A stretch of 64,000 nucleotides of DNA from Rothia halotolerans (GTDB lineage: Bacteria > Actinomycetota > Actinomycetes > Actinomycetales > Micrococcaceae), in the NCBI RefSeq assembly GCF_004136635.1, contig NZ_NOIU01000002.1, positions 124,001 through 188,000 on the forward strand, written 5' to 3'. This document shows, one piece after another, positions 1 through 64,000 of this stretch (positions within the stretch are counted from its first letter, which is position 1; the number at the start of each line of letters is the position of its first letter). Under the pieces are notes generated by a model. That model did no database searches. It saw only the letters and a program-made list of their open reading frames with translations, and was not told the origin of the DNA. The position numbers and the translations under genes were made by a program.

Positions 1-2
1 TC

Positions 3-326
3 GCGGCGACCGAGCAGGGCCAGCTCGACGTCGGGGACTCCTCGCTCTCCGGCGAGGCCAAGCCGGCCGAGCCGCTCTCCGAGGACCGCGAGGAGGCCGA
101 GCACTCCGGTCAGGTCAACCTGATCGACCCCCCGAAGGACAGCGACACCGACGCCGCCTCGGAGGCCGAGAAGCGTGCCGCCGAGCAGGAGAAGTCGGAG
201 TCCGGCGATGACGGCGCGTCCTCCGGCGGCTCCTCCGACTCCGGCGATGGCTCGAATGGCGGATCCGACGGGGGCGGGGCCTCCTCGGACCAGGGGGCCG
301 CGGGGAACCAAGGGGCGTCCGACTAG
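3..326 (+). CDS. C-terminal end of a truncated gene, probably FtsL-like divisome protein
   Basis: The window opens inside an open reading frame that ends with TAG at 324-326; its start lies outside. About 107 residues are visible. They begin with a stretch resembling the end of the actinobacterial FtsL extracellular domain and continue into a low-complexity tail rich in Ser, Gly, Asp and Glu (an E/K/A run near 160-205, then SSGGSSDSGDG-like repeats). Position supports FtsL: the gene lies directly upstream of ftsI in the division-wall cluster, where ftsL normally sits between mraW and ftsI. No membrane segment is visible in the part shown, so the assignment rests mainly on synteny. A strong hairpin follows the stop codon at once. 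Confidence 0.5.
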   Translation, partial: AATEQGQLDVGDSSLSGEAKPAEPLSEDREEAEHSGQVNLIDPPKDSDTDAASEAEKRAAEQEKSESGDDGASSGGSSDSGDGSNGGSDGGGASSDQGAAGNQGASD

Positions 327-330
327 CACA

Positions 331-370
331 GGCCGTCCGGCACGAGGCCGCGCGCCCGTGCCGGACGGCC
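331..370 (+). terminator. Hairpin after the FtsL-like gene
   Basis: A perfect 14-bp stem (331-344 with 357-370) and a 12-nt loop start 5 nt after the stop codon. There is no U-tract, as is usual in high-GC actinobacteria. It suggests that ftsI is at least partly transcribed from its own promoter. Confidence 0.7.
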
Positions 371-396
371 GGTCACGCGCGCCCGGGGACACGTTC

Positions 397-402
397 TACA
401 CT
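397..402 (+). promoter_or_regulatory. Candidate -10 box for ftsI
   Basis: TACACT fits the actinobacterial TANNNT -10 pattern and lies between the upstream terminator and the ftsI start, giving a leader of roughly 55 nt. No clear -35 element is visible. Confidence 0.4.
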
Positions 403-464
403 GGGGTCTCGCCGCCCGCGGGCGGCGTCGCGCCCCATCACGAGCTGAGGAAGAAGAGGAGCCT

Positions 465-2336
465 GTGGATTCAACGGAGGACCGCCCCGGAGGGGCGGGC
501 GAGCAGGGCGACGGCGAGGCCCGGGACGGCTCCCGGACCGAGGCGTCCGGGGCCGCGGCAGGACCCGCCCAGGGCATCCTGCGCCGCAGCTTCCTCGGGA
601 TCTCCGCCTTCCTCGCCGTGCTGGCCGTGCTGGCCGGCCGCCTCTTCTACGTCCAGGCGATCGACCCCACGGGCCGGGCAGAGGAGGCGCTCGAGAAGCG
701 CCGCCGCACCCAGATCGAGCCCGCCCTGCGCGGGGAGATCCACGACGTGAGCGGCGCGGTCCTGGCCCGCTCCATCCAGCGCTACAAGATCATCGTGGAC
801 CAGACCGCGGTGACCACCTTCTCCCGGTACAACAACGACGCCCTCGAGGAGGTCACGCCGGAGGAGCTGGTCTACCAGCTGGCCGACCTGCTGGACCTGC
901 CGGACCGCGAGGTCATGGAGGCCCTCGACGGGGACAGCAGGTACGCCGTCGTCGCCGAGGAGGTCACCCCGGACGTCTACAACGCGGTGATGGACCTCGG
1001 CGCGGACGGCATCCTCTACGGCGAGGCGGTCTCCAAGCGCAGCTACCCGGACGGCTCGGTGGGCGGCTCCGTCGTCGGCTTCCTGAACTCGGAGGGCGCG
1101 GCCGGCGGCATCGAGCAGCAGTTCGACGACGACCTGGCGGGGGAGGACGGCGAGCGCTCCTACGAGATCAGCGCCGACGGCATCCGCATCCCCGTCGGCG
1201 AGGACCTCAACCGCCCCGCCAGGAACGGCAAGACCATCCGCCTGACCATCGACCGGGACATCCAGTACTTCGCGCAGCAGCAGGTCCGGGCCCGGGCCGA
1301 GGAGCTCGACGCCGAGTGGGGCACCGCGGTGGTCCTGCGCGTCAGCGACGGGGCGGTCCTGGCGCTGGCGGACTCGAGCACGATCGACCCCAACGACCTC
1401 GACGACGCCGATCCGGGCGACTTCACGCCCCGCGCCGTCGCCAACATCACCGAGCCCGGCTCGACCGAGAAGATCCTCACCGCCTCCGCGGTGATCGACG
1501 AGGGGCTCTCCCAGCCCACCAGCGTCTTCGACGTGCCCGCCCAGCTGCGGATCGACGGCGAGCTGATCACCGACTCCTTCGACCACGGGGACGAGCGGCG
1601 CACCCTGGCCGGCATCATCGCCGACTCCATGAACACCGGGACCGTGCTGGCGGGCAAGCAGCTGAGCAGGCAGCAGCGCTACGACTGGTTCCGCAAGTTC
1701 GGCGTCGGCACACCGACCGGCATCGAGCTGCCCGGTGAGGGCCAGGGGTTGTTCTCGGAGCCGGACACCTGGGACGTGCGCCAGCAGTACACCGTGCTGT
1801 TCGGCCAAGGCGTCTCCCAGACCCCGCTCCAGAGCGTCATGGCCTACCAGGCGATCGCCAACGACGGCGTCAAGCTCACGCCGAAGATCGTGGACTCGGT
1901 GGTCGACGTCGACGGGACGGAGGAGGATCGCCCCGCCCCCGAGGGCAGCCGGGTGGTCTCCGAGGAGACGGCCCGGAAGGTGCGGGAGATGATGGAGGTG
2001 GTCGTCACCGAGGGCGGCGCCAAGGAGGCGGCCGTTCCCGGCTGGCGGGTCGGCGGCAAGACCGGCACCGCCGAGGCCCCCGCGGACGACGGCAGCGGCT
2101 TCGACGGGTACACGACGTCGTTCATCGGGATGGCCCCCATCGACTCCCCCGAGTACATGGTGGCGGTGGTCATGCACCGCCCCCAGGGCGAGGTGACCGC
2201 GATCGGCACCACGGTGGCGTTCTCCCGCATCATGCGCAACGTCCTGGAGCACTACAGGGTGCCGCGCTCCACGGGCGACCCCGTGGAGATCCCCAAGTTC
2301 GCCGACGGTGAGGGCGACGACGAGGGGCAGGGGTAG
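465..2336 (+). CDS. ftsI: Division-specific transpeptidase, penicillin-binding protein FtsI/PBP3
   Basis: Class B penicillin-binding protein that cross-links septal peptidoglycan, acting in complex with FtsW. The 623-residue product has a disordered acidic N-terminus, one membrane helix (about 43-63), a dimerisation domain, and a transpeptidase domain with the three active-site motifs: S333-T-E-K (nucleophile Ser333), S388-M-N and K532-T-G. The start is GTG at 465, preceded by a purine-rich Shine-Dalgarno (AAGAAGAGGAG, 451-461). It is the first complete gene of the wall cluster, with murE 130 bp downstream. The short acidic C-terminal tail after the transpeptidase domain is not conserved. Location: inner membrane with a periplasm-facing catalytic domain at the septum. 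Confidence 0.95.
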   Translation: MDSTEDRPGGAGEQGDGEARDGSRTEASGAAAGPAQGILRRSFLGISAFLAVLAVLAGRLFYVQAIDPTGRAEEALEKRRRTQIEPALRGEIHDVSGAVLARSIQRYKIIVDQTAVTTFSRYNNDALEEVTPEELVYQLADLLDLPDREVMEALDGDSRYAVVAEEVTPDVYNAVMDLGADGILYGEAVSKRSYPDGSVGGSVVGFLNSEGAAGGIEQQFDDDLAGEDGERSYEISADGIRIPVGEDLNRPARNGKTIRLTIDRDIQYFAQQQVRARAEELDAEWGTAVVLRVSDGAVLALADSSTIDPNDLDDADPGDFTPRAVANITEPGSTEKILTASAVIDEGLSQPTSVFDVPAQLRIDGELITDSFDHGDERRTLAGIIADSMNTGTVLAGKQLSRQQRYDWFRKFGVGTPTGIELPGEGQGLFSEPDTWDVRQQYTVLFGQGVSQTPLQSVMAYQAIANDGVKLTPKIVDSVVDVDGTEEDRPAPEGSRVVSEETARKVREMMEVVVTEGGAKEAAVPGWRVGGKTGTAEAPADDGSGFDGYTTSFIGMAPIDSPEYMVAVVMHRPQGEVTAIGTTVAFSRIMRNVLEHYRVPRSTGDPVEIPKFADGEGDDEGQG

Positions 2337-2347
2337 CCCGGCACGGC

Positions 2348-2431
2348 TAGAATCGTCTCGATCATGGGAGTGACCACCCGCTTCACGCTCCGGCGGAGGA
2401 TCCCCGAGACCACGTGCCAGGAGCGTAGAGT
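2348..2431 (+). promoter_or_regulatory. Two candidate -10 boxes before murE
   Basis: In the 130-bp ftsI-murE gap, TAGAAT (2348-2353) and TAGAGT (2426-2431) both match the TAGANT form seen before other genes here. The second would give a leader of about 30 nt containing the Shine-Dalgarno GAGAAGGAAG (2451-2460). No convincing -35 boxes are visible. Confidence 0.45.
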
Positions 2432-2466
2432 GTCCACGTCCACCCCGCCAGAGAAGGAAGTCCCAG

Positions 2467-4197
2467 ATGCCTCACGAGGAATCGCCGGCCCATCTAGCCC
2501 CCGGCGCTGAGCCGGCCGCCGGAGCGGCCCCGGGACGTCCGGAGGAGCGGTCCCAGGGCACCGCGCAGACGCTGCGCCCCGCCTCCGTCCCGGCCCGCAC
2601 CCTCGGGGAGCTCTCGGACCTCATCCGCGGCTGGGGCCGCGCGGCCGAGCTGACGGGCCCGGCCGGGACCGAGGTCAGCGGGGTCAGCATGGACTCCCAC
2701 GACGTCCAGGCGGGGGACCTGTACGTGGCGGTCCCGGGATCCAACGTCCACGGCGCCCGCTTCTGCCCGGACGCGCGCGAGCGCGGGGCGCGGGCGGTCA
2801 TGACCGACGCGGCGGGCGCGGAGATCCTGCGCTCGCTCGGCGTCGGGCTGCCGGTGATCCTGGTGGAGCGGGTCCGCGAGATCGTCGGGCCGCTGGCCGG
2901 CCACGTCTACGCGAGCCAGCCCGCCTCCGCGGCCCAGCAGCAGCTGTTCGCCGTCACGGGCACCAATGGCAAGACCACCACCACCTACATGATCAACTCC
3001 CTGCTCGAGGCGCTCGGGCGCACCACCGGGCTGATCGGCACCATCGAGATCCTGGCCGGCGAGGACCGCATCCCCAGCCGCCTCACGACGCCGGAGTCCA
3101 CCCACGTGCACTCCCTGGTCACGGTCATGCGGGAGCGGGGCATCACGGCGATGTCCATGGAGGTCTCCTCGCACGCGCTGGACTACCGCCGGGTGGACGG
3201 GCTGGTGTACGACGTCGCCGGCTTCACCAACCTCACCCAGGACCACCTCGACCAGCACGGCAGCATGGAGGCCTACTTCCGCAGCAAGGCCCAGCTCCTC
3301 ACGCCCGGTCACGCGCGCCGCGGCGTCGTCATCGTGGATGACGCGTGGGGCGAGGCCATGGCGGCCTCGGCGCGGGAGGCCATGGGCGAGGACGCCGTGG
3401 CGACGCTGGCGACCGGCCGGGGCGCCGGCGTCGAGGGCGCTGGGAACTCCGAGGGGCCCGACGCCGACTGGACCCTCTGCGAGGTCACCCCCGCCGGCAT
3501 CGGCCACCGCTTCGCCCTGCGCCACCGCGACGGCCGGGTCCTGCGCTCGGAGACCGGCATGCCCGCCGCCTTCAACGTCTCGAACGCCGCGCTCGCCCTG
3601 GCCATGGTGGCCGAGTCCGGCGCGAGCCACGAGGCGCTGACCGCCGCCCTGCGCGAGCCCGGCTGCCTGACCCCGGCCGTGCCGGGCAGGATGCAGGTCA
3701 TCGCCCGGCGGCCGGCCTCGATCGTGGACTTCGCCCACAACCCCGACGCGCTGGAGCGGGCCCTCGAGGCCGTCGAGCCCGCCGAGGGCTCGGGCGGCCG
3801 GGTGATCGTCGTCTTCGGCGCCACCGGCCAGCGGGACCAGCTCAAGCGCCCCCTGATGGGAGCCATCGCCGCCCGGCACGCCGACGTCGTGATCGTGACC
3901 GACGACGACCCCCACCACGAGCCGCCCGGCCCCATCCGCGCGGCGGTGGAGGACGGCGCCCGGCGCGCGAGCCAGGAGGGCGCCCGCGCCCGGCTGATCG
4001 AGAACGTCGCGCCGCGCGCCGCGGCCGTCCGCCGCGCCGTCGAGCTCGCCGAGGACCGGGACGCGATCCTGCTGGCGGGCCGCGGCCACGAGACGCATCA
4101 GGACGTCGCCGGGGTGGACGAGGCGCTCGACGACCGTGAGGAGCTGCGCGCCGCCCTGGCGGAGCGCGCGGCCCGGATCCCCGGAGGTACAGCATGA
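2467..4197 (+). CDS. murE: UDP-MurNAc-tripeptide synthetase, probably L-lysine-adding
   Basis: ATP-dependent Mur ligase adding the third residue of the peptidoglycan stem peptide in the cytoplasm. The 576-residue product has the UDP-binding N-terminal domain, the ATP-binding central domain (GTNGKTT, 165-171, Lys169) and the C-terminal domain. The amino-acid specificity motif of diaminopimelate enzymes (DNPR) is replaced by D480-D-P-H483, as expected for an L-lysine-adding enzyme of the Arthrobacter/Kocuria type; this is inference from family knowledge. An N-terminal extension of about 40 residues, rich in Ala and Pro, precedes the conserved part. The ATG at 2467 has a good Shine-Dalgarno. The stop overlaps the murF start (ATGA). 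Confidence 0.93.
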   Translation: MPHEESPAHLAPGAEPAAGAAPGRPEERSQGTAQTLRPASVPARTLGELSDLIRGWGRAAELTGPAGTEVSGVSMDSHDVQAGDLYVAVPGSNVHGARFCPDARERGARAVMTDAAGAEILRSLGVGLPVILVERVREIVGPLAGHVYASQPASAAQQQLFAVTGTNGKTTTTYMINSLLEALGRTTGLIGTIEILAGEDRIPSRLTTPESTHVHSLVTVMRERGITAMSMEVSSHALDYRRVDGLVYDVAGFTNLTQDHLDQHGSMEAYFRSKAQLLTPGHARRGVVIVDDAWGEAMAASAREAMGEDAVATLATGRGAGVEGAGNSEGPDADWTLCEVTPAGIGHRFALRHRDGRVLRSETGMPAAFNVSNAALALAMVAESGASHEALTAALREPGCLTPAVPGRMQVIARRPASIVDFAHNPDALERALEAVEPAEGSGGRVIVVFGATGQRDQLKRPLMGAIAARHADVVIVTDDDPHHEPPGPIRAAVEDGARRASQEGARARLIENVAPRAAAVRRAVELAEDRDAILLAGRGHETHQDVAGVDEALDDREELRAALAERAARIPGGTA

Positions 4198-5696
4198 TCC
4201 CCCTGACAGCACAGCAGATCGCCGACGCCGTGGGCGGCAGGCTCGTCGGCGTCGCGGACGCGGACGGCGTCGTCTGCACCTGCGCGACCACCGACTCCCG
4301 CGAGGCGGGCCCCGGCTGCCTGTTCATCGCCAAGCCGGGCGAGGCCACCGACGGCCACCGCTTCATCGGCGCGGCGGCCGCGGCCGGCGCCGTCCTGAAC
4401 CTCGCCGAGCGGGAGACCCTCGACGAGGCGGGCTCCCCGAACCCCTCGGTGCTGGTGGACGACGTCGTCCTCGCGATGGGCCGGCTGGCCCGCGAGGTCC
4501 TGCGCCTGCTGCGCGCCGCCGGGACGGTGACCGTGCTCGGCATCACCGGCTCCGCGGGCAAGACCACCACCAAGGACCTGCTCGCGGGCATCCTGGGGGA
4601 GCAGGGGCCCACGGTCGCGCCGGTCGGCTCGTACAACGGCGAGGTCGGGGTCCCCCTGACCATCTTCCGCGCCGACCACTCCACCCGCTACCTCGTGATC
4701 GAGATGGGGGCCAACGCCGTCGGCAACATCCGCTACCTGTGCGACATCGTGGCGCCGGACTACGGGGCCGTGCTCAAGGTGGGCACGGCGCACGCCGGCG
4801 AGTTCGGCGGCGTCGAGAACATCGCGCTGACCAAGGGGGAGCTCGCGGAGGGCGCCTCCGCCGGCGTCGCCCTCAACGCGGACGACCCCCGGGTGGCCCC
4901 GATGGCCTCCCGCGCCGGCGCGCCCGTGGCGTACTTCGGGGTGCGCGGCCGCCACGTGACGGACCGGCTGGCATCCCCCGCGGGCGAGGCGTCCCTGGTC
5001 GAGGCCCGGGACCTGCGCACCGACGCCTCCGGCTGCCCCTCCTTCCGCCTCGTCCTGCCGGGCGGGGAGGAGCACGAGGTGGCCTCCCAGCTGATCGGCG
5101 AGCACCACGTCTACAACCTCCTGGCCGCCGCGACCCTCGCTCACCTCGTCGGGGTCCCCGGCGAGGCCGTGGCCCGCTCGCTGAGCAGCCAGCGGGCCGG
5201 CAGCCGGTACCGCATGGAGCGCACCGACCGCCCCGACGGCGTGACGGTGATCAACGACGCCTACAACGCCAACCCCGAGTCGATGGCCGCCGCCCTGCGC
5301 ACGCTGGCCCAGATGGGGCGCGACGCCGAGCCGCCGCGCCGGACCTGGGCCGTGCTGGGCGCGATGCTCGAGCTGGGCGAGGTCTCGGTGGCCGAGCACG
5401 ACAAGCTCGGCCGCGACGTCGTGCGCCTGAACATCGCCCAGCTGATCGCGGTGGGCCCCGAGGCCCGTCCGGTCTACAACGCGGCCCTGCTGGAGGGCTC
5501 GTGGGGCGAGGAGGCGATATGGGTGGAGACCGCGGAGGAGGCCGAGCGCGTCCTCGAGGAGAGCCTGCGGCCGGGGGACATCGTGCTGCTGAAGTCCTCG
5601 AACGGCGCGGGCCTGCGTTTCCTGGGCGATAGAGTTGCCCAGAGCCCGGCGGGAGACACCCGGCCGGACCAGACCTCCATGGAAGAAAGGCGCTAA
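4194..5696 (+). CDS. murF: UDP-MurNAc-pentapeptide synthetase (D-Ala-D-Ala-adding)
   Basis: Mur ligase joining D-alanyl-D-alanine to the UDP-MurNAc tripeptide, the last cytoplasmic step of precursor synthesis. The 500-residue product carries the Mur P-loop GSAGKTTTKD with Lys123, the central E-M-G-A-N segment (E-x-G-A motif typical of MurF) and the C-terminal 'NDAYNANP' motif. Its start overlaps the murE stop by 4 nt, implying translational coupling. mraY follows 7 nt after the stop. The cytoplasmic product is handed to MraY at the membrane. Confidence 0.95.
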   Translation: MIPLTAQQIADAVGGRLVGVADADGVVCTCATTDSREAGPGCLFIAKPGEATDGHRFIGAAAAAGAVLNLAERETLDEAGSPNPSVLVDDVVLAMGRLAREVLRLLRAAGTVTVLGITGSAGKTTTKDLLAGILGEQGPTVAPVGSYNGEVGVPLTIFRADHSTRYLVIEMGANAVGNIRYLCDIVAPDYGAVLKVGTAHAGEFGGVENIALTKGELAEGASAGVALNADDPRVAPMASRAGAPVAYFGVRGRHVTDRLASPAGEASLVEARDLRTDASGCPSFRLVLPGGEEHEVASQLIGEHHVYNLLAAATLAHLVGVPGEAVARSLSSQRAGSRYRMERTDRPDGVTVINDAYNANPESMAAALRTLAQMGRDAEPPRRTWAVLGAMLELGEVSVAEHDKLGRDVVRLNIAQLIAVGPEARPVYNAALLEGSWGEEAIWVETAEEAERVLEESLRPGDIVLLKSSNGAGLRFLGDRVAQSPAGDTRPDQTSMEERR

Positions 5697-5703
5697 GCAC
5701 CGC

Positions 5704-6825
5704 ATGATCTCCATCCTGTTGGCGGCGGCCTTCGGGCTGATCCTCACGATCGCCGGGACCCCCCTGTTCACCAAGTTCCTGGTGCGGCAGCAGTACGGGC
5801 AGTTCATCCGCGAGGACGGCCCCACGAGCCACCTGACCAAGCGCGGCACGCCCACCATGGGCGGCGTCGTCATCATGGGCTCCACGGTGGTGGCGTTCTT
5901 CCTGGCCCTGCTGATCACCATGCTGCTGACCGGCCGCTGGCAGCCGCCCGGGCTCTCGGCGCTGCTGCTGCTCTTCCTGATGCTGGGGATGGCCGCCGTC
6001 GGCTTCATCGACGACTTCAAGAAGATCGCCCGGAAGCAGTCGCTCGGCCTCACCGCCGGCGGCAAGATCGTGCTGCAGGGCGCCGTGGGGATCATCTTCG
6101 GCGTGCTGGCGCTGGTGCTGCCCGACTCCTCGGGCTGGACGCCTGCGACGACGCAGATCTCCTTCACCCGGGACATCCCGTGGCTGGACCTCTCCTTCGG
6201 GATCCCCGTGCTCGGCGTCATCCTCTTCGTGGTCTGGGCGAACCTGATCTCCACCGCGACCACCAACGCCGTCAACCTGACCGACGGCCTGGACGGGCTC
6301 GCCACCGGCGCCTCGATCCTGGTCTTCTCCGGCTACCTGATGATCACCATGTGGCAGGGCAACCACCTGTGCGGCGCGAACGCCGCCTCGGGCATCTGCT
6401 ACGACGTGCAGGAGGCCGGGCAGCTCGCGGTGGTCGCGGCGGCGCTGATCGGCTCCCTGATCGGCTTCCTGTGGTGGAACACCTCGCCGGCCACGATCTT
6501 CATGGGCGACACCGGCTCGCTGGGCCTGGGCGGCGCGCTGGCCGGCTTCGCGATCCTCTCCCGCACCGAGCTGCTGCTGGTCGTGCTGGCCGGGCTCTTC
6601 GTCGTCATCTCGGCCTCGGTGATCCTCCAGGTCGGGTACTTCAAGCTCTCGGGCGGCAAGCGGATCTTCAAGATGGCGCCGCTGCAGCACCACTTCGAGC
6701 TCAAGGGCTGGAAGGAGGTCACCGTCGTCGTGCGGTTCTGGATCGTCGCGGGGCTGTTCGTGGCGCTCTCCCTGGGGATCTTCTACGGCGACTGGCTGCT
6801 GAACAACGGAGGAGTGCTGAATTGA
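5704..6825 (+). CDS. mraY: Phospho-MurNAc-pentapeptide transferase MraY
   Basis: Integral membrane enzyme transferring phospho-MurNAc-pentapeptide onto undecaprenyl phosphate to make lipid I. The 373-residue protein has about ten hydrophobic segments and the family motifs: a D-D-F-K-K loop, NLTDGLDGLA with catalytic aspartates, and the FMGDTGSL loop. I chose ATG 5704 because the conserved protein begins MISILLAAAFG; a longer frame starting at 5635 overlaps the end of murF and adds an unconserved, basic N-terminus. A Shine-Dalgarno-like GGAAGAAAGG lies at 5681-5690, inside the murF end. The stop TGA shares its A with the murD ATG. Confidence 0.96.
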   Translation: MISILLAAAFGLILTIAGTPLFTKFLVRQQYGQFIREDGPTSHLTKRGTPTMGGVVIMGSTVVAFFLALLITMLLTGRWQPPGLSALLLLFLMLGMAAVGFIDDFKKIARKQSLGLTAGGKIVLQGAVGIIFGVLALVLPDSSGWTPATTQISFTRDIPWLDLSFGIPVLGVILFVVWANLISTATTNAVNLTDGLDGLATGASILVFSGYLMITMWQGNHLCGANAASGICYDVQEAGQLAVVAAALIGSLIGFLWWNTSPATIFMGDTGSLGLGGALAGFAILSRTELLLVVLAGLFVVISASVILQVGYFKLSGGKRIFKMAPLQHHFELKGWKEVTVVVRFWIVAGLFVALSLGIFYGDWLLNNGGVLN

Positions 6826-8375
6826 TGCGAGCGAGCAACGCCAACCCCGTCCTGGGCGACGAGCGGCTCGAGGCCCTGACCACGTGGGACTCCGACTGGG
6901 CCGGGCTGCGGGTCGTCGTCGTCGGCGTCGGCGTCTCCGGGTTCGCCGCGGCGGACACCCTGATCGAGCTCGGGGCGCGCGTGGTCGTCGTGGACGGCAA
7001 GGACACCGAGGAGAACCGGTACAAGGCGCAGACGCTGGGGATCGTGGGCGCCGTGGACACGGTGCTGGGCACCGGCGCGACCGACTCCCTGCCCGACGTC
7101 GAGGGGGAGCGGCCTGAGCTGGTCGTCACCTCGCCCGGCGTCCGGCCGACCACCGGCGTCCTCGCGCAGGCCGTGGAGGAGCGGGTGCAGATCTGGGGCG
7201 ACGTCGAGCTGGCCTGGCGCGTGCGCCGCCGCGCCGGGCGCCCCACCGCCGAGTGGGTGTGCATCACCGGCACCAACGGCAAGACGACGACGGTCGGGAT
7301 GACCGCCTCGATCCTTCAGGCCGGGGGCCTCGAGGCGATCGCGGTGGGCAACGTGGGGACGCCGATCCTCGACGCCCTGCGCGACCCCGTGGACTACGAG
7401 GTCCTCGCCGTCGAGCTCTCGAGCTACCAGCTGCACTGGTCCTACTCCCTGGCCCCGCTGGCCTCGGCCGTGCTGAACATCGCCGAGGACCACCTGGACT
7501 GGCACGAGGGCTACGCCAACTACATGGCGGACAAGTCGCGGATCTACGAGAGCACCCGGGTGGCCTGCGTCTACAACGCCGCCGTGCCGGACACCGAGCG
7601 CATGGTCGAGGAGGCCGACGTCCAGGAGGGCTGCCGTGCCGTCTCCTTCACCACCGACACCCCGTACCTGTCCCAGCTGGGCATCGTGGACGGCCTGCTG
7701 GTGGACCGGGCCTTCGTCGCCGAGCGGAAGACCTCGGCCGCCGAGCTCGGCGCGGTGGAGGACACCGGCGAGCTGCCCACCCGGCACACCGTGGAGAACG
7801 CCCTGGCCTCGGCGGCGCTCGCCCGGGCCGCCGGCGTCGAGCCCGCGGCGGTGCGCGACGGCCTGCGCGCCTACGAGCCCGGCGCCCACCGGATCCAGCC
7901 GGTCGCGACGACGCACGGGGTGCTCTGGGTCAACGACACCAAGGCCACCAACCCCCACGCCACCGCCGCCTCGCTGGGCTCCTTCGACCCGGTGATCTGG
8001 ATCGCCGGCGGGCTGTCCAAGGGGGTGCGCTACGAGGAGCTCGTGGCCGCCCACGCCGGGCGGCTGAAGGCCGTGGTGCTGATCGGCACGGACACGGCAG
8101 GACTCCTCGACGCGCTGCGGTCGCAGGCGCCGGACGTCCCCGTCCACCGCGCCGGGGAGGGCCTGCCCGAGGCGGACGGCGACGCCGTGATCCGCCGCGC
8201 CGTCGAGATCTCCCATGGCCTGGCCGAGCAGGGGGACACGGTGCTGCTGGCCCCGGCGGCGGCGTCGTTCGACCAGTTCGCCTCCTACGGCGCCCGCGGC
8301 GACGCGTTCATCCGGGCCGTGACGGAGCTGGTGGAGCGGGTCTCCGGGGAGGACGAGGGGGAGCGGGGCCGATGA
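6825..8375 (+). CDS. murD: UDP-MurNAc-L-alanine:D-glutamate ligase
   Basis: Mur ligase adding D-glutamate to UDP-MurNAc-L-Ala. The 516-residue product opens with a Rossmann-like domain (VVVVGVGVSG around residues 26-35), followed by the P-loop GTNGKTTT (Lys153) and a C-terminal domain with the N-D-T-K-A-T-N motif. ATG 6825 overlaps the mraY stop by one base (TGATG) and has GGAGGAG at 6809-6815 as Shine-Dalgarno. It overlaps ftsW by 4 nt at the other end. Cytoplasmic. Length is slightly above the usual 450-480 because of a short N-terminal extension and a charged C-terminal tail. Confidence 0.95.
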   Translation: MRASNANPVLGDERLEALTTWDSDWAGLRVVVVGVGVSGFAAADTLIELGARVVVVDGKDTEENRYKAQTLGIVGAVDTVLGTGATDSLPDVEGERPELVVTSPGVRPTTGVLAQAVEERVQIWGDVELAWRVRRRAGRPTAEWVCITGTNGKTTTVGMTASILQAGGLEAIAVGNVGTPILDALRDPVDYEVLAVELSSYQLHWSYSLAPLASAVLNIAEDHLDWHEGYANYMADKSRIYESTRVACVYNAAVPDTERMVEEADVQEGCRAVSFTTDTPYLSQLGIVDGLLVDRAFVAERKTSAAELGAVEDTGELPTRHTVENALASAALARAAGVEPAAVRDGLRAYEPGAHRIQPVATTHGVLWVNDTKATNPHATAASLGSFDPVIWIAGGLSKGVRYEELVAAHAGRLKAVVLIGTDTAGLLDALRSQAPDVPVHRAGEGLPEADGDAVIRRAVEISHGLAEQGDTVLLAPAAASFDQFASYGARGDAFIRAVTELVERVSGEDEGERGR

Positions 8376-9628
8376 GCACCGCGGCCCCCGACCGGCAGGA
8401 CCGGAGGCACCGGCCCCTCGCCCGCACCAGGTCCGTGAGCCGCTCCGCCTTCCGGGGCGTGTACCGGTGGATCGTGACGGGCTCGATGACCAGCGCGGCC
8501 GTGGGCATCGCGCTGTCGGTCATGGGGCTCACCGTGCTGGGCTGCATGATGGTGCTCTCGGCCTCCTCGGTCGAGCAGATCGCCTCGGAGGCCTCGCCGT
8601 ACGCCCTGTTCATCCGCCAGGCGGTCTTCGCCGTGCTCGGCATCGTCGTGATGTTCGTCGCCTCCCGGATCCCCATCGGCTTCTGGAAGCACCGCAAGGT
8701 GGTCTTCGCCTTCATGGGCGTCGCCCTGGTCATGCTGCTGATGGTGATGAGCCCGCTCGGCGTGGCGATCGGCGGCAACCGCAACTGGCTGAGCCTCGGC
8801 TTCGTGCAGTTCCAGCCCGCGGAGCTGGCCAAGTTCGCGGTGCTGCTGTGGGCCGCGTGGGGCCTGGCGAAGTCCACCCACGTGGCGACCAGCGTCCGCG
8901 CGGCGCTGATGCCCTCGTGCCTGGGATTCTTCCTCACGGTCGCCCTGGTGATGCTCGGGGGCGACGCCGGGACGGCGATCGTCTTCGTGCTCATCTACGG
9001 CGGTGCGCTCTGGTTCGGACGGGCCCCGCTGAAGATCTTCGGGTACTCCCTGATCGGCGTCGCCCTGCTGAGCGTCGTCATCGTCGCGGCCAGCCCGGCC
9101 CGCATCCAGCGCGTCATCGGCTGGCTCGTCCCCTCCCAGTGCGGCGCGGACGAGACCTGCTTCCAGTCCAACGCCGGAATGGCGGCCCTGGCCTCGGGAG
9201 CCTGGTGGGGCGAGGGCCTGGGCCAGTCGCGCCAGAAGTACAACTACCTCCCCGAGGCCCACAACGACTTCATCTTCGCGATCCTCGGCGAGGAGCTGGG
9301 CTTCATCGGGGCGCTGGTGGTGATCGGGCTGTTCGCCATCCTGGCCCTCTCCCTGGCGCGCATCATCCTGCGCTCCAGCGACCGGTTCGTCCGGGTCGCG
9401 GCGGGCTGCACCCTGGCCTGGTACGTGGGGCAGGCCTTCGTGAACATCGGCATGGTCACCGGCCTGCTGCCGGTCATCGGCATCCCGCTGCCCTTCATCT
9501 CCTACGGGGGGACCTCGCTGGTGGTCTCCCTGTTCACGGCCGGATTCGCGATGTCGCTCGCGCGCACGCCGACGCACCCGGCGATCGAGCTCAGTGCCCT
9601 GGAGGAGCCCGAGTCCCGCGTAGACTAG
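8372..9628 (+). CDS. ftsW: Septal peptidoglycan glycosyltransferase (SEDS) FtsW
   Basis: SEDS-family membrane glycosyltransferase that polymerises lipid II at the septum with FtsI. The 418-residue protein has a basic cytoplasmic N-terminus (about 30 residues) followed by multiple membrane segments. It has the conserved blocks GGNRNWL...FQPAELAK (around 130-155) and, near the C-terminus, PFISYGGTSLV. A loop with two cysteines (C-G-A-D-E-T-C) lies near residues 256-262. Start ATG 8372 overlaps the murD stop (ATGA). murG follows 51 bp downstream, after a candidate internal promoter. Confidence 0.95.
   Translation: MSTAAPDRQDRRHRPLARTRSVSRSAFRGVYRWIVTGSMTSAAVGIALSVMGLTVLGCMMVLSASSVEQIASEASPYALFIRQAVFAVLGIVVMFVASRIPIGFWKHRKVVFAFMGVALVMLLMVMSPLGVAIGGNRNWLSLGFVQFQPAELAKFAVLLWAAWGLAKSTHVATSVRAALMPSCLGFFLTVALVMLGGDAGTAIVFVLIYGGALWFGRAPLKIFGYSLIGVALLSVVIVAASPARIQRVIGWLVPSQCGADETCFQSNAGMAALASGAWWGEGLGQSRQKYNYLPEAHNDFIFAILGEELGFIGALVVIGLFAILALSLARIILRSSDRFVRVAAGCTLAWYVGQAFVNIGMVTGLLPVIGIPLPFISYGGTSLVVSLFTAGFAMSLARTPTHPAIELSALEEPESRVD
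9621..9626 (+). promoter_or_regulatory. Candidate internal -10 box before murG
   Basis: TAGACT spans the last codons of ftsW and lies 53 nt before the murG start. It matches the TAGANT form found at several other genes here, so murG may have an internal promoter. No -35 element is obvious. Confidence 0.35.
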
Positions 9629-9679
9629 TGGCCGGTCGAGGATTCCCCCGACGACCTTCGAGACCCCTCGGGAGCCGAG

Positions 9680-10798
9680 TTGAACGAATCACTGTCAGTC
9701 GTCGTGGCCGGCGGCGGCACCGCGGGCCACGTGTCCCCGATGCTCGCGATCGCCGACGCGGTCCGGGCGACCCGTCCGGAGTCCCACGTCGTAGCGGTGG
9801 GCACCACCTCCGGCCTGGAGACGCGCCTGGTCCCGGAGGCCGGGTACGACCTGGAGTTCATCGAGCGGGTCCCGCTCCCGCGCCGTCCCAGCGCCGACCT
9901 GCTGCGCCTGCCCGGCCGCTTCCGCCGCGCGGTGGCGCAGGGCCGGGAGATCCTGCGGCGGCACCGCGCCGACGTCCTGGTCGGCGTCGGCGGCTACGTG
10001 TGCACCCCGATGTACATCGCCGCGGCGCGGGAGAATGTGCCGGTGGTGATCCACGAGGCGAACCGCCGGCCGGGCATCGCCAACCGGGTGGGCGCCCGGC
10101 GGGCCGCGGTGGTCGCCACCGCGTTCCCCGACACGCCGCTGAAGGGCGCCCGGTACGTGGGCATGCCCATGCGGCGGGGCATCGCCCTCTCCGACCGGGA
10201 GGCGGACCGGGCCGGCGCCCGCCAGCTCATGGGTCTGCAGCCGGCGCCGCCGACCATCATCGTCACCGGCGGCTCCTCGGGGGCGCAGAGCCTCAACCGG
10301 GCCGTCGCCGACTTCGTCCTCAGCCCCGAGTGGGAGCGGGCCGACGCCCAGCTGCTCCACATCACCGGCGCCGGGAAGCAGGTCCGGGACGACGCGGGCG
10401 AGCTGGTGGCCGCCCCGGCGTACTACCAGACGGAGTACGTCGACGGCATGGAGAACGTCTATGCCGCGTGCGACCTGCTGGTCGCCCGCTCGGGCGCGGC
10501 GACCGTGAGCGAGGTGGCCGCCGTCGGCTGCCCCGCCGTCTTCGTCCCCCTGCCGATCGGCAACGGCGAGCAGGCGCTCAACGCCTCGGAGCTGATCGAT
10601 GCCGGCGCCGCCCTCATGGTGCGCGACGCCGACCTCACCGCGGGCTGGCTCGTGGAGAACGTCCTGCCGCTGGTCCACGACGCCGATCGCCTGCGCGCGA
10701 TGTCCGAGGCCGCCCGGAACCAGGGCCACCGCGACGCGGCCGAGCGCATGGCCGACCTCATCGCGCAGGCCGCCACCGAAGGAGGAACCCGCCGATGA
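9680..10798 (+). CDS. murG: Lipid II synthase MurG (UDP-GlcNAc transferase)
   Basis: Membrane-associated glycosyltransferase that adds GlcNAc to lipid I, giving lipid II. The 372-residue product has the GT-B fold motifs: N-terminal VVAGGGTAGHVSP (8-20), the H-E-A-N segment and the C-terminal donor-binding G-G-S-x-G-A plus SGAATVSE and N-E-Q-A-L-N blocks. The start is an unusual TTG at 9680, chosen because the conserved glycine loop begins immediately after it and GGGAG lies 5-6 nt upstream; no in-frame ATG or GTG fits better. The stop overlaps murC by 4 nt. Confidence 0.95.
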   Translation: MNESLSVVVAGGGTAGHVSPMLAIADAVRATRPESHVVAVGTTSGLETRLVPEAGYDLEFIERVPLPRRPSADLLRLPGRFRRAVAQGREILRRHRADVLVGVGGYVCTPMYIAAARENVPVVIHEANRRPGIANRVGARRAAVVATAFPDTPLKGARYVGMPMRRGIALSDREADRAGARQLMGLQPAPPTIIVTGGSSGAQSLNRAVADFVLSPEWERADAQLLHITGAGKQVRDDAGELVAAPAYYQTEYVDGMENVYAACDLLVARSGAATVSEVAAVGCPAVFVPLPIGNGEQALNASELIDAGAALMVRDADLTAGWLVENVLPLVHDADRLRAMSEAARNQGHRDAAERMADLIAQAATEGGTRR

Positions 10799-12285
10799 CC
10801 ACGCAGCCGTCCGCCTCGCCCCACGGCCTCCCGGACTTCATGACCCCGCCCTTCCCGGAGCGCCCCGACCCCGCCGGGCTCGGCCGGGTCCACTTCGTCG
10901 GGATGGGCGGCACCGGGATGTCCGCCGTCGCCGACCTGCTGCTGGAGCGGGGGCTGCCCGTCTCCGGCTCGGACGCGAAGGACGGCGCCGCGCTGGAGGT
11001 GCTCCGCGGCAAGGGCGCCGCGGTCCACATCCCGCAGGACGCCCGGAACGTCGAGGGCGCGGACACGGTGGTCGTCTCGACCGCCATCCGCGAGGACAAC
11101 CCGGAGCTGGCGGCCGCCCGGGCGGCCGGCCTGCGCGTGCTGCACCGCTCGGACGCGCTGGCCGCCGCGATGGGGGAGAACCGCACGATCGCCGTCGCGG
11201 GCACCCACGGCAAGACCACCACCAGCTCGATGATCGCCGTCATGCTCGACGGCGTCGGCGCGCGTCCCTCCTTCGCGGTGGGCGCCTCGATCGCGGCGCT
11301 GGGCACTAACGCGGCCCTGGGCGAGCCCGGCCCCGAGGGGTGGTTCGTGGCGGAGGCCGACGAGTCGGACGGCTCCTTCGTGAAGTACCGGCCCGCCGTC
11401 GCGGTGGTGACCAACGTCGAGGCCGACCACCTGGACTTCTACGGCACGCCGGAGGCCGTGGTCGAGGCCTTCGAGCGCTTCGCCCAGTCGATCGCGCCCG
11501 GCGGCGTGCTGGTGGCCTGCGGCGACGACGCCGGCTCCCGCACGCTCGCGCAGCGGCGCCGGGCCGAGGGCGCCCCCGTGGTGACCTACGGCACCGAGCC
11601 CGGGGCGGACATCCTGATCTCCGACGTCTCGGGGGACGGCACGAGCTCCTCCGCGGCGCTCTCCTGGGCCTTCGAGCTCGGCGGGAGCACTCTCGAGGGG
11701 CAGTGCGAGCTGCGGCTCGCCGTACCGGGGGTGCACAACCAGCGCAACGCCGCGGCCGCGATCGCCTGCGCCCTGATCGCCGGGGTCGACCCCGCCCGGG
11801 CCGCGGAGGCCCTGGGCGCCTACACCGGCGCGGCCCGCCGCTTCGAGCTCCGCGGCGAGGAGAACGGGGTGAAGGTCTTCGACGACTACGCCCACCACCC
11901 GACCGAGGTCGCCGCGGCCCTGCAGGCGGCGCGCACCGTCGCCGCCGGGCACAACGTCTACGCCCTGTTCCAGCCGCATCTGTTCTCCCGCACCCGCGAG
12001 TTCGCCCGGGCCTTCGCCGAGGCGCTCTCGCTGGCCGACCGCGCCTTCGTCGTCGACATCTACCCCGCCCGCGAGGAGCCCATGGAGGGCGTGACCAGCC
12101 GGCTGATCACCGAGGCCGGGTTCACCGAGGTCCGCTACGCCTCCTCGCTGCACGAGGCCGCCGCCCGGATCGCCGCCTCCGCGGCGCCGGGGGACATCGT
12201 CATGACCATCGGCGCCGGCGACGTCACGGAGTTCGCCCCCATCCTGCTGGCCGGACTGGCCGAGGCCGGGGGAGGCCGCCGGTGA
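10795..12285 (+). CDS. murC: UDP-MurNAc:L-alanine ligase
   Basis: Mur ligase adding the first L-alanine to UDP-MurNAc. The 496-residue protein has the N-terminal UDP-binding loop HFVGMGGTGMSA, the P-loop GTHGKTTT (Lys140) and the C-terminal FDDYAHHPTEV motif. ATG 10795 overlaps the murG stop (ATGA) and is preceded by an excellent Shine-Dalgarno, GAAGGAGGAA (10778-10787). The ftsQ start overlaps its stop. Gene order murG-murC-ftsQ is standard for the actinobacterial dcw cluster. Confidence 0.96.
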   Translation: MTTQPSASPHGLPDFMTPPFPERPDPAGLGRVHFVGMGGTGMSAVADLLLERGLPVSGSDAKDGAALEVLRGKGAAVHIPQDARNVEGADTVVVSTAIREDNPELAAARAAGLRVLHRSDALAAAMGENRTIAVAGTHGKTTTSSMIAVMLDGVGARPSFAVGASIAALGTNAALGEPGPEGWFVAEADESDGSFVKYRPAVAVVTNVEADHLDFYGTPEAVVEAFERFAQSIAPGGVLVACGDDAGSRTLAQRRRAEGAPVVTYGTEPGADILISDVSGDGTSSSAALSWAFELGGSTLEGQCELRLAVPGVHNQRNAAAAIACALIAGVDPARAAEALGAYTGAARRFELRGEENGVKVFDDYAHHPTEVAAALQAARTVAAGHNVYALFQPHLFSRTREFARAFAEALSLADRAFVVDIYPAREEPMEGVTSRLITEAGFTEVRYASSLHEAAARIAASAAPGDIVMTIGAGDVTEFAPILLAGLAEAGGGRR

Positions 12286-13340
12286 CGCCCTTCCACCGAC
12301 CGAGGCTGCCGCGGCTCGTCCGGCGGGGCGAGGAGGATCGCCGGACGCCGGAGGAGCCGCCCGCCGGTGCCGCCCCGGAAGCGTCGTCCCCCGCGGCCTC
12401 CCCGGAGGAGCCCGGGGAGGCCGCGGCCGCTGGTCGGGAGGCTGCGCCGCCGGCGACTCGGCGGGCCGCTCCGCCGGAGCCCGGGCCCGAGGCCGCGGGG
12501 AGCCGGCCCGCCCCCGTCCGCATCAACGCCGTGGGGAAGGTCGCGCCGCTGGGACCGGGGGACCGCCCGACGCCGCCGAGCGCGCCGGAGGTGCCGGAGG
12601 ACTCCGCGGACGTCCTGGACTTCCCCGGTCGCCGCGCGGACGCCGGCCGCCGCCGGCCCCTGCGCTGGATCCTCGGCGTGCTCGTCGCGCTGGCGGCGCT
12701 GGCGGCCTTCGCCCTCGTGGTCTTCTACTCCCCGCTGCTCGCGGTCCGCGACATCACGATCGAGGGCACCGACCGGGTCCCGGAGGCCGAGGTCCGTCAG
12801 GCACTCGAGCCCCTGCAGGGGGTGCCGCTGACCCGGATCGACGACGAGCGGGTGCGCGAGCTGGTCGGCGAGGACATCATGGTGCGCGACGTCCGGGCCG
12901 AGGCCCACCCGCCGCACGAGCTCGTCGTCAACGTGACCGAGCGGGTCCCGGTGGCCACGGTGAAGGAGGGCGACCAGTTCGTCCTGGTGGACAACGACGG
13001 CGTCGCAGTGGGAGCCGTGGGCTCCGCCGAGGAGGCGGAGGTCCCGCAGATCGACGGCGGGCTCGCCGCGGTGCAGGGCGACTCCTTCGGCGAGCTGGTG
13101 CGCGTGCTGCAGGCCCTGCCGCAGCCGCTGCTGGAGCAGATGCAGAAGGCCGAGGCGGAGTCGGACTCCGACCTGCGCCTGCAGATGCGGGACGGCTCCA
13201 CCGTGGTGTGGGGGACGTCCGAGGACAGCGAGTTCAAGGCGGAGGTGCTCACCAGCCTGACCGAGGCGCTGGGCGACCGGGGCGCCGGCCTGACCTACGA
13301 CGTCTCCAGCCCGGAGTACCCCGTGACGCGCGGCTCCTGA
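12282..13340 (+). CDS. ftsQ: Cell division protein FtsQ
   Basis: Bitopic divisome protein linking early and late division proteins. The 352-residue product has a long cytoplasmic N-terminus of about 125 residues rich in Pro, Ala and Glu, one membrane helix (about 126-150), then a POTRA domain starting VRDITIEGTDRVPEAEV and the FtsQ/DivIB domain. GTG 12282 overlaps the murC TGA; the purine-rich GGGGGAGG at 12268-12275 supports it. The N-terminal extension is much longer than in enterobacteria but common in actinobacteria. The gene ends the overlapping part of the cluster: ftsZ follows only after 260 bp. Confidence 0.92.
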   Translation: MTPFHRPRLPRLVRRGEEDRRTPEEPPAGAAPEASSPAASPEEPGEAAAAGREAAPPATRRAAPPEPGPEAAGSRPAPVRINAVGKVAPLGPGDRPTPPSAPEVPEDSADVLDFPGRRADAGRRRPLRWILGVLVALAALAAFALVVFYSPLLAVRDITIEGTDRVPEAEVRQALEPLQGVPLTRIDDERVRELVGEDIMVRDVRAEAHPPHELVVNVTERVPVATVKEGDQFVLVDNDGVAVGAVGSAEEAEVPQIDGGLAAVQGDSFGELVRVLQALPQPLLEQMQKAEAESDSDLRLQMRDGSTVVWGTSEDSEFKAEVLTSLTEALGDRGAGLTYDVSSPEYPVTRGS

Positions 13341-13355
13341 GCCGGAGGCGTCTCA

Positions 13356-13402
13356 CCCTCCCCATTATTCAACCTTCAGTTGAAGGTGAAGCATGGGGAG
13401 GG
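13356..13402 (+). terminator. Large hairpin between ftsQ and ftsZ
   Basis: Outer arms CCCTCCCCAT (13356-13365) and ATGGGGAGGG (13393-13402) pair perfectly. An inner AT-richer stem pairs TTC-ACCTTC with GAAGGT-GAA around 13369-13390, with one bulged A. No U-tract follows. It may terminate transcription from upstream, or act as a processing/attenuation element in read-through ftsZ mRNA. Confidence 0.6.
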
Positions 13403-13600
13403 GAAAGGGTGCGTCGCGGCGGATTGACAGGAAAATCTTAGGCGCGACACCCGCTATTGGTGCAACAGCTTTTTCGGACTTGATAGTCTGTATGAGGTAT
13501 TGAAAGACGCCGTACCCAAAGCATCTGACGCGGAACTTTGACCTTGAAGTCGAAGTTGAAAGATGTCGACCGGCGGCTCCACGCTCTAATCGAGGAACTC
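13403..13600 (+). promoter_or_regulatory. ftsZ leader with candidate promoter elements
   Basis: This 198-bp stretch is markedly AT-richer than its surroundings. It holds a perfect TTGACA (13424-13429) without a good -10 at 16-18 nt, and further -35/-10-like elements (TTGGTG at 13457; GATAGT/TATGAG around 13482-13496). Promoter activity is likely but I cannot name the exact pair. It ends with the Shine-Dalgarno GAGGA (13592-13596) for ftsZ. Confidence 0.5.
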
Positions 13601-14824
13601 ATGGACGTTACTACTCCCCAGAACTACCTGGCCGTCATCAAGGTCGTCGGCATCGGCGGTGGCGGCGTGAACGCCGTCAACCGGATGATCGAGGTCGGGC
13701 TCCGCGGCGTTGAATTCATCGCCATCAACACGGACGCGCAGGCGCTGCTCATGTCCGACGCCGACGTCAAGCTCGACGTCGGGCGGGAGATGACCCGGGG
13801 GCTGGGCGCCGGGGCCAACCCGGAGGTGGGCCGCCAGGCCGCCGAGGACCACGAGGAGGAGATTGAGGAGGTGCTCAAGGGCGCCGACATGGTCTTCGTG
13901 ACCGCCGGCGAGGGCGGCGGCACCGGCACGGGCGGCGCGCCCGTGGTGGCCCGCATCGCCCGCTCGCTGGGCGCCCTCACCATCGGCGTCGTGACCCGCC
14001 CCTTCACCTTCGAGGGCCGCCGCCGGTCCAACCAGGCCGAGACCGGCATCGAGGCGCTGCGGGACGAGGTCGACACCCTGATCGTCATCCCCAACGACCG
14101 CCTGCTCTCGATCTCGGACCGCAACGTCTCGATGCTCGACGCGTTCAAGTCCGCGGACCAGGTGCTGCTCTCGGGCGTCCAGGGCATCACCGACCTGATC
14201 ACCACCCCGGGTCTGATCAACCTCGATTTCGCCGACGTGAAGTCGGTCATGCAGGGCGCCGGCTCGGCGCTGATGGGCATCGGCTCCGCGCAGGGCGAGG
14301 ACCGGGCCGTCAAGGCCGCGGAGCTCGCGATCGCCTCGCCGCTGCTTGAGGCCTCGATCGACGGCGCCCACGGCGTGCTGCTGTCCATCCAGGGCGGTTC
14401 CGACCTCGGTCTCTTCGAGATCAACGAGGCCGCCCGCCTGGTCCAGGAGGTCGCGCACCCGGATGCCAACATCATCTTCGGCGCCGTGATCGACGACGCG
14501 CTGGGCGACGAGGCGCGGGTCACCGTGATCGCGGCGGGCTTCGACTCCCTCAACCCGGAGACCAACAGCAACAGCCAGTCCTCGCAGCAGGCGGGCGCGG
14601 GCCGGGGCCAGCAGCAGGGCTTCGGCGGCTCCCGCCAGCCCGCCGCCGCGCCGGCCGGCGGCGCGCAGCGCAGCGGGTCCACCGCCGCGAGCCAGTGGCA
14701 GGACAACTCGGACGTCCCGGCCAACGCCGGCTTCGACGTCGACCTCCCCCCGGCCGTGGAGCCGCAGGAGGAGCAGGGTTCGTCCCGCAAGGACTCGCTG
14801 GACGTCCCCGACTTCCTCAAGTAG
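13601..14824 (+). CDS. ftsZ: Tubulin-like cell division GTPase FtsZ
   Basis: Polymerising GTPase that forms the Z ring. The 407-residue protein contains the tubulin signature GGGTGTG (105-111), the T7 loop N-L-D-F-A-D and the ring-tethering C-terminal peptide (…LDVPDFLK) after a Gln/Gly/Ala-rich linker. I start at ATG 13601 because the conserved actinobacterial N-terminus [18 protein letters not shown] follows and GAGGA lies just upstream. An in-frame TTG at 13538 would add 21 unconserved residues without a ribosome site. Expected partners SepF, FtsW and Wag31 are all encoded in this cluster. Confidence 0.97.
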
Positions 14825-14830
14825 GAAGCC

Positions 14831-14860
14831 GATGCGCCGCCCCGTGCCGGGGCGCGCATC
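14831..14860 (+). terminator. First hairpin after ftsZ
   Basis: GATGCG-C-CGCCCC (14831-14843) pairs with GGGGCGCGCATC (14849-14860) with one bulged C. It begins 6 nt after the ftsZ stop. No U-tract. Confidence 0.7.
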
Positions 14861-14912
14861 ACCCGGGGCCGCTCGTCGGGCGGGCCCCGGGACCGGCCGC
14901 AGGGCTCGGGCC

Positions 14913-14950
14913 GCCGAGGGCGGGGTGGCGCAGGCCGCCCCGCCCTCGGC
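14913..14950 (+). terminator. Second hairpin after ftsZ
   Basis: A 17-nt arm (14913-14929) pairs with 14934-14950 with a single mismatch and a 4-nt loop, one of the strongest stems in the window. It lies 70 nt before pgeF. Together with the preceding hairpin it may isolate ftsZ mRNA from the downstream genes. Confidence 0.7.
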
Positions 14951-15020
14951 GTCTCCGGGGCGGCGCCCGGCCTCCGCCCCGCGCGGCGGCTGTGTGAACG
15001 AACGATCGAGGAGGGCAGTC

Positions 15021-15842
15021 GTGGTGGTGGAAGAGCACGGCGTCCCGGCGCGTCCCGCGGGGGTGCCTCCGGCCTCGGAGGGCCTCTACGCGCGCGCTGA
15101 CCTGACCGGCGGCACGAGCCTGGCCTTCACCGTGGTCCCGGCGGGCAACCTCGGGCTCCACGTGGGCGAGGACCCCGCCGCCGTCCAGGCGAACCGGCGG
15201 GGGCTCGAGCGCCTGCTCGGCATCCCGGAGCGCGGGACCCTCTTCCTCGAGCAGGTGCACGGCACCGCCGTCGCGCGCGCCGAGGACCAGGAGCCGCTCA
15301 GGCCCCGGGGCGCGGCCGAGGAGCGGGCCGTCGCCCCCGTGGCCGACGCCGCCGTGACCTCCACCGGCAGGCCCCTGGCGGTCCTGACGGCCGACTGCCT
15401 CCCGATCGTCTTCACCAGCGAGGACCCCGGCCTCTACGGCGTCGCGCACGCGGGACGGCGGGGACTGCTGGACGGCGTCGTCGGGGAGGCCGTCCGGACG
15501 CTGCGCGCGCTGGGCGGCACCGGGCTGACGGCCTGGATCGGCCCGGCGATCTGCGGGGCCTGCTACGAGGTCCCGGAGGAGATGGCCCGCGACGCCGTCC
15601 GGCTGGCCCCCGGCATCGCCTCCCGCACCTCCTGGGGCACGCCCTCCCTGGACCTGCGGGCAGCGGCCGAGGAGCGGCTGCGCGAGCTGGGCGTCCCCGC
15701 GGCCGCCGGGACGCGGGGCTGCACCGCGGAGGAGACGGACCTGTACTCGCACCGGCGGGAGCCGGGAGCGGGCCGGATCGCGGGCATCGTCTGGCGCCGC
15801 GGGGAGGATACCGCGGAGGAGAGGAGCACCACCCATGGATGA
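15021..15842 (+). CDS. pgeF: Peptidoglycan editing factor PgeF (YfiH/multicopper-oxidase-like)
   Basis: Member of the YfiH/DUF152 family, which purges wrongly incorporated residues (such as L-Ser for L-Ala) from UDP-MurNAc precursors; older annotations call it laccase or polyphenol oxidase. The visible metal-site residues are the His of EQVHGT, the Cys of TADCLP and the His of GVAHAGRRG. The 273-residue start at GTG 15021 is chosen for GAGGAGGG at 15008-15015; a longer frame from 14832 runs through the hairpin region. It overlaps yggS by 8 nt. Its place right after ftsZ is conserved in actinobacteria. Confidence 0.88.
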   Translation: MVVEEHGVPARPAGVPPASEGLYARADLTGGTSLAFTVVPAGNLGLHVGEDPAAVQANRRGLERLLGIPERGTLFLEQVHGTAVARAEDQEPLRPRGAAEERAVAPVADAAVTSTGRPLAVLTADCLPIVFTSEDPGLYGVAHAGRRGLLDGVVGEAVRTLRALGGTGLTAWIGPAICGACYEVPEEMARDAVRLAPGIASRTSWGTPSLDLRAAAEERLRELGVPAAAGTRGCTAEETDLYSHRREPGAGRIAGIVWRRGEDTAEERSTTHG

Positions 15843-16629
15843 ACTGCGCTGCGAGCCCGGGCGCGCCCGCGAGCTCGAGGCCGGCTGCCGGAGGGTCGCG
15901 GAGGAGGTCGCCGCGGCGGCGGCCGAGACCCCGCCCGGGATCAGGGCCGAGGGGCTCGACGTCGAGCTCATCCCGGTCACCAAGTTCTTCCCGGCCTCCG
16001 ACGTGGCCGCCCTGTACGACGCCGGCGTCCGCGCGGTGGGGGAGAACCGGGACCAGGAGGCCTCCGCCAAGGCGGCCCGGCTGATCGCCTCGGGGCGGAC
16101 GGAGCTGAGCTGGCACTACATCGGCCAGCTCCAGACGAACAAGGCGAAGTCGGTGGTCTCCTACGCCTCGAGCGTCCACTCGGTGGATCGATCCTCGCTC
16201 GTGGCGGCGCTGGCCAAGGCGTACCGCCGGCGCCTCGAGGCGTGGGAGGCCGGCGAGGCCGCGGCCCCGCCCGCGCACGCCTCCGGAGGTCTCGAGTGCC
16301 TCATCCAGGTGGACCTCGAGGAGGGGGCCGCCGGCCGGGGCGGCGCGGCGCCCGCCGAGGTCGGCCGCCTCGCCGAGGAGATCGAGCAGGCCGAGGGCCT
16401 GCGGCTGGGCGGCCTCATGGCCGTCGCCCCGCTGGGCGCCGAGCCGGGGCCGAGCTTCGAGCGGCTCTGGGAGATCAGCCAGCGGCTCCGGGCGGAGCAC
16501 CCGCAGGCGCGGCAGATCTCGGCCGGGATGAGCGGGGACTGGGCCGAAGCGATAAGATGGGGGTCCACGAGGGTCAGGGTCGGCAGCTCCATCATGGGCC
16601 CCCGGCCGGAGGCCACCGGCCCAGCCTGA
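15835..16629 (+). CDS. yggS: PLP-binding homeostasis protein, YggS family
   Basis: Pyridoxal-phosphate carrier of the alanine-racemase-fold YggS/PLPBP family, thought to buffer cellular PLP; no enzymatic activity is established. The 264-residue protein has the PLP lysine in the I-P-V-T-K segment (Lys50) and the typical phosphate-binding C-terminus SAGMSGDWAEAI...GSTRVRVGSSIMG. ATG 15835 has a strong purine-rich ribosome site (GGAGGAGAGGAG, about 15815-15826) and overlaps pgeF. The central region (about 130-165) contains an extra Ala/Gly-rich insertion. It is commonly linked to sepF in Gram-positive genomes, as here. Confidence 0.92.
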   Translation: MDELRCEPGRARELEAGCRRVAEEVAAAAAETPPGIRAEGLDVELIPVTKFFPASDVAALYDAGVRAVGENRDQEASAKAARLIASGRTELSWHYIGQLQTNKAKSVVSYASSVHSVDRSSLVAALAKAYRRRLEAWEAGEAAAPPAHASGGLECLIQVDLEEGAAGRGGAAPAEVGRLAEEIEQAEGLRLGGLMAVAPLGAEPGPSFERLWEISQRLRAEHPQARQISAGMSGDWAEAIRWGSTRVRVGSSIMGPRPEATGPA

Positions 16630-16755
16630 CTGTTGGCTGGGAGGGGGCGTGTTGCCCCTCGGATTCCGAGGGCCGCCCGGCGATAATTGACCGATACGCG
16701 ACGGTACCCGGCGGCGCCGGGCCCGTTCAGACGAACATCATCGAGGAGTCTCAAC

Positions 16756-17388
16756 ATGGCCGGAACTCTGCGGCAGGCGATGGTCTTCCTTGGCCTGGCC
16801 GACGACGGGTACGAGCAGCAGCCCGCACCCCAGAAGCGCCGGCCCGAGCCGGAGGCCGAGCAGGACCTCGAGCCCGCCGAGTCCTTCCAGGAGGAGCCGG
16901 AGTACGAGCCGGCCCCCGTCCAGCAGCCCGCCCCCCGCCGCGCGAGCCGTCAGCCGGAGAGGCAGGCCGCGGCCCTCGAGCCCGTGGGGGAGCCGGAGCC
17001 GGAGGACGACGTCGAGCCCCCCGCGGAGCAGCCCGAGCACCGGGCCCCCGTGACACCCATCAAGCGTGCCGAGGCACAGAGCGAAAGCGACAACGAATTG
17101 CGACGCATCACCACCATCCACCCGCGCTCCTACAAGGACGCCAAGGTGATCGGCGAGTCATTCCGGGACAACATCCCCGTCATCATGAACGTGACGGACA
17201 TGGACGTCTCGGAGGCCAAGAGGCTGATCGACTTCTCCTCGGGCCTCACCTTCGCCCTGAACGGGAGCATCGAGCGGGTGACCGAGCAGGTGTTCCTGCT
17301 GACCCCGGCCAATCTGGAGGTCCTGGCGAACGACGTCGCGGACACCGGCTACGAGCACGAGGAAGTGCCCGTCTTCAACCAGCGCTAG
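16756..17388 (+). CDS. sepF: Cell division protein SepF
   Basis: FtsZ-binding membrane anchor of the Z ring in actinobacteria, which lack FtsA. The 210-residue protein has an N-terminal amphipathic membrane-targeting segment (MAGTLRQAMVFLGLADD), a disordered Pro/Glu/Gln-rich linker (about 20-115) and the compact SepF domain (about 118-205, starting RRITTIHPRSYKDAKVIG). ATG 16756 is supported by GAGGAGTC at 16743-16750 and by the conserved N-terminus. A longer frame from 16687 has no conserved N-terminus. It lies between yggS and yggT as in most relatives. Confidence 0.94.
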   Translation: MAGTLRQAMVFLGLADDGYEQQPAPQKRRPEPEAEQDLEPAESFQEEPEYEPAPVQQPAPRRASRQPERQAAALEPVGEPEPEDDVEPPAEQPEHRAPVTPIKRAEAQSESDNELRRITTIHPRSYKDAKVIGESFRDNIPVIMNVTDMDVSEAKRLIDFSSGLTFALNGSIERVTEQVFLLTPANLEVLANDVADTGYEHEEVPVFNQR

Positions 17389-17424
17389 CCCCGTCCCGAC
17401 GCCCCGCCGACGAGTAGGTAATCC

Positions 17425-17724
17425 GTGGTCTCCATCCTCGCCCTGTTCAACTTCGCCCTGTACCTGCTGCTGCTGGTCCTGATGTTCCGGCTGGTCCTGG
17501 ACTGGGTGCAGAGCTTCGCCCGGTCCTGGCGTCCGAAGGGCGTGGCGCTGGTCTTCGCGTCCAGCGTCTACTCGCTGACCGATCCGCCCATGCGCCTGAT
17601 GCGCCGCATCATCCCGCCGCTCAACCTGGGCGGCATCTCCCTGGACATGGGCTTCCTGGTCCTGGTCCTGGGGATCGGGCTGGTGCGGGCCATCGTGGGC
17701 GGGCTGATGATCTCCGCCGGCTGA
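17425..17724 (+). CDS. YggT/YlmG-family membrane protein
   Basis: A 99-residue membrane protein with two hydrophobic segments (about 1-28 and 65-95) and the YggT-family core 'YSLTDPPMRLMRRIIPPLNLGG'-like region (about 50-72). The family is conserved next to sepF and divIVA in Gram-positive bacteria and cyanobacteria. A role in membrane or nucleoid organisation at division has been proposed but the biochemistry is unknown. It starts with GTG at 17425 after GAGTAGGTAA. Gene spacing (36 bp after sepF) suggests co-transcription. Confidence 0.85.
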   Translation: MVSILALFNFALYLLLLVLMFRLVLDWVQSFARSWRPKGVALVFASSVYSLTDPPMRLMRRIIPPLNLGGISLDMGFLVLVLGIGLVRAIVGGLMISAG

Positions 17725-17796
17725 CCCACCGCCGGAACACGACGCGCTGCCCGCAGGGGCAGGGCGAGGGACGGTGGCCCGCCGGCCGGTGCGCGC

Positions 17797-17802
17797 TAGG
17801 AT
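17797..17802 (+). promoter_or_regulatory. Candidate -10 box for wag31
   Basis: TAGGAT fits the TANNNT pattern in the 158-bp gap before wag31. It would give a leader of about 75 nt. A small 6-bp hairpin (17747-17762) precedes it. No clear -35. Confidence 0.4.
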
Positions 17803-17882
17803 GAGTCTCAGGCTAGCTACCGACCGTCGGCCGGAGCCTACCGGTGACCCGGACCCACATTTCTAGACACGAGGTGACATCC

Positions 17883-18605
17883 ATGGCATTGACCCCCGAG
17901 CAGGTCATCAACAAGACCTTCCAGCCCACCAAGTTCCGAGAGGGCTACGACCAGGAAGAGGTCGACCTCTTCCTGGACGAGGTGGTCGCCGAGCTGCGGC
18001 GCCTCAACACGGAGAACGAGGACCTCCGCCAGCAGCTCAGCGAGGCCGGGGTCTCCGCCCCCGTGAGCATCGGCACGGAGGACGAGACCGTCTCCGAGCC
18101 GGTCCGGACGGCGTCGGACGACGCCGCGGACTCCTCCGAGGACGTCCAGCCCGAGGCGCAGGCAGAGGAGCCCGTCGAGGCCGAGGCCCCCGCCCAGGAG
18201 CCCGAGCCGCTGCCCGCCGTCGAGGAGCAGACGGCCGATCAGCCCGCCCCGGCCGCCCCCGCGCAGTCCCAGGCCGCCCCTGCCGCGTCGGACTCCTCCT
18301 CCGAGTCCGCCGCCGCGGTGATCGCGATGGCCCAGCGTCTGCACGACGAGTACGTGGCCCAGGGCGAGGCCGAGCGCCAGCGCCTGATCGACGAGGGCCA
18401 GTCCGCCGCCGACTCGCTGGTCTCGGACGCCGAGACCCGCCGCCAGGACGTGCTGGCGAGCCTGGAGGAGGCCAAGCGGAGCCTGGAGACCGACGTCGAG
18501 TCGCTGCGCGGCTTCGAGTCCTCCTACCGCGCGGAGCTGCGGAGCTACCTCAAGGAGCGCCTCGACGACCTCGAGAACGGCCCCTCGCTCGAGCCGGTCT
18601 CCTGA
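17883..18605 (+). CDS. wag31: Polar growth/septum protein Wag31 (DivIVA)
   Basis: Coiled-coil scaffold that binds negatively curved membrane and directs cell-wall synthesis. The 240-residue product starts with the DivIVA lipid-binding motif (MALTPEQVINKTFQPTKFRE), has a first coiled coil (about 30-55), a long Glu/Pro/Ala-rich disordered segment (about 60-135) and a second coiled coil (about 145-235). ATG 17883 is preceded by GAGGTGAC. A longer frame from 17844 lacks conservation. It is monocistronic by appearance: candidate promoter upstream, strong terminator downstream. Confidence 0.93.
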   Translation: MALTPEQVINKTFQPTKFREGYDQEEVDLFLDEVVAELRRLNTENEDLRQQLSEAGVSAPVSIGTEDETVSEPVRTASDDAADSSEDVQPEAQAEEPVEAEAPAQEPEPLPAVEEQTADQPAPAAPAQSQAAPAASDSSSESAAAVIAMAQRLHDEYVAQGEAERQRLIDEGQSAADSLVSDAETRRQDVLASLEEAKRSLETDVESLRGFESSYRAELRSYLKERLDDLENGPSLEPVS

Positions 18606-18622
18606 TCCCTCCCGTCCATCCC

Positions 18623-18659
18623 GTCCGGGGGCCGATGCCGCGCGCATCGGCCCCCGGAC
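18623..18659 (+). terminator. Terminator after wag31
   Basis: A perfect 16-bp stem (18623-18638 with 18644-18659) around a 5-nt loop begins 18 nt after the stop codon. No U-tract. Confidence 0.85.
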
Positions 18660-18734
18660 GAGTCTGCGCCGCCGCGCCCCCGCGGTGCGGCGGCCACACC
18701 CCCCGTGTCAGCCGAGCCCAGGAGCGCTGAACCC

Positions 18735-19328
18735 GTGAGCACCCAGTCCGCCGGACGCCCCGAGGGGCCCGGAGAGGCATCCGGCCGAGGGCGCCGCCCC
18801 CGGCCGCTCGCGGGCGCGCCCCTGCTGCGCGGCCGGCTGGCCGCGGCGGCCCTGCTGCTGATCGGCTACGGGGCGGATCAGCTGACCAAGTGGTGGATCG
18901 AGAGCACGCTCCGGGAAGGGCAGTCGATCACGGTGGTCGACGGGCTGCTGTGGTGGAGGTTCATCCGCAACCCCGGGGCGGCGTTCTCCATGGGGGAGTC
19001 CTACACCTGGATCTTCACCATCGTCATGGCCGTGGTCGCCGCCGTGGTGGTGGCGGTCCTCCCGAGGGCCCGGCACCGCTGGTGGCTGCTCGCCCTGGGC
19101 GGGCTGCTGGCCGGCGTGCTGGGCAACCTGACCGACCGGCTGTTCCGGCAGCCCGGCTTCGGCGTCGGGCACGTGGTCGACTTCATCTCCGTGCCCCACT
19201 TCGCGATCTTCAACATCGCAGACACCCTCATCTGCGTCAGCATCGCGGGCATCGCGCTGCTGACGCTGAGGGACGTGCCGCTCACCGGCGTCCGCCGGGG
19301 AGCCGAGGAGCAGGAGGAGACCGCGTGA
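18735..19328 (+). CDS. lspA: Lipoprotein signal peptidase II
   Basis: Aspartic membrane protease that removes signal peptides from prolipoproteins after lipidation. The 197-residue product has four membrane helices and both catalytic aspartates: Asp134 in N-L-T-D-R and Asp163 in F-N-I-A-D. An N-terminal extension of about 35 residues, rich in Gly, Pro and Arg, precedes helix 1. I prefer GTG 18735 (GGAGCGC upstream) over GTG 18705, which lacks a ribosome site. The stop overlaps the next gene by 4 nt, and this lspA-rluD pairing is widespread. Confidence 0.93.
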
Positions 19329-20287
19329 GCGAGACGACCGAGAAGCAGGACGTCTGGACGGTGGGTCCCGAGGACGAGGGCACGCGGCTGGACGCCGCGA
19401 TCGCCGAGCGGACCGGCTCCTCCCGCTCCGCCGCCGCCGCCTGGTGCGGCGAGGGCAGGGTGTTGGTCGAGGCGGAGGACAGGCCGCTGCGGCCCGCCAA
19501 GTCCCTGCGGCTGCCCGCCGGTGCCCGGGTCAGCGTCGTCGTGCCGCCGGCGGGGGAGACGGTGCGCGTCATCGCCGAGACCGTCGACGGGTTCTCGATC
19601 CTCCACGAGGACTCGGACATCGTGGTGGTGGACAAGCCCGCCGGCGTCGCGGCCCATCCGAGCCCCGGCTGGCACGGGCCCACCGTGGTGGGGGCGCTGG
19701 CCGCGGCCGGCGTCGGGATCTCCACCTCCGGGGCGGCCGAGCGCCGGGGCGTGGTCCACCGGCTCGACGTCGGCACCTCGGGCCTGATGGTGGTGGCCAA
19801 GAACGAGGCCTCATACTCCGCGCTCAAGCGCGCCTTCAAGGAGCGGACGGTCGAGAAGGTCTACCACACGATGGTCCAGGGCATCCCGGACCCCCTGCGC
19901 GGGACCATCGACGCCCCCATCGGCCGGCATCCCGGGCACGAGTGGCGCTTCGCCGTCGTAGAGGACGGCCGGGCCTCGGTGACCCACTACGAGGTGATGG
20001 AGGCCTTCGGGCCCGCCGCGCTGGCCGAGGTGCATCTGGAGACCGGGCGCACCCACCAGATCCGGGTGCACTTCTCAGCGCTGCACCACCCGTGCTGCGG
20101 CGACCTCACCTACGGCGCCGACCCCCGTCTCTCGGCGCGGCTGGGGCTGACCCGGCAGTGGCTGCACGCCCGCCGGCTCGGGTTCCAGCACCCCGGCACG
20201 GGGGACGCGGTGGAGTACCTCAGCGAGTACCCGGCGGACCTGGAGTTCGCCCTCGAGGCGATGCGCAGCGGGGACGCGCTGGGCTGA
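19325..20287 (+). CDS. RluA/RluD-family 23S rRNA pseudouridine synthase
   Basis: Converts specific uridines of large-subunit rRNA to pseudouridine. The 320-residue protein has an N-terminal S4-like RNA-binding domain (about 15-75) and the synthase domain with catalytic Asp148 in [10 protein letters not shown], plus the downstream [10 protein letters not shown] motif. GTG 19325 overlaps the lspA stop (GTGA), implying coupling. Probably RluD by lspA neighbourhood and S4 domain, but the exact target uridines cannot be read from sequence. A hairpin closes the operon. Confidence 0.92.
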
Positions 20288-20294
20288 TCCGCGT

Positions 20295-20329
20295 CCATCG
20301 CGGGGAAGGGGCCCCGCCCCGCGCGATGG
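20295..20329 (+). terminator. Terminator after the pseudouridine synthase gene
   Basis: CCATCGCGGGG (20295-20305) pairs with CCCCG..CGATGG (20317-20329) with a 2-nt bulge. It ends 3 nt before the dnaE -10 box, so it occupies the place where a -35 element would be. Confidence 0.7.
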
Positions 20330-20331
20330 CC

Positions 20332-20337
20332 TAGAAT
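20332..20337 (+). promoter_or_regulatory. -10 box for dnaE, predicts leaderless mRNA
   Basis: TAGAAT ends 6 nt before the GTG start at 20344, so transcription would begin at or next to the start codon. No Shine-Dalgarno is present between them. No -35 is visible. Confidence 0.6.
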
Positions 20338-20343
20338 GGACGG

Positions 20344-23300
20344 GTGACTTCCACGGCATCCTCCTCCAAAGGCTTCACGCACCTGCACGTCCACACCGAG
20401 TACTCGATGCTCGACGGCGCGGCCCGCCTGGACGACCTCTTCGAGCACGCGCACGAGCTCGGGATGGACTCCGTGGCGACCACCGACCACGGGTACCTCT
20501 TCGGCGCCTTCGACTTCTGGAACAAGGCCCGCAACGCCGGGATCAAGCCGATCATCGGCGTCGAGGCCTACGTGACGCCCGGCACCGCCCGGCAGGACCG
20601 CACCAGGGTCAAGTTCGCCGAGGGCGGGCGCGGGGACGTCTCCGGCGGCGGCGCTTACACCCACATGACGCTGCTGGCCGAGAGCACCCAGGGCATGCAC
20701 AACCTCTTCCGCGCCTCCTCGCTGGCGTCGCTGGAGGGCCACTTCTACAAGCCCCGCATGGATCGCGAGCTACTGAACACCTACTCGGAGGGCCTGATCG
20801 CGACGACGGGCTGCCCCTCCGGCGAGGTCCAGACCCGCCTGCGGCTGGGCCAGTACCGCGAGGCCCGCGAGGCGGCGGCCGAGTTCCGGGACATCTTCGG
20901 CAAGGAGAACTACTTCTGTGAGCTGATGGACCACGGGCTCTCGATCGAGAAGAACGTGAGCAGCGACCTGCTGCGCCTGGCCAAGGACCTCGACCTGCCG
21001 CTGGTCGCCACCAACGACCTCCACTACACCCGCGCCGAGGACGCCAAGGCCCACGCCGCGCTGCTGTGCGTGCAGTCGGGGTCCACCATCCAGGACCCCA
21101 AGCGTTTCAAGTTCGACGCCGACGAGTTCTACCTCAAGTCCCCGGCCGAGATGCGCGAGGTCTTCCGCGACTTCCCGGAGGCCTGCGACAACACCCTCGC
21201 CATCGCCGAGCGCTGCAACGTGGAGTTCGACACCAGCGCCAACTACATGCCGAACTTCCCCTGCCCGGAGGGCGAGAACGAGGAGTCCTGGTTCGTCAAG
21301 GAGGTCGAGAAGGGCCTCCACTACCGCTTCCCGCAGGGCATCCCGGACGAGGTCCGCAAGCAGGCGGAGTACGAGACCGGCATCATCATCCAGATGGGCT
21401 TCCCTGGGTACTTCCTGGTGGTGGCCGACTTCATCAACTGGGCCAAGAGCCAGGGCATCCGCGTGGGCCCGGGCCGCGGCTCCGGCGCCGGCTCGATGGT
21501 CGCCTACGCGATGCGCATCACCGACCTGAACCCGCTGGATCACGGGCTGATCTTCGAGCGGTTCCTCAACCCGGACCGCGTCTCCATGCCCGACTTCGAC
21601 GTCGACTTCGATGATCGCCGCCGCTCCGAGGTGATCCACTACGTCACCGAGAAGTACGGCGAGGACAAGGTCGCCATGATCGTCACCTACGGGACGATCA
21701 AGGCCAAGCAGGCCCTGAAGGACTCCTCGCGCGTGCAGGGCTACCCGTTCTCGATGGGCGAGCGGCTGACCAAGGCCATGCCGCCGGACGTCATGGGCAA
21801 GGGCATCAACCTCACCGACGTCTACGACAAGGACGCGAAGCGCTACAGCGAGGCCGAGGAGCTGCGCGAGCTGCTCGCCGGCGACGAGGACGCCCGGAAG
21901 GTCTTCGACACCGCCGAGGGCCTCGAGGGACTCAAGCGCCAGTGGGGCGTCCACGCGGCGGGGGTGATCATGTCCAGCCGCAACCTGATCGACGTCATCC
22001 CCATCATGCGCCGCGAGCAGGACAACCAGGTCATCACGCAGTTCGACTACCCGACCTGCGAGGGCCTCGGACTGATCAAGATGGACTTCCTGGGGCTGCG
22101 CAACCTCACCATCATCTCCGACGCCCTGGCCAACATCGAGTCCAACCGGGGCGAGACGCTGGACCTGGAGACGCTCGGGATCGACGACCGTCCCGCCTAC
22201 GAGCTGCTGGCGCGCGGCGACACGCTGGGGGTCTTCCAGCTCGACGGCGGCCCCATGCGCCAGCTGCTCAAGCTCATGCGCCCCGACAACTTCGAGGACA
22301 TCTCCGCGGTCATCGCCCTGTACCGGCCGGGGCCGATGGGCGCGAACTCGCACACCAACTACGCCCTGCGCAAGACGGGGGCGCAGGAGATCACCCCCAT
22401 CCACCCGGAGCTGGCGGAACCGCTGGCGGAGATCCTGGACACCACCTACGGCCTGATCGTCTACCAGGAGCAGGTCATGGCCATCGCCCAGAAGGTCGCC
22501 GGGTACTCGCTCGGACAGGCGGACATCCTGCGCCGGGCGATGGGCAAGAAGAAGAAGGCCGAGCTGGACAAACAGTACGAGGGCTTCCACCAGGGCATGC
22601 TGGACAACGGCTACTCGGAGGACGCGATCAAGACGCTGTGGGCGATCCTGCTGCCCTTCTCCGACTACGCCTTCAACAAGGCGCACTCGGCGGCCTACGG
22701 CCTCGTGGCGTACTGGACCGCCCATCTCAAGGCGCACTACCCGCAGGAGTACATGGCCGCGCTGCTCACCTCGGTGGGCGACGACAAGGACAAGCTCGCC
22801 CTGTACCTCAACGAGTGCCGCCGGATGGGCATCACGGTCTTCCCGCCCGACGTCAACGAGTCCGCCCTGAACTTCACCCCGGTGGGGCAGGACATCCGCT
22901 TCGGCATGGGGGCCGTGCGCAACGTCGGCTCCAACGTGGTGGACGCGATGGTCGCCGCCCGGGAGGAGCAGGGGAAGTTCACCTCCTTCCACGACTTCCT
23001 CAAGAAGGTGCCGGCGATCGTCTGCAACAAGCGGACCATCGACTCGATGATCAAGGCGGGCGCCTTCGACGACCTGGGGCACCGGCGTCGTGCCCTGTCC
23101 CAGGTCCACGAGGAGGCGATCGACGCCACGGTCTCGGTCAAGCGCCAGGAGGCCGCCGGCCAGTTCGATCTCTTCGGCGGCATGGGCGTCGAGGAGGCGG
23201 ATCCCAGCGCCGACCTCGCCGTCGCGATCCCGGACGTCCCCGAGTGGGAGCGGCGGGACAAGCTGAACTTCGAGCGGGAGATGCTCGGCCTGTACGTCTC

Positions 23301-23898
23301 GGACCACCCGCTGCGGGGGCTCGACGACGCCCTGGGCCAGCTCTCCGACTCCTCCGTGCAGTCGCTGCTGGACGAGGACGGGAAGCCCGACGGCGCGACC
23401 GTGACGCTGGCGGGGATGATCACCTCGGTGCAGCGCAAGGTCGCGAAGACCAGCGGCAACGCCTATGCCCGGGTCGAGCTCGAGGACCGGACCGGCTCCA
23501 TGGAGGTCATGTTCTTCGGCAAGGTCTACGCCCCGATCTCCGGGGTGCTGGCCGAGGACCTCATCTGTACCATCAAGGGCCGCCTCCAGCGCCGCGACGA
23601 CGGCACGGTCACGGTCTCGGCGCAGGAGCTCAAGGTCCCGGACATCGATCCGGACGGGCAGAAGGGCCCCGTGGTGATCTCGCTGCCCGAGCACCGCGCC
23701 ACCGAGCAGAACCTCCGCGAGCTGGAGGGCATCCTCCAGAACCACCGGGGCGACACCGAGGTGCGGATGATCCTCGCCGGCCGCACCAAGGATGTGCTGA
23801 TGAGGCTCTCCCCGCGGCTGAGGGTCAATCCGAACCCCGCCCTGTACGGCGATCTGAAGGTGCTCTTCGGCTCGGCATGCCTCGAGAAGGCGTCCTGA
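20344..23898 (+). CDS. dnaE: DNA polymerase III alpha subunit
   Basis: Replicative C-family DNA polymerase. The 1184-residue product starts with the PHP domain (HLHVHTEYSMLDG, about 13-25) and contains the palm with the catalytic aspartates in PDFDVDFDD (416-424). The fingers and tau-binding regions follow, then the OB domain near residues 1010-1090. This is the DnaE1 type with a full-length PHP domain that in actinobacteria can carry intrinsic proofreading. GTG 20344 is the only plausible start and appears leaderless. It stands alone between the lspA operon terminator and hisD, which has its own -10 box. Confidence 0.96.
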   Translation: MTSTASSSKGFTHLHVHTEYSMLDGAARLDDLFEHAHELGMDSVATTDHGYLFGAFDFWNKARNAGIKPIIGVEAYVTPGTARQDRTRVKFAEGGRGDVSGGGAYTHMTLLAESTQGMHNLFRASSLASLEGHFYKPRMDRELLNTYSEGLIATTGCPSGEVQTRLRLGQYREAREAAAEFRDIFGKENYFCELMDHGLSIEKNVSSDLLRLAKDLDLPLVATNDLHYTRAEDAKAHAALLCVQSGSTIQDPKRFKFDADEFYLKSPAEMREVFRDFPEACDNTLAIAERCNVEFDTSANYMPNFPCPEGENEESWFVKEVEKGLHYRFPQGIPDEVRKQAEYETGIIIQMGFPGYFLVVADFINWAKSQGIRVGPGRGSGAGSMVAYAMRITDLNPLDHGLIFERFLNPDRVSMPDFDVDFDDRRRSEVIHYVTEKYGEDKVAMIVTYGTIKAKQALKDSSRVQGYPFSMGERLTKAMPPDVMGKGINLTDVYDKDAKRYSEAEELRELLAGDEDARKVFDTAEGLEGLKRQWGVHAAGVIMSSRNLIDVIPIMRREQDNQVITQFDYPTCEGLGLIKMDFLGLRNLTIISDALANIESNRGETLDLETLGIDDRPAYELLARGDTLGVFQLDGGPMRQLLKLMRPDNFEDISAVIALYRPGPMGANSHTNYALRKTGAQEITPIHPELAEPLAEILDTTYGLIVYQEQVMAIAQKVAGYSLGQADILRRAMGKKKKAELDKQYEGFHQGMLDNGYSEDAIKTLWAILLPFSDYAFNKAHSAAYGLVAYWTAHLKAHYPQEYMAALLTSVGDDKDKLALYLNECRRMGITVFPPDVNESALNFTPVGQDIRFGMGAVRNVGSNVVDAMVAAREEQGKFTSFHDFLKKVPAIVCNKRTIDSMIKAGAFDDLGHRRRALSQVHEEAIDATVSVKRQEAAGQFDLFGGMGVEEADPSADLAVAIPDVPEWERRDKLNFEREMLGLYVSDHPLRGLDDALGQLSDSSVQSLLDEDGKPDGATVTLAGMITSVQRKVAKTSGNAYARVELEDRTGSMEVMFFGKVYAPISGVLAEDLICTIKGRLQRRDDGTVTVSAQELKVPDIDPDGQKGPVVISLPEHRATEQNLRELEGILQNHRGDTEVRMILAGRTKDVLMRLSPRLRVNPNPALYGDLKVLFGSACLEKAS

Positions 23899-23911
23899 CG
23901 GCGAAGGGCGT

Positions 23912-23917
23912 TAAACT
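23912..23917 (+). promoter_or_regulatory. -10 box for hisD, predicts leaderless mRNA
   Basis: TAAACT ends exactly 6 nt before ATG 23924. It lies 14 nt after the dnaE stop. No terminator is visible between dnaE and hisD, so read-through may also contribute. Confidence 0.6.
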
Positions 23918-23923
23918 GGTGGA

Positions 23924-25303
23924 ATGACATCGACTTCCAGCACCTTCGCCACGACCGGAGCGCCGGAGCCACGGCTGCGCGTCATCGACCTGAGGGGGCG
24001 CCGGCTCAGCGACGCCGAGTTGCGCGCCGTCGTCCCCCGGCAGAGCGGCGACTTCGTCTCCTCCGCCGAGGAGGCGGTCGCGGGGATCCTGGAGGACGTG
24101 CGGCACCGGGGCGCCGCGGCCCTCCGGGAGCTCGCGGCGCGCTTCGACGGCGTCGAGCAGCAGCGTCTGCGCGTGCCGGCCGAGGCCATCGCCGAGGCCG
24201 TCTCCGGCCTGGACCCTGCGGTCCGCCGCGGCCTGGAGGCCGCGATCGAGCGGACCCGGGCGTTCGCGGCGGCCCAGCGGCCCGCCGACTCGAGCATCGA
24301 GGTGGCCCCCGGCGCTCACCTGACCAACCGCTGGACGCCGATGCGGCGCTCCGGCCTCTACGTGCCGGGCGGGCTCGCGGTCTACCCCTCCTCGGTGGTC
24401 ATGAACGTGGTCCCGGCGCAGGCGGCCGGCGTCGAGTCGGTGGTCCTGTGCACCCCGCCGCAGCGCGAGTTCGGCGGGCTGCCCCACCCCACCACGCTGG
24501 CCGCGGCCGGCCTGCTCGGCGTGGACGAGGTCTGGGCGATCGGCGGCGCGCAGGCGCTCGGCGCGATGGCCTACGGGATCGAGGACGGCGAGGACCGGCT
24601 GGAGGCCGTGGACATCCTGACCGGGCCGGGCAACATCTACGTCGCGATGGCCAAGCGGCAGCTGCGCGCGCTGGTGGGCGTGGACGGCGAGGCCGGCACC
24701 ACGGAGATCGCGGTCATCGCGGACTCCTCGGCGCGCCCGGACTTCGTCGCCGCCGACCTCATCTCCCAGGCCGAGCACGACCCGAACGCGGGGTCCCTGC
24801 TCATCACCGACTCCCAGGAGACGGCCGAGGCGGTCGCGGAGGCCGTCGCCGAGCAGGCAGCGGTCACCCGGCACCGGGAGCGGGTGGCCACCGCGCTGGC
24901 GGGCCAGCAGTCCGGCGTCATCCTCACCGAGGACCTCTCGGAGAGCATCCGGGCGGCCGACGCCTATGCGGCCGAGCACCTCGAGATCCACACGCAGGAC
25001 CCGGCAGGGGTCGCGGCCCGGATCCGCAACGCCGGCGCGATCTTCCTGGGCCCCTACAGCCCCGTCCCGCTGGGGGACTACGCGGCCGGCTCCAACCACG
25101 TGCTGCCCACCGGCGGCTCCGCGGCACACGCCGGCGGGCTCACCACGGCGACCTTCATGAAGCCCGTGCAGATCGTCGACTACTCGGCCGAGGCGCTGGC
25201 AGAGGTGGGCGAGGCCGTCGTCGCGCTCTCCCACGCCGAGGACCTCCCCGCCCACGGCGCGGCGATCACCGTGCGCGGGGCCGCCGCGAAGGAGCGTCCC
25301 TGA
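23924..25303 (+). CDS. hisD: Histidinol dehydrogenase
   Basis: Catalyses the last two oxidation steps from L-histidinol to L-histidine with NAD+. The 459-residue protein has the family core ([31 protein letters not shown], and the zinc/catalytic region [10 protein letters not shown]) and C-terminal HHxE-like segment A-A-E-H-L-E-I. Start ATG 23924 has no Shine-Dalgarno but a -10 box 6 nt upstream. The remaining his genes are not adjacent downstream here; instead nrdR overlaps its stop by one base (TGATG). Cytoplasmic. Confidence 0.95.
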
Positions 25304-25911
25304 TGCACTGCCCCTACTGCCGCCATCCGGACTCCCGCGTGGTCGACTCGCGGGTCGCCGACGACGGCTCGGCCATCCGCCGCCGCCGCCAGTGCGCGGC
25401 CTGCGGGCGCCGCTTCTCCACGCTGGAGACGACCACGGTCAACGTGATCAAGCGCTCGGGGGCGACCGAGCCCTTCACCCGGTCCAAGATCGTCTCGGGC
25501 GTGCGCAAGGCGTGCCAGGGGCGGCCGGTCAGCGAGGACGACCTCGCGCTGCTCGCGCAGGAGGTCGAGGAGAGCATTCGGGCCCGCGGCGTCGCGGAGA
25601 TCGACGCCAACGACGTCGGGCTGGCCATCCTCGCGCCGCTGCAGCGCCTGGACGAGGTCGCCTATCTGCGCTTCGCCAGCGTGTACCAGGCCTTCGAGGG
25701 CCTCGGGGACTTCGAGCGGGCGATCGAGACCCTGCGCGCCGAGACCGCGGAGCGGGCCGGTGGCGCCGGGCAGGAGCCGGAGGCGGTCGAGGACGAGTCC
25801 GGCGAGGAGCCCGCCCCGCGCCGGGGCCGGGGCGCACGGCGCTCGGAGACGACGCGGAGGAAGCGCTCCGCTGAGACGGCCGAGGAGCCGGACCAGCCGC
25901 GTCTGCTCTGA
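25303..25911 (+). CDS. nrdR: Ribonucleotide reductase repressor NrdR
   Basis: ATP/dATP-sensing zinc-finger repressor of ribonucleotide reductase genes. The 202-residue product has the zinc ribbon (Cys3, Cys6, Cys31, Cys34) followed by the ATP-cone domain (about 47-137). It is about 40-50 residues longer than the usual 150-160; the extra C-terminus is acidic then strongly basic (R-R-G-R-G-A-R-R and R-R-K-R patches). ATG 25303 overlaps the hisD stop, so translation is probably coupled. No NrdR box or nrd gene is seen in the window. Confidence 0.93.
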
Positions 25912-25990
25912 CCTCCGGGACGTTCCCGGGCCGTCGCAACCCGGCGGAGGAGAGCCTTGGACTGGACCCCGGCATGTGGTTAGATGGAAC

Positions 25991-26037
25991 CGGACGCCGA
26001 TACTTGCGGAGGGGAAGCCGCCAAGTGTCGGCGTCCG
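25991..26037. terminator. Long hairpin between convergent nrdR and ppgK
   Basis: CGGACGCCGATACTTG-CGG (25991-26009) pairs with 26018-26037, about 19 bp with one wobble and one bulge. It ends 8 nt before the ppgK stop codon and is placed to terminate both converging units. Confidence 0.75.
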
Positions 26038-26044
26038 TTCTCGT

Positions 26045-26932
26045 CTACGCCCGGGGCCCGGTCACCTCGTTCCGGTGCTCCCGCTCGCCGGGCTGCCCGG
26101 AGGCGAACAGCGAGGCCCCGACGATCCCCGCGTTGTTGCGCAGCGCCGCCGGCACGATGGGGGTGCCGACGTCCAGGTAGGGCATGAACTTCTCGGGCTT
26201 GCGGGACACTCCGCCGCCGACCACGAAGAGGTCGGGGGAGAAGAGCCGGTCCACCTTGGCGAAGAACCGCTGCAGGCGGGCGCCGTACTCCTTCCAGGAG
26301 AGCCCCTCGCGCTCCCGGGCCCGGACGGAGGCCCTGGCCTCGGCGTCGGCCCCGTCCAGCTCCATGGCCCCCAGCTCGAGGTTGGGGACGAGCACCCCGT
26401 TGTGGATGATCGCCGAGCCGATGCCCGTGCCCAGGGTGATGGCCATGACCAGGCCGTCCTGGCCGCGGCCCTCGCCGTAGATCGCCTCGGCCAGGCCCGC
26501 GGCGTCGGCGTCGTTCACCGCGTAGACCTCCCGGCCCAGCGCCTCGCGGACCGGGCCAGCCAGGTCCGCGCCGATCCAGGAGTCGTCGATGTTGCTCGCC
26601 GACCAGGTCTTCCCGTCCTTGATGATGGCGGGGAACCCCAGCCCGACGGCGGAGGAGGGCTCGGGCGCCGGATCGCGCCGCTGGAGCTCCTCGACGATCC
26701 GGCCGATCACCGGGATCACCGTGGCGGGGGTGGCCGGGTGGGGCGTGTCGATCCGGTGCCGCTCGCCCACCAGCGAGCCGGTGCGCAGGTCCACGATGCC
26801 GCCCTTGATCCCGGTGCCCCCGATGTCGACGCCGATCGCCAGATGGCGCGGCGAGGGCGGGGGCAGCTCCTCCGCGTGGTTCAGGTCGGCGGCGACGGCC
26901 ACCTCGGGCCGCACGGATGCGTTCTGGCTCAT
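26045..26932 (-). CDS. ppgK: Polyphosphate glucokinase
   Basis: ROK-family kinase phosphorylating glucose to glucose-6-phosphate with inorganic polyphosphate or ATP; characteristic of actinobacteria. The 295-residue protein has the ROK phosphate-binding loop (GVDIGGTGIKGG, about 34-45), the PPGK-typical segment following D-S-W-I-G, the catalytic N-D-A-D-A-A-G motif (140-146) and the L-G-T-G-I-G-S loop (167-173). It closely resembles the mycobacterial PPGK pattern. ATG 26932 follows AAGGAGAG. A 30-residue polar N-terminus precedes the fold. It lies 59 bp downstream of map and is probably co-transcribed with it. Confidence 0.92.
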   Translation of the reverse strand: MSQNASVRPEVAVAADLNHAEELPPPSPRHLAIGVDIGGTGIKGGIVDLRTGSLVGERHRIDTPHPATPATVIPVIGRIVEELQRRDPAPEPSSAVGLGFPAIIKDGKTWSASNIDDSWIGADLAGPVREALGREVYAVNDADAAGLAEAIYGEGRGQDGLVMAITLGTGIGSAIIHNGVLVPNLELGAMELDGADAEARASVRAREREGLSWKEYGARLQRFFAKVDRLFSPDLFVVGGGVSRKPEKFMPYLDVGTPIVPAALRNNAGIVGASLFASGQPGEREHRNEVTGPRA

Positions 26933-26991
26933 GGGACTCTCCTTGTTCGTCGGGCGAGGCGGGAGGCCGGGCGGGTTCCGCTCCGGCGGGG

Positions 26992-27906
26992 CTAGGGGAG
27001 GGTCAGTACGTCCGCGCCGTCGGCAGTGACCACGAGGGTGTGCTCGAACTGCGCGGAGCGGCGGCGATCCCGGGTGACCACCGTCCAGTCGTCCTCCCAC
27101 AGGTCCCAGGCGACGGTGCCGAGGTTGAGCATCGGCTCGATGGTGAAGACCATGCCCTCCTCCATCACCGTGCTGTACTGGGGCGCGGCGTCGTAGTGGG
27201 GGACGATCAGGCCGGAGTGGAACTCGCGTCCCACGCCGTGTCCCGTGAAGTCCCTCACAACACCGTACCCGAAGCGGGAGGCGTACTTCTCGATCACCCG
27301 GCCGATGACGTTGATCTCGCGGCCCGGGCGCACGGCCTTGATCGCGCGGCGCAGGGATTCCTCGGTGCGCTCGACCAGCTGCCGGGACTCCTCGTCCACC
27401 TCGCCCACCAGCAGCGTGCGGTTGGTGTCGCCGTGCATGCCGTTCTTGAAGGCGGTGACGTCGAGGTTGACGATGTCCCCGTCCTCCAGCACGGTCGAGT
27501 CGGGGATGCCGTGGCAGACGACCTCGTTCAGCGAGGTGCACACCGACTTCCAGAAGCCCTTGTAGCCCAGCGTCGAGGGATAGGCGCCGTGGTCGCAGAT
27601 GTACTCGTGCACGACGCGGTCGATCCGGTCGGTGGTGGTGCCGGGGACGCAGTGCTCCTCGGCGGCCACGATGGCGCCCGCCGCGATCCTGCCGGACTCG
27701 CGGACCAGCTCGATCTCCTCGGGCGTGTAGAAGTTGGAGCCGTGCCCCTCCTCGGCGGTGGTCCGCCCGACGTACTCCGGGCGCTCGATGCCCTCGGGGA
27801 CCCGGCGGACGGGGGAGACCCGGCCCGGGGCCAGGGTGCCGAGGGGGGCGCGTCCCGGCTCCGCCGGCGCGTTGTGGGTTATCGAATCTGTGTTGGTTTC
27901 AGGCAT
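26992..27906 (-). CDS. map: Type I methionine aminopeptidase
   Basis: Removes the initiator methionine from nascent proteins. The 304-residue protein belongs to the MetAP1c subtype with an N-terminal SH3-binding-like extension ([11 protein letters not shown] and R-P-E-Y-V-G). The metal ligands are visible: Asp in N-L-D-V, Asp in H-G-D-T-N, His in G-H-G-V-G-R-E-F-H, Glu in T-I-E-P and Glu in Q-F-E-H-T. I start at ATG 27906, which has a TACAGT -10 box 7 nt upstream; the frame extends to 27951 but that would overlap the divergent gene's start. Second Map copies are common in actinobacteria. Confidence 0.93.
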
Positions 27907-27913
27907 ATCATCA

Positions 27914-27919
27914 ACTGTA
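27914..27919 (-). promoter_or_regulatory. -10 box for map, predicts leaderless mRNA
   Basis: On the minus strand TACAGT ends 7 nt before the ATG at 27906. It lies in the 43-bp gap shared with the divergent small gene at 27950. Confidence 0.55.
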
Positions 27920-27949
27920 AGTGAATTCGCCGACCCGAGGAGCATCGTC

Positions 27950-28189
27950 ATGAGCTACAAGGACGCCAGCCACCTGCCCCCCGAGCAGCAGTTCTGGTAC
28001 AACACCTACACCCGGACCGTGGAGCAGGGCGCCCAGTCCGACTACCGGCAGCTCATCGGCCCCTACGCGAGCCGGGAGGAGGCCCAGCACGCCCTCGAGC
28101 GCGCGGCGCAGCGCAACGAGGAGTGGGAGGACAGCAACGCCCGCTGGGCGGCCGGGCACCAGCCCGGCCATCACCACCGGCACGGCTGA
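27950..28189 (+). CDS. Small SPOR-like hydrophilic protein
   Basis: A 79-residue soluble protein ([19 protein letters not shown] at the N-terminus). The segment [12 protein letters not shown]...[15 protein letters not shown] resembles a single SPOR repeat, the fold that binds denuded septal peptidoglycan, although no signal peptide or membrane anchor is present, so it would be cytoplasmic. The C-terminus is His-rich (G-H-H-H-R-H-G). ATG 27950 has GAGGAG at 27938-27943. Similar small genes next to map occur in Arthrobacter-type genomes. Function unknown. Confidence 0.7.
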
Positions 28190-28216
28190 GGCCCCGGCCC
28201 GGCCTCGCGGCGGCAT

Positions 28217-28250
28217 CCGGCCCGATCCTCCTGAGGGGGTCGGGGCCCGG
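28217..28250. terminator. Hairpin between convergent SPOR-like gene and panB
   Basis: CCGG-CCCGATCCTCC pairs with GGGGGTCGGGGCCCGG across a TGA loop, with one bulge and a G-U pair. It sits between two converging genes. Confidence 0.6.
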
Positions 28251-28276
28251 CACCCGGGGCGGCCGGCCCCGGAAGG

Positions 28277-29140
28277 CTACTCCTTGAAGACGTGCTCCTC
28301 GGCGGGGAAGGACCCGTCCAGCACGTCCTTCCGGTAGGCCCCGGCCGCCTGGGCGACGACGCCGCGCAGATCCGCGTACTTCTTGACGAAGCGCGGGGCC
28401 CGTCCCTCGCCGAGGCCGAGCATGTCCTGCCACACCAGCACCTGGCCGGTGGTCGAGCCGCCCGCGCCGATGCCCACGGTGGGCACCCGCAGCGCCTCGT
28501 CCGCGGCCTGGACGGCCGGCTCGGCGGTCATCTCGATCAGCACGGAGAACGCCCCGGCCTCCTCGAGGGCGAGGGCGTCGTCCAGGAGCCGCTGGGCGGC
28601 GTCGTCGCGCCCCTGGACGCGGTGGCCCCCGAGCGAGTTCACGCTCTGCGGGGTGTAGCCCACGTGGGCCATGACCGCGACGCCGGCCTGGGCCATGGCG
28701 CGCACGTGCTCGGCGTAGTACGCGCCGCCCTCCATCTTCACCCCGTGGGCGCCGCCCTCCTTCATCAGCCGCACGGCGCTCGCCACGGCCTGGGCCGGGG
28801 ACTCCTCGTAGGAGCCGAAGGGCAGGTCGGCGAGGACCAGGGCGCGCTTCGCCGCGCCGGAGACGGCCCGGGTCAGGGGGATGAGCTCGTCGAGGGTGAC
28901 CGGGACGGTCGAGGGATAGCCGAAGACGGTGTTGCCGGCGGAGTCGCCGATGAGCAGGACCTCGATGCCGGCCTCGTCGAAGATGCCGGCGGTCATCGCG
29001 TCGTAGCTGGTGAGCATCGAGAACCGGTGCCCCCGGTCCTTGCAGCGCTGCAGGTGGACGGTGCGGACGGTGGCGACGCGGTCCAGCCAGTCGCCCTCGG
29101 ACTCGGCGGGTTCCGGGTTGTCATGGAGATATGAGGCCAT
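28277..29140 (-). CDS. panB: 3-methyl-2-oxobutanoate hydroxymethyltransferase
   Basis: Ketopantoate synthase, the first committed step of pantothenate/CoA synthesis, using methylene-tetrahydrofolate. The 287-residue protein shows the family blocks F-S-M-L-T-S-Y-D-A, L-L-I-G-D-S-A-G-N-T-V-F-G (metal-binding Asp) and V-K-M-E-G-G with V-M-A-H-V-G-Y-T-P-Q. ATG 29140 is chosen over GTG codons 6-9 nt upstream because it lies 7 nt from a TAAAGT -10 box and starts the conserved part. No other pan gene is adjacent. Probably a single-gene transcript. Confidence 0.93.
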   Translation of the reverse strand: MASYLHDNPEPAESEGDWLDRVATVRTVHLQRCKDRGHRFSMLTSYDAMTAGIFDEAGIEVLLIGDSAGNTVFGYPSTVPVTLDELIPLTRAVSGAAKRALVLADLPFGSYEESPAQAVASAVRLMKEGGAHGVKMEGGAYYAEHVRAMAQAGVAVMAHVGYTPQSVNSLGGHRVQGRDDAAQRLLDDALALEEAGAFSVLIEMTAEPAVQAADEALRVPTVGIGAGGSTTGQVLVWQDMLGLGEGRAPRFVKKYADLRGVVAQAAGAYRKDVLDGSFPAEEHVFKE

Positions 29141-29147
29141 GGCCACC

Positions 29148-29153
29148 ACTTTA
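29148..29153 (-). promoter_or_regulatory. -10 box for panB, predicts leaderless mRNA
   Basis: Minus-strand TAAAGT ends 7 nt before ATG 29140, with no Shine-Dalgarno between. Confidence 0.55.
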
Positions 29154-29209
29154 CGACCTGGCCGCGCGCCGTCCCCGCAGATCCCCCGGGACCCGCCCCG
29201 GGGAGCGGA

Positions 29210-29215
29210 TAGAGT
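29210..29215 (+). promoter_or_regulatory. -10 box for glnA2
   Basis: TAGAGT gives a leader of about 38 nt containing the Shine-Dalgarno GAGGAGAG (29249-29256). It is divergent from the panB promoter about 60 bp away. Confidence 0.5.
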
Positions 29216-29259
29216 GGTGCCCGTACGGCCGGGATCGGAACCAACTGACGAGGAGAGCC

Positions 29260-30600
29260 ATGGATCGCCAGCAGGAATTTGTGCTCCGCACCATCGAGGA
29301 GCGGGACGTCCGGTTCGTCCGGATGTGGTTCACCGACGTCGTGGGCACCCTCAAATCGGTGGCGCTCGCCCCGGCCGAGGTGGAGAGCGCGTTCGACGAG
29401 GGGCTCGGCTTCGACGGCTCCTCGATCGAGGGCCTCTCCCGGGTGCACGAGTCCGACATGCTGCTGCAGCCGGACCCCTCGACCTTCCAGATCCTGCCGT
29501 GGCGCGGCGAGGTCGAGCCGACCTCCCGGATGTTCTGCGACATCCTCACCCCCGACGGCGAGCCCTCCTCCGCGGACTCCCGCGGCGTGCTCAAGCGCGT
29601 CCTGGCCAAGGCCGGGGACATGGGCTTCACCTGCTACACCGCCCCGGAGGTCGAGTTCTACCTGCTGAAGTCCCCCGAGCTCAACGCCGAGGGCCAGCCC
29701 GAGCCGGTGGACCGGGAGGGCTACTTCGACCACGTCTACGGCGGCGTCGTCCAGGACTTCCGGCGCCGGGCGGTGACGATGCTCGAGGAGGTCGGCATCT
29801 CGGTGGAGTTCAGCCACCACGAGGACGGGCCGGGCCAGAACGAGATCGACCTGCGCCACGCCGACGCCCTCCAGACCGCGGACAACATCATGACCTTCCG
29901 CTCGGTCATCAAGGAGGTCGCCTACTCCCAGGGCATCTACGCGACCTTCATGCCCAAGCCCTTCACCGAGTTCCCCGGCTCCGGGATGCACACCCACTTC
30001 TCGCTGTTCGAGGGGGACTCCAACGCGTTCTTCGAGGCGGGGGCCGAGTACCAGCTCTCCCGCACGGCCCGGCACTTCATCGCCGGCGTGCTGCACCACG
30101 CGCCCGAGTTCACCTCCATCACCAACCAGTTCGTGAACTCCTACAAGCGGCTCTGGGGCGGGGGAGAGGCCCCGAGCTACCTGTCCTGGGGCCACAACAA
30201 CCGCTCGGCCCTGGTGCGCGTGCCCCTGTACAAGCCCTCCAAGATGCAGTCGGCCCGCATCGAGTACCGCGGCATCGACTCCGCGGCGAACCCGTACCTG
30301 AGCTACGCCGTCATCCTGGCGGCGGGCCTGAAGGGCATCGAGAACGAGTACGACCTGCCGATGGCGGAGTCGGAGGACGTCGCCTCGATGTCCGCCGCGG
30401 AGCGCCGCAGCCTCGGCCACAGCCCGCTGCCCTCCTCCCTCTACGACGCGATCCGGCAGACCGAGGACTCCGAGTTCATGGCCGAGGTCCTCGGCGAGCA
30501 GGTCTTCAACCAGTTCCTGCTGAACAAGCAGGAGGACTGGACCGCCTACCGCCAGGTCGTCACCCCGTACGAGCTCAAGCACAACCTCGGCCTCCTGTAG
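29260..30600 (+). CDS. glnA2: Glutamine synthetase-like enzyme, GlnA2 type
   Basis: Glutamine synthetase family (ATP-dependent ligation of ammonia to glutamate), cytoplasmic, expected as a dodecamer. The 446-residue length and sequence match actinobacterial GlnA2. Active-site blocks are the latch F-D-G-S-S-I near residue 47, E-V-E-F near 130, N-E-I-D near 195, and the G-S-G-M-H-T-H and R-I-E-Y-R-G segments. By eye alignment with the GlnA at 33.8-35.3 kb, the position of the adenylylated tyrosine is Ala/Ser here, so GlnE should not modify it. Some GlnA2 homologues act in other amine metabolism. glnE follows 23 bp downstream. Confidence 0.9.
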   Translation: MDRQQEFVLRTIEERDVRFVRMWFTDVVGTLKSVALAPAEVESAFDEGLGFDGSSIEGLSRVHESDMLLQPDPSTFQILPWRGEVEPTSRMFCDILTPDGEPSSADSRGVLKRVLAKAGDMGFTCYTAPEVEFYLLKSPELNAEGQPEPVDREGYFDHVYGGVVQDFRRRAVTMLEEVGISVEFSHHEDGPGQNEIDLRHADALQTADNIMTFRSVIKEVAYSQGIYATFMPKPFTEFPGSGMHTHFSLFEGDSNAFFEAGAEYQLSRTARHFIAGVLHHAPEFTSITNQFVNSYKRLWGGGEAPSYLSWGHNNRSALVRVPLYKPSKMQSARIEYRGIDSAANPYLSYAVILAAGLKGIENEYDLPMAESEDVASMSAAERRSLGHSPLPSSLYDAIRQTEDSEFMAEVLGEQVFNQFLLNKQEDWTAYRQVVTPYELKHNLGLL

Positions 30601-30623
30601 GCCCGGGGAGGAAAGGACGCGAG

Positions 30624-33600
30624 ATGGCCGACGCGAGCGCGACCACCACGGCCCCCGACGCCGTGCCGGGCAAGCAGCGGCTTGCCGGCCTCGGCTTCAC
30701 CGACCTGACCGGGGCGCAGCGGTGGCTCGCCTCGCGCGAGCTCGAGGCAGTGGACGGGACCCGGCTGTTGGAGGGGCTGCGGCTCAGCCCCTCGCCGGAC
30801 ATCGCGCTCAAGAACATCGTGCGGATCCTCGCGGACCGACCCGAGTTCTCCCGCCGGGTCGAGCGGGGCGCCGAGGCTCTCTCGCTCTACCGGCTGCTCG
30901 GCGCCTCGGAGGCCCTCGGGGAGTTCCTCCTGCGCCGCCCGGAGCAGCTGGAGGTCTTCGACGAGGATCCCGAGGAGCTTATCCGGGGAGTGCGCGAGGG
31001 CCGTCCCGAGGCCTACCGGGAGGCGATGCACCGCTCGGTGGGCTCGGATCCGGCGGCTGTGCGGCCCGTGGCGGAGCTGACCGGCGCGGAGGCGGCCGAG
31101 GCCCTGCGCGTGGCCTACCGGACCCAGCTGGCGCGGCTGGCGATCGCCGACCTGTGCGCCGAGGAGCCGATCGATCTCATGCCGGCCGTCGGCGCCGCGC
31201 TCGCCGACCTGGCGGGCGCGGCGGTCGACGCCGCCCTGGCCATCGCCCGGGCGGAGCTCGCCGAGGAGGAGCCGGAGGCGGCCGACGTCGCCCTGGCCGT
31301 CATCGGGATGGGCAAGTGCGGGGCGCGGGAGCTGAACTACGTCTCCGACGTCGACGTCATCTACGCCGTGGGCCCGGCCTTCCCGGCCGGGGAGGCGGAG
31401 GATGCCGGACCCGAGGGGGACGGCGGGTCGGAGGGGCCGCCCGACGAGCAGACGCAGAACCGGGTGGGCACGCTCCTGGTCAAGCGGATCGGCAGCATCC
31501 TGCACGGCGTCGCCCCCGAGCCGGGCCTCTGGGAGGTCGACGCCAACCTCCGGCCCGAGGGCAAGGACGGCCCGCTGGTGCGCACGGTGGAGTCGCACCG
31601 GGTCTACTACGAGCGCTGGGCCGAGAACTGGGAGTTCCAGGCGCTGATGAAGGCACGGCCGATCGCCGGCGACGCCGCCCTGGGCCAGCAGTACCTCGAG
31701 GCCATCACGCCCTTCGTGTGGGAGGCCTCCGGGCGCGAGGGCTTCGTCGACTCGGTGCAGGGGATGCGCCACCGGGTGACGGACAACATCCCGGAGGAGG
31801 AGCGGGACCGGCAGATCAAGCTCGGGCCAGGAGGGCTGCGCGACGTCGAGTTCACGGTGCAGCTGCTGCAGCTGGTCCATGGCCGCACCGACGAGCAGGT
31901 GCGCACCCGCTCGACCACCGAGTCCCTGGACGCCCTCTCGGAGCGCTCCTTCATCGGCCGGGGCGACGCCGCCCGGTTCAGCCGGGAGTACCGGTGGCTG
32001 CGCCTGCTGGAGCACCGGATCCAGCTGCTGCACCTGCGCCGCACCCACCTGATGCCGGTCAAGGAGGCGGACCAGACCGTCGTCGCCCGCGGGATGCGGG
32101 GCCCGGGGGAGCGGGAGAGGATCACCCCCGCCGCGTTCATCGACTCCTGGCGGAAGGTCAAGCGCTCGGTGCGGGGGCTTCACGAGCAGCTGTTCTTCCG
32201 GCCGCTGCTGGCCGCCGTCGCGCACCTCTCCGCGGCCGAGGTCGCCCTCTCCTCGGAGGCCGCGCGGGACCGGCTCGCGGCGCTGGGCTACCTGGACCCC
32301 AAGGGGGCGATGCGCCACATCGAGGCGCTCACCCGCGGGCTCTCCCGCCGCGCCGAGATCCAGCGCACCATCCTGCCGGTCCTGCTGGGCTGGTTCGCCG
32401 ACGGCGTGGACCCCGACGCCGGCCTGCTGGGCTTCCGCCGCGTCTCCGAGGCGCTGGGGCAGACGCACTGGTACCTGAAGATGCTGCGCGACTCCTCCGT
32501 GGCCGCGGAGCGGCTGTGCGCGATCCTCTCCAGCTCCCGCTTCGTCACCGACCTGCTGGAGGACGAGCCGGAGTCCATCGCCTGGCTGGACCGTGAGGAC
32601 CAGCTGCGGCCCGCGAGCTTCGAGGCCCTGTGGACCGAGATCCAGTCGAAGATCTCCCGGCACAACGAGGCGGAGTCCGCGGCGCGGATGGTGCGCCTGA
32701 TCCGGCGCCGCGAGATCCTGCGGGTGGCGATGGGGGAGACCTCGGGCCTGCTCACCTCGGAGGAGATCATGCGGGGCCTCTCCCACATCGACCAGGCGAC
32801 GATCCTGGGCGTCCAGCGGGCCGCCGAGCGGGAGATGTACTCCCAGCAGGGGGACCGCCCGCTGACCGACCTCGTCATCGTCGGCATGGGCCGGCAGGGC
32901 GGCGCCGAGATCGGGTACGGTTCCGACGCCGACGTGATGTTCGTCCACCGCCCCTGGAAGGGCAGCGACGAGAAGGAGGCCGCCGCCCAGGCGGGGACGC
33001 TGATCTCCCGGATCGTGCAGCTGCTCAAGTCCCCCACGACGCCGGCCATCCGCGCCGAGAAGACGCTGATCATCGACGCGGACCTGCGCCCGGAGGGGAA
33101 GTCGGGCCCGATGGTCCGCTCCCTGGACTCCTACGCGGAGTACTACGAGCGCTGGGCCGACACCTGGGAGTTCCAGGCGCTGCTGCGCGCCCGGCCCCTG
33201 AGCGGCTCGGCGGAGCTGGCGGAGAGCTTCGTGCGGCTGATCGACCCGTACCGGTACCCGGCCGAGTTCCCGGAGAGCCGGGTCCGGGAGGTGCGGCGGG
33301 TGAAGGCGCGGGTCGAGTCCGAGCGCATGCCGCGGGGAGCGGATCCGAACCGGCAGCTCAAGCTCGGCCGCGGCGGCCTCAGCGACGTCGAGTGGCTCGT
33401 CCAGCTGCTCCAGCTGCGGTACGCGCACGAGCATCCCGGGCTGAAGACCACCGGCACGCTCACCGCGCTCGCCGAGGCGGTCTCGTACGGGCTGGTCGCG
33501 GCCGAGGACGCCGAGACCCTGGAGACCGCCTGGCGGCTGGCCACCCGCATTCGCGGAACCAACGTGCTGCGGAGCGGACGGCCCTCGGACTCCCTGCCCT

Positions 33601-33746
33601 CCAGCCGGAGGGACCTGGAGGCGACGGCGCGCTGGGTGGGCTATGGCCCGGACTCGGCGGGGCGCCTCGAGGAGGACTACCTGCGGATCACGCGGCACGC
33701 CCGGGCGGTCTACGAGAAGATCTTCTACGGGCACCTCGAGGACTGA
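30624..33746 (+). CDS. glnE: Glutamine synthetase adenylyltransferase/adenylyl-removing enzyme
   Basis: Bifunctional regulator that adenylylates and de-adenylylates glutamine synthetase. The 1040-residue product contains two nucleotidyltransferase domains: the N-terminal one (G228-M-G-K...S241-D-V-D, de-adenylylating half) and the C-terminal one (G754-M-G-R...S767-D-A-D, adenylylating half), each followed by a GlnD-PII-linker helical domain. Both retain the acidic catalytic pairs. The target would be GlnA (Tyr402), encoded convergently next door. An acidic insertion (about 255-275) lengthens the first domain. ATG 30624 has GGGGAGGAAAGG upstream, and the gene is probably co-transcribed with glnA2. 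Confidence 0.95.
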   Translation: MADASATTTAPDAVPGKQRLAGLGFTDLTGAQRWLASRELEAVDGTRLLEGLRLSPSPDIALKNIVRILADRPEFSRRVERGAEALSLYRLLGASEALGEFLLRRPEQLEVFDEDPEELIRGVREGRPEAYREAMHRSVGSDPAAVRPVAELTGAEAAEALRVAYRTQLARLAIADLCAEEPIDLMPAVGAALADLAGAAVDAALAIARAELAEEEPEAADVALAVIGMGKCGARELNYVSDVDVIYAVGPAFPAGEAEDAGPEGDGGSEGPPDEQTQNRVGTLLVKRIGSILHGVAPEPGLWEVDANLRPEGKDGPLVRTVESHRVYYERWAENWEFQALMKARPIAGDAALGQQYLEAITPFVWEASGREGFVDSVQGMRHRVTDNIPEEERDRQIKLGPGGLRDVEFTVQLLQLVHGRTDEQVRTRSTTESLDALSERSFIGRGDAARFSREYRWLRLLEHRIQLLHLRRTHLMPVKEADQTVVARGMRGPGERERITPAAFIDSWRKVKRSVRGLHEQLFFRPLLAAVAHLSAAEVALSSEAARDRLAALGYLDPKGAMRHIEALTRGLSRRAEIQRTILPVLLGWFADGVDPDAGLLGFRRVSEALGQTHWYLKMLRDSSVAAERLCAILSSSRFVTDLLEDEPESIAWLDREDQLRPASFEALWTEIQSKISRHNEAESAARMVRLIRRREILRVAMGETSGLLTSEEIMRGLSHIDQATILGVQRAAEREMYSQQGDRPLTDLVIVGMGRQGGAEIGYGSDADVMFVHRPWKGSDEKEAAAQAGTLISRIVQLLKSPTTPAIRAEKTLIIDADLRPEGKSGPMVRSLDSYAEYYERWADTWEFQALLRARPLSGSAELAESFVRLIDPYRYPAEFPESRVREVRRVKARVESERMPRGADPNRQLKLGRGGLSDVEWLVQLLQLRYAHEHPGLKTTGTLTALAEAVSYGLVAAEDAETLETAWRLATRIRGTNVLRSGRPSDSLPSSRRDLEATARWVGYGPDSAGRLEEDYLRITRHARAVYEKIFYGHLED

Positions 33747-33779
33747 GGGCGGCTCCGCGGGAGACGGGGCCCGGACGCA

Positions 33780-33817
33780 GGAGGGCCGCGGACGGTGTGA
33801 TCCGTCCGCGGCCCTCC
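33780..33817. terminator. Terminator between convergent glnE and glnA
   Basis: Perfect 16-bp inverted repeat (33780-33795 with 33802-33817) and a 6-nt loop, between the two stop codons. Probably bidirectional. Confidence 0.9.
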
Positions 33818-33835
33818 GATCGGCTCAGCGGCCTG

Positions 33836-35260
33836 CTACACGCCGTAGTAGAGCTGGAACTCCAGCGGGTGCGGCACCAGCGAGAGCGGGAGCAGCTCGT
33901 TCTCGCGCTTGTAGGAGATCCAGGTCTCGATCAGGTCCTCGGTGAAGACGTCGCCCGCGAGCAGGAACTCGTGGTCGGCCTCCAGCGCCTCCAGCGCCTC
34001 GCCGAGCGAGGCCGGGGCCGTCTTGATGTCCTTGGCCTCCTCGGCGGGGAGCTCGTAGAGGTCCTTGTCGATGGGCTCCGGCGGCTCGATGCGGTTGCGG
34101 ATCCCGTCCAGGCCCGCCATGAGCTGCGCGGCGAACGCCAGGTAGGGGTTGCAGGAGGGGTCCGGGGCGCGGAACTCGAGGCGCTTGGCCTTGGGGTTCG
34201 AGCCGGTGATCGGGATGCGGATGCCGGCGGAGCGGTTGCCCTGCGAGTACACCATGTTGACCGGCGCCTCGAAGCCCTTGACCAGGCGCTTGTACGAGTT
34301 GACGGTCGGGTTGGTGAAGGCCAGCACGGCGGAGGAGTGCTCGAGCAGGCCGCCGATGTACCAGCGGGCGGTGTCCGAGAGGTTGGCGTAGCCGCGCTCG
34401 TCGTAGAAGAGGGGCTCGCCGCCCTTCCACAGCGACTGGTGGCAGTGCATGCCGGAGCCGTTGTCCCCGAAGACGGGCTTGGGCATGAAGGTCGCGCTCT
34501 TGCCGAAGGCGTCGGCGGTGTTCTTGACGACGTACTTGAACTTCAGCAGGTCGTCGGCGCCGAGGGTCAGCGTCGAGAACGTGTAGTTGATCTCGGCCTG
34601 GCCGGCCGCGCCGACCTCGTGGTGGGACCGCTCGACCGCGAGGCCGATCTCGTCCAGGGCCACGCAGATCGCGTCGCGCAGGTCGGCCTGCTTGTCCACG
34701 GGGGAGACCGGGAAGTAGCCGCCCTTGGTGGGGGTCTTGTTGCCGAGGTTGCCGCCCTCCTCCTTGCGCCCGGAGTTCCAGGGGGCCTCGTCGGAGTCGA
34801 CGGCGTAGAACGTGGACTCGGGGGAGACCTGGTACCGGACGTCCTCGAAGATGAAGAACTCGGCCTCGGAGGCGAAGTTGGCGGTGTCGGCGATGCCGGT
34901 CGACTGCATGTAGGCCTCGGCGCGCTCGGCCACGCCGCGGGGATCGCGGTGGTAGGGGTCGCCGGTGCGGGGGTTCACGATGGAGCAGGTGACCACGAGG
35001 GTCTTCTCCACGCGGAACGGGTCGACGAAGGCCGACTTGGGGTCCGGGATGAGCTGCATGTCGGACTCGGCGATGCCCTGGAAGCCGCGGATGGACGAGC
35101 CGTCGAAGAGCTGGCCGTTGACGAAGAAGTCGTCGTCCACCGCCTTGGCCGGCAGGTTGAAGTGCTGCTGCACTCCCGGCAGGTCGGTGAAGCGGAGGTC
35201 GACGAAGACGACATCCTCCTCCTGGATGTACGTCAGGACTTCCTGGGCGGTTTGGAACAT
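33836..35260 (-). CDS. glnA: Glutamine synthetase type I (GlnA)
   Basis: Main ammonia-assimilating glutamine synthetase. The 474-residue protein has the latch F-D-G-S-S-I, metal/ATP sites S-E-A-E-F-F and the G-S-G-M-H-C-H and R-I-P-I-T-G segments. It carries the adenylylation loop D-K-D-L-Y402-E-L-P, so it is the expected GlnE substrate. ATG 35260 begins the conserved protein; upstream codons of the same frame belong to the leader. The start is preceded by a weak AAGGAG, a TAGTGT -10 candidate and a GlnR-type box, consistent with nitrogen control at both transcription and protein level. Confidence 0.96.
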
Positions 35261-35345
35261 GGTCCGTGTTCTCCTTAGATTGCTGGACACGACCTCGCCG
35301 GGGCCCGCTCTTCCTCGGGCCGCCCGCGTGTGTTGCACAACGGTC

Positions 35346-35351
35346 ACACTA
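35346..35351 (-). promoter_or_regulatory. Candidate -10 box for glnA
   Basis: Minus-strand TAGTGT, about 85 nt before the glnA start. No good -35, which would fit an activator-dependent promoter. Confidence 0.4.
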
Positions 35352-35383
35352 GCCGCATCCGGTTGCCCCCCTGTATCCCGGAT

Positions 35384-35399
35384 GTTTCCGGTGCGTTAA
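35384..35399 (-). promoter_or_regulatory. Putative GlnR-type box upstream of glnA
   Basis: On the minus strand TTAAC-N6-GAAAC matches the GlnR consensus gTnAC-N6-GaAAC except for its first base. It lies 32 nt upstream of the candidate -10 box, the usual distance for an activator. Whether this organism has GlnR is unknown from the window. Confidence 0.5.
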
Positions 35400-35478
35400 T
35401 GCATCCGGCCGGAGCCGGGAGGCGGCCGCCGCGGCAGCCGATGCCCCCACTCTATCGTGAGCGGCCCCGGGCGTTGGT

Positions 35479-35484
35479 TATTGT
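35479..35484 (+). promoter_or_regulatory. -10 box for the RDD gene, predicts leaderless mRNA
   Basis: TATTGT ends exactly 6 nt before ATG 35491. The GGGAGC between them is a weak Shine-Dalgarno-like run but too close to be effective. Confidence 0.5.
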
Positions 35485-35490
35485 GGGAGC

Positions 35491-35949
35491 ATGCCCGCTT
35501 CCACAGACCCCTCCCAGGCCGCAGAGAGCTCCTCGGGGGACGGCCGCTCCTACCCCGACTTCCCGGGCCAGCTGCTCGGCCGGCCCGAGCGGGGCCCCGG
35601 CTCGATCGCCCGCTTCCCCCGCCGCATCCTCGCCTTCGTCATCGACTGGTACCTCTGCTACGCGATCTGCCTCTGGATCCTGGGCCCCCTCGACGGATGG
35701 CTCGCGCTGGCCGCGCCGATCGCCTTCTGGCTCTACCAGAGCCTGCTGGTGGGCTTCGGCGGGCACGCCCTGGGGCACTTCATCTGCGGCATGCAGGTCC
35801 AGACCATGGCGGGGGGCCCTGCAGGCTTCCGCAGGGCGGCCGTGCGCAGCCTGCTCATCCTGCCGGTCGTCCCCGTCGTCGTCGTGGACGAGAACTCCCG
35901 CGGCCTGCACGACCGCAGCGTGGGCACCGTCCTCGTGCTCTTCCGCTGA
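35491..35949 (+). CDS. RDD-family membrane protein
   Basis: A 152-residue protein of the RDD family, named for conserved Arg and Asp residues. It has a polar N-terminus of about 40 residues, then hydrophobic segments near 47-66, 70-92 and 118-134. Conserved residues include R-R-I-L-A-F-V-I-D-W (45-54) and the C-terminal L-H-D-R-S-V-G-T (140-147). Its position beside glnA and DUF4191 is conserved in Micrococcales. Function unknown; some RDD proteins are linked to ion transport, which I cannot confirm here. It converges on the DUF4191 gene. Confidence 0.8.
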   Translation: MPASTDPSQAAESSSGDGRSYPDFPGQLLGRPERGPGSIARFPRRILAFVIDWYLCYAICLWILGPLDGWLALAAPIAFWLYQSLLVGFGGHALGHFICGMQVQTMAGGPAGFRRAAVRSLLILPVVPVVVVDENSRGLHDRSVGTVLVLFR

Positions 35950-36012
35950 CGACGACGGCTGGACCAGCTTCCCGGACCCGCCCCCGCCGCGTCTTCCGCG
36001 TGAGCGGGCGCC

Positions 36013-36759
36013 TCAGCGCCCCCGCAGGCCGCGGCGGTCCGGCCGGGCCTTCATCGGGTCCACGCCCTTCGGCACCGGGAGCCCCTGGCCGAGCGAGGCG
36101 AGGCGGTTGTTGACCGCGTGCACCTCCTGCATGGTGAGCGTCTTGTCCAGCTTCTTCAGGGACTTGGCGATCTTCTTCAGCGGGACCTGGCCCTCGTCGT
36201 TGCCCGCCTTGACGACGTGCACCGGGACGTTGGGCGCCACCCGGTTCAGCTTCTTGCGCTCCTGGTTGACCAGCGAGTTCACTCGCTGGGAGGGCCCCTC
36301 GGTGACGAGCACGACGCCGGGCTTGCCGAGCGCGCGGAACACCAGGTCCTGGCTGCGCGGGTTCATCGCCACCGGCTGCTCCTCGACGATCCACCCGCGC
36401 CGCAGCGTCGACAGGGCCGCCCCGGCCGCGCCGGTCTGCCCCTCGATCTGCCCGAACGCGGCCTTCTCGGCTCTCCTGGACAGCACGATCATCGCCACCA
36501 GCACGCCCACCGGGATGCCGATGATCGTGAAGGTGATCCAGTTGCCGAGGAGCAGGCCGATGACCAGGAAGACGAGTACGACCGCCAGGGCCACCAGGAG
36601 CAGGATCCACGTGATGTTGGGATCCGACTTCTTGGTCATCTGGTAGACCTGCTTCATCTGGGCGAAGGGGCCGGGGCCCTTGCCAGCCTTCTTCTTCCGC
36701 TTCTCCTCGCGCTTCTCCTCGCGCGTGAGCTTGCCCTTCTTGGACGGCTGAGACGACAC
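36013..36759 (-). CDS. DUF4191 membrane protein
   Basis: A 248-residue actinobacterial protein of unknown function (DUF4191). A very basic N-terminus (Lys/Arg/Glu alternation, about 7-28) is followed by two adjacent membrane helices (about 49-71 and 73-93) and a soluble C-terminal domain (about 100-248). The conserved core includes G-W-I-V-E-E-Q-P-V-A-M-N-P-R and R-A-L-G-K-P-G-V-V-L-V-T-E-G. The location between lipA and glnA is conserved among relatives. The -10 box TAGACT lies about 60 nt upstream. No enzymatic motif is visible. Confidence 0.85.
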   Translation of the reverse strand: MSSQPSKKGKLTREEKREEKRKKKAGKGPGPFAQMKQVYQMTKKSDPNITWILLLVALAVVLVFLVIGLLLGNWITFTIIGIPVGVLVAMIVLSRRAEKAAFGQIEGQTGAAGAALSTLRRGWIVEEQPVAMNPRSQDLVFRALGKPGVVLVTEGPSQRVNSLVNQERKKLNRVAPNVPVHVVKAGNDEGQVPLKKIAKSLKKLDKTLTMQEVHAVNNRLASLGQGLPVPKGVDPMKARPDRRGLRGR

Positions 36760-36818
36760 GTCGATTCCTCATGGTGGTGGGTGGGAGGCGCCGAACGGCG
36801 CCGGGACATTCTGGCACT

Positions 36819-36824
36819 AGTCTA
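36819..36824 (-). promoter_or_regulatory. Candidate -10 box for the DUF4191 gene
   Basis: Minus-strand TAGACT, giving a leader of about 53 nt. Downstream of the lipA terminator in the direction of transcription. Confidence 0.4.
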
Positions 36825-36904
36825 CGGGAGAGCGGGGCGTGCCCGGGCACGTCACCGCACGGCGGCGATCCCGGGGCCCGGCCGCTGAGAGTGCGGACGC
36901 AGTC

Positions 36905-36944
36905 GGGCCGCGGCGCCCCGGGGATCCCGGGAGCGCCGCGGCCC
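36905..36944 (-). terminator. Terminator after lipA
   Basis: 12-bp outer stem (36905-36916 with 36933-36944) enclosing an inner CCCGGG-GAT-CCCGGG stem. It lies 24 nt beyond the lipA stop. Confidence 0.8.
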
Positions 36945-36967
36945 GTGCGGTGCCCGTCGTCGTCCGG

Positions 36968-37975
36968 CTACGCGGAGGCGGCCAGCAGCGAGCTCGCCTC
37001 CTGCCGGGCCGAGCCGGAGTCCTCGATGTGGGAGAGGTGCTCCGGGATCGGCCGGCCCATCTTCTCCATCGCGCGGGCCCACAGGCGCCCGGCGCGATAG
37101 GAGGAGCGGACCATGGGCCCGGCCATGACGCCGAGGAAGCCGATCTCCTCGGCAGCCTGGGAGAGCGCCACGAACTCCTCGGGCTTGACCCACCGGTCGA
37201 TCGGGTGGAACAGCGGCGAGGGGCGCAGGTACTGCGTCAGGGTGATGATGTCGGTCCCGGCGTCGTGCAGGTCACACAGGGCCTCGTAGACCTCCTCGTT
37301 GGTCTCGCCCATCCCGAGGATCAGGTTGGACTTGGTGATCATCCCGCGGTCCTTGCCGTGGGAGATCGTCTCCAGCGAGCGCTCGTAGGTGAAGGCCGGG
37401 CGGATCTTCTTGAAGATGCGGGGCACGGTCTCCACGTTGTGGGCGTAGACCTCGGGGCCGGCGTCGACGATCATGTCCAGCCGGTCTGGCTTGCCCTGGA
37501 AGTCGGGGATGAGGATCTCGACGCCGGTGTTCGGGTTCTGCTCGTGGATCGCCCGGATGGTCTTCGCGTAGTGCATCGCGGAGCCGTCCTCGAGATCGTC
37601 GCGGGCGACGCCGGTCACGGTCGCGTAGCGCAGGTTCATCTGCTGGATCGAGCGCGCGACCTTGACGGGCTCGAGCGGGTCCAGCGCGACGGGACGTCCG
37701 GTGGCGATGTCGCAGAAGTCGCAGCGCCGCGTGCAGGTGTCGCCGGCGATGAGGAAGGTCGCCTCGCGGTCCTCCCAGCACTCGTAGATGTTGGGGCAGC
37801 CGGCCTCTTCGCACACGGTGTGCAGACCCTGGCTGCGGGCCATGGTCTTGAGCTCCTGGTACTCCGGGCCCATCCTGGCGGTGTTCTTCATCCAGGAGGG
37901 CTTCTTCTCGATCGGCACCTCGGCGTTGCGCGCCTCGACGCGGAGCAGCTTGCGGCCCTCGGGGGCGATGGTCAT
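36968..37975 (-). CDS. lipA: Lipoyl synthase
   Basis: Radical-SAM enzyme inserting two sulfurs into protein-bound octanoyl groups to form lipoyl. The 335-residue protein shows both iron-sulfur sites: the auxiliary cluster C55-x4-C60-x5-C66 and the radical-SAM cluster C81-x3-C85-x2-C88. ATG 37975 is preferred to an in-frame GTG at 37981 because AAGGAG lies 5 nt upstream of the ATG. It is 53 bp downstream of lipB in one operon. Its substrates are probably the lipoyl domains of the E2 enzyme encoded at 39.6-41.4 kb. Confidence 0.96.
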
Positions 37976-38028
37976 GGTCACTCCTTGGGTGTCCGTACGT
38001 TCAGTCGGCTCGTTGCGGCGGCCGCGCG

Positions 38029-38709
38029 CTAGGCGTCGGCCGTCTCCTGTTCGACGGTGAACTGGGCGGCGAGCCGGTCCGCCTGGACGGCCAGTTCCCT
38101 CTCTACCCGGTCAACCACGTCCGAGGGCGTGATATTCCGGCCGGCCTCGGCGCTCATGGTGGTCACGGACGCGTCCGTGATACCGCAGGGGATGAAGCTG
38201 GAGAAGGCGGCGAGGTCGTTGGAGCAGTTCAGCGCGAAGCCGTGCATCGTGGTCCTGCGGGAGACCCGGATGCCGATCGCGGCGATCTTCTTGTCCGGCT
38301 CGATGCCCTCGCCCAGGATCCAGACCCCCGAGCGGCCCTCGACCCGCCGGCCGTCGATGCCGAAGTCGGCCAGCACGGTGATGAGGATCTCCTCGAGCAG
38401 GCGTACGTAGGCGACGACGTCGATGGGCTCGGGCAGCCGCACGATCGGGTAGCCGACGAGCATCCCGGGACCGTGCCAGGTGAGCTTGCCGCCGCGGTCG
38501 ATGGGCACGACGTCGGTGCCGTCCTGGGGGTACTCGTGCGGCTCAGTGCGCTTGCCGGCGGTGAAGACCGCCTCGTGCTCCAGCAGCATCACCGTGTTCT
38601 GCTGCTGCTTGCGGCTGACCCGTCCGTGGATCTCCTCCTGCCGAGCCAGCGCCTCCCGATAGTCCACGTAGTCCGGGGCGAACCCGACGCGTTCGATATC
38701 CAAAGCCAT
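38029..38709 (-). CDS. lipB: Octanoyltransferase LipB
   Basis: Transfers octanoate from acyl carrier protein to lipoyl domains, the step before LipA. The 226-residue protein has the catalytic pair Lys141 (K-I-A-A-I-G) and Cys172 (F-A-L-N-C-S-N-D) and the [11 protein letters not shown] loop. I start at ATG 38709, where the conserved protein begins; a longer frame to 38934 runs through non-conserved sequence. A TAGGCT -10 box ends 7 nt upstream and the gap contains GAGGAG, so initiation could be leaderless. First gene of the lipB-lipA operon. Confidence 0.94.
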
Positions 38710-38716
38710 GCTCCTC

Positions 38717-38722
38717 AGCCTA
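38717..38722 (-). promoter_or_regulatory. -10 box for lipB-lipA
   Basis: Minus-strand TAGGCT ends 7 nt before the lipB ATG. Nothing else was recognised in 38723-38920. Confidence 0.5.
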
Positions 38723-38920
38723 CTCCAGACCTCGTCGCCGCGCGGTCCGGGGCCGGCCGGGACCACGAGGTGGGACGGGCCGCCCGGCGCGCCCCTCCGC
38801 GCGTCCATTCGAGGAGCCCGGGCGTCGGTTTCCGGGGCCGCGGGAGGGATGCAGCCAGCGGGGGTGACCCGGACATGCGCGGCAGCCGGCTCCCGGCCAC
38901 GGGAGGAGGAGCCGGACGCG

Positions 38921-38958
38921 CCGAGGCCCCGCACCGAAGGGACGATGCGGGGCCTCGG
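38921..38958 (-). terminator. Terminator after the 116-aa membrane protein gene
   Basis: Perfect 13-bp stem (38921-38933 with 38946-38958) and a 12-nt loop, 15 nt beyond the stop codon of the minus-strand gene. Confidence 0.8.
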
Positions 38959-38973
38959 CGGCGGTGCGGGGCA

Positions 38974-39324
38974 TCAGCTCCAGAGGGTCGCCACCGCGAT
39001 GTTGATCAGCGCGAGTCCTCCCACGGCGTGCGCCAGCCCCGTGGGTACGGCGCCGTCGCGGCGGTAGCGTCGCTGGCCGATGAAGGCGGCGACGGCGATG
39101 ACCAGCCCGATGACCAGCTTCACGCCCACCTTGACGTAGTTGAGGTCCGCATCCTGCATCTCGCGTACGCCGACCATCAGCACCCCGGTGACCACGGAGA
39201 CCAGGGCCGCGTAGAACTGCATGGGCAGGACCTTCGGCGGCTTGAAGTTGGCCACCCACAGGCCGAAGACCAGCGCGGCGCCGAGGATGTGCAGGAAGAG
39301 GAGGATGGAGAAGAAGACCGTCAT
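38974..39324 (-). CDS. Small four-helix membrane protein of unknown function
   Basis: A 116-residue hydrophobic protein with about four predicted helices (about 3-26, 36-54, 64-84, 94-113). Conserved-looking polar positions are His12 in the first helix (L-H-I-L-G-A) and a basic loop (G-Q-R-R-Y-R-R-D-G, about 83-91). The pattern resembles a widespread actinobacterial family of small integral membrane proteins, but I cannot name a function. It has its own -10 box and terminator, so it is a single-gene unit between lipB and the E2 gene. Start ATG 39324 has no Shine-Dalgarno. Confidence 0.75.
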   Translation of the reverse strand: MTVFFSILLFLHILGAALVFGLWVANFKPPKVLPMQFYAALVSVVTGVLMVGVREMQDADLNYVKVGVKLVIGLVIAVAAFIGQRRYRRDGAVPTGLAHAVGGLALINIAVATLWS

Positions 39325-39330
39325 ACCCCG

Positions 39331-39336
39331 ATGGTA
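39331..39336 (-). promoter_or_regulatory. -10 box for the 116-aa membrane protein gene, predicts leaderless mRNA
   Basis: Minus-strand TACCAT ends exactly 6 nt before ATG 39324. Confidence 0.5.
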
Positions 39337-39432
39337 TCGATTCCGGAGGCCTTTGGTGTCACTGTGTCAGCAAAACGTGGCGAGCGCCTCATGGCAGCGG
39401 ATCGGACGAGGCCGAGGGGGTGAGAGACGGGG

Positions 39433-39510
39433 TGGGGCGGCGAGAAATCGGGACAGGGCAGCGCGAAATCGGGGCGGGGCGGCGGGGAAAGGCGAGGAAG
39501 CGGGATAAGA
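39433..39510. repeat. G-rich imperfect repeats (about 21-22 bp units)
   Basis: Three degenerate units share GGGC(A/G)GCG-(A/C)GAAATCGGG-like sequence, followed by GGGGCGGGGCGGCGGGGAAAGG. G-runs are confined to the plus strand. The stretch is non-coding and lies between the divergent end of one unit and the terminator of the E2 gene. Confidence 0.5.
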
Positions 39511-39543
39511 CGACGAGGATGTGGGACGGGATGCGGACGCGGC

Positions 39544-39581
39544 GAGGGCCCGCCACGACGGAAGCGTCGTGGCGGGCCCTC
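39544..39581 (-). terminator. Terminator after the E2 acyltransferase gene
   Basis: Perfect 16-bp stem (39544-39559 with 39566-39581), 6-nt loop, 26 nt beyond the stop codon. Confidence 0.9.
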
Positions 39582-39607
39582 TGAGACGTCCGCGGGGGAG
39601 GACCGGC

Positions 39608-41362
39608 CTAGAGGCCGACCTCCGACTCGAACGCGCCCTCCTCGAGGCGCTTCTTCAGCGAGGAGAGGAAGCGGCCGGCGTCGGCGCCGTCGACCAGGCG
39701 GTGATCGTAGGTCAGCGACAGGTAGCACATGTGCCGGATCGCGATCGTGTCGTTGCCCTCGGCGTCGGTGATGACCACGGGGCGCTTCACGATCGAGCCG
39801 GTGCCCAGGATCGCCACCTGCGGCTGGTTGATGATCGGCGTGTCGAAGAGCGCGCCGAACGAGCCGATGTTGGTGATCGTGAACGTGCCGCCGGACAGCT
39901 CGTCCGGGCCGATCTTGCCCGACTTGGTGCGCTCGCCGACGTCGGCGATCTTCTTGGCCAGGCCGGCCAGGTTGAGGTCGCCCGCGTCGGAGATGACGGG
40001 GACCAGCAGGCCGCGCTCGGTGTCCACCGCGATCGCGATGTCCTCCGAGGCGTGGTAGGTGATCTCCTTGCTCTCAGCGTTGTAGGAGGCGTTGACCTTC
40101 GGGTGCTGCTGCAGCGCCTCGGCCACGGCCTTGGCGAAGAACGGCAGGAACGTCAGCTTGGCGCCCTCGCGGGCGGCGAAGGCGTCCTTGGCGCGGCCGC
40201 GCAGCTTGGCCACGCGGGTCATGTCGACCTCCGCGACCTGGGTCAGCTGAGCCGAGACCTCCAGGGACTCCTTCATCCGGTTGGCGATGGTCTGGCGGAT
40301 GCGGGGGGCCTTCTCGGTCTTCCCGCGCTTCTCCGTGTCGGCCTTCACCGCGGGAGCCTTCTTCTGCTCCTGCTGCGCCGGCGCGGCCTGCGCCGGGGCC
40401 TCCGACTTCTTGGCGTCGACGGCGGCCTGGACGTCCTGCTTGCGGATGCGCCCGCCCACCCCGGTGCCCTGGATGGTCGAGAGGTCGATGTTCTCCTGCT
40501 TGGCCAGCTTGCGGACCAGCGGGGTCACGTAGGCCTCGGCGCCGGAGCCGGACCCGGCGTTCGCCGTGGAGGTCGGCTGGGCGGCCTGCGGGGAGGACTC
40601 CTTGGCGTCCTCCTCCTGCTTCGGCTCGGGCTCCGGAGCGGACTCCTGGGCCTTCGGCTGCTCGGCCGGCTCGCTCGGCTCGGGCTGCTCCTCCTCGGCC
40701 TTCGGCTCCGGCTCGGAGGAGCTCGGGGCCGACGACGCGCCCTCGGCGCCGACGATGGCCAGGACCTGGCCGACCTCGGCCTCCTCGTCCTCGTCGACCT
40801 TGATCTCCAGCAGGGTCCCGGCGACCGGGGAGGGGATCTCGGTGTCGACCTTGTCGGTGGAGACCTCGACCAGCGGCTCGTCGACCTCGACGGAGTCGCC
40901 GATGGACTTCAGCCAGCGGGTCACGGTCCCCTCGGTGACGGACTCGCCCAGCGCGGGCAGGGTCACCTCGGAGCCCTCGGCGTCGCCGGAGGAGGCCGGC
41001 GCGGAGGACTCCTCCTGAGCGGGGGCCTCTTCCTGGGCGGGAGCCTCCTCGGCGGGCGCCTCCTGCTCGGGCTCGGCCTGCTGCTCCTGCTCGCCGGAGT
41101 CCGAGGACTCGTCCGAGGCGCCGGAGCCGTCGCCGATGCGCACCAGCGGGGCGCCGACCTCGACCTCCTCGTCCTCCTCGACGAGGATCTCCTCGATCAC
41201 ACCGGCCACGGGGGAGGGGATCTCGGTGTCGACCTTGTCGGTGGAGACCTCGACCAGAGGCTCGTCGACCTCCACGGTGTCGCCCACCGACTTGAGCCAG
41301 CGCGTAACGGTTCCTTCGGTGACGGATTCGCCCAGGGCGGGCAGTTCTACGGTTTCAGACAT
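39608..41362 (-). CDS. Dihydrolipoamide acyltransferase (E2) with two lipoyl domains
   Basis: E2 core of a 2-oxoacid dehydrogenase complex. The 584-residue protein has two near-identical lipoyl domains (about 1-76 and 132-207; lipoyl-lysines Lys43 and Lys171 in [12 protein letters not shown]), Glu/Ala/Pro linkers, an E3/E1-binding domain (about 270-305) and the catalytic domain with His554 and Asp558 in Y-D-H-R-L-V-D-G. Databases often call this sucB, but in actinobacteria this protein usually serves pyruvate dehydrogenase (DlaT) because the 2-oxoglutarate enzyme carries its own E2 domain. The E3 gene lies directly upstream in the same operon. Confidence 0.9.
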
Positions 41363-41426
41363 CGTCTTCCCGTTCTCCTTGTGAATAGTGCCAGTGTGAT
41401 TCGGTCTGGTTGCGGGGTGTCCGCGC

Positions 41427-42800
41427 TCAGCCGTGCAGCGGGTGGCCGGCGAGGGCCATGGCGGCCTCGCCGAGGGCCTCGTTCTGCGTCGGGTGGGCGT
41501 GGATCAGCTTGGCGACGTCCTCCGGGTAGGCCTCCCAGTTGACGATCAGCTGGGCCTCGCCGATCTGCTCGCCGATGCGGCGGCCGATCGCGTGCACGCC
41601 CACGATCGGGCCGTCCTTCTCCCGGACGAACTTGATGATGCCGCCGGTGCCGAGGATCGAGCTCTTGCCGTTGCCGGCCAGGTTGTACTCGGAGGTCTCG
41701 ACGTTCTCCGCGCCGAACTTCTCCTTGGCCTTGGGCTCGGTGTAGCCCACCGAGGCGATCTCCGGGTCGCTGAAGGTCACCTTGGGGATGTTGATGTCCT
41801 CGACGACGACGGGGTTCATCCCGGCGATCTCCTCGGCGAGGAAGATGCCCTGCTGGAAGCCGCGGTGCGCCAGCTGCAGGCCGGGGACGATGTCGCCGGC
41901 GGCGTAGATGTTGCCCACGCCGGTGTGCAGCCGCTCGTTCGTGATGACGAAGCCGCGGTCCATGGTGACCCCGGCCTCCTCGTAGCCCATGCCCTGGGTG
42001 TTGGGGCCGCGGCCGACCGCCACGAGCACGATGTCGGCCTCGAACTCCTTGCCGTCGGTCAGCGTGACCTTGGCCGAGTTCTCGTCCTGCTCGACCTTCT
42101 CGAAGAAGGTGCCCAGGCTGTACTTGATGCCGCGCTTCTTGAAGGTGCGCTCCAGGACCTTGATGATCGCCGGGTCCTCGTTGGGGACCAGGTGGTCCAG
42201 GCCCTCGATGATCTGGACGTCGACGCCCATCGAGCGCCACATCGAGGCGAACTCGGAGCCGATGACGCCGCCGCCCAGGACGATCGCCGACTTCGGCAGG
42301 TGGTCCAGCTCCAGCGCCTCGGTGGAGGTGAGGATGCGGCCGCCGATCTCCAGGCCGAAGGTCTTGGAGACGGAGCCGGAGGCGAGGATGATGTGCTCGC
42401 CGGTGTACTCGGTGCCGTCGACCTCGATGGTCTTCTCGCCGGTCAGCTTGCCGTAGCCGTCGATGACGGTGACGCCGCGCATCTTCAGCAGGCCCTGCAG
42501 GCCCTTGAACTTGCCCGCGATGATCTTGTCCTTGTAGTCGCGGACCTTGGCCATGTCGATGCCCTCGTAGCTGAGCTTGACGCCGTACTGCTCGGACTCG
42601 CGGGCCTCCTCGGCGACTTCCGCCGAGTGCAGGTACGCCTTGGTGGGGATGCATCCCCAGTGCAGGCAGGTGCCGCCCACCTTGGAGCCCTCGATGAGGC
42701 CCACGTTGAATCCCAGCTGAACCGCGCGCAGCGCCGCGGCGTAGCCGGCGCTTCCCCCGCCCAGAATGAGAATGTCGAAAGCTTTTGCCGAATCGGCCAC
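41427..42800 (-). CDS. lpdA: Dihydrolipoyl dehydrogenase (E3)
   Basis: FAD enzyme that reoxidises dihydrolipoyl groups with NAD+. The 457-residue product has the FAD dinucleotide-binding loop ([13 protein letters not shown], 11-23), the redox disulfide Cys45/Cys50 in [13 protein letters not shown], a second NAD-binding GGGVIGSE loop and the C-terminal His-Glu pair in H-A-H-P-T-Q-N-E. It is 64 bp upstream of the E2 gene on the minus strand, so E3-E2 form an operon; E1 is not in the window. Probably shared with the 2-oxoglutarate and glycine cleavage systems. Confidence 0.95.
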
Positions 42801-42863
42801 GTGCTCGCTCCCTCGCGTTGTGTGGGGCCCGGTGGCCCTTCACTGTTGGTTCAGTCCCTGCCT

Positions 42864-42871
42864 AGCTTATA
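42864..42871 (-). promoter_or_regulatory. Candidate -10 box for lpdA-E2 operon
   Basis: Minus-strand TATAAGCT contains TATAAG and TAAGCT, either of which could serve as -10. Leader about 55-60 nt. A CACGTG palindrome lies just upstream (42875-42880). Confidence 0.4.
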
Positions 42872-42938
42872 TGTCACGTGGGCACCCCTCCACTTGGGGG
42901 CCGCATGACACCGCTCCGGCGGTGCGTGATCTCACAGT

Positions 42939-42973
42939 GTGGGAGGAGGTGGGATTTTCCCCCCTCCTCCCAC
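42939..42973 (-). terminator. Terminator after pepA
   Basis: GTGGGAGGAGG (42939-42949) pairs with CCTCCTCCCAC (42963-42973), and an inner GGG/CCC stem encloses an ATTTT loop. It starts 7 nt beyond the pepA stop. Confidence 0.8.
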
Positions 42974-42980
42974 GGGCGGA

Positions 42981-44504
42981 TCAGGCTCCCGCGACGTCCT
43001 CGAGCAGGCTCACCAGGGTGCTCACCGCGGCGCCGGTCCCCTCCTTGGGCGTGTAGCCGTACGGCGAGCCCTCGTTGAAGGCGGGCCCGGCGATGTCGAG
43101 GTGGGCCCACGGGATGCGGCCCTCCTCCGAGCTGCCGACGAACTCGCGGAGGAACAGGCCGGCGATCAGCATGCCGCCGTTGCGGCCGGCCCCGACGTTC
43201 TTCAGGTCCGCGACCGGGGACTTCAGCTCCTGGGCCATGTAGTCGGGCAGCGGCATCGGCCAGAACTCCTCGCCGGCGCGCTCAGCGGCCCGGACGACGC
43301 TGGAGCGGGCCTGCTCGTCGCCCATCACGGCGGAGCAGCGGCCGCCCAGGGCGACCATCTGGGCACCGGTCAGGGTCGCGACGTCGAGCAGCAGGTCCGG
43401 GGCGGACTCGGAGGCGTGGGCGAGCCCGTCGGCCATCACCAGCCGGCCCTCCGCGTCGGTGTTGAGCACCTCCACGGTGGTGCCCCCGCGCATCGTGAGG
43501 ACGTCCTCGGGCTTGGTGGCGCTGCCGGAGGGGAGGTTCTCGGCCAGGCACAGCCGGGCGGTCACGCGGACCGGCAGCCGCAGCTCGGCCGCGGCGGCGA
43601 CGGCGTTGAGGGCGGCCGCGGCGCCGGCCATGTCGCACTTCATCGTCATCATCGAGCCGCCGGGCTTGAGGGACAGCCCGCCGGAGTCGAAGGTGATGCC
43701 CTTGCCGACCAGGGCCACGTGGCGCTCGGCACCCTCGGGGGAGTAGTCCACCACGACCAGCCGCGGCGGCCGCGCCGAGCCCTTGCCGACGCCGAGGATG
43801 CCGCCGAAGCCGCCCTCCTCCAGGGCCGCCTCGTCGAGCACCTCGGCGGTGACGTCGTCGAGCCCGGCGATGCGCTCCAGGGCGCGCCCGGCGAAGGAGT
43901 CCGGGTACAGGCTGTTGGGGGCCTCGTTGACCAGCCGGCGGGTGTGGTCCACGGCCTCGCCGAGGACCAGGGCGCGGGCCAGCGCCTCGTGGGCCTCCTC
44001 GGAGCGGACCGGGGAGAAGATCACGGCCTCGGTGATCGGCTCCCGCTCCGTCGCCTCAGCGGAGGTGCGCTGGCCGACGTCGTAGAAGGCCCCGAACGCG
44101 ATGCCCTCGGCGATCGCGGAGACCTCCTCCAGGGAGGAGGCCGGCAGGTCCACGGTAACCGAGCCCAGGCCGGCGAGCTGCCGGACGGCGGAGCCCGCGC
44201 CGTAGCGCAGGGCCTCGAGAGTCTCGGACTCCTGCGCGCCGGGGCGGCCGAGGCCGATCAGGGCGAGCACGTCGGCGCCGGCGTCACCGAAGCCGGGCAG
44301 GCGGTGGAGCTGGTCGGCCGCCCCGGAGATGCCGAGGTCCTCCAGGACGCCCTCCAGCCCCTCGCGGACCGATCCCGAGAGGGCCGAGGGGGCGAGTTCG
44401 GGGCCGTCCGGGCCGGCGTGGACGCCGACCACGAGAGCCTTGGTGGAGACGTTGGCCGCATCCGGGGCGGCGAGGGAGAGTGCCAGTTCGTGGGACTCGG
44501 TCAT
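42981..44504 (-). CDS. pepA: Leucyl aminopeptidase (M17 family)
   Basis: Cytosolic two-metal aminopeptidase releasing N-terminal residues from peptides, expected as a hexamer. The 507-residue protein has the M17 macro-like N-terminal domain and the catalytic domain with the metal-binding segments V-G-K-G-I-T-F-D-S-G-G and N-T-D-A-E-G-R-L. ATG 44504 begins the conserved protein; GAGCGCT upstream is a weak ribosome site. It is divergent from the PAC2 gene across 243 bp and ends in a clear terminator, so it is probably monocistronic. Confidence 0.94.
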   Translation of the reverse strand: MTESHELALSLAAPDAANVSTKALVVGVHAGPDGPELAPSALSGSVREGLEGVLEDLGISGAADQLHRLPGFGDAGADVLALIGLGRPGAQESETLEALRYGAGSAVRQLAGLGSVTVDLPASSLEEVSAIAEGIAFGAFYDVGQRTSAEATEREPITEAVIFSPVRSEEAHEALARALVLGEAVDHTRRLVNEAPNSLYPDSFAGRALERIAGLDDVTAEVLDEAALEEGGFGGILGVGKGSARPPRLVVVDYSPEGAERHVALVGKGITFDSGGLSLKPGGSMMTMKCDMAGAAAALNAVAAAAELRLPVRVTARLCLAENLPSGSATKPEDVLTMRGGTTVEVLNTDAEGRLVMADGLAHASESAPDLLLDVATLTGAQMVALGGRCSAVMGDEQARSSVVRAAERAGEEFWPMPLPDYMAQELKSPVADLKNVGAGRNGGMLIAGLFLREFVGSSEEGRIPWAHLDIAGPAFNEGSPYGYTPKEGTGAAVSTLVSLLEDVAGA

Positions 44505-44747
44505 GTCGGGGAGCGCTCCTCATTGATGTCGGGGCCGGCGGCCGGCGCCGGGTGATCCGCGCCGCATCCGCCGTCGACGCACAGGCCCCCGGAAATAGAC
44601 GGGGCCCGTCCGTCGTTGTTCTCTATAAGAGGTTTCGGTTACCACTGTAGGCGCTCTCCGGCTCGCCGCCGGCAGGGTCCCGGCGGCGGATGTCGACCGG
44701 AGGCTCGAGCAACCGCACCTCAAGGATCGGCCCAAGGAGGGTTCACG

Positions 44748-45671
44748 ATGCAGGATCCACGCACGCTGTACCTGGGTAACCCCGGGCTGCTCAACGACCC
44801 CCGCCTGAAGGGGCTGAACATGGTGGTCTCGCTCACCGGCTTCGCCGAGGCCGGATACACCGCGCAGCAGGTCTCCGACGAGATCCTCTCGGAGCTGGGC
44901 GCCGAGGAGGTCGTGGAGTTCGACGTCGATCAGCTGTTCGACTACCGCTCCCGCCGTCCCCGCATCCGGTTCATCGAGGACCACTTCGAGGAGCTGGAGC
45001 TGCCGGAGCTGAAGCTCTACGCCGTCACCGACGGCCTGGGGCATCCCTTCCTGCTGCTCTCGGGTCCCGAGCCGGACCTGCAGTGGAAGCGCTTCAGCGA
45101 GGCTGTCGCGCAGATCGCCGAGAAGCTCGAGGTGAACCTGTTCGCCTCGATCGCCTCGATGCCCATGCCGGTGCCGCACACCCGCCCGCTGCCCGTGACC
45201 GCCCACGGGAGCAGGGAGGACCTGGTGAAGGGGATCTCGGCCTGGAAGCCGATCGCCGAGATCGGCGCCTCGGCCTCCCACATGCTGGAGGTCACCCTCA
45301 CGGAGCGCGGCTTCGGGACCGTGGGCTACACCGTCAACGTCCCCCAGTACCTCTCGGAGGCGGAGCTGCCCCAGGCGGCCGTGACGGCCTTGGAGCACCT
45401 GGGCGCCGCGACCAAGCTCAATCTGCCCACCGACCGCCTGCGCGAGGCCTCGCGCGACGTCGAGCGGCAGATCGACGAGCAGGTCGCCGCGTCGCAGGAG
45501 GTCCAGGCCATCGTGCACCACCTCGAGCAGCGCTACGACGAGAACGTCGGCGAGGAGACGCAGCGCTCGTTGCTGGCCCGCGACGAGTCGGAGATCCCCG
45601 ACGCGGACGAGCTGGGCGCCGCCATCGAGGCGTTCCTGGCGGAGCAGGACGACCAGGAGGGTCAGGAGTAG
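44748..45671 (+). CDS. PAC2-family protein
   Basis: A 307-residue protein of the PAC2 family (related to eukaryotic proteasome assembly chaperone 2), common in actinobacteria. The core includes V-V-S-L-T-G-F-A-E-A-G-Y-T (about 25-37) and the mid-section segment M-P-M-P-V-P-H-T-R-P-L-P-V-T-A-H-G typical of actinobacterial members. The C-terminus (about 235-300) is acidic and helical. ATG 44748 has AAGGAGGG at 44734-44741. The bacterial function is not established; no proteasome genes are nearby. A canonical terminator follows. Confidence 0.85.
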   Translation: MQDPRTLYLGNPGLLNDPRLKGLNMVVSLTGFAEAGYTAQQVSDEILSELGAEEVVEFDVDQLFDYRSRRPRIRFIEDHFEELELPELKLYAVTDGLGHPFLLLSGPEPDLQWKRFSEAVAQIAEKLEVNLFASIASMPMPVPHTRPLPVTAHGSREDLVKGISAWKPIAEIGASASHMLEVTLTERGFGTVGYTVNVPQYLSEAELPQAAVTALEHLGAATKLNLPTDRLREASRDVERQIDEQVAASQEVQAIVHHLEQRYDENVGEETQRSLLARDESEIPDADELGAAIEAFLAEQDDQEGQE

Positions 45672-45689
45672 GGGAGAACGACGAGGCAA

Positions 45690-45753
45690 GCGCGGAGCGC
45701 CTGGGTCCGCGGCCGTCCACAGACGGCCGGATCCGGGGCTCCGCGCCTTTTTC
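45690..45753 (+). terminator. Intrinsic terminator with U-tract after the PAC2 gene
   Basis: A long imperfect hairpin (arms 45690-45716 and 45721-45747, outer GCGCGGAGC/GCTCCGCGC) is followed by CTTTTT. It is the only terminator in the window with a clear T-run. Confidence 0.85.
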
Positions 45754-45822
45754 GTCCACAGAACGCCGGGACGACGCCGGTTCACGCCCGGCGGCCTCCG
45801 CCCCGGGGCGCAAGGTGGGGCC

Positions 45823-47250
45823 ATGCGATTCCCCTCAGCTCCCCGGGACCGGCCCTCGGTCCTGAGCACCCCCGCCGGCTCCGCCGAGGACGTCCTCGCC
45901 TATATGGTCCACACGCTCGGCTACTGGCCGGACGGCTCCCTGGTGGTCGCCTCGGCCGCCGGGGGTTGCCTCGGCCCGTGCCTCCGCCTGGACCTCCCGG
46001 ACGGCGCACGCTCGCCGGGCGCCTGGGCGGCCGAGCTGCCGGGCGTGCTGGGCAGCCTCGCCGCGTGGGCCCCCGGCGAGCGCGTCACCGCCTTCTTCGC
46101 GGCCTTCGCGGGAGATCCCGGCCTCCTGACCGGAACCGTGGCCGGCACGGTCCGGTTGAGCGAGGGGGACCGGTGCGAGGCCGCTCGGGCGGAGGAGGGA
46201 CCGCCTCCCGCGGGCAGCCCTCCGACGCCGTCGCCCTCGGTCCCGGACGGCCGGGCTCTGCTCGGTCTCGTCTGCGCCGCCCGGGCGGCTCTCCACGCCG
46301 GGCTCGAGCCCGCCGACCTCTGGCTCGTGGACCGGGAGAGGGGCCGGTGGGGCTGGCTGCGGGTCCCGGACCCGCGGGAGGGGGGCGGGCCGGTCCGGCC
46401 CGGCGGCACGATCGACGCGATCCTCGCCAGCCCCGTGGGGGCCGCGATGACCGCGGAGGGGAACGCCCTGCGGGAGCGCTCGACGGCGGTTCGGGACGAC
46501 CCCCGGCTGGGCGGTCCCTTCCGGGCCGCCGAGCTGCTGGGCGCGGCGGAGGCGGCGCGCCTGATCTCCGCCATCCGCACTGGGATGGAGCCCACGCCCG
46601 GTGGCCGGGCTCGTCCGGGGGTCGCCGCGCGAGCGGCCGGGCCCTCCCGGGACCCGGCGGGCGGACTTCCGGCGGAGGGCGGACTTCCGGCGGATGACCG
46701 GGGCCTCCTCCGCTTCACCGAGGCGGTGCGCCATCTGGAGGCGGTGCTGAGGGCTTTCGGGGAGGAGGGGGACCATCGGGGGCGGCCCGGTCGCTCGCCC
46801 GCCCAGCTCCTCGAGGCCGCGAGCCTGGCCCGGGCGGCCCCGCTCCTGGGGGACGACGTCGGCCTCGGGGCGGCGCTCCTGTGCGCCGTCGGGGGACCGG
46901 CCCTCGCCGAGCGTCACCTCGTGGCCGTCCTGGGGCGGGGGAGCGCGCCGGCCGAGGAGCCGGGGGAGCGCGTGCTGCGCGGGCTGGGGGAGGAGCCTCC
47001 GGCCGACTTCCGGTGGGCGGGCCTGAGGCTGGTGCTGACGCTGCTGGGCGAGGCGATGGGGGAGCCCGCCGCCTCGCTCGCGGCGGTGGGGAACGCGCAC
47101 GTCAGCTGGTTCCTCGGGCTCAGCAGCCAGGCCCAGCTGTACCTGCGTCTGGTCCGGGATCGACGGGCCGCGTCCGCCCTGGCCGTCCTGCGGGCGCGGA
47201 TGGCCCAGCGGCCGCTGCCGCGATGGCTCTCCCAGCGGGGGCGGCCGTGA
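45823..47250 (+). CDS. DUF4192 protein
   Basis: A 475-residue soluble protein whose N-terminus matches the DUF4192 pattern (S-T-P-A-G-S-A-E-D-V-L-A-Y-M-V-H-T-L-G-Y-W-P-D-G-S-L shortened here to key positions 11-35). The middle is Gly/Pro/Arg-rich and probably disordered (about 245-300). The C-terminal helical part (about 300-460) resembles the DUF4192 C-terminal region. No catalytic motif or membrane segment is visible. Its location between PAC2 and the principal sigma factor is conserved in related genera. Function unknown. A poor -10-like CAAGGT ends 6 nt before ATG 45823. Confidence 0.8.
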   Translation: MRFPSAPRDRPSVLSTPAGSAEDVLAYMVHTLGYWPDGSLVVASAAGGCLGPCLRLDLPDGARSPGAWAAELPGVLGSLAAWAPGERVTAFFAAFAGDPGLLTGTVAGTVRLSEGDRCEAARAEEGPPPAGSPPTPSPSVPDGRALLGLVCAARAALHAGLEPADLWLVDRERGRWGWLRVPDPREGGGPVRPGGTIDAILASPVGAAMTAEGNALRERSTAVRDDPRLGGPFRAAELLGAAEAARLISAIRTGMEPTPGGRARPGVAARAAGPSRDPAGGLPAEGGLPADDRGLLRFTEAVRHLEAVLRAFGEEGDHRGRPGRSPAQLLEAASLARAAPLLGDDVGLGAALLCAVGGPALAERHLVAVLGRGSAPAEEPGERVLRGLGEEPPADFRWAGLRLVLTLLGEAMGEPAASLAAVGNAHVSWFLGLSSQAQLYLRLVRDRRAASALAVLRARMAQRPLPRWLSQRGRP

Positions 47251-47674
47251 GCGCCGCGCCCGCGCCCTCCGACCGGAATACGGCGCGGGGCTCCCGCCGG
47301 GCTCCGGGCCTCGACGCGGCCCACGGCCCCGCTCCGGGCGGAGGCGGTACCGACCCGGGCCGGCGCGACCCTGAGCCGGTCCGACGGGGCCCGGCCCGAC
47401 CCGGCCCGGAGCGGTCTGACGAGGCGGGGATCCGTGGCAGAATGTGCGGTGGCGCACTCTCGCCCGCCGCCCCATCGCCTGCAGATCCCCGCCTCACGCA
47501 CCTCCCCAGACATTTTTCCGAGGACGGGAATAAGCGATTTCGGCCGGGTGTTGACAATGTCGAACGGCCTTGCAAGCGCGGCCGGGCGATCGTCCTGCGA
47601 TCGGCTCCGGGCTTGACAGGGTCATAGGTGTTTTACGCACCTTGCGCAGTCTCACATGAACGAAAGGTTTTTGA
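47251..47674 (+). other. Long upstream region of the principal sigma factor gene
   Basis: 424 bp without a credible gene. The first 180 bp are extremely GC-rich. From about 47500 the sequence becomes AT-richer and holds a SigR-type promoter (47526-47553), two perfect TTGACA hexamers (47551-47556 and 47613-47618) without a good TANNNT at 16-18 nt, and the Shine-Dalgarno GAAAGG (47662-47667). CAGAAT at 47438-47443 is a further weak -10 candidate. Several promoters are likely, as is usual for the housekeeping sigma gene. Confidence 0.6.
47526..47553 (+). promoter_or_regulatory. SigR/SigH-type stress promoter upstream of the sigma factor gene
   Basis: GGGAAT (47526-47531), 18 nt, then GTTG (47550-47553): an exact match to the consensus of the thiol/heat-stress ECF sigma factors SigR (Streptomyces) and SigH (mycobacteria). 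The predicted transcript has a leader of about 115 nt. Confidence 0.6.
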
Positions 47675-48991
47675 GTGTCACCAGTTGCACGCAAGAAGGC
47701 GGAAGCCGAGGAGGCAGTGACCACCGAGGGCACCGCCCCCGTGACGTCGCGCGCCCGCAAGGGGTCCGCCTCGTCGAAGTCCGCTCCCGCACGCGCCGCG
47801 GGCACGGCCAAGAAGACGGCGGCGACCCGCAAGGCCAAGGCCGGTGACGCCGCGAGCGGAAAGCCCCAGGGCGGCGCTCGCAAGGACTCGGCCGACGAGG
47901 TCGAGGAGATCATCGAGGCGGAGGGCGGCGCCCCCGAGGAGCCCGAGACCGAGGTCGAGGAGGTCCAGGAGGACGAGGAGAAGGAGGCGAAGAGGACCGT
48001 CGCCGCGAGGGGCAACGGCTTCGTCATCTCCACCACCGACGACGACGACGAGCCCGCTCAGCGCGTCAGCACCTCCGGCGCCACCGCCGACCCGGTCAAG
48101 GACTACCTCAAGCAGATCGGCAAGGTCTCCCTCCTCAACGCGGAGCAGGAGGTGGACCTGGCGATGCGCATCGAGGCCGGCCTGTACGCGGAGCACAAGC
48201 TCAAGGACCAGAAGGACTCCCTCGACGCCGCCGCGCGCAAGGAGCTGCGCTGGGTCATCCACGACGGCAAGCGGGCCAAGAACCACCTGCTGGAGGCGAA
48301 CCTCCGCCTGGTGGTCTCCCTGGCCAAGCGGTACACCGGACGCGGGATGCTCTTCCTGGACCTGATCCAGGAGGGGAACCTCGGCCTGATCCGCGCCGTG
48401 GAGAAGTTCGACTACTCCAAGGGCTTCAAGTTCTCCACCTACGCGACCTGGTGGATCCGGCAGGCGATCACGCGCGCCATGGCCGACCAGGCGCGCACCA
48501 TCCGCATCCCGGTGCACATGGTGGAGGTCATCAACAAGCTCGCGCGCGTCCAGCGCCAGATGCTCCAGGACCTGGGCCGCGAACCCACCCCCGAGGAGCT
48601 CGCCAAGGAGCTCGACATGACCCCCGAGAAGGTCGTGGAGGTGCAGAAGTACGGCCGCGAGCCCATCTCGCTGCACACTCCGCTCGGCGAGGACGGGGAC
48701 TCGGAGTTCGGCGACCTCATCGAGGACTCCGAGGCGGTGGTCCCGGCGGACGCGGTGTCCTTCACCCTCCTCCAGGAGCAGCTGCACTCGGTGCTGGACA
48801 CGCTCTCCGAGCGGGAGGCCGGCGTCGTCGCCATGCGCTTCGGCATGACCGACGGGCAGCCGAAGACCCTGGACGAGATCGGCAAGGTCTACGGGGTCAC
48901 CCGCGAGCGCATCCGCCAGATAGAGTCCAAGACGATGTCCAAGCTGCGGCATCCCTCGCGTTCGCAGGTGCTGCGGGACTACCTCGACTGA
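47675..48991 (+). CDS. sigA: Principal RNA polymerase sigma factor (SigA/HrdB type)
   Basis: Housekeeping sigma-70 factor. The 438-residue protein has a non-conserved N-terminus: a Lys/Ala-rich basic part (1-70) followed by a strongly acidic part (71-108). Conserved regions follow: 1.2 from about 129 (D-P-V-K-D-Y-L), 2 with [10 protein letters not shown] (211-220) and the -10-recognition segment [13 protein letters not shown] (253-265), 3 from about 281, and 4.2 helix-turn-helix [12 protein letters not shown] (408-419). GTG 47675 with GAAAGG upstream is the only reasonable start. The stress promoter in its leader suggests induction during thiol or heat stress. Confidence 0.95.
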
Positions 48992-49045
48992 GGCGTCCCG
49001 CCGCTCCGGCGGACGGCGCGCGGGATCGCCCCGCCCGGATGCGAA

Positions 49046-49080
49046 GAAGGCCCCGGCCCCCTTGAGGGGCCGGGGCCTTC
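49046..49080. terminator. Terminator between convergent sigA and the DUF7455 gene
   Basis: Perfect 15-bp stem (49046-49060 with 49066-49080), 5-nt loop. Placed to serve both strands. Confidence 0.9.
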
Positions 49081-49105
49081 CCGGTGTTCCAAGTCTCGTG
49101 CGGCC

Positions 49106-49315
49106 TCAGGCCGATGCCGAGGACAGCTTGTCCCGCTCATCCTGCCACGTGCTGGCCATGGGGCGGAGCTTCTCCTCGTTGGCGCTCGCGTGGTGCGCGC
49201 AGAAGAGCAGCTCACCGCCCGTCGCCTCGAGGACGACCCGGACGTATGCCTGAGCTCCGCAGGAGTCGCAACGATCGGTTGCGTCCAGTCCTCGCGTTTC
49301 CAGAGTTGCCGTCAT
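49106..49315 (-). CDS. DUF7455 small zinc-ribbon-like protein
   Basis: A 69-residue soluble protein with C-D-S-C (16-19) and C-A-H-H (39-42) pairs, which look like a four-ligand metal site, probably zinc. The rest is polar, ending in a helix (about 45-68). ATG 49315 has an excellent Shine-Dalgarno (AGGAGGAAGATC before the ATG). Genes of this type lie next to sigA and the topoisomerase IV genes across Actinobacteria, so the synteny is informative although the function is unknown. A role with nucleic acid or the transcription machinery is possible but unsupported by sequence alone. Confidence 0.8.
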   Translation of the reverse strand: MTATLETRGLDATDRCDSCGAQAYVRVVLEATGGELLFCAHHASANEEKLRPMASTWQDERDKLSSASA

Positions 49316-49488
49316 GATCTTCCTCCTGACGTGATGCTTCTGATCCCGCGCCGCCTTCCGGGGAAGGCGACGCCGATCGCTTAGTAGACGGTGAGTCGAT
49401 CAGCGTTCGTGTACTCATGCAAACACGACCCCGCGGCGATTTCATCCCCGTCTCACGGCAGTTCGCTGTGGGCGTGTGAACCGCCGGT

Positions 49489-49516
49489 GCGACCTAGGCC
49501 GTAGACTGTAGGTCGC
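49489..49516 (+). promoter_or_regulatory. parE promoter with overlapping inverted repeat
   Basis: Perfect 8-bp arms GCGACCTA (49489-49496) and TAGGTCGC (49509-49516) flank the -10 box TAGACT (49502-49507), which sits almost at the centre of symmetry. Leader about 48 nt. The arrangement resembles an operator for a dimeric repressor. Confidence 0.55.
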
Positions 49517-49562
49517 GCCGTCGGCGCCGATCCGCCACCCACGAACCAGGAGAAGGACTCGC

Positions 49563-51671
<2,109 letters not shown>

Positions 51672-51691
51672 GCCGCCGGCCTGAGCTGTCC

Positions 51692-51799
51692 AGGCGGCTC
51701 GGCCGGCCTCCGCGGTCCGGTCGGCCCGGCGGCCTCCGCTGCTCCGGCCGGCCCGGCGGCTTCCGCTGCTCCGCTTGACCCGGCCGGCCTCTGCCGCCA
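51692..51799 (+). repeat. Four imperfect 27-bp tandem repeats after parE
   Basis: Units at 51692-51718, 51719-51745, 51746-51772 and 51773-51799 share a pattern GG.CGGCCCGGCGGCCTCCGCTGCTCC. Units 2 and 3 are almost identical; 1 and 4 are degenerate. They start 21 bp after the parE stop and have no coding function that I can see. The stretch to 51976 also holds a terminator and the lctP promoter. Confidence 0.75.
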
Positions 51800-51810
51800 C
51801 CCCTCGAATC

Positions 51811-51843
51811 CTCGTCCGGGGCCGTTCAACGGCCCCGGACGAG
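51811..51843 (+). terminator. Terminator after parE
   Basis: Perfect 14-bp stem (51811-51824 with 51830-51843), loop TTCAA. Confidence 0.9.
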
Positions 51844-51889
51844 TGCGTTCTCACCCTCCTGAGTGTGGGTTTGTCTTTGTTTCCGTGGC

Positions 51890-51895
51890 TATACT
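51890..51895 (+). promoter_or_regulatory. -10 box for the lactate permease gene
   Basis: TATACT is the best match to TATAAT in the window. TTGTCT (51871-51876) is only 13 nt upstream, so the -35 is uncertain. The surrounding 60 bp are notably AT-rich. Confidence 0.5.
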
Positions 51896-51976
51896 TGGGT
51901 TATAGCATGCGATCCGGTCCGAGACCTCGACACCCGGGGCCCGAGGCCTGATCCGCGACCCAGGAAGGCCCGTACC

Positions 51977-53605
51977 ATGTGGCAGCAGATCTACGACCCC
52001 CTCGACTCCCTCTGGCTCTCCGCCCTGCTGGCGGCGGTCCCCCTGGCGGTCTTCCTGCTGGGGCTCACGGTCCTCAGGCTGACCGGCCTGGTCTCGGCGG
52101 CCGCCGCGCTCGTCGTGACCTGCGCCGTGGCCCTGCTGGTCTACGGCATGCCCGTCTCCACGGCCGCCTCGGCGGGGCTCTACGGGGTGCTCGGCGGCCT
52201 GTGGCCGATCGGCTGGATCGTCCTCATGGCGGTCTGGCTCTACCGGATCGCCGTGCGGGCCGGGAACTTCGAGGTCATCCGCGGCTCGATCTCCGGCATC
52301 ACCGTGGACCAGCGCATCCAGGTCCTGCTCATCGCCTACTGCTTCGGGGGCTTCCTCGAGGGGGCCGCCGGCTTCGGCATCCCCATCGCCATCTGCGCGG
52401 CCCTGCTGGTCAACCTCGGCTTCGAGCCCCTGCGCGCCGCCATGCTGGCGCTGGTGGCCAACGCCGCCGCGGGGGCGTACGGGGCCATCGGCATCCCGGT
52501 GCTGGTGGGCGCCCAGCAGGGCGGCGTCGGCGTCGCGGACCTCTCGGCGACCATGGTGATCGTGACCGTGCTGATCACCGCCGCGGTGCCCTTCATGCTC
52601 ATGGCCATCATGGACGGGATGCGGGGTCTGCGGGAGACCGCGCCCGCCGCGCTGCTGACCGGCGTCGTCTTCGCGGGCCTGCAGGCTGCGGTGCTCCTGC
52701 TGCTGGGGCCGGAGCTCGCCGACATCGTGCCCCCGCTGGCGGCCATGGTGGCGCTCGCGCTGCTCATGCGCAGGTGGAGCCCGCGGGTTCCCTACCGTGA
52801 GCCCGGCGCCCCCGCTGCGGAGGCCGCCCGTTCCGGCGGCCTCGGCCTCGGGCGGGTCGTGGCGGCGTGGAGCCCGTTCTACGTGCTCTCGATCCTCATC
52901 CTGATCTGGAGCCTGCCGTTCATGGACGCGCTGACCGAGGAGGGCGGGCCGCTCTCCTGGACCACGCTCGGCTGGGCCATGCCGGCCCTGGACGGGCAGG
53001 TGCTGCGCACGGCGCCCGTGGTCGCCGCCGACGCGCCGGACACGGCGGTGTGGAGCGTCCCGCTGCTGGCCGCGAGCGGCACCGCGACCCTTCTGGCGGC
53101 CCTGCTGACCACCGCCTTCTCCCGCGGCATCTCCTGGCGGGCCTCCTTCGAGGAGCTCGGCGGCGCCGTGCGGCAGCTCGCCGTGCCGGTGCTCATGATC
53201 TGCCTGGTCATGGCCGTGGCCAACGTCATGAGCTTCTCGGGGATGTCCTCGACGCTGGGGCTCGCGCTCTCCGAGGCGGGGCGGGCGTTCCCGCTGATCT
53301 CCCCCGTGATCGGCTGGATTGGGGTCTTCGTCACCGGCTCGGTGGTCAACAACAACACCCTCTTCGCGGGTCTGCAGTCCGTCACGGCGGGGCAGATCGG
53401 GACCTCGCAGACGCTGCTGGTCGCCTCGAACACCGCCGGCGGGCTCGCGGCGAAGGTCGTCTCGCCCCAGTCGATCGCGATCGCCACCGCGGCAGTGGAC
53501 CGCTCGGGGCGCGAGTCCCAGGTGATGAGGATGGCGCTTCCCTACAGTGCGGCACTGCTCGCCTACCTCTGCGCGTGGGTCTTCGCCCTCTCCTTCTGGC
53601 TCTAG
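51977..53605 (+). CDS. L-lactate permease (LctP/LldP family)
   Basis: Proton-coupled carboxylate importer of the LctP family (L-lactate, possibly glycolate). The 542-residue protein has about 13 membrane segments and the family signature G-G-F-L-E-G-A-A-G-F-G (about 118-128), with A-N-x-x-x-G-A-Y-G-A-I-G-I-P following. Near the C-terminus the family's T-G-S-D-T-S-x-N-A-L-F is T-G-S-V-V-N-N-N-T-L-F, so substrate preference may differ. ATG 51977 follows AGGAAGG; the frame's earlier Met codons overlap the promoter. It has its own promoter and terminator. Its neighbours, malate dehydrogenase and cytochrome bd, fit organic acid oxidation. Confidence 0.88.
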   Translation: MWQQIYDPLDSLWLSALLAAVPLAVFLLGLTVLRLTGLVSAAAALVVTCAVALLVYGMPVSTAASAGLYGVLGGLWPIGWIVLMAVWLYRIAVRAGNFEVIRGSISGITVDQRIQVLLIAYCFGGFLEGAAGFGIPIAICAALLVNLGFEPLRAAMLALVANAAAGAYGAIGIPVLVGAQQGGVGVADLSATMVIVTVLITAAVPFMLMAIMDGMRGLRETAPAALLTGVVFAGLQAAVLLLLGPELADIVPPLAAMVALALLMRRWSPRVPYREPGAPAAEAARSGGLGLGRVVAAWSPFYVLSILILIWSLPFMDALTEEGGPLSWTTLGWAMPALDGQVLRTAPVVAADAPDTAVWSVPLLAASGTATLLAALLTTAFSRGISWRASFEELGGAVRQLAVPVLMICLVMAVANVMSFSGMSSTLGLALSEAGRAFPLISPVIGWIGVFVTGSVVNNNTLFAGLQSVTAGQIGTSQTLLVASNTAGGLAAKVVSPQSIAIATAAVDRSGRESQVMRMALPYSAALLAYLCAWVFALSFWL

Positions 53606-53635
53606 GGGCTCCTTGCCGCCCCAGAGGCCCGGCCC

Positions 53636-53671
53636 GCGGCTCCGGCGCACCGGACGGTGCGCCGGAGCCGC
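53636..53671 (+). terminator. Terminator after the lactate permease gene
   Basis: Perfect 16-bp stem (53636-53651 with 53656-53671), loop GGAC. It ends 19 nt before the mdh -10 box. Confidence 0.9.
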
Positions 53672-53690
53672 TTCGCGTGACGCCGACCAC

Positions 53691-53696
53691 TAGAGT
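53691..53696 (+). promoter_or_regulatory. -10 box for mdh, predicts leaderless mRNA
   Basis: TAGAGT ends exactly 6 nt before ATG 53703, with only GGGGGC between. Confidence 0.6.
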
Positions 53697-53702
53697 GGGG
53701 GC

Positions 53703-54782
53703 ATGACGACGCACGAGCACGCCCAGCCGGCCTCGCCGGAGAACGCAGACCCCGCCGGAGGGGGCGCCGGGCCGGTCACCGTGACGGTGACCGGGGCCGC
53801 CGGCAGCATCGGCTACGCGACCCTCTTCCGGATCGCCGCGGGGGAGATGCTGGACTCCGGCCGCCCGGTCCGCCTCCGGCTGCTGGAGATCCCCGCCGCC
53901 CTGAAGGCCGCCGAGGGCACCGCCCTCGAGCTCCAGGACGGGGCCTTCCCGCTCCTGGAGTCCGTGGACGTCTTCGACGACCCGGTCCGGGCGTTCGACG
54001 GCGTCGGGGCCGGCCTGCTCATCGGCTCGCGCCCCCGCGGCCCGGGCATGGAGCGCGCCGACCTGCTGGAGGCCAACGGCGGCATCTTCTCCGCCCAGGG
54101 CGCGGCCATCAACGCCGGGGCAGCCGAGGACGTGCGCATCGCCGTCGTGGGCAACCCCGCCAACACCAACGCGCTCATCGCGGCCTCCCACGCCCCGGAC
54201 GTGCCCCTCGAGCGCTTCACCGCGCTCACCCGGCTGGACCACCACCGGGCGATGGCGCAGCTCGCGCTGGCCACGGACTCCCCGGTCTCCTCCGTGCGGC
54301 GGGTGACGATCTGGGGCAACCACTCCGCCTCCCAGGTGCCGGACCTCTCCCGGGCCAGCGTCGGAGGGCGCCCCGCGCTCGAGGTCCTCGCCGAGCACGG
54401 GCGGGACCGCACCTGGATCGAGGAGGAGTTCATCCCGCGGGTGGCCCGGCGCGGCGCGGAGATCATCGAGGTGCGCGGGGGCTCCTCCGTGGCCTCGGCG
54501 GCGCACGCCGCGATCTGCCACGTCCGCGATTGGGTCCTGGGCACCCCGGAGGGGGACTGGACCTCGATGGCGGTCCCCTCGGACGGCTCCTACGGGGTGG
54601 AGGAGGGCATCATCAGCTCCTTCCCGGTGACCTGCGCCGCCGGGCGGTATGATATTAATCACGACGTGAAGTTGGGGGACGACGTCGAGAACCGCCTCCG
54701 CGAGTCCGTCCGGGAGCTCCAGGAGGAGCGGGATGCCGTGAGATCGCTGGGTCTGCTGGGCCCCAGGGGCGGATCCTCCTAG
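53703..54782 (+). CDS. mdh: Malate dehydrogenase
   Basis: NAD-dependent interconversion of malate and oxaloacetate (citric acid cycle). The 359-residue protein has the actinobacterial Mdh nucleotide loop G-A-A-G-S-I-G-Y (about 31-38). It also has the substrate arginines in R-P-R-G-P-G-M-E-R, the N-P-A-N-T-N segment, the catalytic region T-R-L-D-H-H-R-A and the His of I-W-G-N-H-S. Compared with the usual 329 residues it has a 25-residue polar N-terminal extension. This pattern (E-A-N-G-G-I-F near 120) is Mdh, not lactate dehydrogenase, despite the lactate permease next door. A short AT-rich, rare-codon patch lies at 54648-54660. Confidence 0.93.
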
Positions 54783-54812
54783 ATTCCGCGGCTCGGGCGC
54801 GCCGCCGGGGGC

Positions 54813-54841
54813 GCAAAGGGTGGAATTCACCCTTACTTTGC
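54813..54841 (+). promoter_or_regulatory. Operator-like nested inverted repeat upstream of cydA
   Basis: AAGGGTG-GAATT-CACCCTT (54816-54834) is a perfect 7-bp inverted repeat with a 5-nt centre. Outer arms GCAAAG (54813-54818) and CTTTGC (54836-54841) extend it. It lies 117-145 bp before cydA. The transcription factor is unknown. Confidence 0.5.
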
Positions 54842-54957
54842 TGTCAACCACGGTCATCTGGTAGTGGGCTCGTCCTCCCAGCCGCGCTTGCTAGCTTGTT
54901 CGCAAGTTCGGTTCCCGGCGATCCCGGAGCCGGTGGACAGCGTCTGCGAGGAGAACC

Positions 54958-56526
54958 GTGGATATCGTAGAAATCGCCCGGTGGCAATTCGGCATCACCA
55001 CCGTCTATCACTTCATGATGGTGCCCCTGACCCTGGGGCTGGGCCTGGTCGTGGCCCTGTTCAACGTCCTCTGGGTGCGCACCGGCCGGCACGAGTACCT
55101 GCGCCTGACCAAGTTCTGGGGCAAGCTCTTCCTCATCAACTTCATCATGGGCGTGGCCACGGGGCTGGTCCAGGAGTTCCAGTTCGGGATGGCCTGGAGC
55201 GAGTACTCCCGGTTCGTCGGCGACGTCTTCGGCGCCCCGCTGGCGATGGAGGGCCTGCTCGCCTTCTTCGTCGAGTCGACCTTCCTCGGCCTGTGGATCT
55301 TCGGCTGGGGCCGGCTGAAGCCCAAGATCCACGCCGCCTGCCTCATGGCGGCGGTCGTGGCCTCCTGGTTCTCGGCGTACTTCATCATCGTCGCCAACTC
55401 GTGGATGCAGCATCCCGTGGGCTACGAGATCGTGGACGGCCGCCCCGTCCTCAACGACATCTGGGCCGTGCTGACCAACAACACCGCCATGGTCGCGTTC
55501 CCGCACGCGATCTTCGGCTCGGTCGCCGTGGCCGGCTCCTTCCTGCTGGGCATCGCCTGGTACAAGCTGTGGAAGCGCCGGGTCCGGGGGATCGACACCG
55601 TGGACGCGCAGGGCCGCGTCGTCGTGGGCTCCCTCGAGACCGGCGCCGAGGACCGCGCGGACCACGGCATCTGGCTGCGCTCGCTGCGGCTCGGCTGCCT
55701 CCTCGGGGTCATCGGCTTCGCCGGCACGGCCTTCACCGGCCACGCCCAGGCGCAGCTGATGTACGAGCAGCAGCCCCTGAAGATGGCGGCCGCCGAGGCC
55801 GCCTGCCACGACGGCACCGCCTTCTCCGTGCTGACCATCTCCTCGCCGGGCTCCCGCGACTGCGACGACGTCAACGCCCTCATCGAGCTGCCCGGCCTGC
55901 TCTCCTTCCTGGCCAACGAGAACTTCCACACCGACGTCCCCGGCATCACCACCCTGGAGCCCCAGTACGAGGAGATGTACGGCACCAACCTGGCCGACGA
56001 CGACCTCTACGGGGACCGCGCCGGTAGCGAGATCAGCTACGTCCCGCTCATGGAGGTCACCTACTGGGGGTTCCGCGTCATGATCGGCTTCGGCGGGCTC
56101 GCCGCGGTGGCCTGCGTCTTCGCCTGGTGGATCACGCGCAGGGGTACCGTGCCGGAGGCGAAGTGGCTCATGCGGCTCGCGGTCTTCGGGATCCTGGCCC
56201 CGTTCGGCGCCAACATCGCCGGCTGGGTCTTCACCGAGATGGGACGGCAGCCCTTCGTCGTCGCGCCCAACCCGGACCTGCCCCTGGACCAGCGGGTGTA
56301 CATGTTCACCGAGGCCGCGGTCTCGCCGAACGCCTCGCCGTGGGAGCTGATCTTCTCCCTCGCGTCGCTGTGCCTCATCTACCTCGTCCTGATGGTCGTC
56401 GAGGTCTACCTCATCGCCAAGTACGTCAGATCGGGGGTGGTCGCCGCGATGCCGGAGCTCGTCGAGGAAGAGCACGACGACGATGACGACGACTCCCGCC
56501 GCGACGTCCTCTCCTTCGCCTACTAG
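54958..56526 (+). CDS. cydA: Cytochrome bd oxidase subunit I
   Basis: Quinol-oxidising, oxygen-reducing subunit binding hemes b558, b595 and d. The 522-residue membrane protein has nine or so helices, the heme ligands His18 (Y-H-F-M) and His183 (F-P-H-A-I), the conserved Glu98 (M-E-G-L) and G-W-V-F-T-E-M-G-R-Q-P near residue 420. The quinol loop is the short type. The C-terminus ends in an acidic run (H-D-D-D-D-D-D-S). GTG 54958 has GCGAGGAGAAC upstream. cydB follows after 11 bp and cydDC after that, forming one operon. A high-affinity oxidase for low oxygen or stress. Confidence 0.95.
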   Translation: MDIVEIARWQFGITTVYHFMMVPLTLGLGLVVALFNVLWVRTGRHEYLRLTKFWGKLFLINFIMGVATGLVQEFQFGMAWSEYSRFVGDVFGAPLAMEGLLAFFVESTFLGLWIFGWGRLKPKIHAACLMAAVVASWFSAYFIIVANSWMQHPVGYEIVDGRPVLNDIWAVLTNNTAMVAFPHAIFGSVAVAGSFLLGIAWYKLWKRRVRGIDTVDAQGRVVVGSLETGAEDRADHGIWLRSLRLGCLLGVIGFAGTAFTGHAQAQLMYEQQPLKMAAAEAACHDGTAFSVLTISSPGSRDCDDVNALIELPGLLSFLANENFHTDVPGITTLEPQYEEMYGTNLADDDLYGDRAGSEISYVPLMEVTYWGFRVMIGFGGLAAVACVFAWWITRRGTVPEAKWLMRLAVFGILAPFGANIAGWVFTEMGRQPFVVAPNPDLPLDQRVYMFTEAAVSPNASPWELIFSLASLCLIYLVLMVVEVYLIAKYVRSGVVAAMPELVEEEHDDDDDDSRRDVLSFAY

Positions 56527-56537
56527 GAGCCAGCGCA

Positions 56538-57602
56538 ATGTTCGAACAGTTCATGGACCAGCCCGTCCTCCCCACCGTGTGGTTCTGCGTCGTCGGCTTC
56601 TTCTGGATCGGCTACGTGATCCTCGACGGATTCGACCTGGGCGTCGGCATGCTGATGGGCCGCATCTTCTCCCGGGACGAGAAGGAGCGCCGCCTCCTGC
56701 TCAACACCATCGGCCCGGTCTGGGACGGCAACGAGGTGTGGCTGGTGACCGCGGGAGCGGCGACCTTCGCGGCGTTCCCGATGTGGTACGCCGCCCTGTT
56801 CTCCGCCCTCTACCTGCCGCTGACCCTGCTGCTGCTGGCGCTGATCCTGCGCGCGGTCTCCATCGAGTATCGCGGCAAGGGCAGCGGGCAGCGCTGGAGC
56901 AGCCGGTGGAACGCGCTGATGGTGGGCTCCTCCACCGCCATCGCCTTCCTCATCGGGGCAGCGCTCGCCCTGACCACCACCGGGCTGCCGCTGAACACGA
57001 ACGGGGACCGGGTCGGGGGCCCCTTCGCGTGGGTGACCTGGCCGGCCGTGCTGGGCGGCGTCGCGATGGTGGGGTTCTGCCTGGTGCACGCCCTGGCCTT
57101 CGTGGCGCTGAAGACCGACGGGCAGGTGCGCCACCGGGCCCGGACGCTGCTGGTGCGCTTGCTGCCCGTGGCCCTGCTCCCGGCGGCGGCCTGGGTGCTG
57201 ATCCTGCAGTTCCGGGGAGGGACGCCGCTCTCCTGGGCCTTCACCGCGCTGGCGGTGCTGGGCGGCGTGCTGGCGTGGGTCGCCGCCGTCTCCGGCCGCG
57301 AGGGCCGGGCCTTCGCGGGGCTCGCGGTGTTCATCGGGGCGGGCATGCTGGCCATCTTCCTGGCGCTGTACCCGGCGGTGCTGCCCTCCACCCTGGCCGG
57401 CGGGCTCGACCTGGAGATCGCGACGGCGTCGTCCTCGGCCTACACGCTGCGGGTGATGACGGTGGTCGGCGCCATCGGCGTCCCGGTGCTGCTGATCTAC
57501 CAGTCGTGGACCTACTGGGTCTTCCGCAAGCGGCTCTCGACCGCGCACATCCCGGAGGCCCACAGCGTGACCGAGCTCGCGACCCGTCCCTCGGTGCGAT
57601 AG
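56538..57602 (+). CDS. cydB: Cytochrome bd oxidase subunit II
   Basis: Structural partner of CydA. The 354-residue membrane protein has about eight or nine helices and the family motifs near the N-terminus: F-F-W-I-G-Y-V-I-L-D-G-F-D-L-G-V-G (20-36), and I-G-P-V-W-D-G-N-E-V-W-L (about 59-70). ATG 56538 follows AGGAGC. The gene ends 3 nt before cydDC, which encodes the transporter needed for assembly of this oxidase. Length is typical for the family. Confidence 0.95.
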   Translation: MFEQFMDQPVLPTVWFCVVGFFWIGYVILDGFDLGVGMLMGRIFSRDEKERRLLLNTIGPVWDGNEVWLVTAGAATFAAFPMWYAALFSALYLPLTLLLLALILRAVSIEYRGKGSGQRWSSRWNALMVGSSTAIAFLIGAALALTTTGLPLNTNGDRVGGPFAWVTWPAVLGGVAMVGFCLVHALAFVALKTDGQVRHRARTLLVRLLPVALLPAAAWVLILQFRGGTPLSWAFTALAVLGGVLAWVAAVSGREGRAFAGLAVFIGAGMLAIFLALYPAVLPSTLAGGLDLEIATASSSAYTLRVMTVVGAIGVPVLLIYQSWTYWVFRKRLSTAHIPEAHSVTELATRPSVR

Positions 57603-57605
57603 CCG

Positions 57606-60600
57606 ATGGCACGGACCCGCTCCTCCCGGCGGCCGCCGCTGGGCCCCGACGCCCGGCGGATCCTGCCGCTCCTCGCGGCCGTCAGCGCGGTCCGGGGGCT
57701 GGCGACGGCGGTCTTCGCGGCCGGCGTCGCGACGCTGCTGGCGGGGCTGGCGCGGGCTGGGTTCGACGCCGCCCAGGCCGCGGGCGACCGCAGCTCCTCG
57801 GGGCTGCCGGAGTTCATCGGCGACGCCGCGGCCCGCCTGGACGGCCTCTTCCCGGCCTGGCTCGGGCTCGAGGAGCCGGGATGGGCCTGGCGGGCGGGCG
57901 GCGTCGCGCTGCTCGCGCTCCTGGCCCGGGCGCTCGGCGACTGGGGGCTCTCGGTCGCCGCGCGGCGGGCCGCCGGACGGGCCAAGTCCGGCATCCGGGC
58001 GCGGCTGCTGGAGCGGATCCTCGGCGCGCCCGCCCCGATGGGCGGGGAGAGCGGGGCCGCCGGGAGCGCCGGGGGCGACGCCGTGCTGGTCTCCCGCGGC
58101 CTGGACGCCCTGGACGACTACTACGTCAAGACCCTCACCGCTGCCGTGGCCTCCGCGGTGATCCCCCTGCTGGTGTGGATCGTCGTGGCGCTGCACGACG
58201 TGCTCAGCGCGGTGGTGCTGGCCCTGACCGTGCCGCTGGTGCCCCTGTTCATGGCGTTGATCGGCGGGAGCACCCTCGAGGAGACCCGGCGCTCCCAGAA
58301 CGGCCTGCTGCGGCTCTCCGAGCACATCGTGGAGCTCGCGCGCGGCCTGCCGGTGCTGGTGGGGCTGCGGCGGGACCGCGCCCAGGCCAAGGCTCTCGAG
58401 GAGCTGGGGGAGGACTACCGGCGTCGGACCATGCGCACGCTGCGCTCGGCCTTCATGTCCTCGCTGGCGCTCGAGCTGATCACGACCCTCTCGGTGGCCG
58501 TGGTGGCGGTGTTCATCGGGGTGCGACTGGTCAACGGCGGGATCGGCCTGGACACCGCGCTCCTGCTGCTCCTCATCGCGCCGGAGTGCTTCCAGCCCCT
58601 GCGGGACCTCGGCACCGCCTTCCACCAGTCGCAGGACGGCGTCGAGGCCCTGCGCCGCGCAGAGGAGCGGCTGGAGGCCGAGCCGCCGCGCTCCCCGGTG
58701 CGCCGGACCGGCGCCCCTGGCCTGCGCGTCGTCGATCTCCGCCTGGGCTATCCGGGGCGGGAGGCCGTGCTGCGCGGGGTCGGCCTGCGAGCGGAGCCCG
58801 GGGAGATCACGGCCCTGACCGGGCCCTCCGGCTGCGGGAAGTCGAGCCTGCTGCACAGCGTCGCCGGGCTGGTCGGCGATGAGTCCTCGGGGGAGGACAA
58901 CAAGCTCTCGGGGGAGGAGGCCGCCGAGGGCGCCCGGCTGAGCGGTGAGATCGAGGTCGGCGGACCGGTGCTGTGGATCGACCAGTCCCCGGAGTTCACC
59001 GCCCCCACCGTCCTGGACGAGGTGGGCCTGATGCTCGACCCCGACCACGCGGAGCACTGGCTGCGCGGGAGCGGCGCCGAGGAGGAGGCTGAGGAGGCCC
59101 GGGAGCCCGCCCCGGAGACGACGCGGGAGGCCCGCGCCGTCCTCGTCGAGCTGGGCATCGAGGACCTCGCCGCGCTCGCCCCGGCCGCCGTCAGCTCGGG
59201 GCAGGCGCGCCGGCTCGCCGTGGCGCGCGTGCTCGCCGCCGTGCGGGGCTCCGGGGAGTCGCCGGTGGTGCTGGTCGACGAGCCCACCGCCCACCTCGAC
59301 GCCGCGGCCTCGGCCCGCGTCGGCGCCGCCCTGGAGCGGCTCGCGCGGGCGGGCGCCACGGTGCTGGCGGTGACCCACGACGCCGCGCTCGCGGCCGCTG
59401 CGGACCGGCACCTGCGCATGTCCGGCTCCGGGGAGATCTCCGAGGCCGCGGACGGGGCCGTGCCGGCGGACCACGCGGCGCCGGGGAGCACAGCGGCTCC
59501 GCCTGCACCCGCCGATCCGGCACCCGCCTCGGAGCCCGCAGGGGAGCGGACGCCGCCTGCGGGGAGGGCCGACGGCGCCTCCTCCGCCCACGACGCCGCC
59601 ATGCGCCGAGACGCCCGCACGGGCTCCGTCCCGCGCCCCCTCCCGACGCTGCGCGCGCTGGGCCGGCTGACCGGCGCGTCCCCGTGGCGGGTCCTCGTCA
59701 GCATCGCGCTGGCCTTCCTGACCGTGGCCTTCGGCGCCGCGCTGACCGCGCTGTCCGGGTGGCTCATCGTCCGTGCCTCCCAGCAGCCGGGGCTGATGTA
59801 CCTGCTCCTGGCCATCACCGGCGTGCGCTTCTTCGGCCTGGGCCGGGCGATCTTCCGCTACGCGGAGCGGCTGTTCACCCACGACCTGGCCCTGCGCGCC
59901 TCCGAGCGCCTGCGGATCGGCTCCTGGCTGGCCACCGGCCGGTCCGCACTCGGCGTCCGCTCCCTCCTGCGCGGCAGCACCTTCCTGGACCGGCTGATCG
60001 GCGACGTCGACGACCTGCGCGACGCCCTGCCCCGCGTGCTGCTGCCCGCCGCGACCCAAGTGCCGGTCATGGCCGCGGCGGTGCTGGCCACCGCGATCAC
60101 GGTGCCCTCCGCGACGTGGCTCGTGGCCCTCGCCGCGGTGCTCGGCTGCACCCTGGTCCCGTGGGCCGCGCTGCGGGCCGACCGCAGCGCGGAGCACCGC
60201 GTGCGCTCGGCGAACTCCGCGACCCTGCGCCTGGCTGCCGACGCGATCGAGGCCGCCGACGACGTCCGCGGCAACGGCCTGGTCCGCCCGGTCCTGCGTG
60301 TGGTCCGCTCCCGTGAGGCGGCTGCGCGCCGGGCCTCCGCCCGGGCCGCCTACGCCGCGGGTCTCGGCGGCGGGGCGAGCCTCGCGCTGTGGTGGGCGAC
60401 CGCGCTGGGCGTCGTCGCCCTCGCCTGGGGGCCGGTGACCGAGGGCGCCGTGAGCGCCCCCGTGGCCGCGATCCCGGTGCTGCTGTGCACCGCGCTGGTG
60501 GAGCCGACCGCCCAGGCGACCGAAGCGCTGCGCTCCTGGCCCGCCCTCGCGCGCCTGGTGGCGAAGATCGACGCCGAGGTCGACGCGGCGCCCCTGCCGG

Positions 60601-61400
60601 ACCAGGAGGAGGCGACCGACGACCGGGACGACGCCGGCGCCTCCTCGGCGGCCGGGGTCGAGGCCGAGGCGGTCGCGGCCCGCTGGCCCGGCATGGAGCG
60701 GCCCGCCCTGACGGGTCTGAGCGGCGGCGCGGCGCCCGGACGGTGGTGGGGCATCACCGGGCCCTCCGGCTCCGGGAAGACCACGGCGCTCGCCGTGCTG
60801 CTGGGCTTCCTGCCGGCGGAGGAAGGACGGGTGCAGATGGGCGGAGCCCTCGCCTCCCCGGGACGGCTCCGCGGGCTCGCGGCGTGGTGCCCGCAGAACG
60901 CCTACGTCTTCGACTCCACGCTGCGGGGCAACCTCTCCCTGGCCCGGCCGCGGGGCGAGGCGCCCACGGACGAGGAGATGGGGGTCGCCCTGGAGCGCGT
61001 GGGGCTGGACGGCCTGCTGGCCGACCTGCCGCGGGGGCTGGAGACCGGCGTCGGCGCGGGGGGCTCGAGGCTCTCCGGGGGGCAGCGGCAGCGGCTCGCG
61101 GTGGCCCGCGCCCTGCTGACCTCCTCACCCCTGCTGCTGCTCGACGAGCCGACCGCGCACCTGGACGCCGAGACGGCGGAACGAGTCATGGAGGAGATCG
61201 CCCGCGGGACGGCTGCGGGGACCCCCGCAGCCGTCGCCGCGGCCCCAGCGGCGGCTGCGGAGGGCCGCGGACGGGGACCGGCTCCGGGCCCGGCCGAAGC
61301 AGGAGCGGTGCCGAGCGTCGTGATCGTCTCCCACCGCCCGGAAGACCTCCGGCACTGCGACGACGTCACGACGCTCGGGCCGGCCGCCGTCCGGGTGTAG
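57606..61400 (+). CDS. cydDC: Fused CydD-CydC ABC transporter for cytochrome bd assembly
   Basis: Heterodimeric thiol (cysteine/glutathione-type) or heme-related ABC exporter required for cytochrome bd maturation, here a single 1264-residue chain. The N-terminal CydD half has six helices and an ATPase with Walker A G406-P-S-G-C-G-K-S, a degenerate signature (V-S-S-G-Q, not LSGGQ) and Walker B V-V-L-V-D-E-P. A 70-residue Ala/Pro/Glu-rich linker (about 617-675) leads to the CydC half with its own six helices, Walker A G1052-P-S-G-S-G-K-T, canonical L-S-G-G-Q and L-L-L-L-D-E-P. The asymmetric ATP sites are usual for heterodimeric exporters. ATG 57606 is 3 nt after the cydB stop. Confidence 0.93.
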   Translation: MARTRSSRRPPLGPDARRILPLLAAVSAVRGLATAVFAAGVATLLAGLARAGFDAAQAAGDRSSSGLPEFIGDAAARLDGLFPAWLGLEEPGWAWRAGGVALLALLARALGDWGLSVAARRAAGRAKSGIRARLLERILGAPAPMGGESGAAGSAGGDAVLVSRGLDALDDYYVKTLTAAVASAVIPLLVWIVVALHDVLSAVVLALTVPLVPLFMALIGGSTLEETRRSQNGLLRLSEHIVELARGLPVLVGLRRDRAQAKALEELGEDYRRRTMRTLRSAFMSSLALELITTLSVAVVAVFIGVRLVNGGIGLDTALLLLLIAPECFQPLRDLGTAFHQSQDGVEALRRAEERLEAEPPRSPVRRTGAPGLRVVDLRLGYPGREAVLRGVGLRAEPGEITALTGPSGCGKSSLLHSVAGLVGDESSGEDNKLSGEEAAEGARLSGEIEVGGPVLWIDQSPEFTAPTVLDEVGLMLDPDHAEHWLRGSGAEEEAEEAREPAPETTREARAVLVELGIEDLAALAPAAVSSGQARRLAVARVLAAVRGSGESPVVLVDEPTAHLDAAASARVGAALERLARAGATVLAVTHDAALAAAADRHLRMSGSGEISEAADGAVPADHAAPGSTAAPPAPADPAPASEPAGERTPPAGRADGASSAHDAAMRRDARTGSVPRPLPTLRALGRLTGASPWRVLVSIALAFLTVAFGAALTALSGWLIVRASQQPGLMYLLLAITGVRFFGLGRAIFRYAERLFTHDLALRASERLRIGSWLATGRSALGVRSLLRGSTFLDRLIGDVDDLRDALPRVLLPAATQVPVMAAAVLATAITVPSATWLVALAAVLGCTLVPWAALRADRSAEHRVRSANSATLRLAADAIEAADDVRGNGLVRPVLRVVRSREAAARRASARAAYAAGLGGGASLALWWATALGVVALAWGPVTEGAVSAPVAAIPVLLCTALVEPTAQATEALRSWPALARLVAKIDAEVDAAPLPDQEEATDDRDDAGASSAAGVEAEAVAARWPGMERPALTGLSGGAAPGRWWGITGPSGSGKTTALAVLLGFLPAEEGRVQMGGALASPGRLRGLAAWCPQNAYVFDSTLRGNLSLARPRGEAPTDEEMGVALERVGLDGLLADLPRGLETGVGAGGSRLSGGQRQRLAVARALLTSSPLLLLDEPTAHLDAETAERVMEEIARGTAAGTPAAVAAAPAAAAEGRGRGPAPGPAEAGAVPSVVIVSHRPEDLRHCDDVTTLGPAAVRV

Positions 61401-61502
61401 CGCTCCCGGCACACCCGGTCCGGGCACCGGCCCCGGGCCTGTGTCGAGCACGGATCCGGTGCCGAGCGCGGAGGATCGGCACGATCCCGGGGCACCCGGC
61501 CT

Positions 61503-61558
61503 CAGCACACCAGGCCCGGTGCGCCTTCCAGGCCCCAGCGCACCCGGCCCGGTGCGCC
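61503..61558. repeat. Two direct copies of a 23-bp palindromic unit
   Basis: 61503-61525 and 61536-61558 differ at two positions and each contains GC(G/A)CACC...GGTGCGC arms that can form a short hairpin. They lie between convergent cydDC and parC, so they may end both transcripts; the stretch 61401-61575 otherwise shows only GC-rich sequence. Confidence 0.55.
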
Positions 61559-61575
61559 CCGCCCCGGCCCCCGCC

Positions 61576-64000
61576 TCACCCCGCGGAGAGCGAGGGGCCC
61601 ACGGCGTCGATCGTCTGGTTCATCTGCACGCCCGAGCCGTCCCGGGCGCCGTGCTCGGTGGGCAGCGGACGGGCCACGCCCGCCGCCGAGACCGCCCGCG
61701 CCGGCCCGGGCCCTGCCCACGCCAGCGAGAGCTCCCGCTCGCCCTTGAGGAAGCGGTGCGCCCGGACGCCGCCGGTCGCCCGGCCCTTGGCCGGGTACTC
61801 CTCCAGCGGCGTGACCTTGGCCGAGGCGGCCCCCGCCCCGGGCAGCGAGCCCTCGGGCGTGGCCACGGTGACCACCACGGAGCCGTCGCTGGGGGAGGCG
61901 GCGCCGAAGAAGAGCACGGCGTCGTCCTCGGCCAGCTTGACGCCCGCGACGCCGCCGCCGGTCCTGCCCTGGGGACGGACCTTCCCGGCGTCGAACCTCA
62001 GCAGCTTGGCCTGGCGGGTGATGAAGACCAGCGCGTCGTCGTCCGCGGCGGCGCAGGCCCCCACGACCTCGTCGCCGGGCTTCAGCGCGATGCCCTCCCA
62101 GTCGTCGCGGTTCAGGGGGTACTCGGGCTGCAGGCGCTTGACGACGCCGCGCCGGGTCCCCAGGGCGAGCACGCTGTTCAGCGGGGCCAGGGCCACCAGC
62201 CGCTCGCCCTTCCCCAGGCTCAGGAACTCGCCGGCGACGGCGCCGCCGGCCGGATCCGGGAAGCCGGAGCGGACCTCGAGCTGGGGGAGGTCCATCACGT
62301 TGACGCGGACCATCCGGCCGGCCGAGGTGACCGCGCCGACCTCGCCGCGCGCGGTGGCGGGCACGAGGGAGGCGAAGGCGTCGTGCTTGGTCCGCTTGGA
62401 CGGATCCGCCAGCTCCTCGCGGCCGCCGGCGCGGCCCGGGGTGCGGCCCATCCGCCCGGAGGTCGTCAGGACGGCCCAGCACGGGTCGTCCGCGATCTCC
62501 AGGGCGAGCCCCAGGCCCTTCTTGGCACCGCTCGCGGCCGCCGGGTCGGTGGCAGAGGCGGCGAGGACGGCCAGCTCGTCCTGGTCGGTCAGGCGCGTGC
62601 GCCGGTCCGTGCCGTAGCGCTCGGCGACCTCGCCGAGCTCCTCGGAGACCAGCGTCCGCAGCCTCGCGTCCGACTCCAGGATCGCGGTCAGCTCCTCGAT
62701 CCGGCGCTGCAGCTCGTCCCGCTCGCCCTCCAGCTCGATCCGGGAGAACTTGGTCAGCTGCCGCAGCCGCAGCTCGAGGATGTGGTTGGCCTGCAGCTCG
62801 GACAGGTCGAAGACGGTCATCAGCCGCTCGCGGGCCTGGGCCGTCTCATCCGAGCCGCGGACGATCTGGATGACCTCGTCGATGTCCACGATCGCCAGCA
62901 GCAGGCCCTCGACCAGGTGCAGCCGGGCCTTGGACTTCCCCAGCCGGTGGCTGGTGCGGCGGCGCACGACGTCGATCCGGTGGTCCACGTAGACTCGCAG
63001 CAGGTCCAGCAGCCCCAGGGTCTGCGGCTGCCCCTGGACCAGCGCGACGTTGTTGATGCCGAAGGAGTCCTCGAGCGGCGTGTGCTTGTACAGGCTCTGC
63101 AGCACGGCGTGCGGGTTGAAGCCGTTCTTCAGCTCGATGACCAGCCGGGTGCCGTTCTTGCGGTCGGTGAGGTCCACGACGTCGGAGATCCCGGAGAGCT
63201 TCTTGGACTGCACCCCGTCCTTGATCTTGTCGATGACCTTCTCGACGCCGACCAGGTACGGCAGCTCCGTGACCACGATGCCCTGCTTGCGCGGGGTCAC
63301 CTGCTCGATCGAGGTGCGCGCCCGGGTCCGGAAGGTGCCGCGCCCGGTCGCGTAGGCGTCCCGGATCCCGGCCAGCCCGGCGATGACCCCGCCGGTGGGC
63401 AGGTCGGGGCCGGGGATGAAGCCCATGACGTCGTCCAGCGTCGCCTGGGGGTTCTCGATCAGGTGCTGCGCGCCCGCGATGACCTCGCGCAGGTTGTGCG
63501 GGGCCATGTTGGTGGCCATGCCGACGGCGATGCCCGAGGAGCCGTTGACCAGCAGGTTGGGGAAGGCCGCGGGCAGCACGCCGGGCTGGGTGAACTGGTT
63601 GTCGTAGTTCGGGACGAAGTCGACGACGTCCTCGTCCAGGTCGCCGGTCAGCGCCTGCGCGGCCGGGGCCATCCGGGCCTCGGTGTAGCGGGCGGCGGCC
63701 GGGCCGTCGTCGACCGAGCCGAAGTTGCCGTGCCCGTCCACCAGCGGCAGCCGCATCGCGAAGGACTGGGCCAGGCGCACCATCGCGTCGTAGATCGCGC
63801 CGTCGCCGTGCGGGTGCAGCTTGCCCATGACCTCGCCGACCACGCGCGCCGACTTCACGTGGCCGCGTTCCGGCCGCAGCCCCATCTGCATCATCATGTA
63901 CAGGATGCGCCGCTGCACCGGCTTGAGCCCGTCCCGCGCGTCCGGCAGGGCGCGGGAGTAGATCACCGAGTACGAGTACTCCAGGAAGCTGGTCTCCATC
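61576..64000 (-). CDS. parC: DNA topoisomerase IV subunit A (5' end outside window)
   Basis: DNA-cleaving subunit of topoisomerase IV, partner of ParE at 49.6 kb. About 807 residues are visible and the frame is open at the window edge, so a short N-terminus is missing. Visible features: the winged-helix quinolone region ([12 protein letters not shown]), the active-site tyrosine at residue 105 of the visible part (A-A-R-Y-T-E), the coiled-coil gate and a C-terminal beta-pinwheel from about residue 500. No GyrA box (QRRGGRG) is visible in the pinwheel, which favours ParC over GyrA. The gene converges on cydDC. Confidence 0.88.

Follow-up and report, generated by a model that had tools for sequence, protein, structure and literature searches.

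A very probable SigR-type promoter and a conserved, putatively folded leader upstream of the principal sigma factor gene sigA in Micrococcaceae

Introduction

Is the housekeeping sigma factor gene fed by a thiol-stress sigma factor outside Streptomyces, and what would a transcript made from such a promoter carry ahead of the coding frame? The question is raised by a 64-kb stretch of the 3.04 Mb genome of Rothia halotolerans (hereafter the window, G000:C4:124001-188000, with positions counted from its first base), in which a motif of SigR type precedes sigA, the gene of the principal sigma factor. There is a report that hrdB of Streptomyces has a SigR-dependent promoter, P2 (PMC9205884), and a SigR promoter on a principal sigma gene is thus of an already known kind. 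The gene-specific, putatively folded sigA leader described below is the new part of the result, the promoter part being known.

A preliminary description of the locus had identified the motif as an exact SigR/SigH-type promoter, which would raise the housekeeping sigma factor during disulfide stress, and had suggested searching the genome for a sigR-rsrA type pair and for further GGAAT-N18-GTT sites, those of trx genes included. The role that it proposed appears to be supported by the cited passages on Streptomyces hrdB, with which it agrees. It had overlooked the conserved leader element adjoining the SigR site and a possible distal promoter.

Results

The SigR-type motif upstream of sigA

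The element GGGAATAAGCGATTTCGGCCGGGTGTTG lies at 47526-47553 on the plus strand (Table 1). The spacing between GGGAAT and GTTG is exactly 18 nt, as had been claimed, and 121 nt separate the last base of GTTG from the sigA GTG at 47675, where about 120 nt had been given. The SigR promoter consensus is reported as GGAAT-N18-19-GTT (PMC9205884), and the SigR/SigH-type match seen earlier in the 47526-47553 site is borne out by this consensus. Within the 64-kb window GGGAAT-N17-19-GTTG occurs a single time (0.12 expected), and at least one occurrence was found in 12 of 100 shuffled windows, so that a chance match is possible as judged from the window alone. Chance is opposed most strongly by the conservation of the motif across the sigA leaders of the family; on the sequence evidence, 47526-47553 is very probably a SigR-type promoter.

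Table 1. Position and basis of the features at the sigA locus (window coordinates).
Feature	Position	Strand	Basis
Candidate distal SigA-type promoter P1 (weak), CTGACG-N16-CAGAAT	47416..47443	+	Read from sequence
SigR-type promoter P2 (very probable)	GGGAAT 47526-47531, 18 nt, GTTG 47550-47553	+	Motif and family conservation
Hairpin 1, 5' arm GGCCTTGCAAGC, 12 nt after GTT	47566..47577	+	Predicted fold
Hairpin 1, 3' arm GCTTGACAGGGTC	47611..47623	+	Predicted fold
Invariant block TTGACAGGGTCATAG	47613..47627	+	124/149 family genomes; 30/30 fetched copies before sigA
Hairpin 2	47626..47642	+	Predicted fold of the window leader
Ribosome-binding site GAAAGG	47662..47667	+	Read from sequence
sigA, principal sigma factor gene, GTG start	47675..48991	+	

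The SigR system and its sites in the genome

The genome holds the pair that had been looked for. A SigR homologue is encoded from C4:955462 onward on the minus strand (TIGR02947 SigH_actino, 355.1 bits; cut-off 251.55), and RsrA is encoded by the gene next to sigR (TIGR03988, 82.1 bits; cut-off 62.5). The RsrA protein contains HLEGCETC, which we take to be the H-x3-C-x2-C motif of such anti-sigma factors. TIGR02947 scored above its cut-off in all 35 genomes of the genus.

The pattern GGAAT-N18-GTT was found at 27 sites genome-wide as against 0 for the reversed-pattern control, and its subset GGGAAT-N18-GTT at 13 as against 0. Eighteen of the 27 sites are unflagged, with a same-strand frame within 330 nt downstream (one of them, L211, appears to precede a spurious frame); the other nine were flagged as lying within a called frame, as being antisense to one, or as having no gene called downstream. 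As the preliminary description had anticipated for trx genes, one site (C3:1017269-1017294, minus strand) precedes trxB (TIGR01292; C3:1016159-1017064, minus strand). The gene of mycothione reductase (NF005884, 624.9 bits; cut-off 501) has the motif upstream, the site being among the nine flagged. Likewise, rbpA (PF13397, 135.6 bits), the product of which works with the principal sigma factor, has a site (L207, G000:C4:469250-469275, minus strand) 72 nt ahead of its called start. Other genes behind such sites include the serine acetyltransferase gene cysE (TIGR01172, 226.6 bits), mnmA (NF001138, 367.2 bits), an A-type iron-sulfur carrier gene (TIGR00049, 117.6 bits), and the genes of a ClgR-like regulator (124.2 bits, below the cut-off of 170) and a SufR-like regulator (84.5 bits, below the cut-off of 178.8). 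The motif is also found inside the over-long called frame of sigR, and it therefore probably sits in the true sigR leader.

Conservation of the SigR site

Conservation was assessed in 81 distinct family sigA leaders that carry the downstream block, drawn from 137 loci; distinct leaders are non-identical ones, and many of the 81 are closely related. The strict form GGGAA[TC]-N18-GTT is kept in 66 of the 81 within 170 nt upstream of the block (mononucleotide-shuffle rate 0.0013), and a looser GGAA[TC]-N17-19-GTT is found in 13 of the remaining 15. Neither form occurs in the 170 nt before the block in the last two leaders, L017 and L024, the genomes of which (G001 and G007) do have SigR.

Among loci that belong neither to the family nor to Streptomyces, a still looser GGAA[TC]-N17-20-G[TC]T (within about 1100 nt upstream) was present in 17 of 27, a count without a shuffle control and with a pattern so loose that it would occur by chance in some of these loci; 12 further loci had been dropped for having no sigA match. 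L078, which is titled Streptomyces sp. NP160, was counted in this non-family group and lacks the loose pattern. The family-wide presence of the site, together with the rbpA site in this genome, suggests that the housekeeping sigma gene is fed by a thiol-stress sigma factor beyond Streptomyces.

A candidate distal promoter and the neighbourhood

A weak candidate for a distal SigA-type promoter, P1, can be read upstream of the SigR site. Its CAGAAT hexamer (47438-47443) and the surroundings are identical in the nearest relative (L010), and the sigma-70 scan did not flag the candidate at 47416..47443. Across the family, 63 of the 81 leaders show a -10-like hexamer followed by GACCC ahead of the SigR site, the median distance being 64 nt (50-122); the pattern was devised after inspection of the leaders (shuffle rate 0.009), and the leader of the window is among the 18 of 81 without it.

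Relatives such as L043 and L044 show a GTGAGACAATG-like -10 upstream of the SigR site, followed by GACCCGGTTGGGTC, which is an inverted repeat immediately after the presumed start of P1; Rothia-type leaders have TTGACCCCG there. The gene neighbourhood includes a 475-aa frame upstream of sigA (45823-47250), for which no Pfam match was found, and a strong GC-rich inverted repeat right after sigA (49047-49079), probably the sigA terminator.

An invariant block in the sigA leader

Between the SigR site and the ribosome-binding site lies a block of 15 bases, TTGACAGGGTCATAG, which is more strictly conserved among the family leaders than the SigR site. Of 149 family genomes, 124 contain the exact 15-mer, each a single time, and all 30 of the 30 copies fetched are upstream of sigA. 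It is unchanged in 29 of the 32 genera tallied. Leaders were examined for nine of the 25 genomes that do not have the exact 15-mer (L018, L028, L033, L038, L153, L163, L164, L178, and L097 of G043), and all nine carry a variant beginning TTGACAGGGTC. The next-best match to the longer block pattern in the own genome has two mismatches. The block varies less than pairing alone would demand, which favours its recognition by a factor. It contains TTGACA, the -35 consensus. It can also be read as a short frame, TTG ACA GGG TCA TAG, for which no ribosome-binding site was seen by eye.

Related sequences are observed in other groups. In Brevibacterium (L059, L064, and L072) a block TTGAC[AT]TGGGTC stands before sigA, and a GACCC[TA]GTC site abuts the SigR -10. 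In the Cellulomonas-like loci L062 and L065, GACAGGGTCA or GACAGGTCAT is found directly behind the SigR -10, in opposite orientation to the Micrococcaceae 5' arm.

Predicted folding of the leader

Close to the expected start, some 8-12 nt past the SigR -10, family leaders carry a stretch that often reads GACCCTK and can pair with the block. Folding was predicted for 79 distinct leaders with motif, block, and ribosome-binding site (from 89 of the 150 loci examined, three Brevibacterium loci included). Hairpin 1, in which the two pair, was present in 58 of the 79 predicted folds as against 175 of 1580 controls with the first 25 nt shuffled; it was better than shuffles (p<0.05) in 46 of the 79 leaders with a mean z of -2.0, and no better in 33. 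A hairpin directly after the block was predicted in 70 of 79. For the 3' part of hairpin 2 the mean z was -1.24; only 25 of the 79 leaders were better than shuffles and 54 were not, and this part was no better than shuffles in the clade and leader of the window (L009, p 0.505). The window leader as a whole has a predicted fold of -49.3 kcal/mol (z -3.32), which 1 of 200 shuffles equalled. The three Brevibacterium loci have the hairpin 1 5' arm directly against the SigR -10 (offset 0), so that a P2 transcript would hold only part of the arm.

The pairing of hairpin 2 was counted in 28 Arthrobacter-type leaders chosen by eye from 46 aligned. Standard pairs fill 91.1% of 293 cells (11 pairs), against 32-70% when the arms are slid; two-sided changes occur in 3 cells, a number reached in 0 of 500 shuffles, and the covariation score was reached in 2 of 500. 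Alignment A2 was weak in two of five measures, namely pair types (77 of 500 shuffles) and pairs with a two-sided change (20 of 500). The arms were also exchanged between representatives thinned at 75% identity, with 2000 permutations and hence a floor p of 0.0005. Own arms paired better than permuted ones both in hairpin 1 (-18.25 vs -16.31 kcal/mol, 49 representatives, p 0.0005) and in hairpin 2 (-9.95 vs -8.35 kcal/mol, 37 representatives, p 0.0005); subsets of the latter gave p 0.003 (Arthrobacter-type, n=10) and p 0.013 (TAGG-type, n=16). The own-minus-swapped difference was -2.03 for hairpin 1 and -1.65 for hairpin 2, as against -0.20 (sd 0.24) and -0.13 (sd 0.30) with shuffled arms (60 shuffles each). 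Hence, by tests that are not tree-aware, the co-variation of the pairing arms in sigA leaders exceeds what composition would give.

A model of the element (R1), built from the 28 Arthrobacter-type leaders and run against 70 sources, matched all 21 window and family sources (E <=0.0034) and none of the 49 non-family sources, the three Brevibacterium leaders with TTGAC[AT]TGGGTC included. Rfam 15 gave no meaningful match: the window had three hits at E 0.43-2.9, all well short of their gathering scores, and 20 relatives together had one (E 0.49). The hairpin 2 of L167 presumably resembles a T-box by motif; this likeness was set aside, no Rfam match being found in L167 or 19 further loci. Among the papers listed by the literature searches, none was seen on a sigA leader RNA or a start-site map in Micrococcaceae.

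Two modes of leader control were considered and rejected. The ribosome-binding site is mostly unpaired in the predicted folds (mean 0.63 over the 79 leaders, with only nine of them under 0.5), and pairing of the 5' arm with the ribosome-binding region is no stronger than in shuffles (mean z -0.15). An anti-Shine-Dalgarno switch was dropped on these grounds; a block on translation start is unlikely, since the site is open and unpaired with the 5' arm. No intrinsic terminator was found in the leader, with 0.1 expected and thus low power.

Discussion

Alternative explanations

A working SigR-dependent sigA P2 that feeds a gene-specific, folded leader RNA is the best explanation overall, with a probability of about 0.7. 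The main rival to the leader-RNA reading is a DNA operator: a DNA-binding regulator would have its operators (TGAC-N3-GTCA-like) in the block and in the GACCC-type sites close to where P1 and P2 presumably start, and the pairing of the arms would reflect repeated inverted sites, not RNA. Palindrome-like sequences are indeed found in the block (TTGACAGGGTCAT), at P2 in Brevibacterium L059 (TTGACCCTGTCAT), and upstream in L024 (TTGACCCCGTCAA); sites of this kind near the starts and at the block would suit a repressor, and the invariance of the block suits recognition by a protein. The hexamer-GACCC sites upstream of P2 in 63 of the 81 leaders, a post-hoc pattern with a control rate of 0.009, point the same way. 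However, none of the 124 genomes with the block has a second copy of it, and TGACAGGGTCA with at most one mismatch occurs at 14 sites in the own genome vs 9 for the reversed control, which makes a regulator of many genes unlikely; the many-gene operator was rejected on this evidence, with which a one-gene regulator is still compatible. Moreover, changes in the 5' arm mostly keep the pairing by way of G-U (GGCCTT, GGCTCT, GACTCT, etc.), and the arms fit their own species better than swapped arms. Operators acting on DNA are, on balance, an unlikely explanation.

The block might instead be a promoter, with TTGACA serving as a SigA -35 or the whole as a dedicated ECF promoter like that of ShbA at hrdB P1. 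The hexamer equals the -35 consensus, the element is retained and is peculiar to sigA, and ShbA of S. coelicolor is described as initiating from only two promoters in vitro (PMC9205884). Yet a scan found no -10 at 16-18 nt after TTGACA (0.0 expected, hence of low power), none conserved was seen by eye in alignment A1, Rothia-type and Arthrobacter-type leaders differ by 2 nt in the spacing between TTGACA and the shared GTGTT that follows, and hairpin 2 overlaps the would-be -10 position. The genome has six Sigma70_r2 matches, that of SigA among them. A promoter in the block is very improbable. It is improbable, too, that the SigR site is real and bound and that the SigA level under stress is unaffected by it, with P1 dominating. 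Many leaders have a candidate P1 ahead of the SigR site, and conservation shows retention of a site and says nothing of its strength, but SigR is required in Streptomyces to maintain the level and activity of HrdB in thiol-oxidative stress, according to a review (PMC5742136). Finally, a chance match, or a SigA -35 formed by GTTGACA at 47550-47556, is hardly credible: GTTGACAAT does contain TTGACA, and the shuffled windows mentioned above do hold such motifs, but GGGAAY-N18-GTT is kept family-wide, GTTGACA was seen by eye, among the leaders listed, in that of the window only, and the scan found no -10 at the proper distance.

Proposed mechanism

In the preferred reading, that of a SigR-dependent P2 with a folded leader, RsrA would be inactivated by disulfide or heat stress, and the freed SigR would transcribe sigA together with rbpA, trxB, the mycothione reductase gene, and sigR itself. 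Such transcription would maintain or restore the housekeeping sigma factor, with P2 acting perhaps beside the more distal, SigA-type P1. We infer a P2 start near 47560-47563. The first nucleotides of the transcript would then form the 5' arm of a hairpin closing on the invariant, sigA-specific block; hairpin 2 would follow, and the ribosome-binding site would be left open. As a guess, the terminal hairpin shields the 5' end of the transcript made under stress, or a factor binds the leader.

A further proposal is made tentatively and as possible rather than probable: the Micrococcaceae sigA leader may represent a novel type of cis-acting RNA that belongs to the principal sigma gene alone. In it the 5' end of the SigR-made transcript would close a hairpin on an invariant block that contains TTGACA and has no -10, and a dedicated factor, perhaps SigA itself or the SigA holoenzyme, may recognise this block as a feedback on sigma supply. 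If real, the leader would offer a handle on the tuning of principal sigma supply after transcription start.

Comparison with known systems

The sigA leader resembles other structured bacterial 5' leaders in that hairpins ahead of a single gene are conserved and co-vary, and it is unlike them in lacking a meaningful Rfam 15 match and in leaving the ribosome-binding site mostly open. The SigH regulon of Corynebacterium glutamicum is alike in that a system of SigH-RshA type controls other sigma genes; it differs in that the sigma genes named as SigH targets in the pertinent part of the source are sigB and sigM, not sigA (PMC3489674).

The nearest comparison concerns hrdB. The block and hairpin are absent, by model R1, from the Streptomyces/Kitasatospora loci L087, L089, L096, L102, and L107 and from 44 other non-family sources. 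The SigR -10 is GCT, not GTT, in all 20 of the 20 Streptomyces/Kitasatospora loci, in the form GGAAT[AG]-N18-GCT (once N19). The hrdB P1 of Streptomyces is reported to depend on ShbA (PMC9205884), whereas P1 of the window is a candidate only and SigA-like in look. A further conserved block, TGTGAC...CGTAAC, is observed upstream in the 20 hrdB loci (L087-L117) and may be the ShbA P1. S. coelicolor hrdB likewise encodes the principal sigma factor and has, besides a SigR promoter of GGAAT type, a second promoter, and rbpA, for which the motif was found here, is under SigR, its direct SigR dependence having been confirmed in Streptomyces (PMC9205884).
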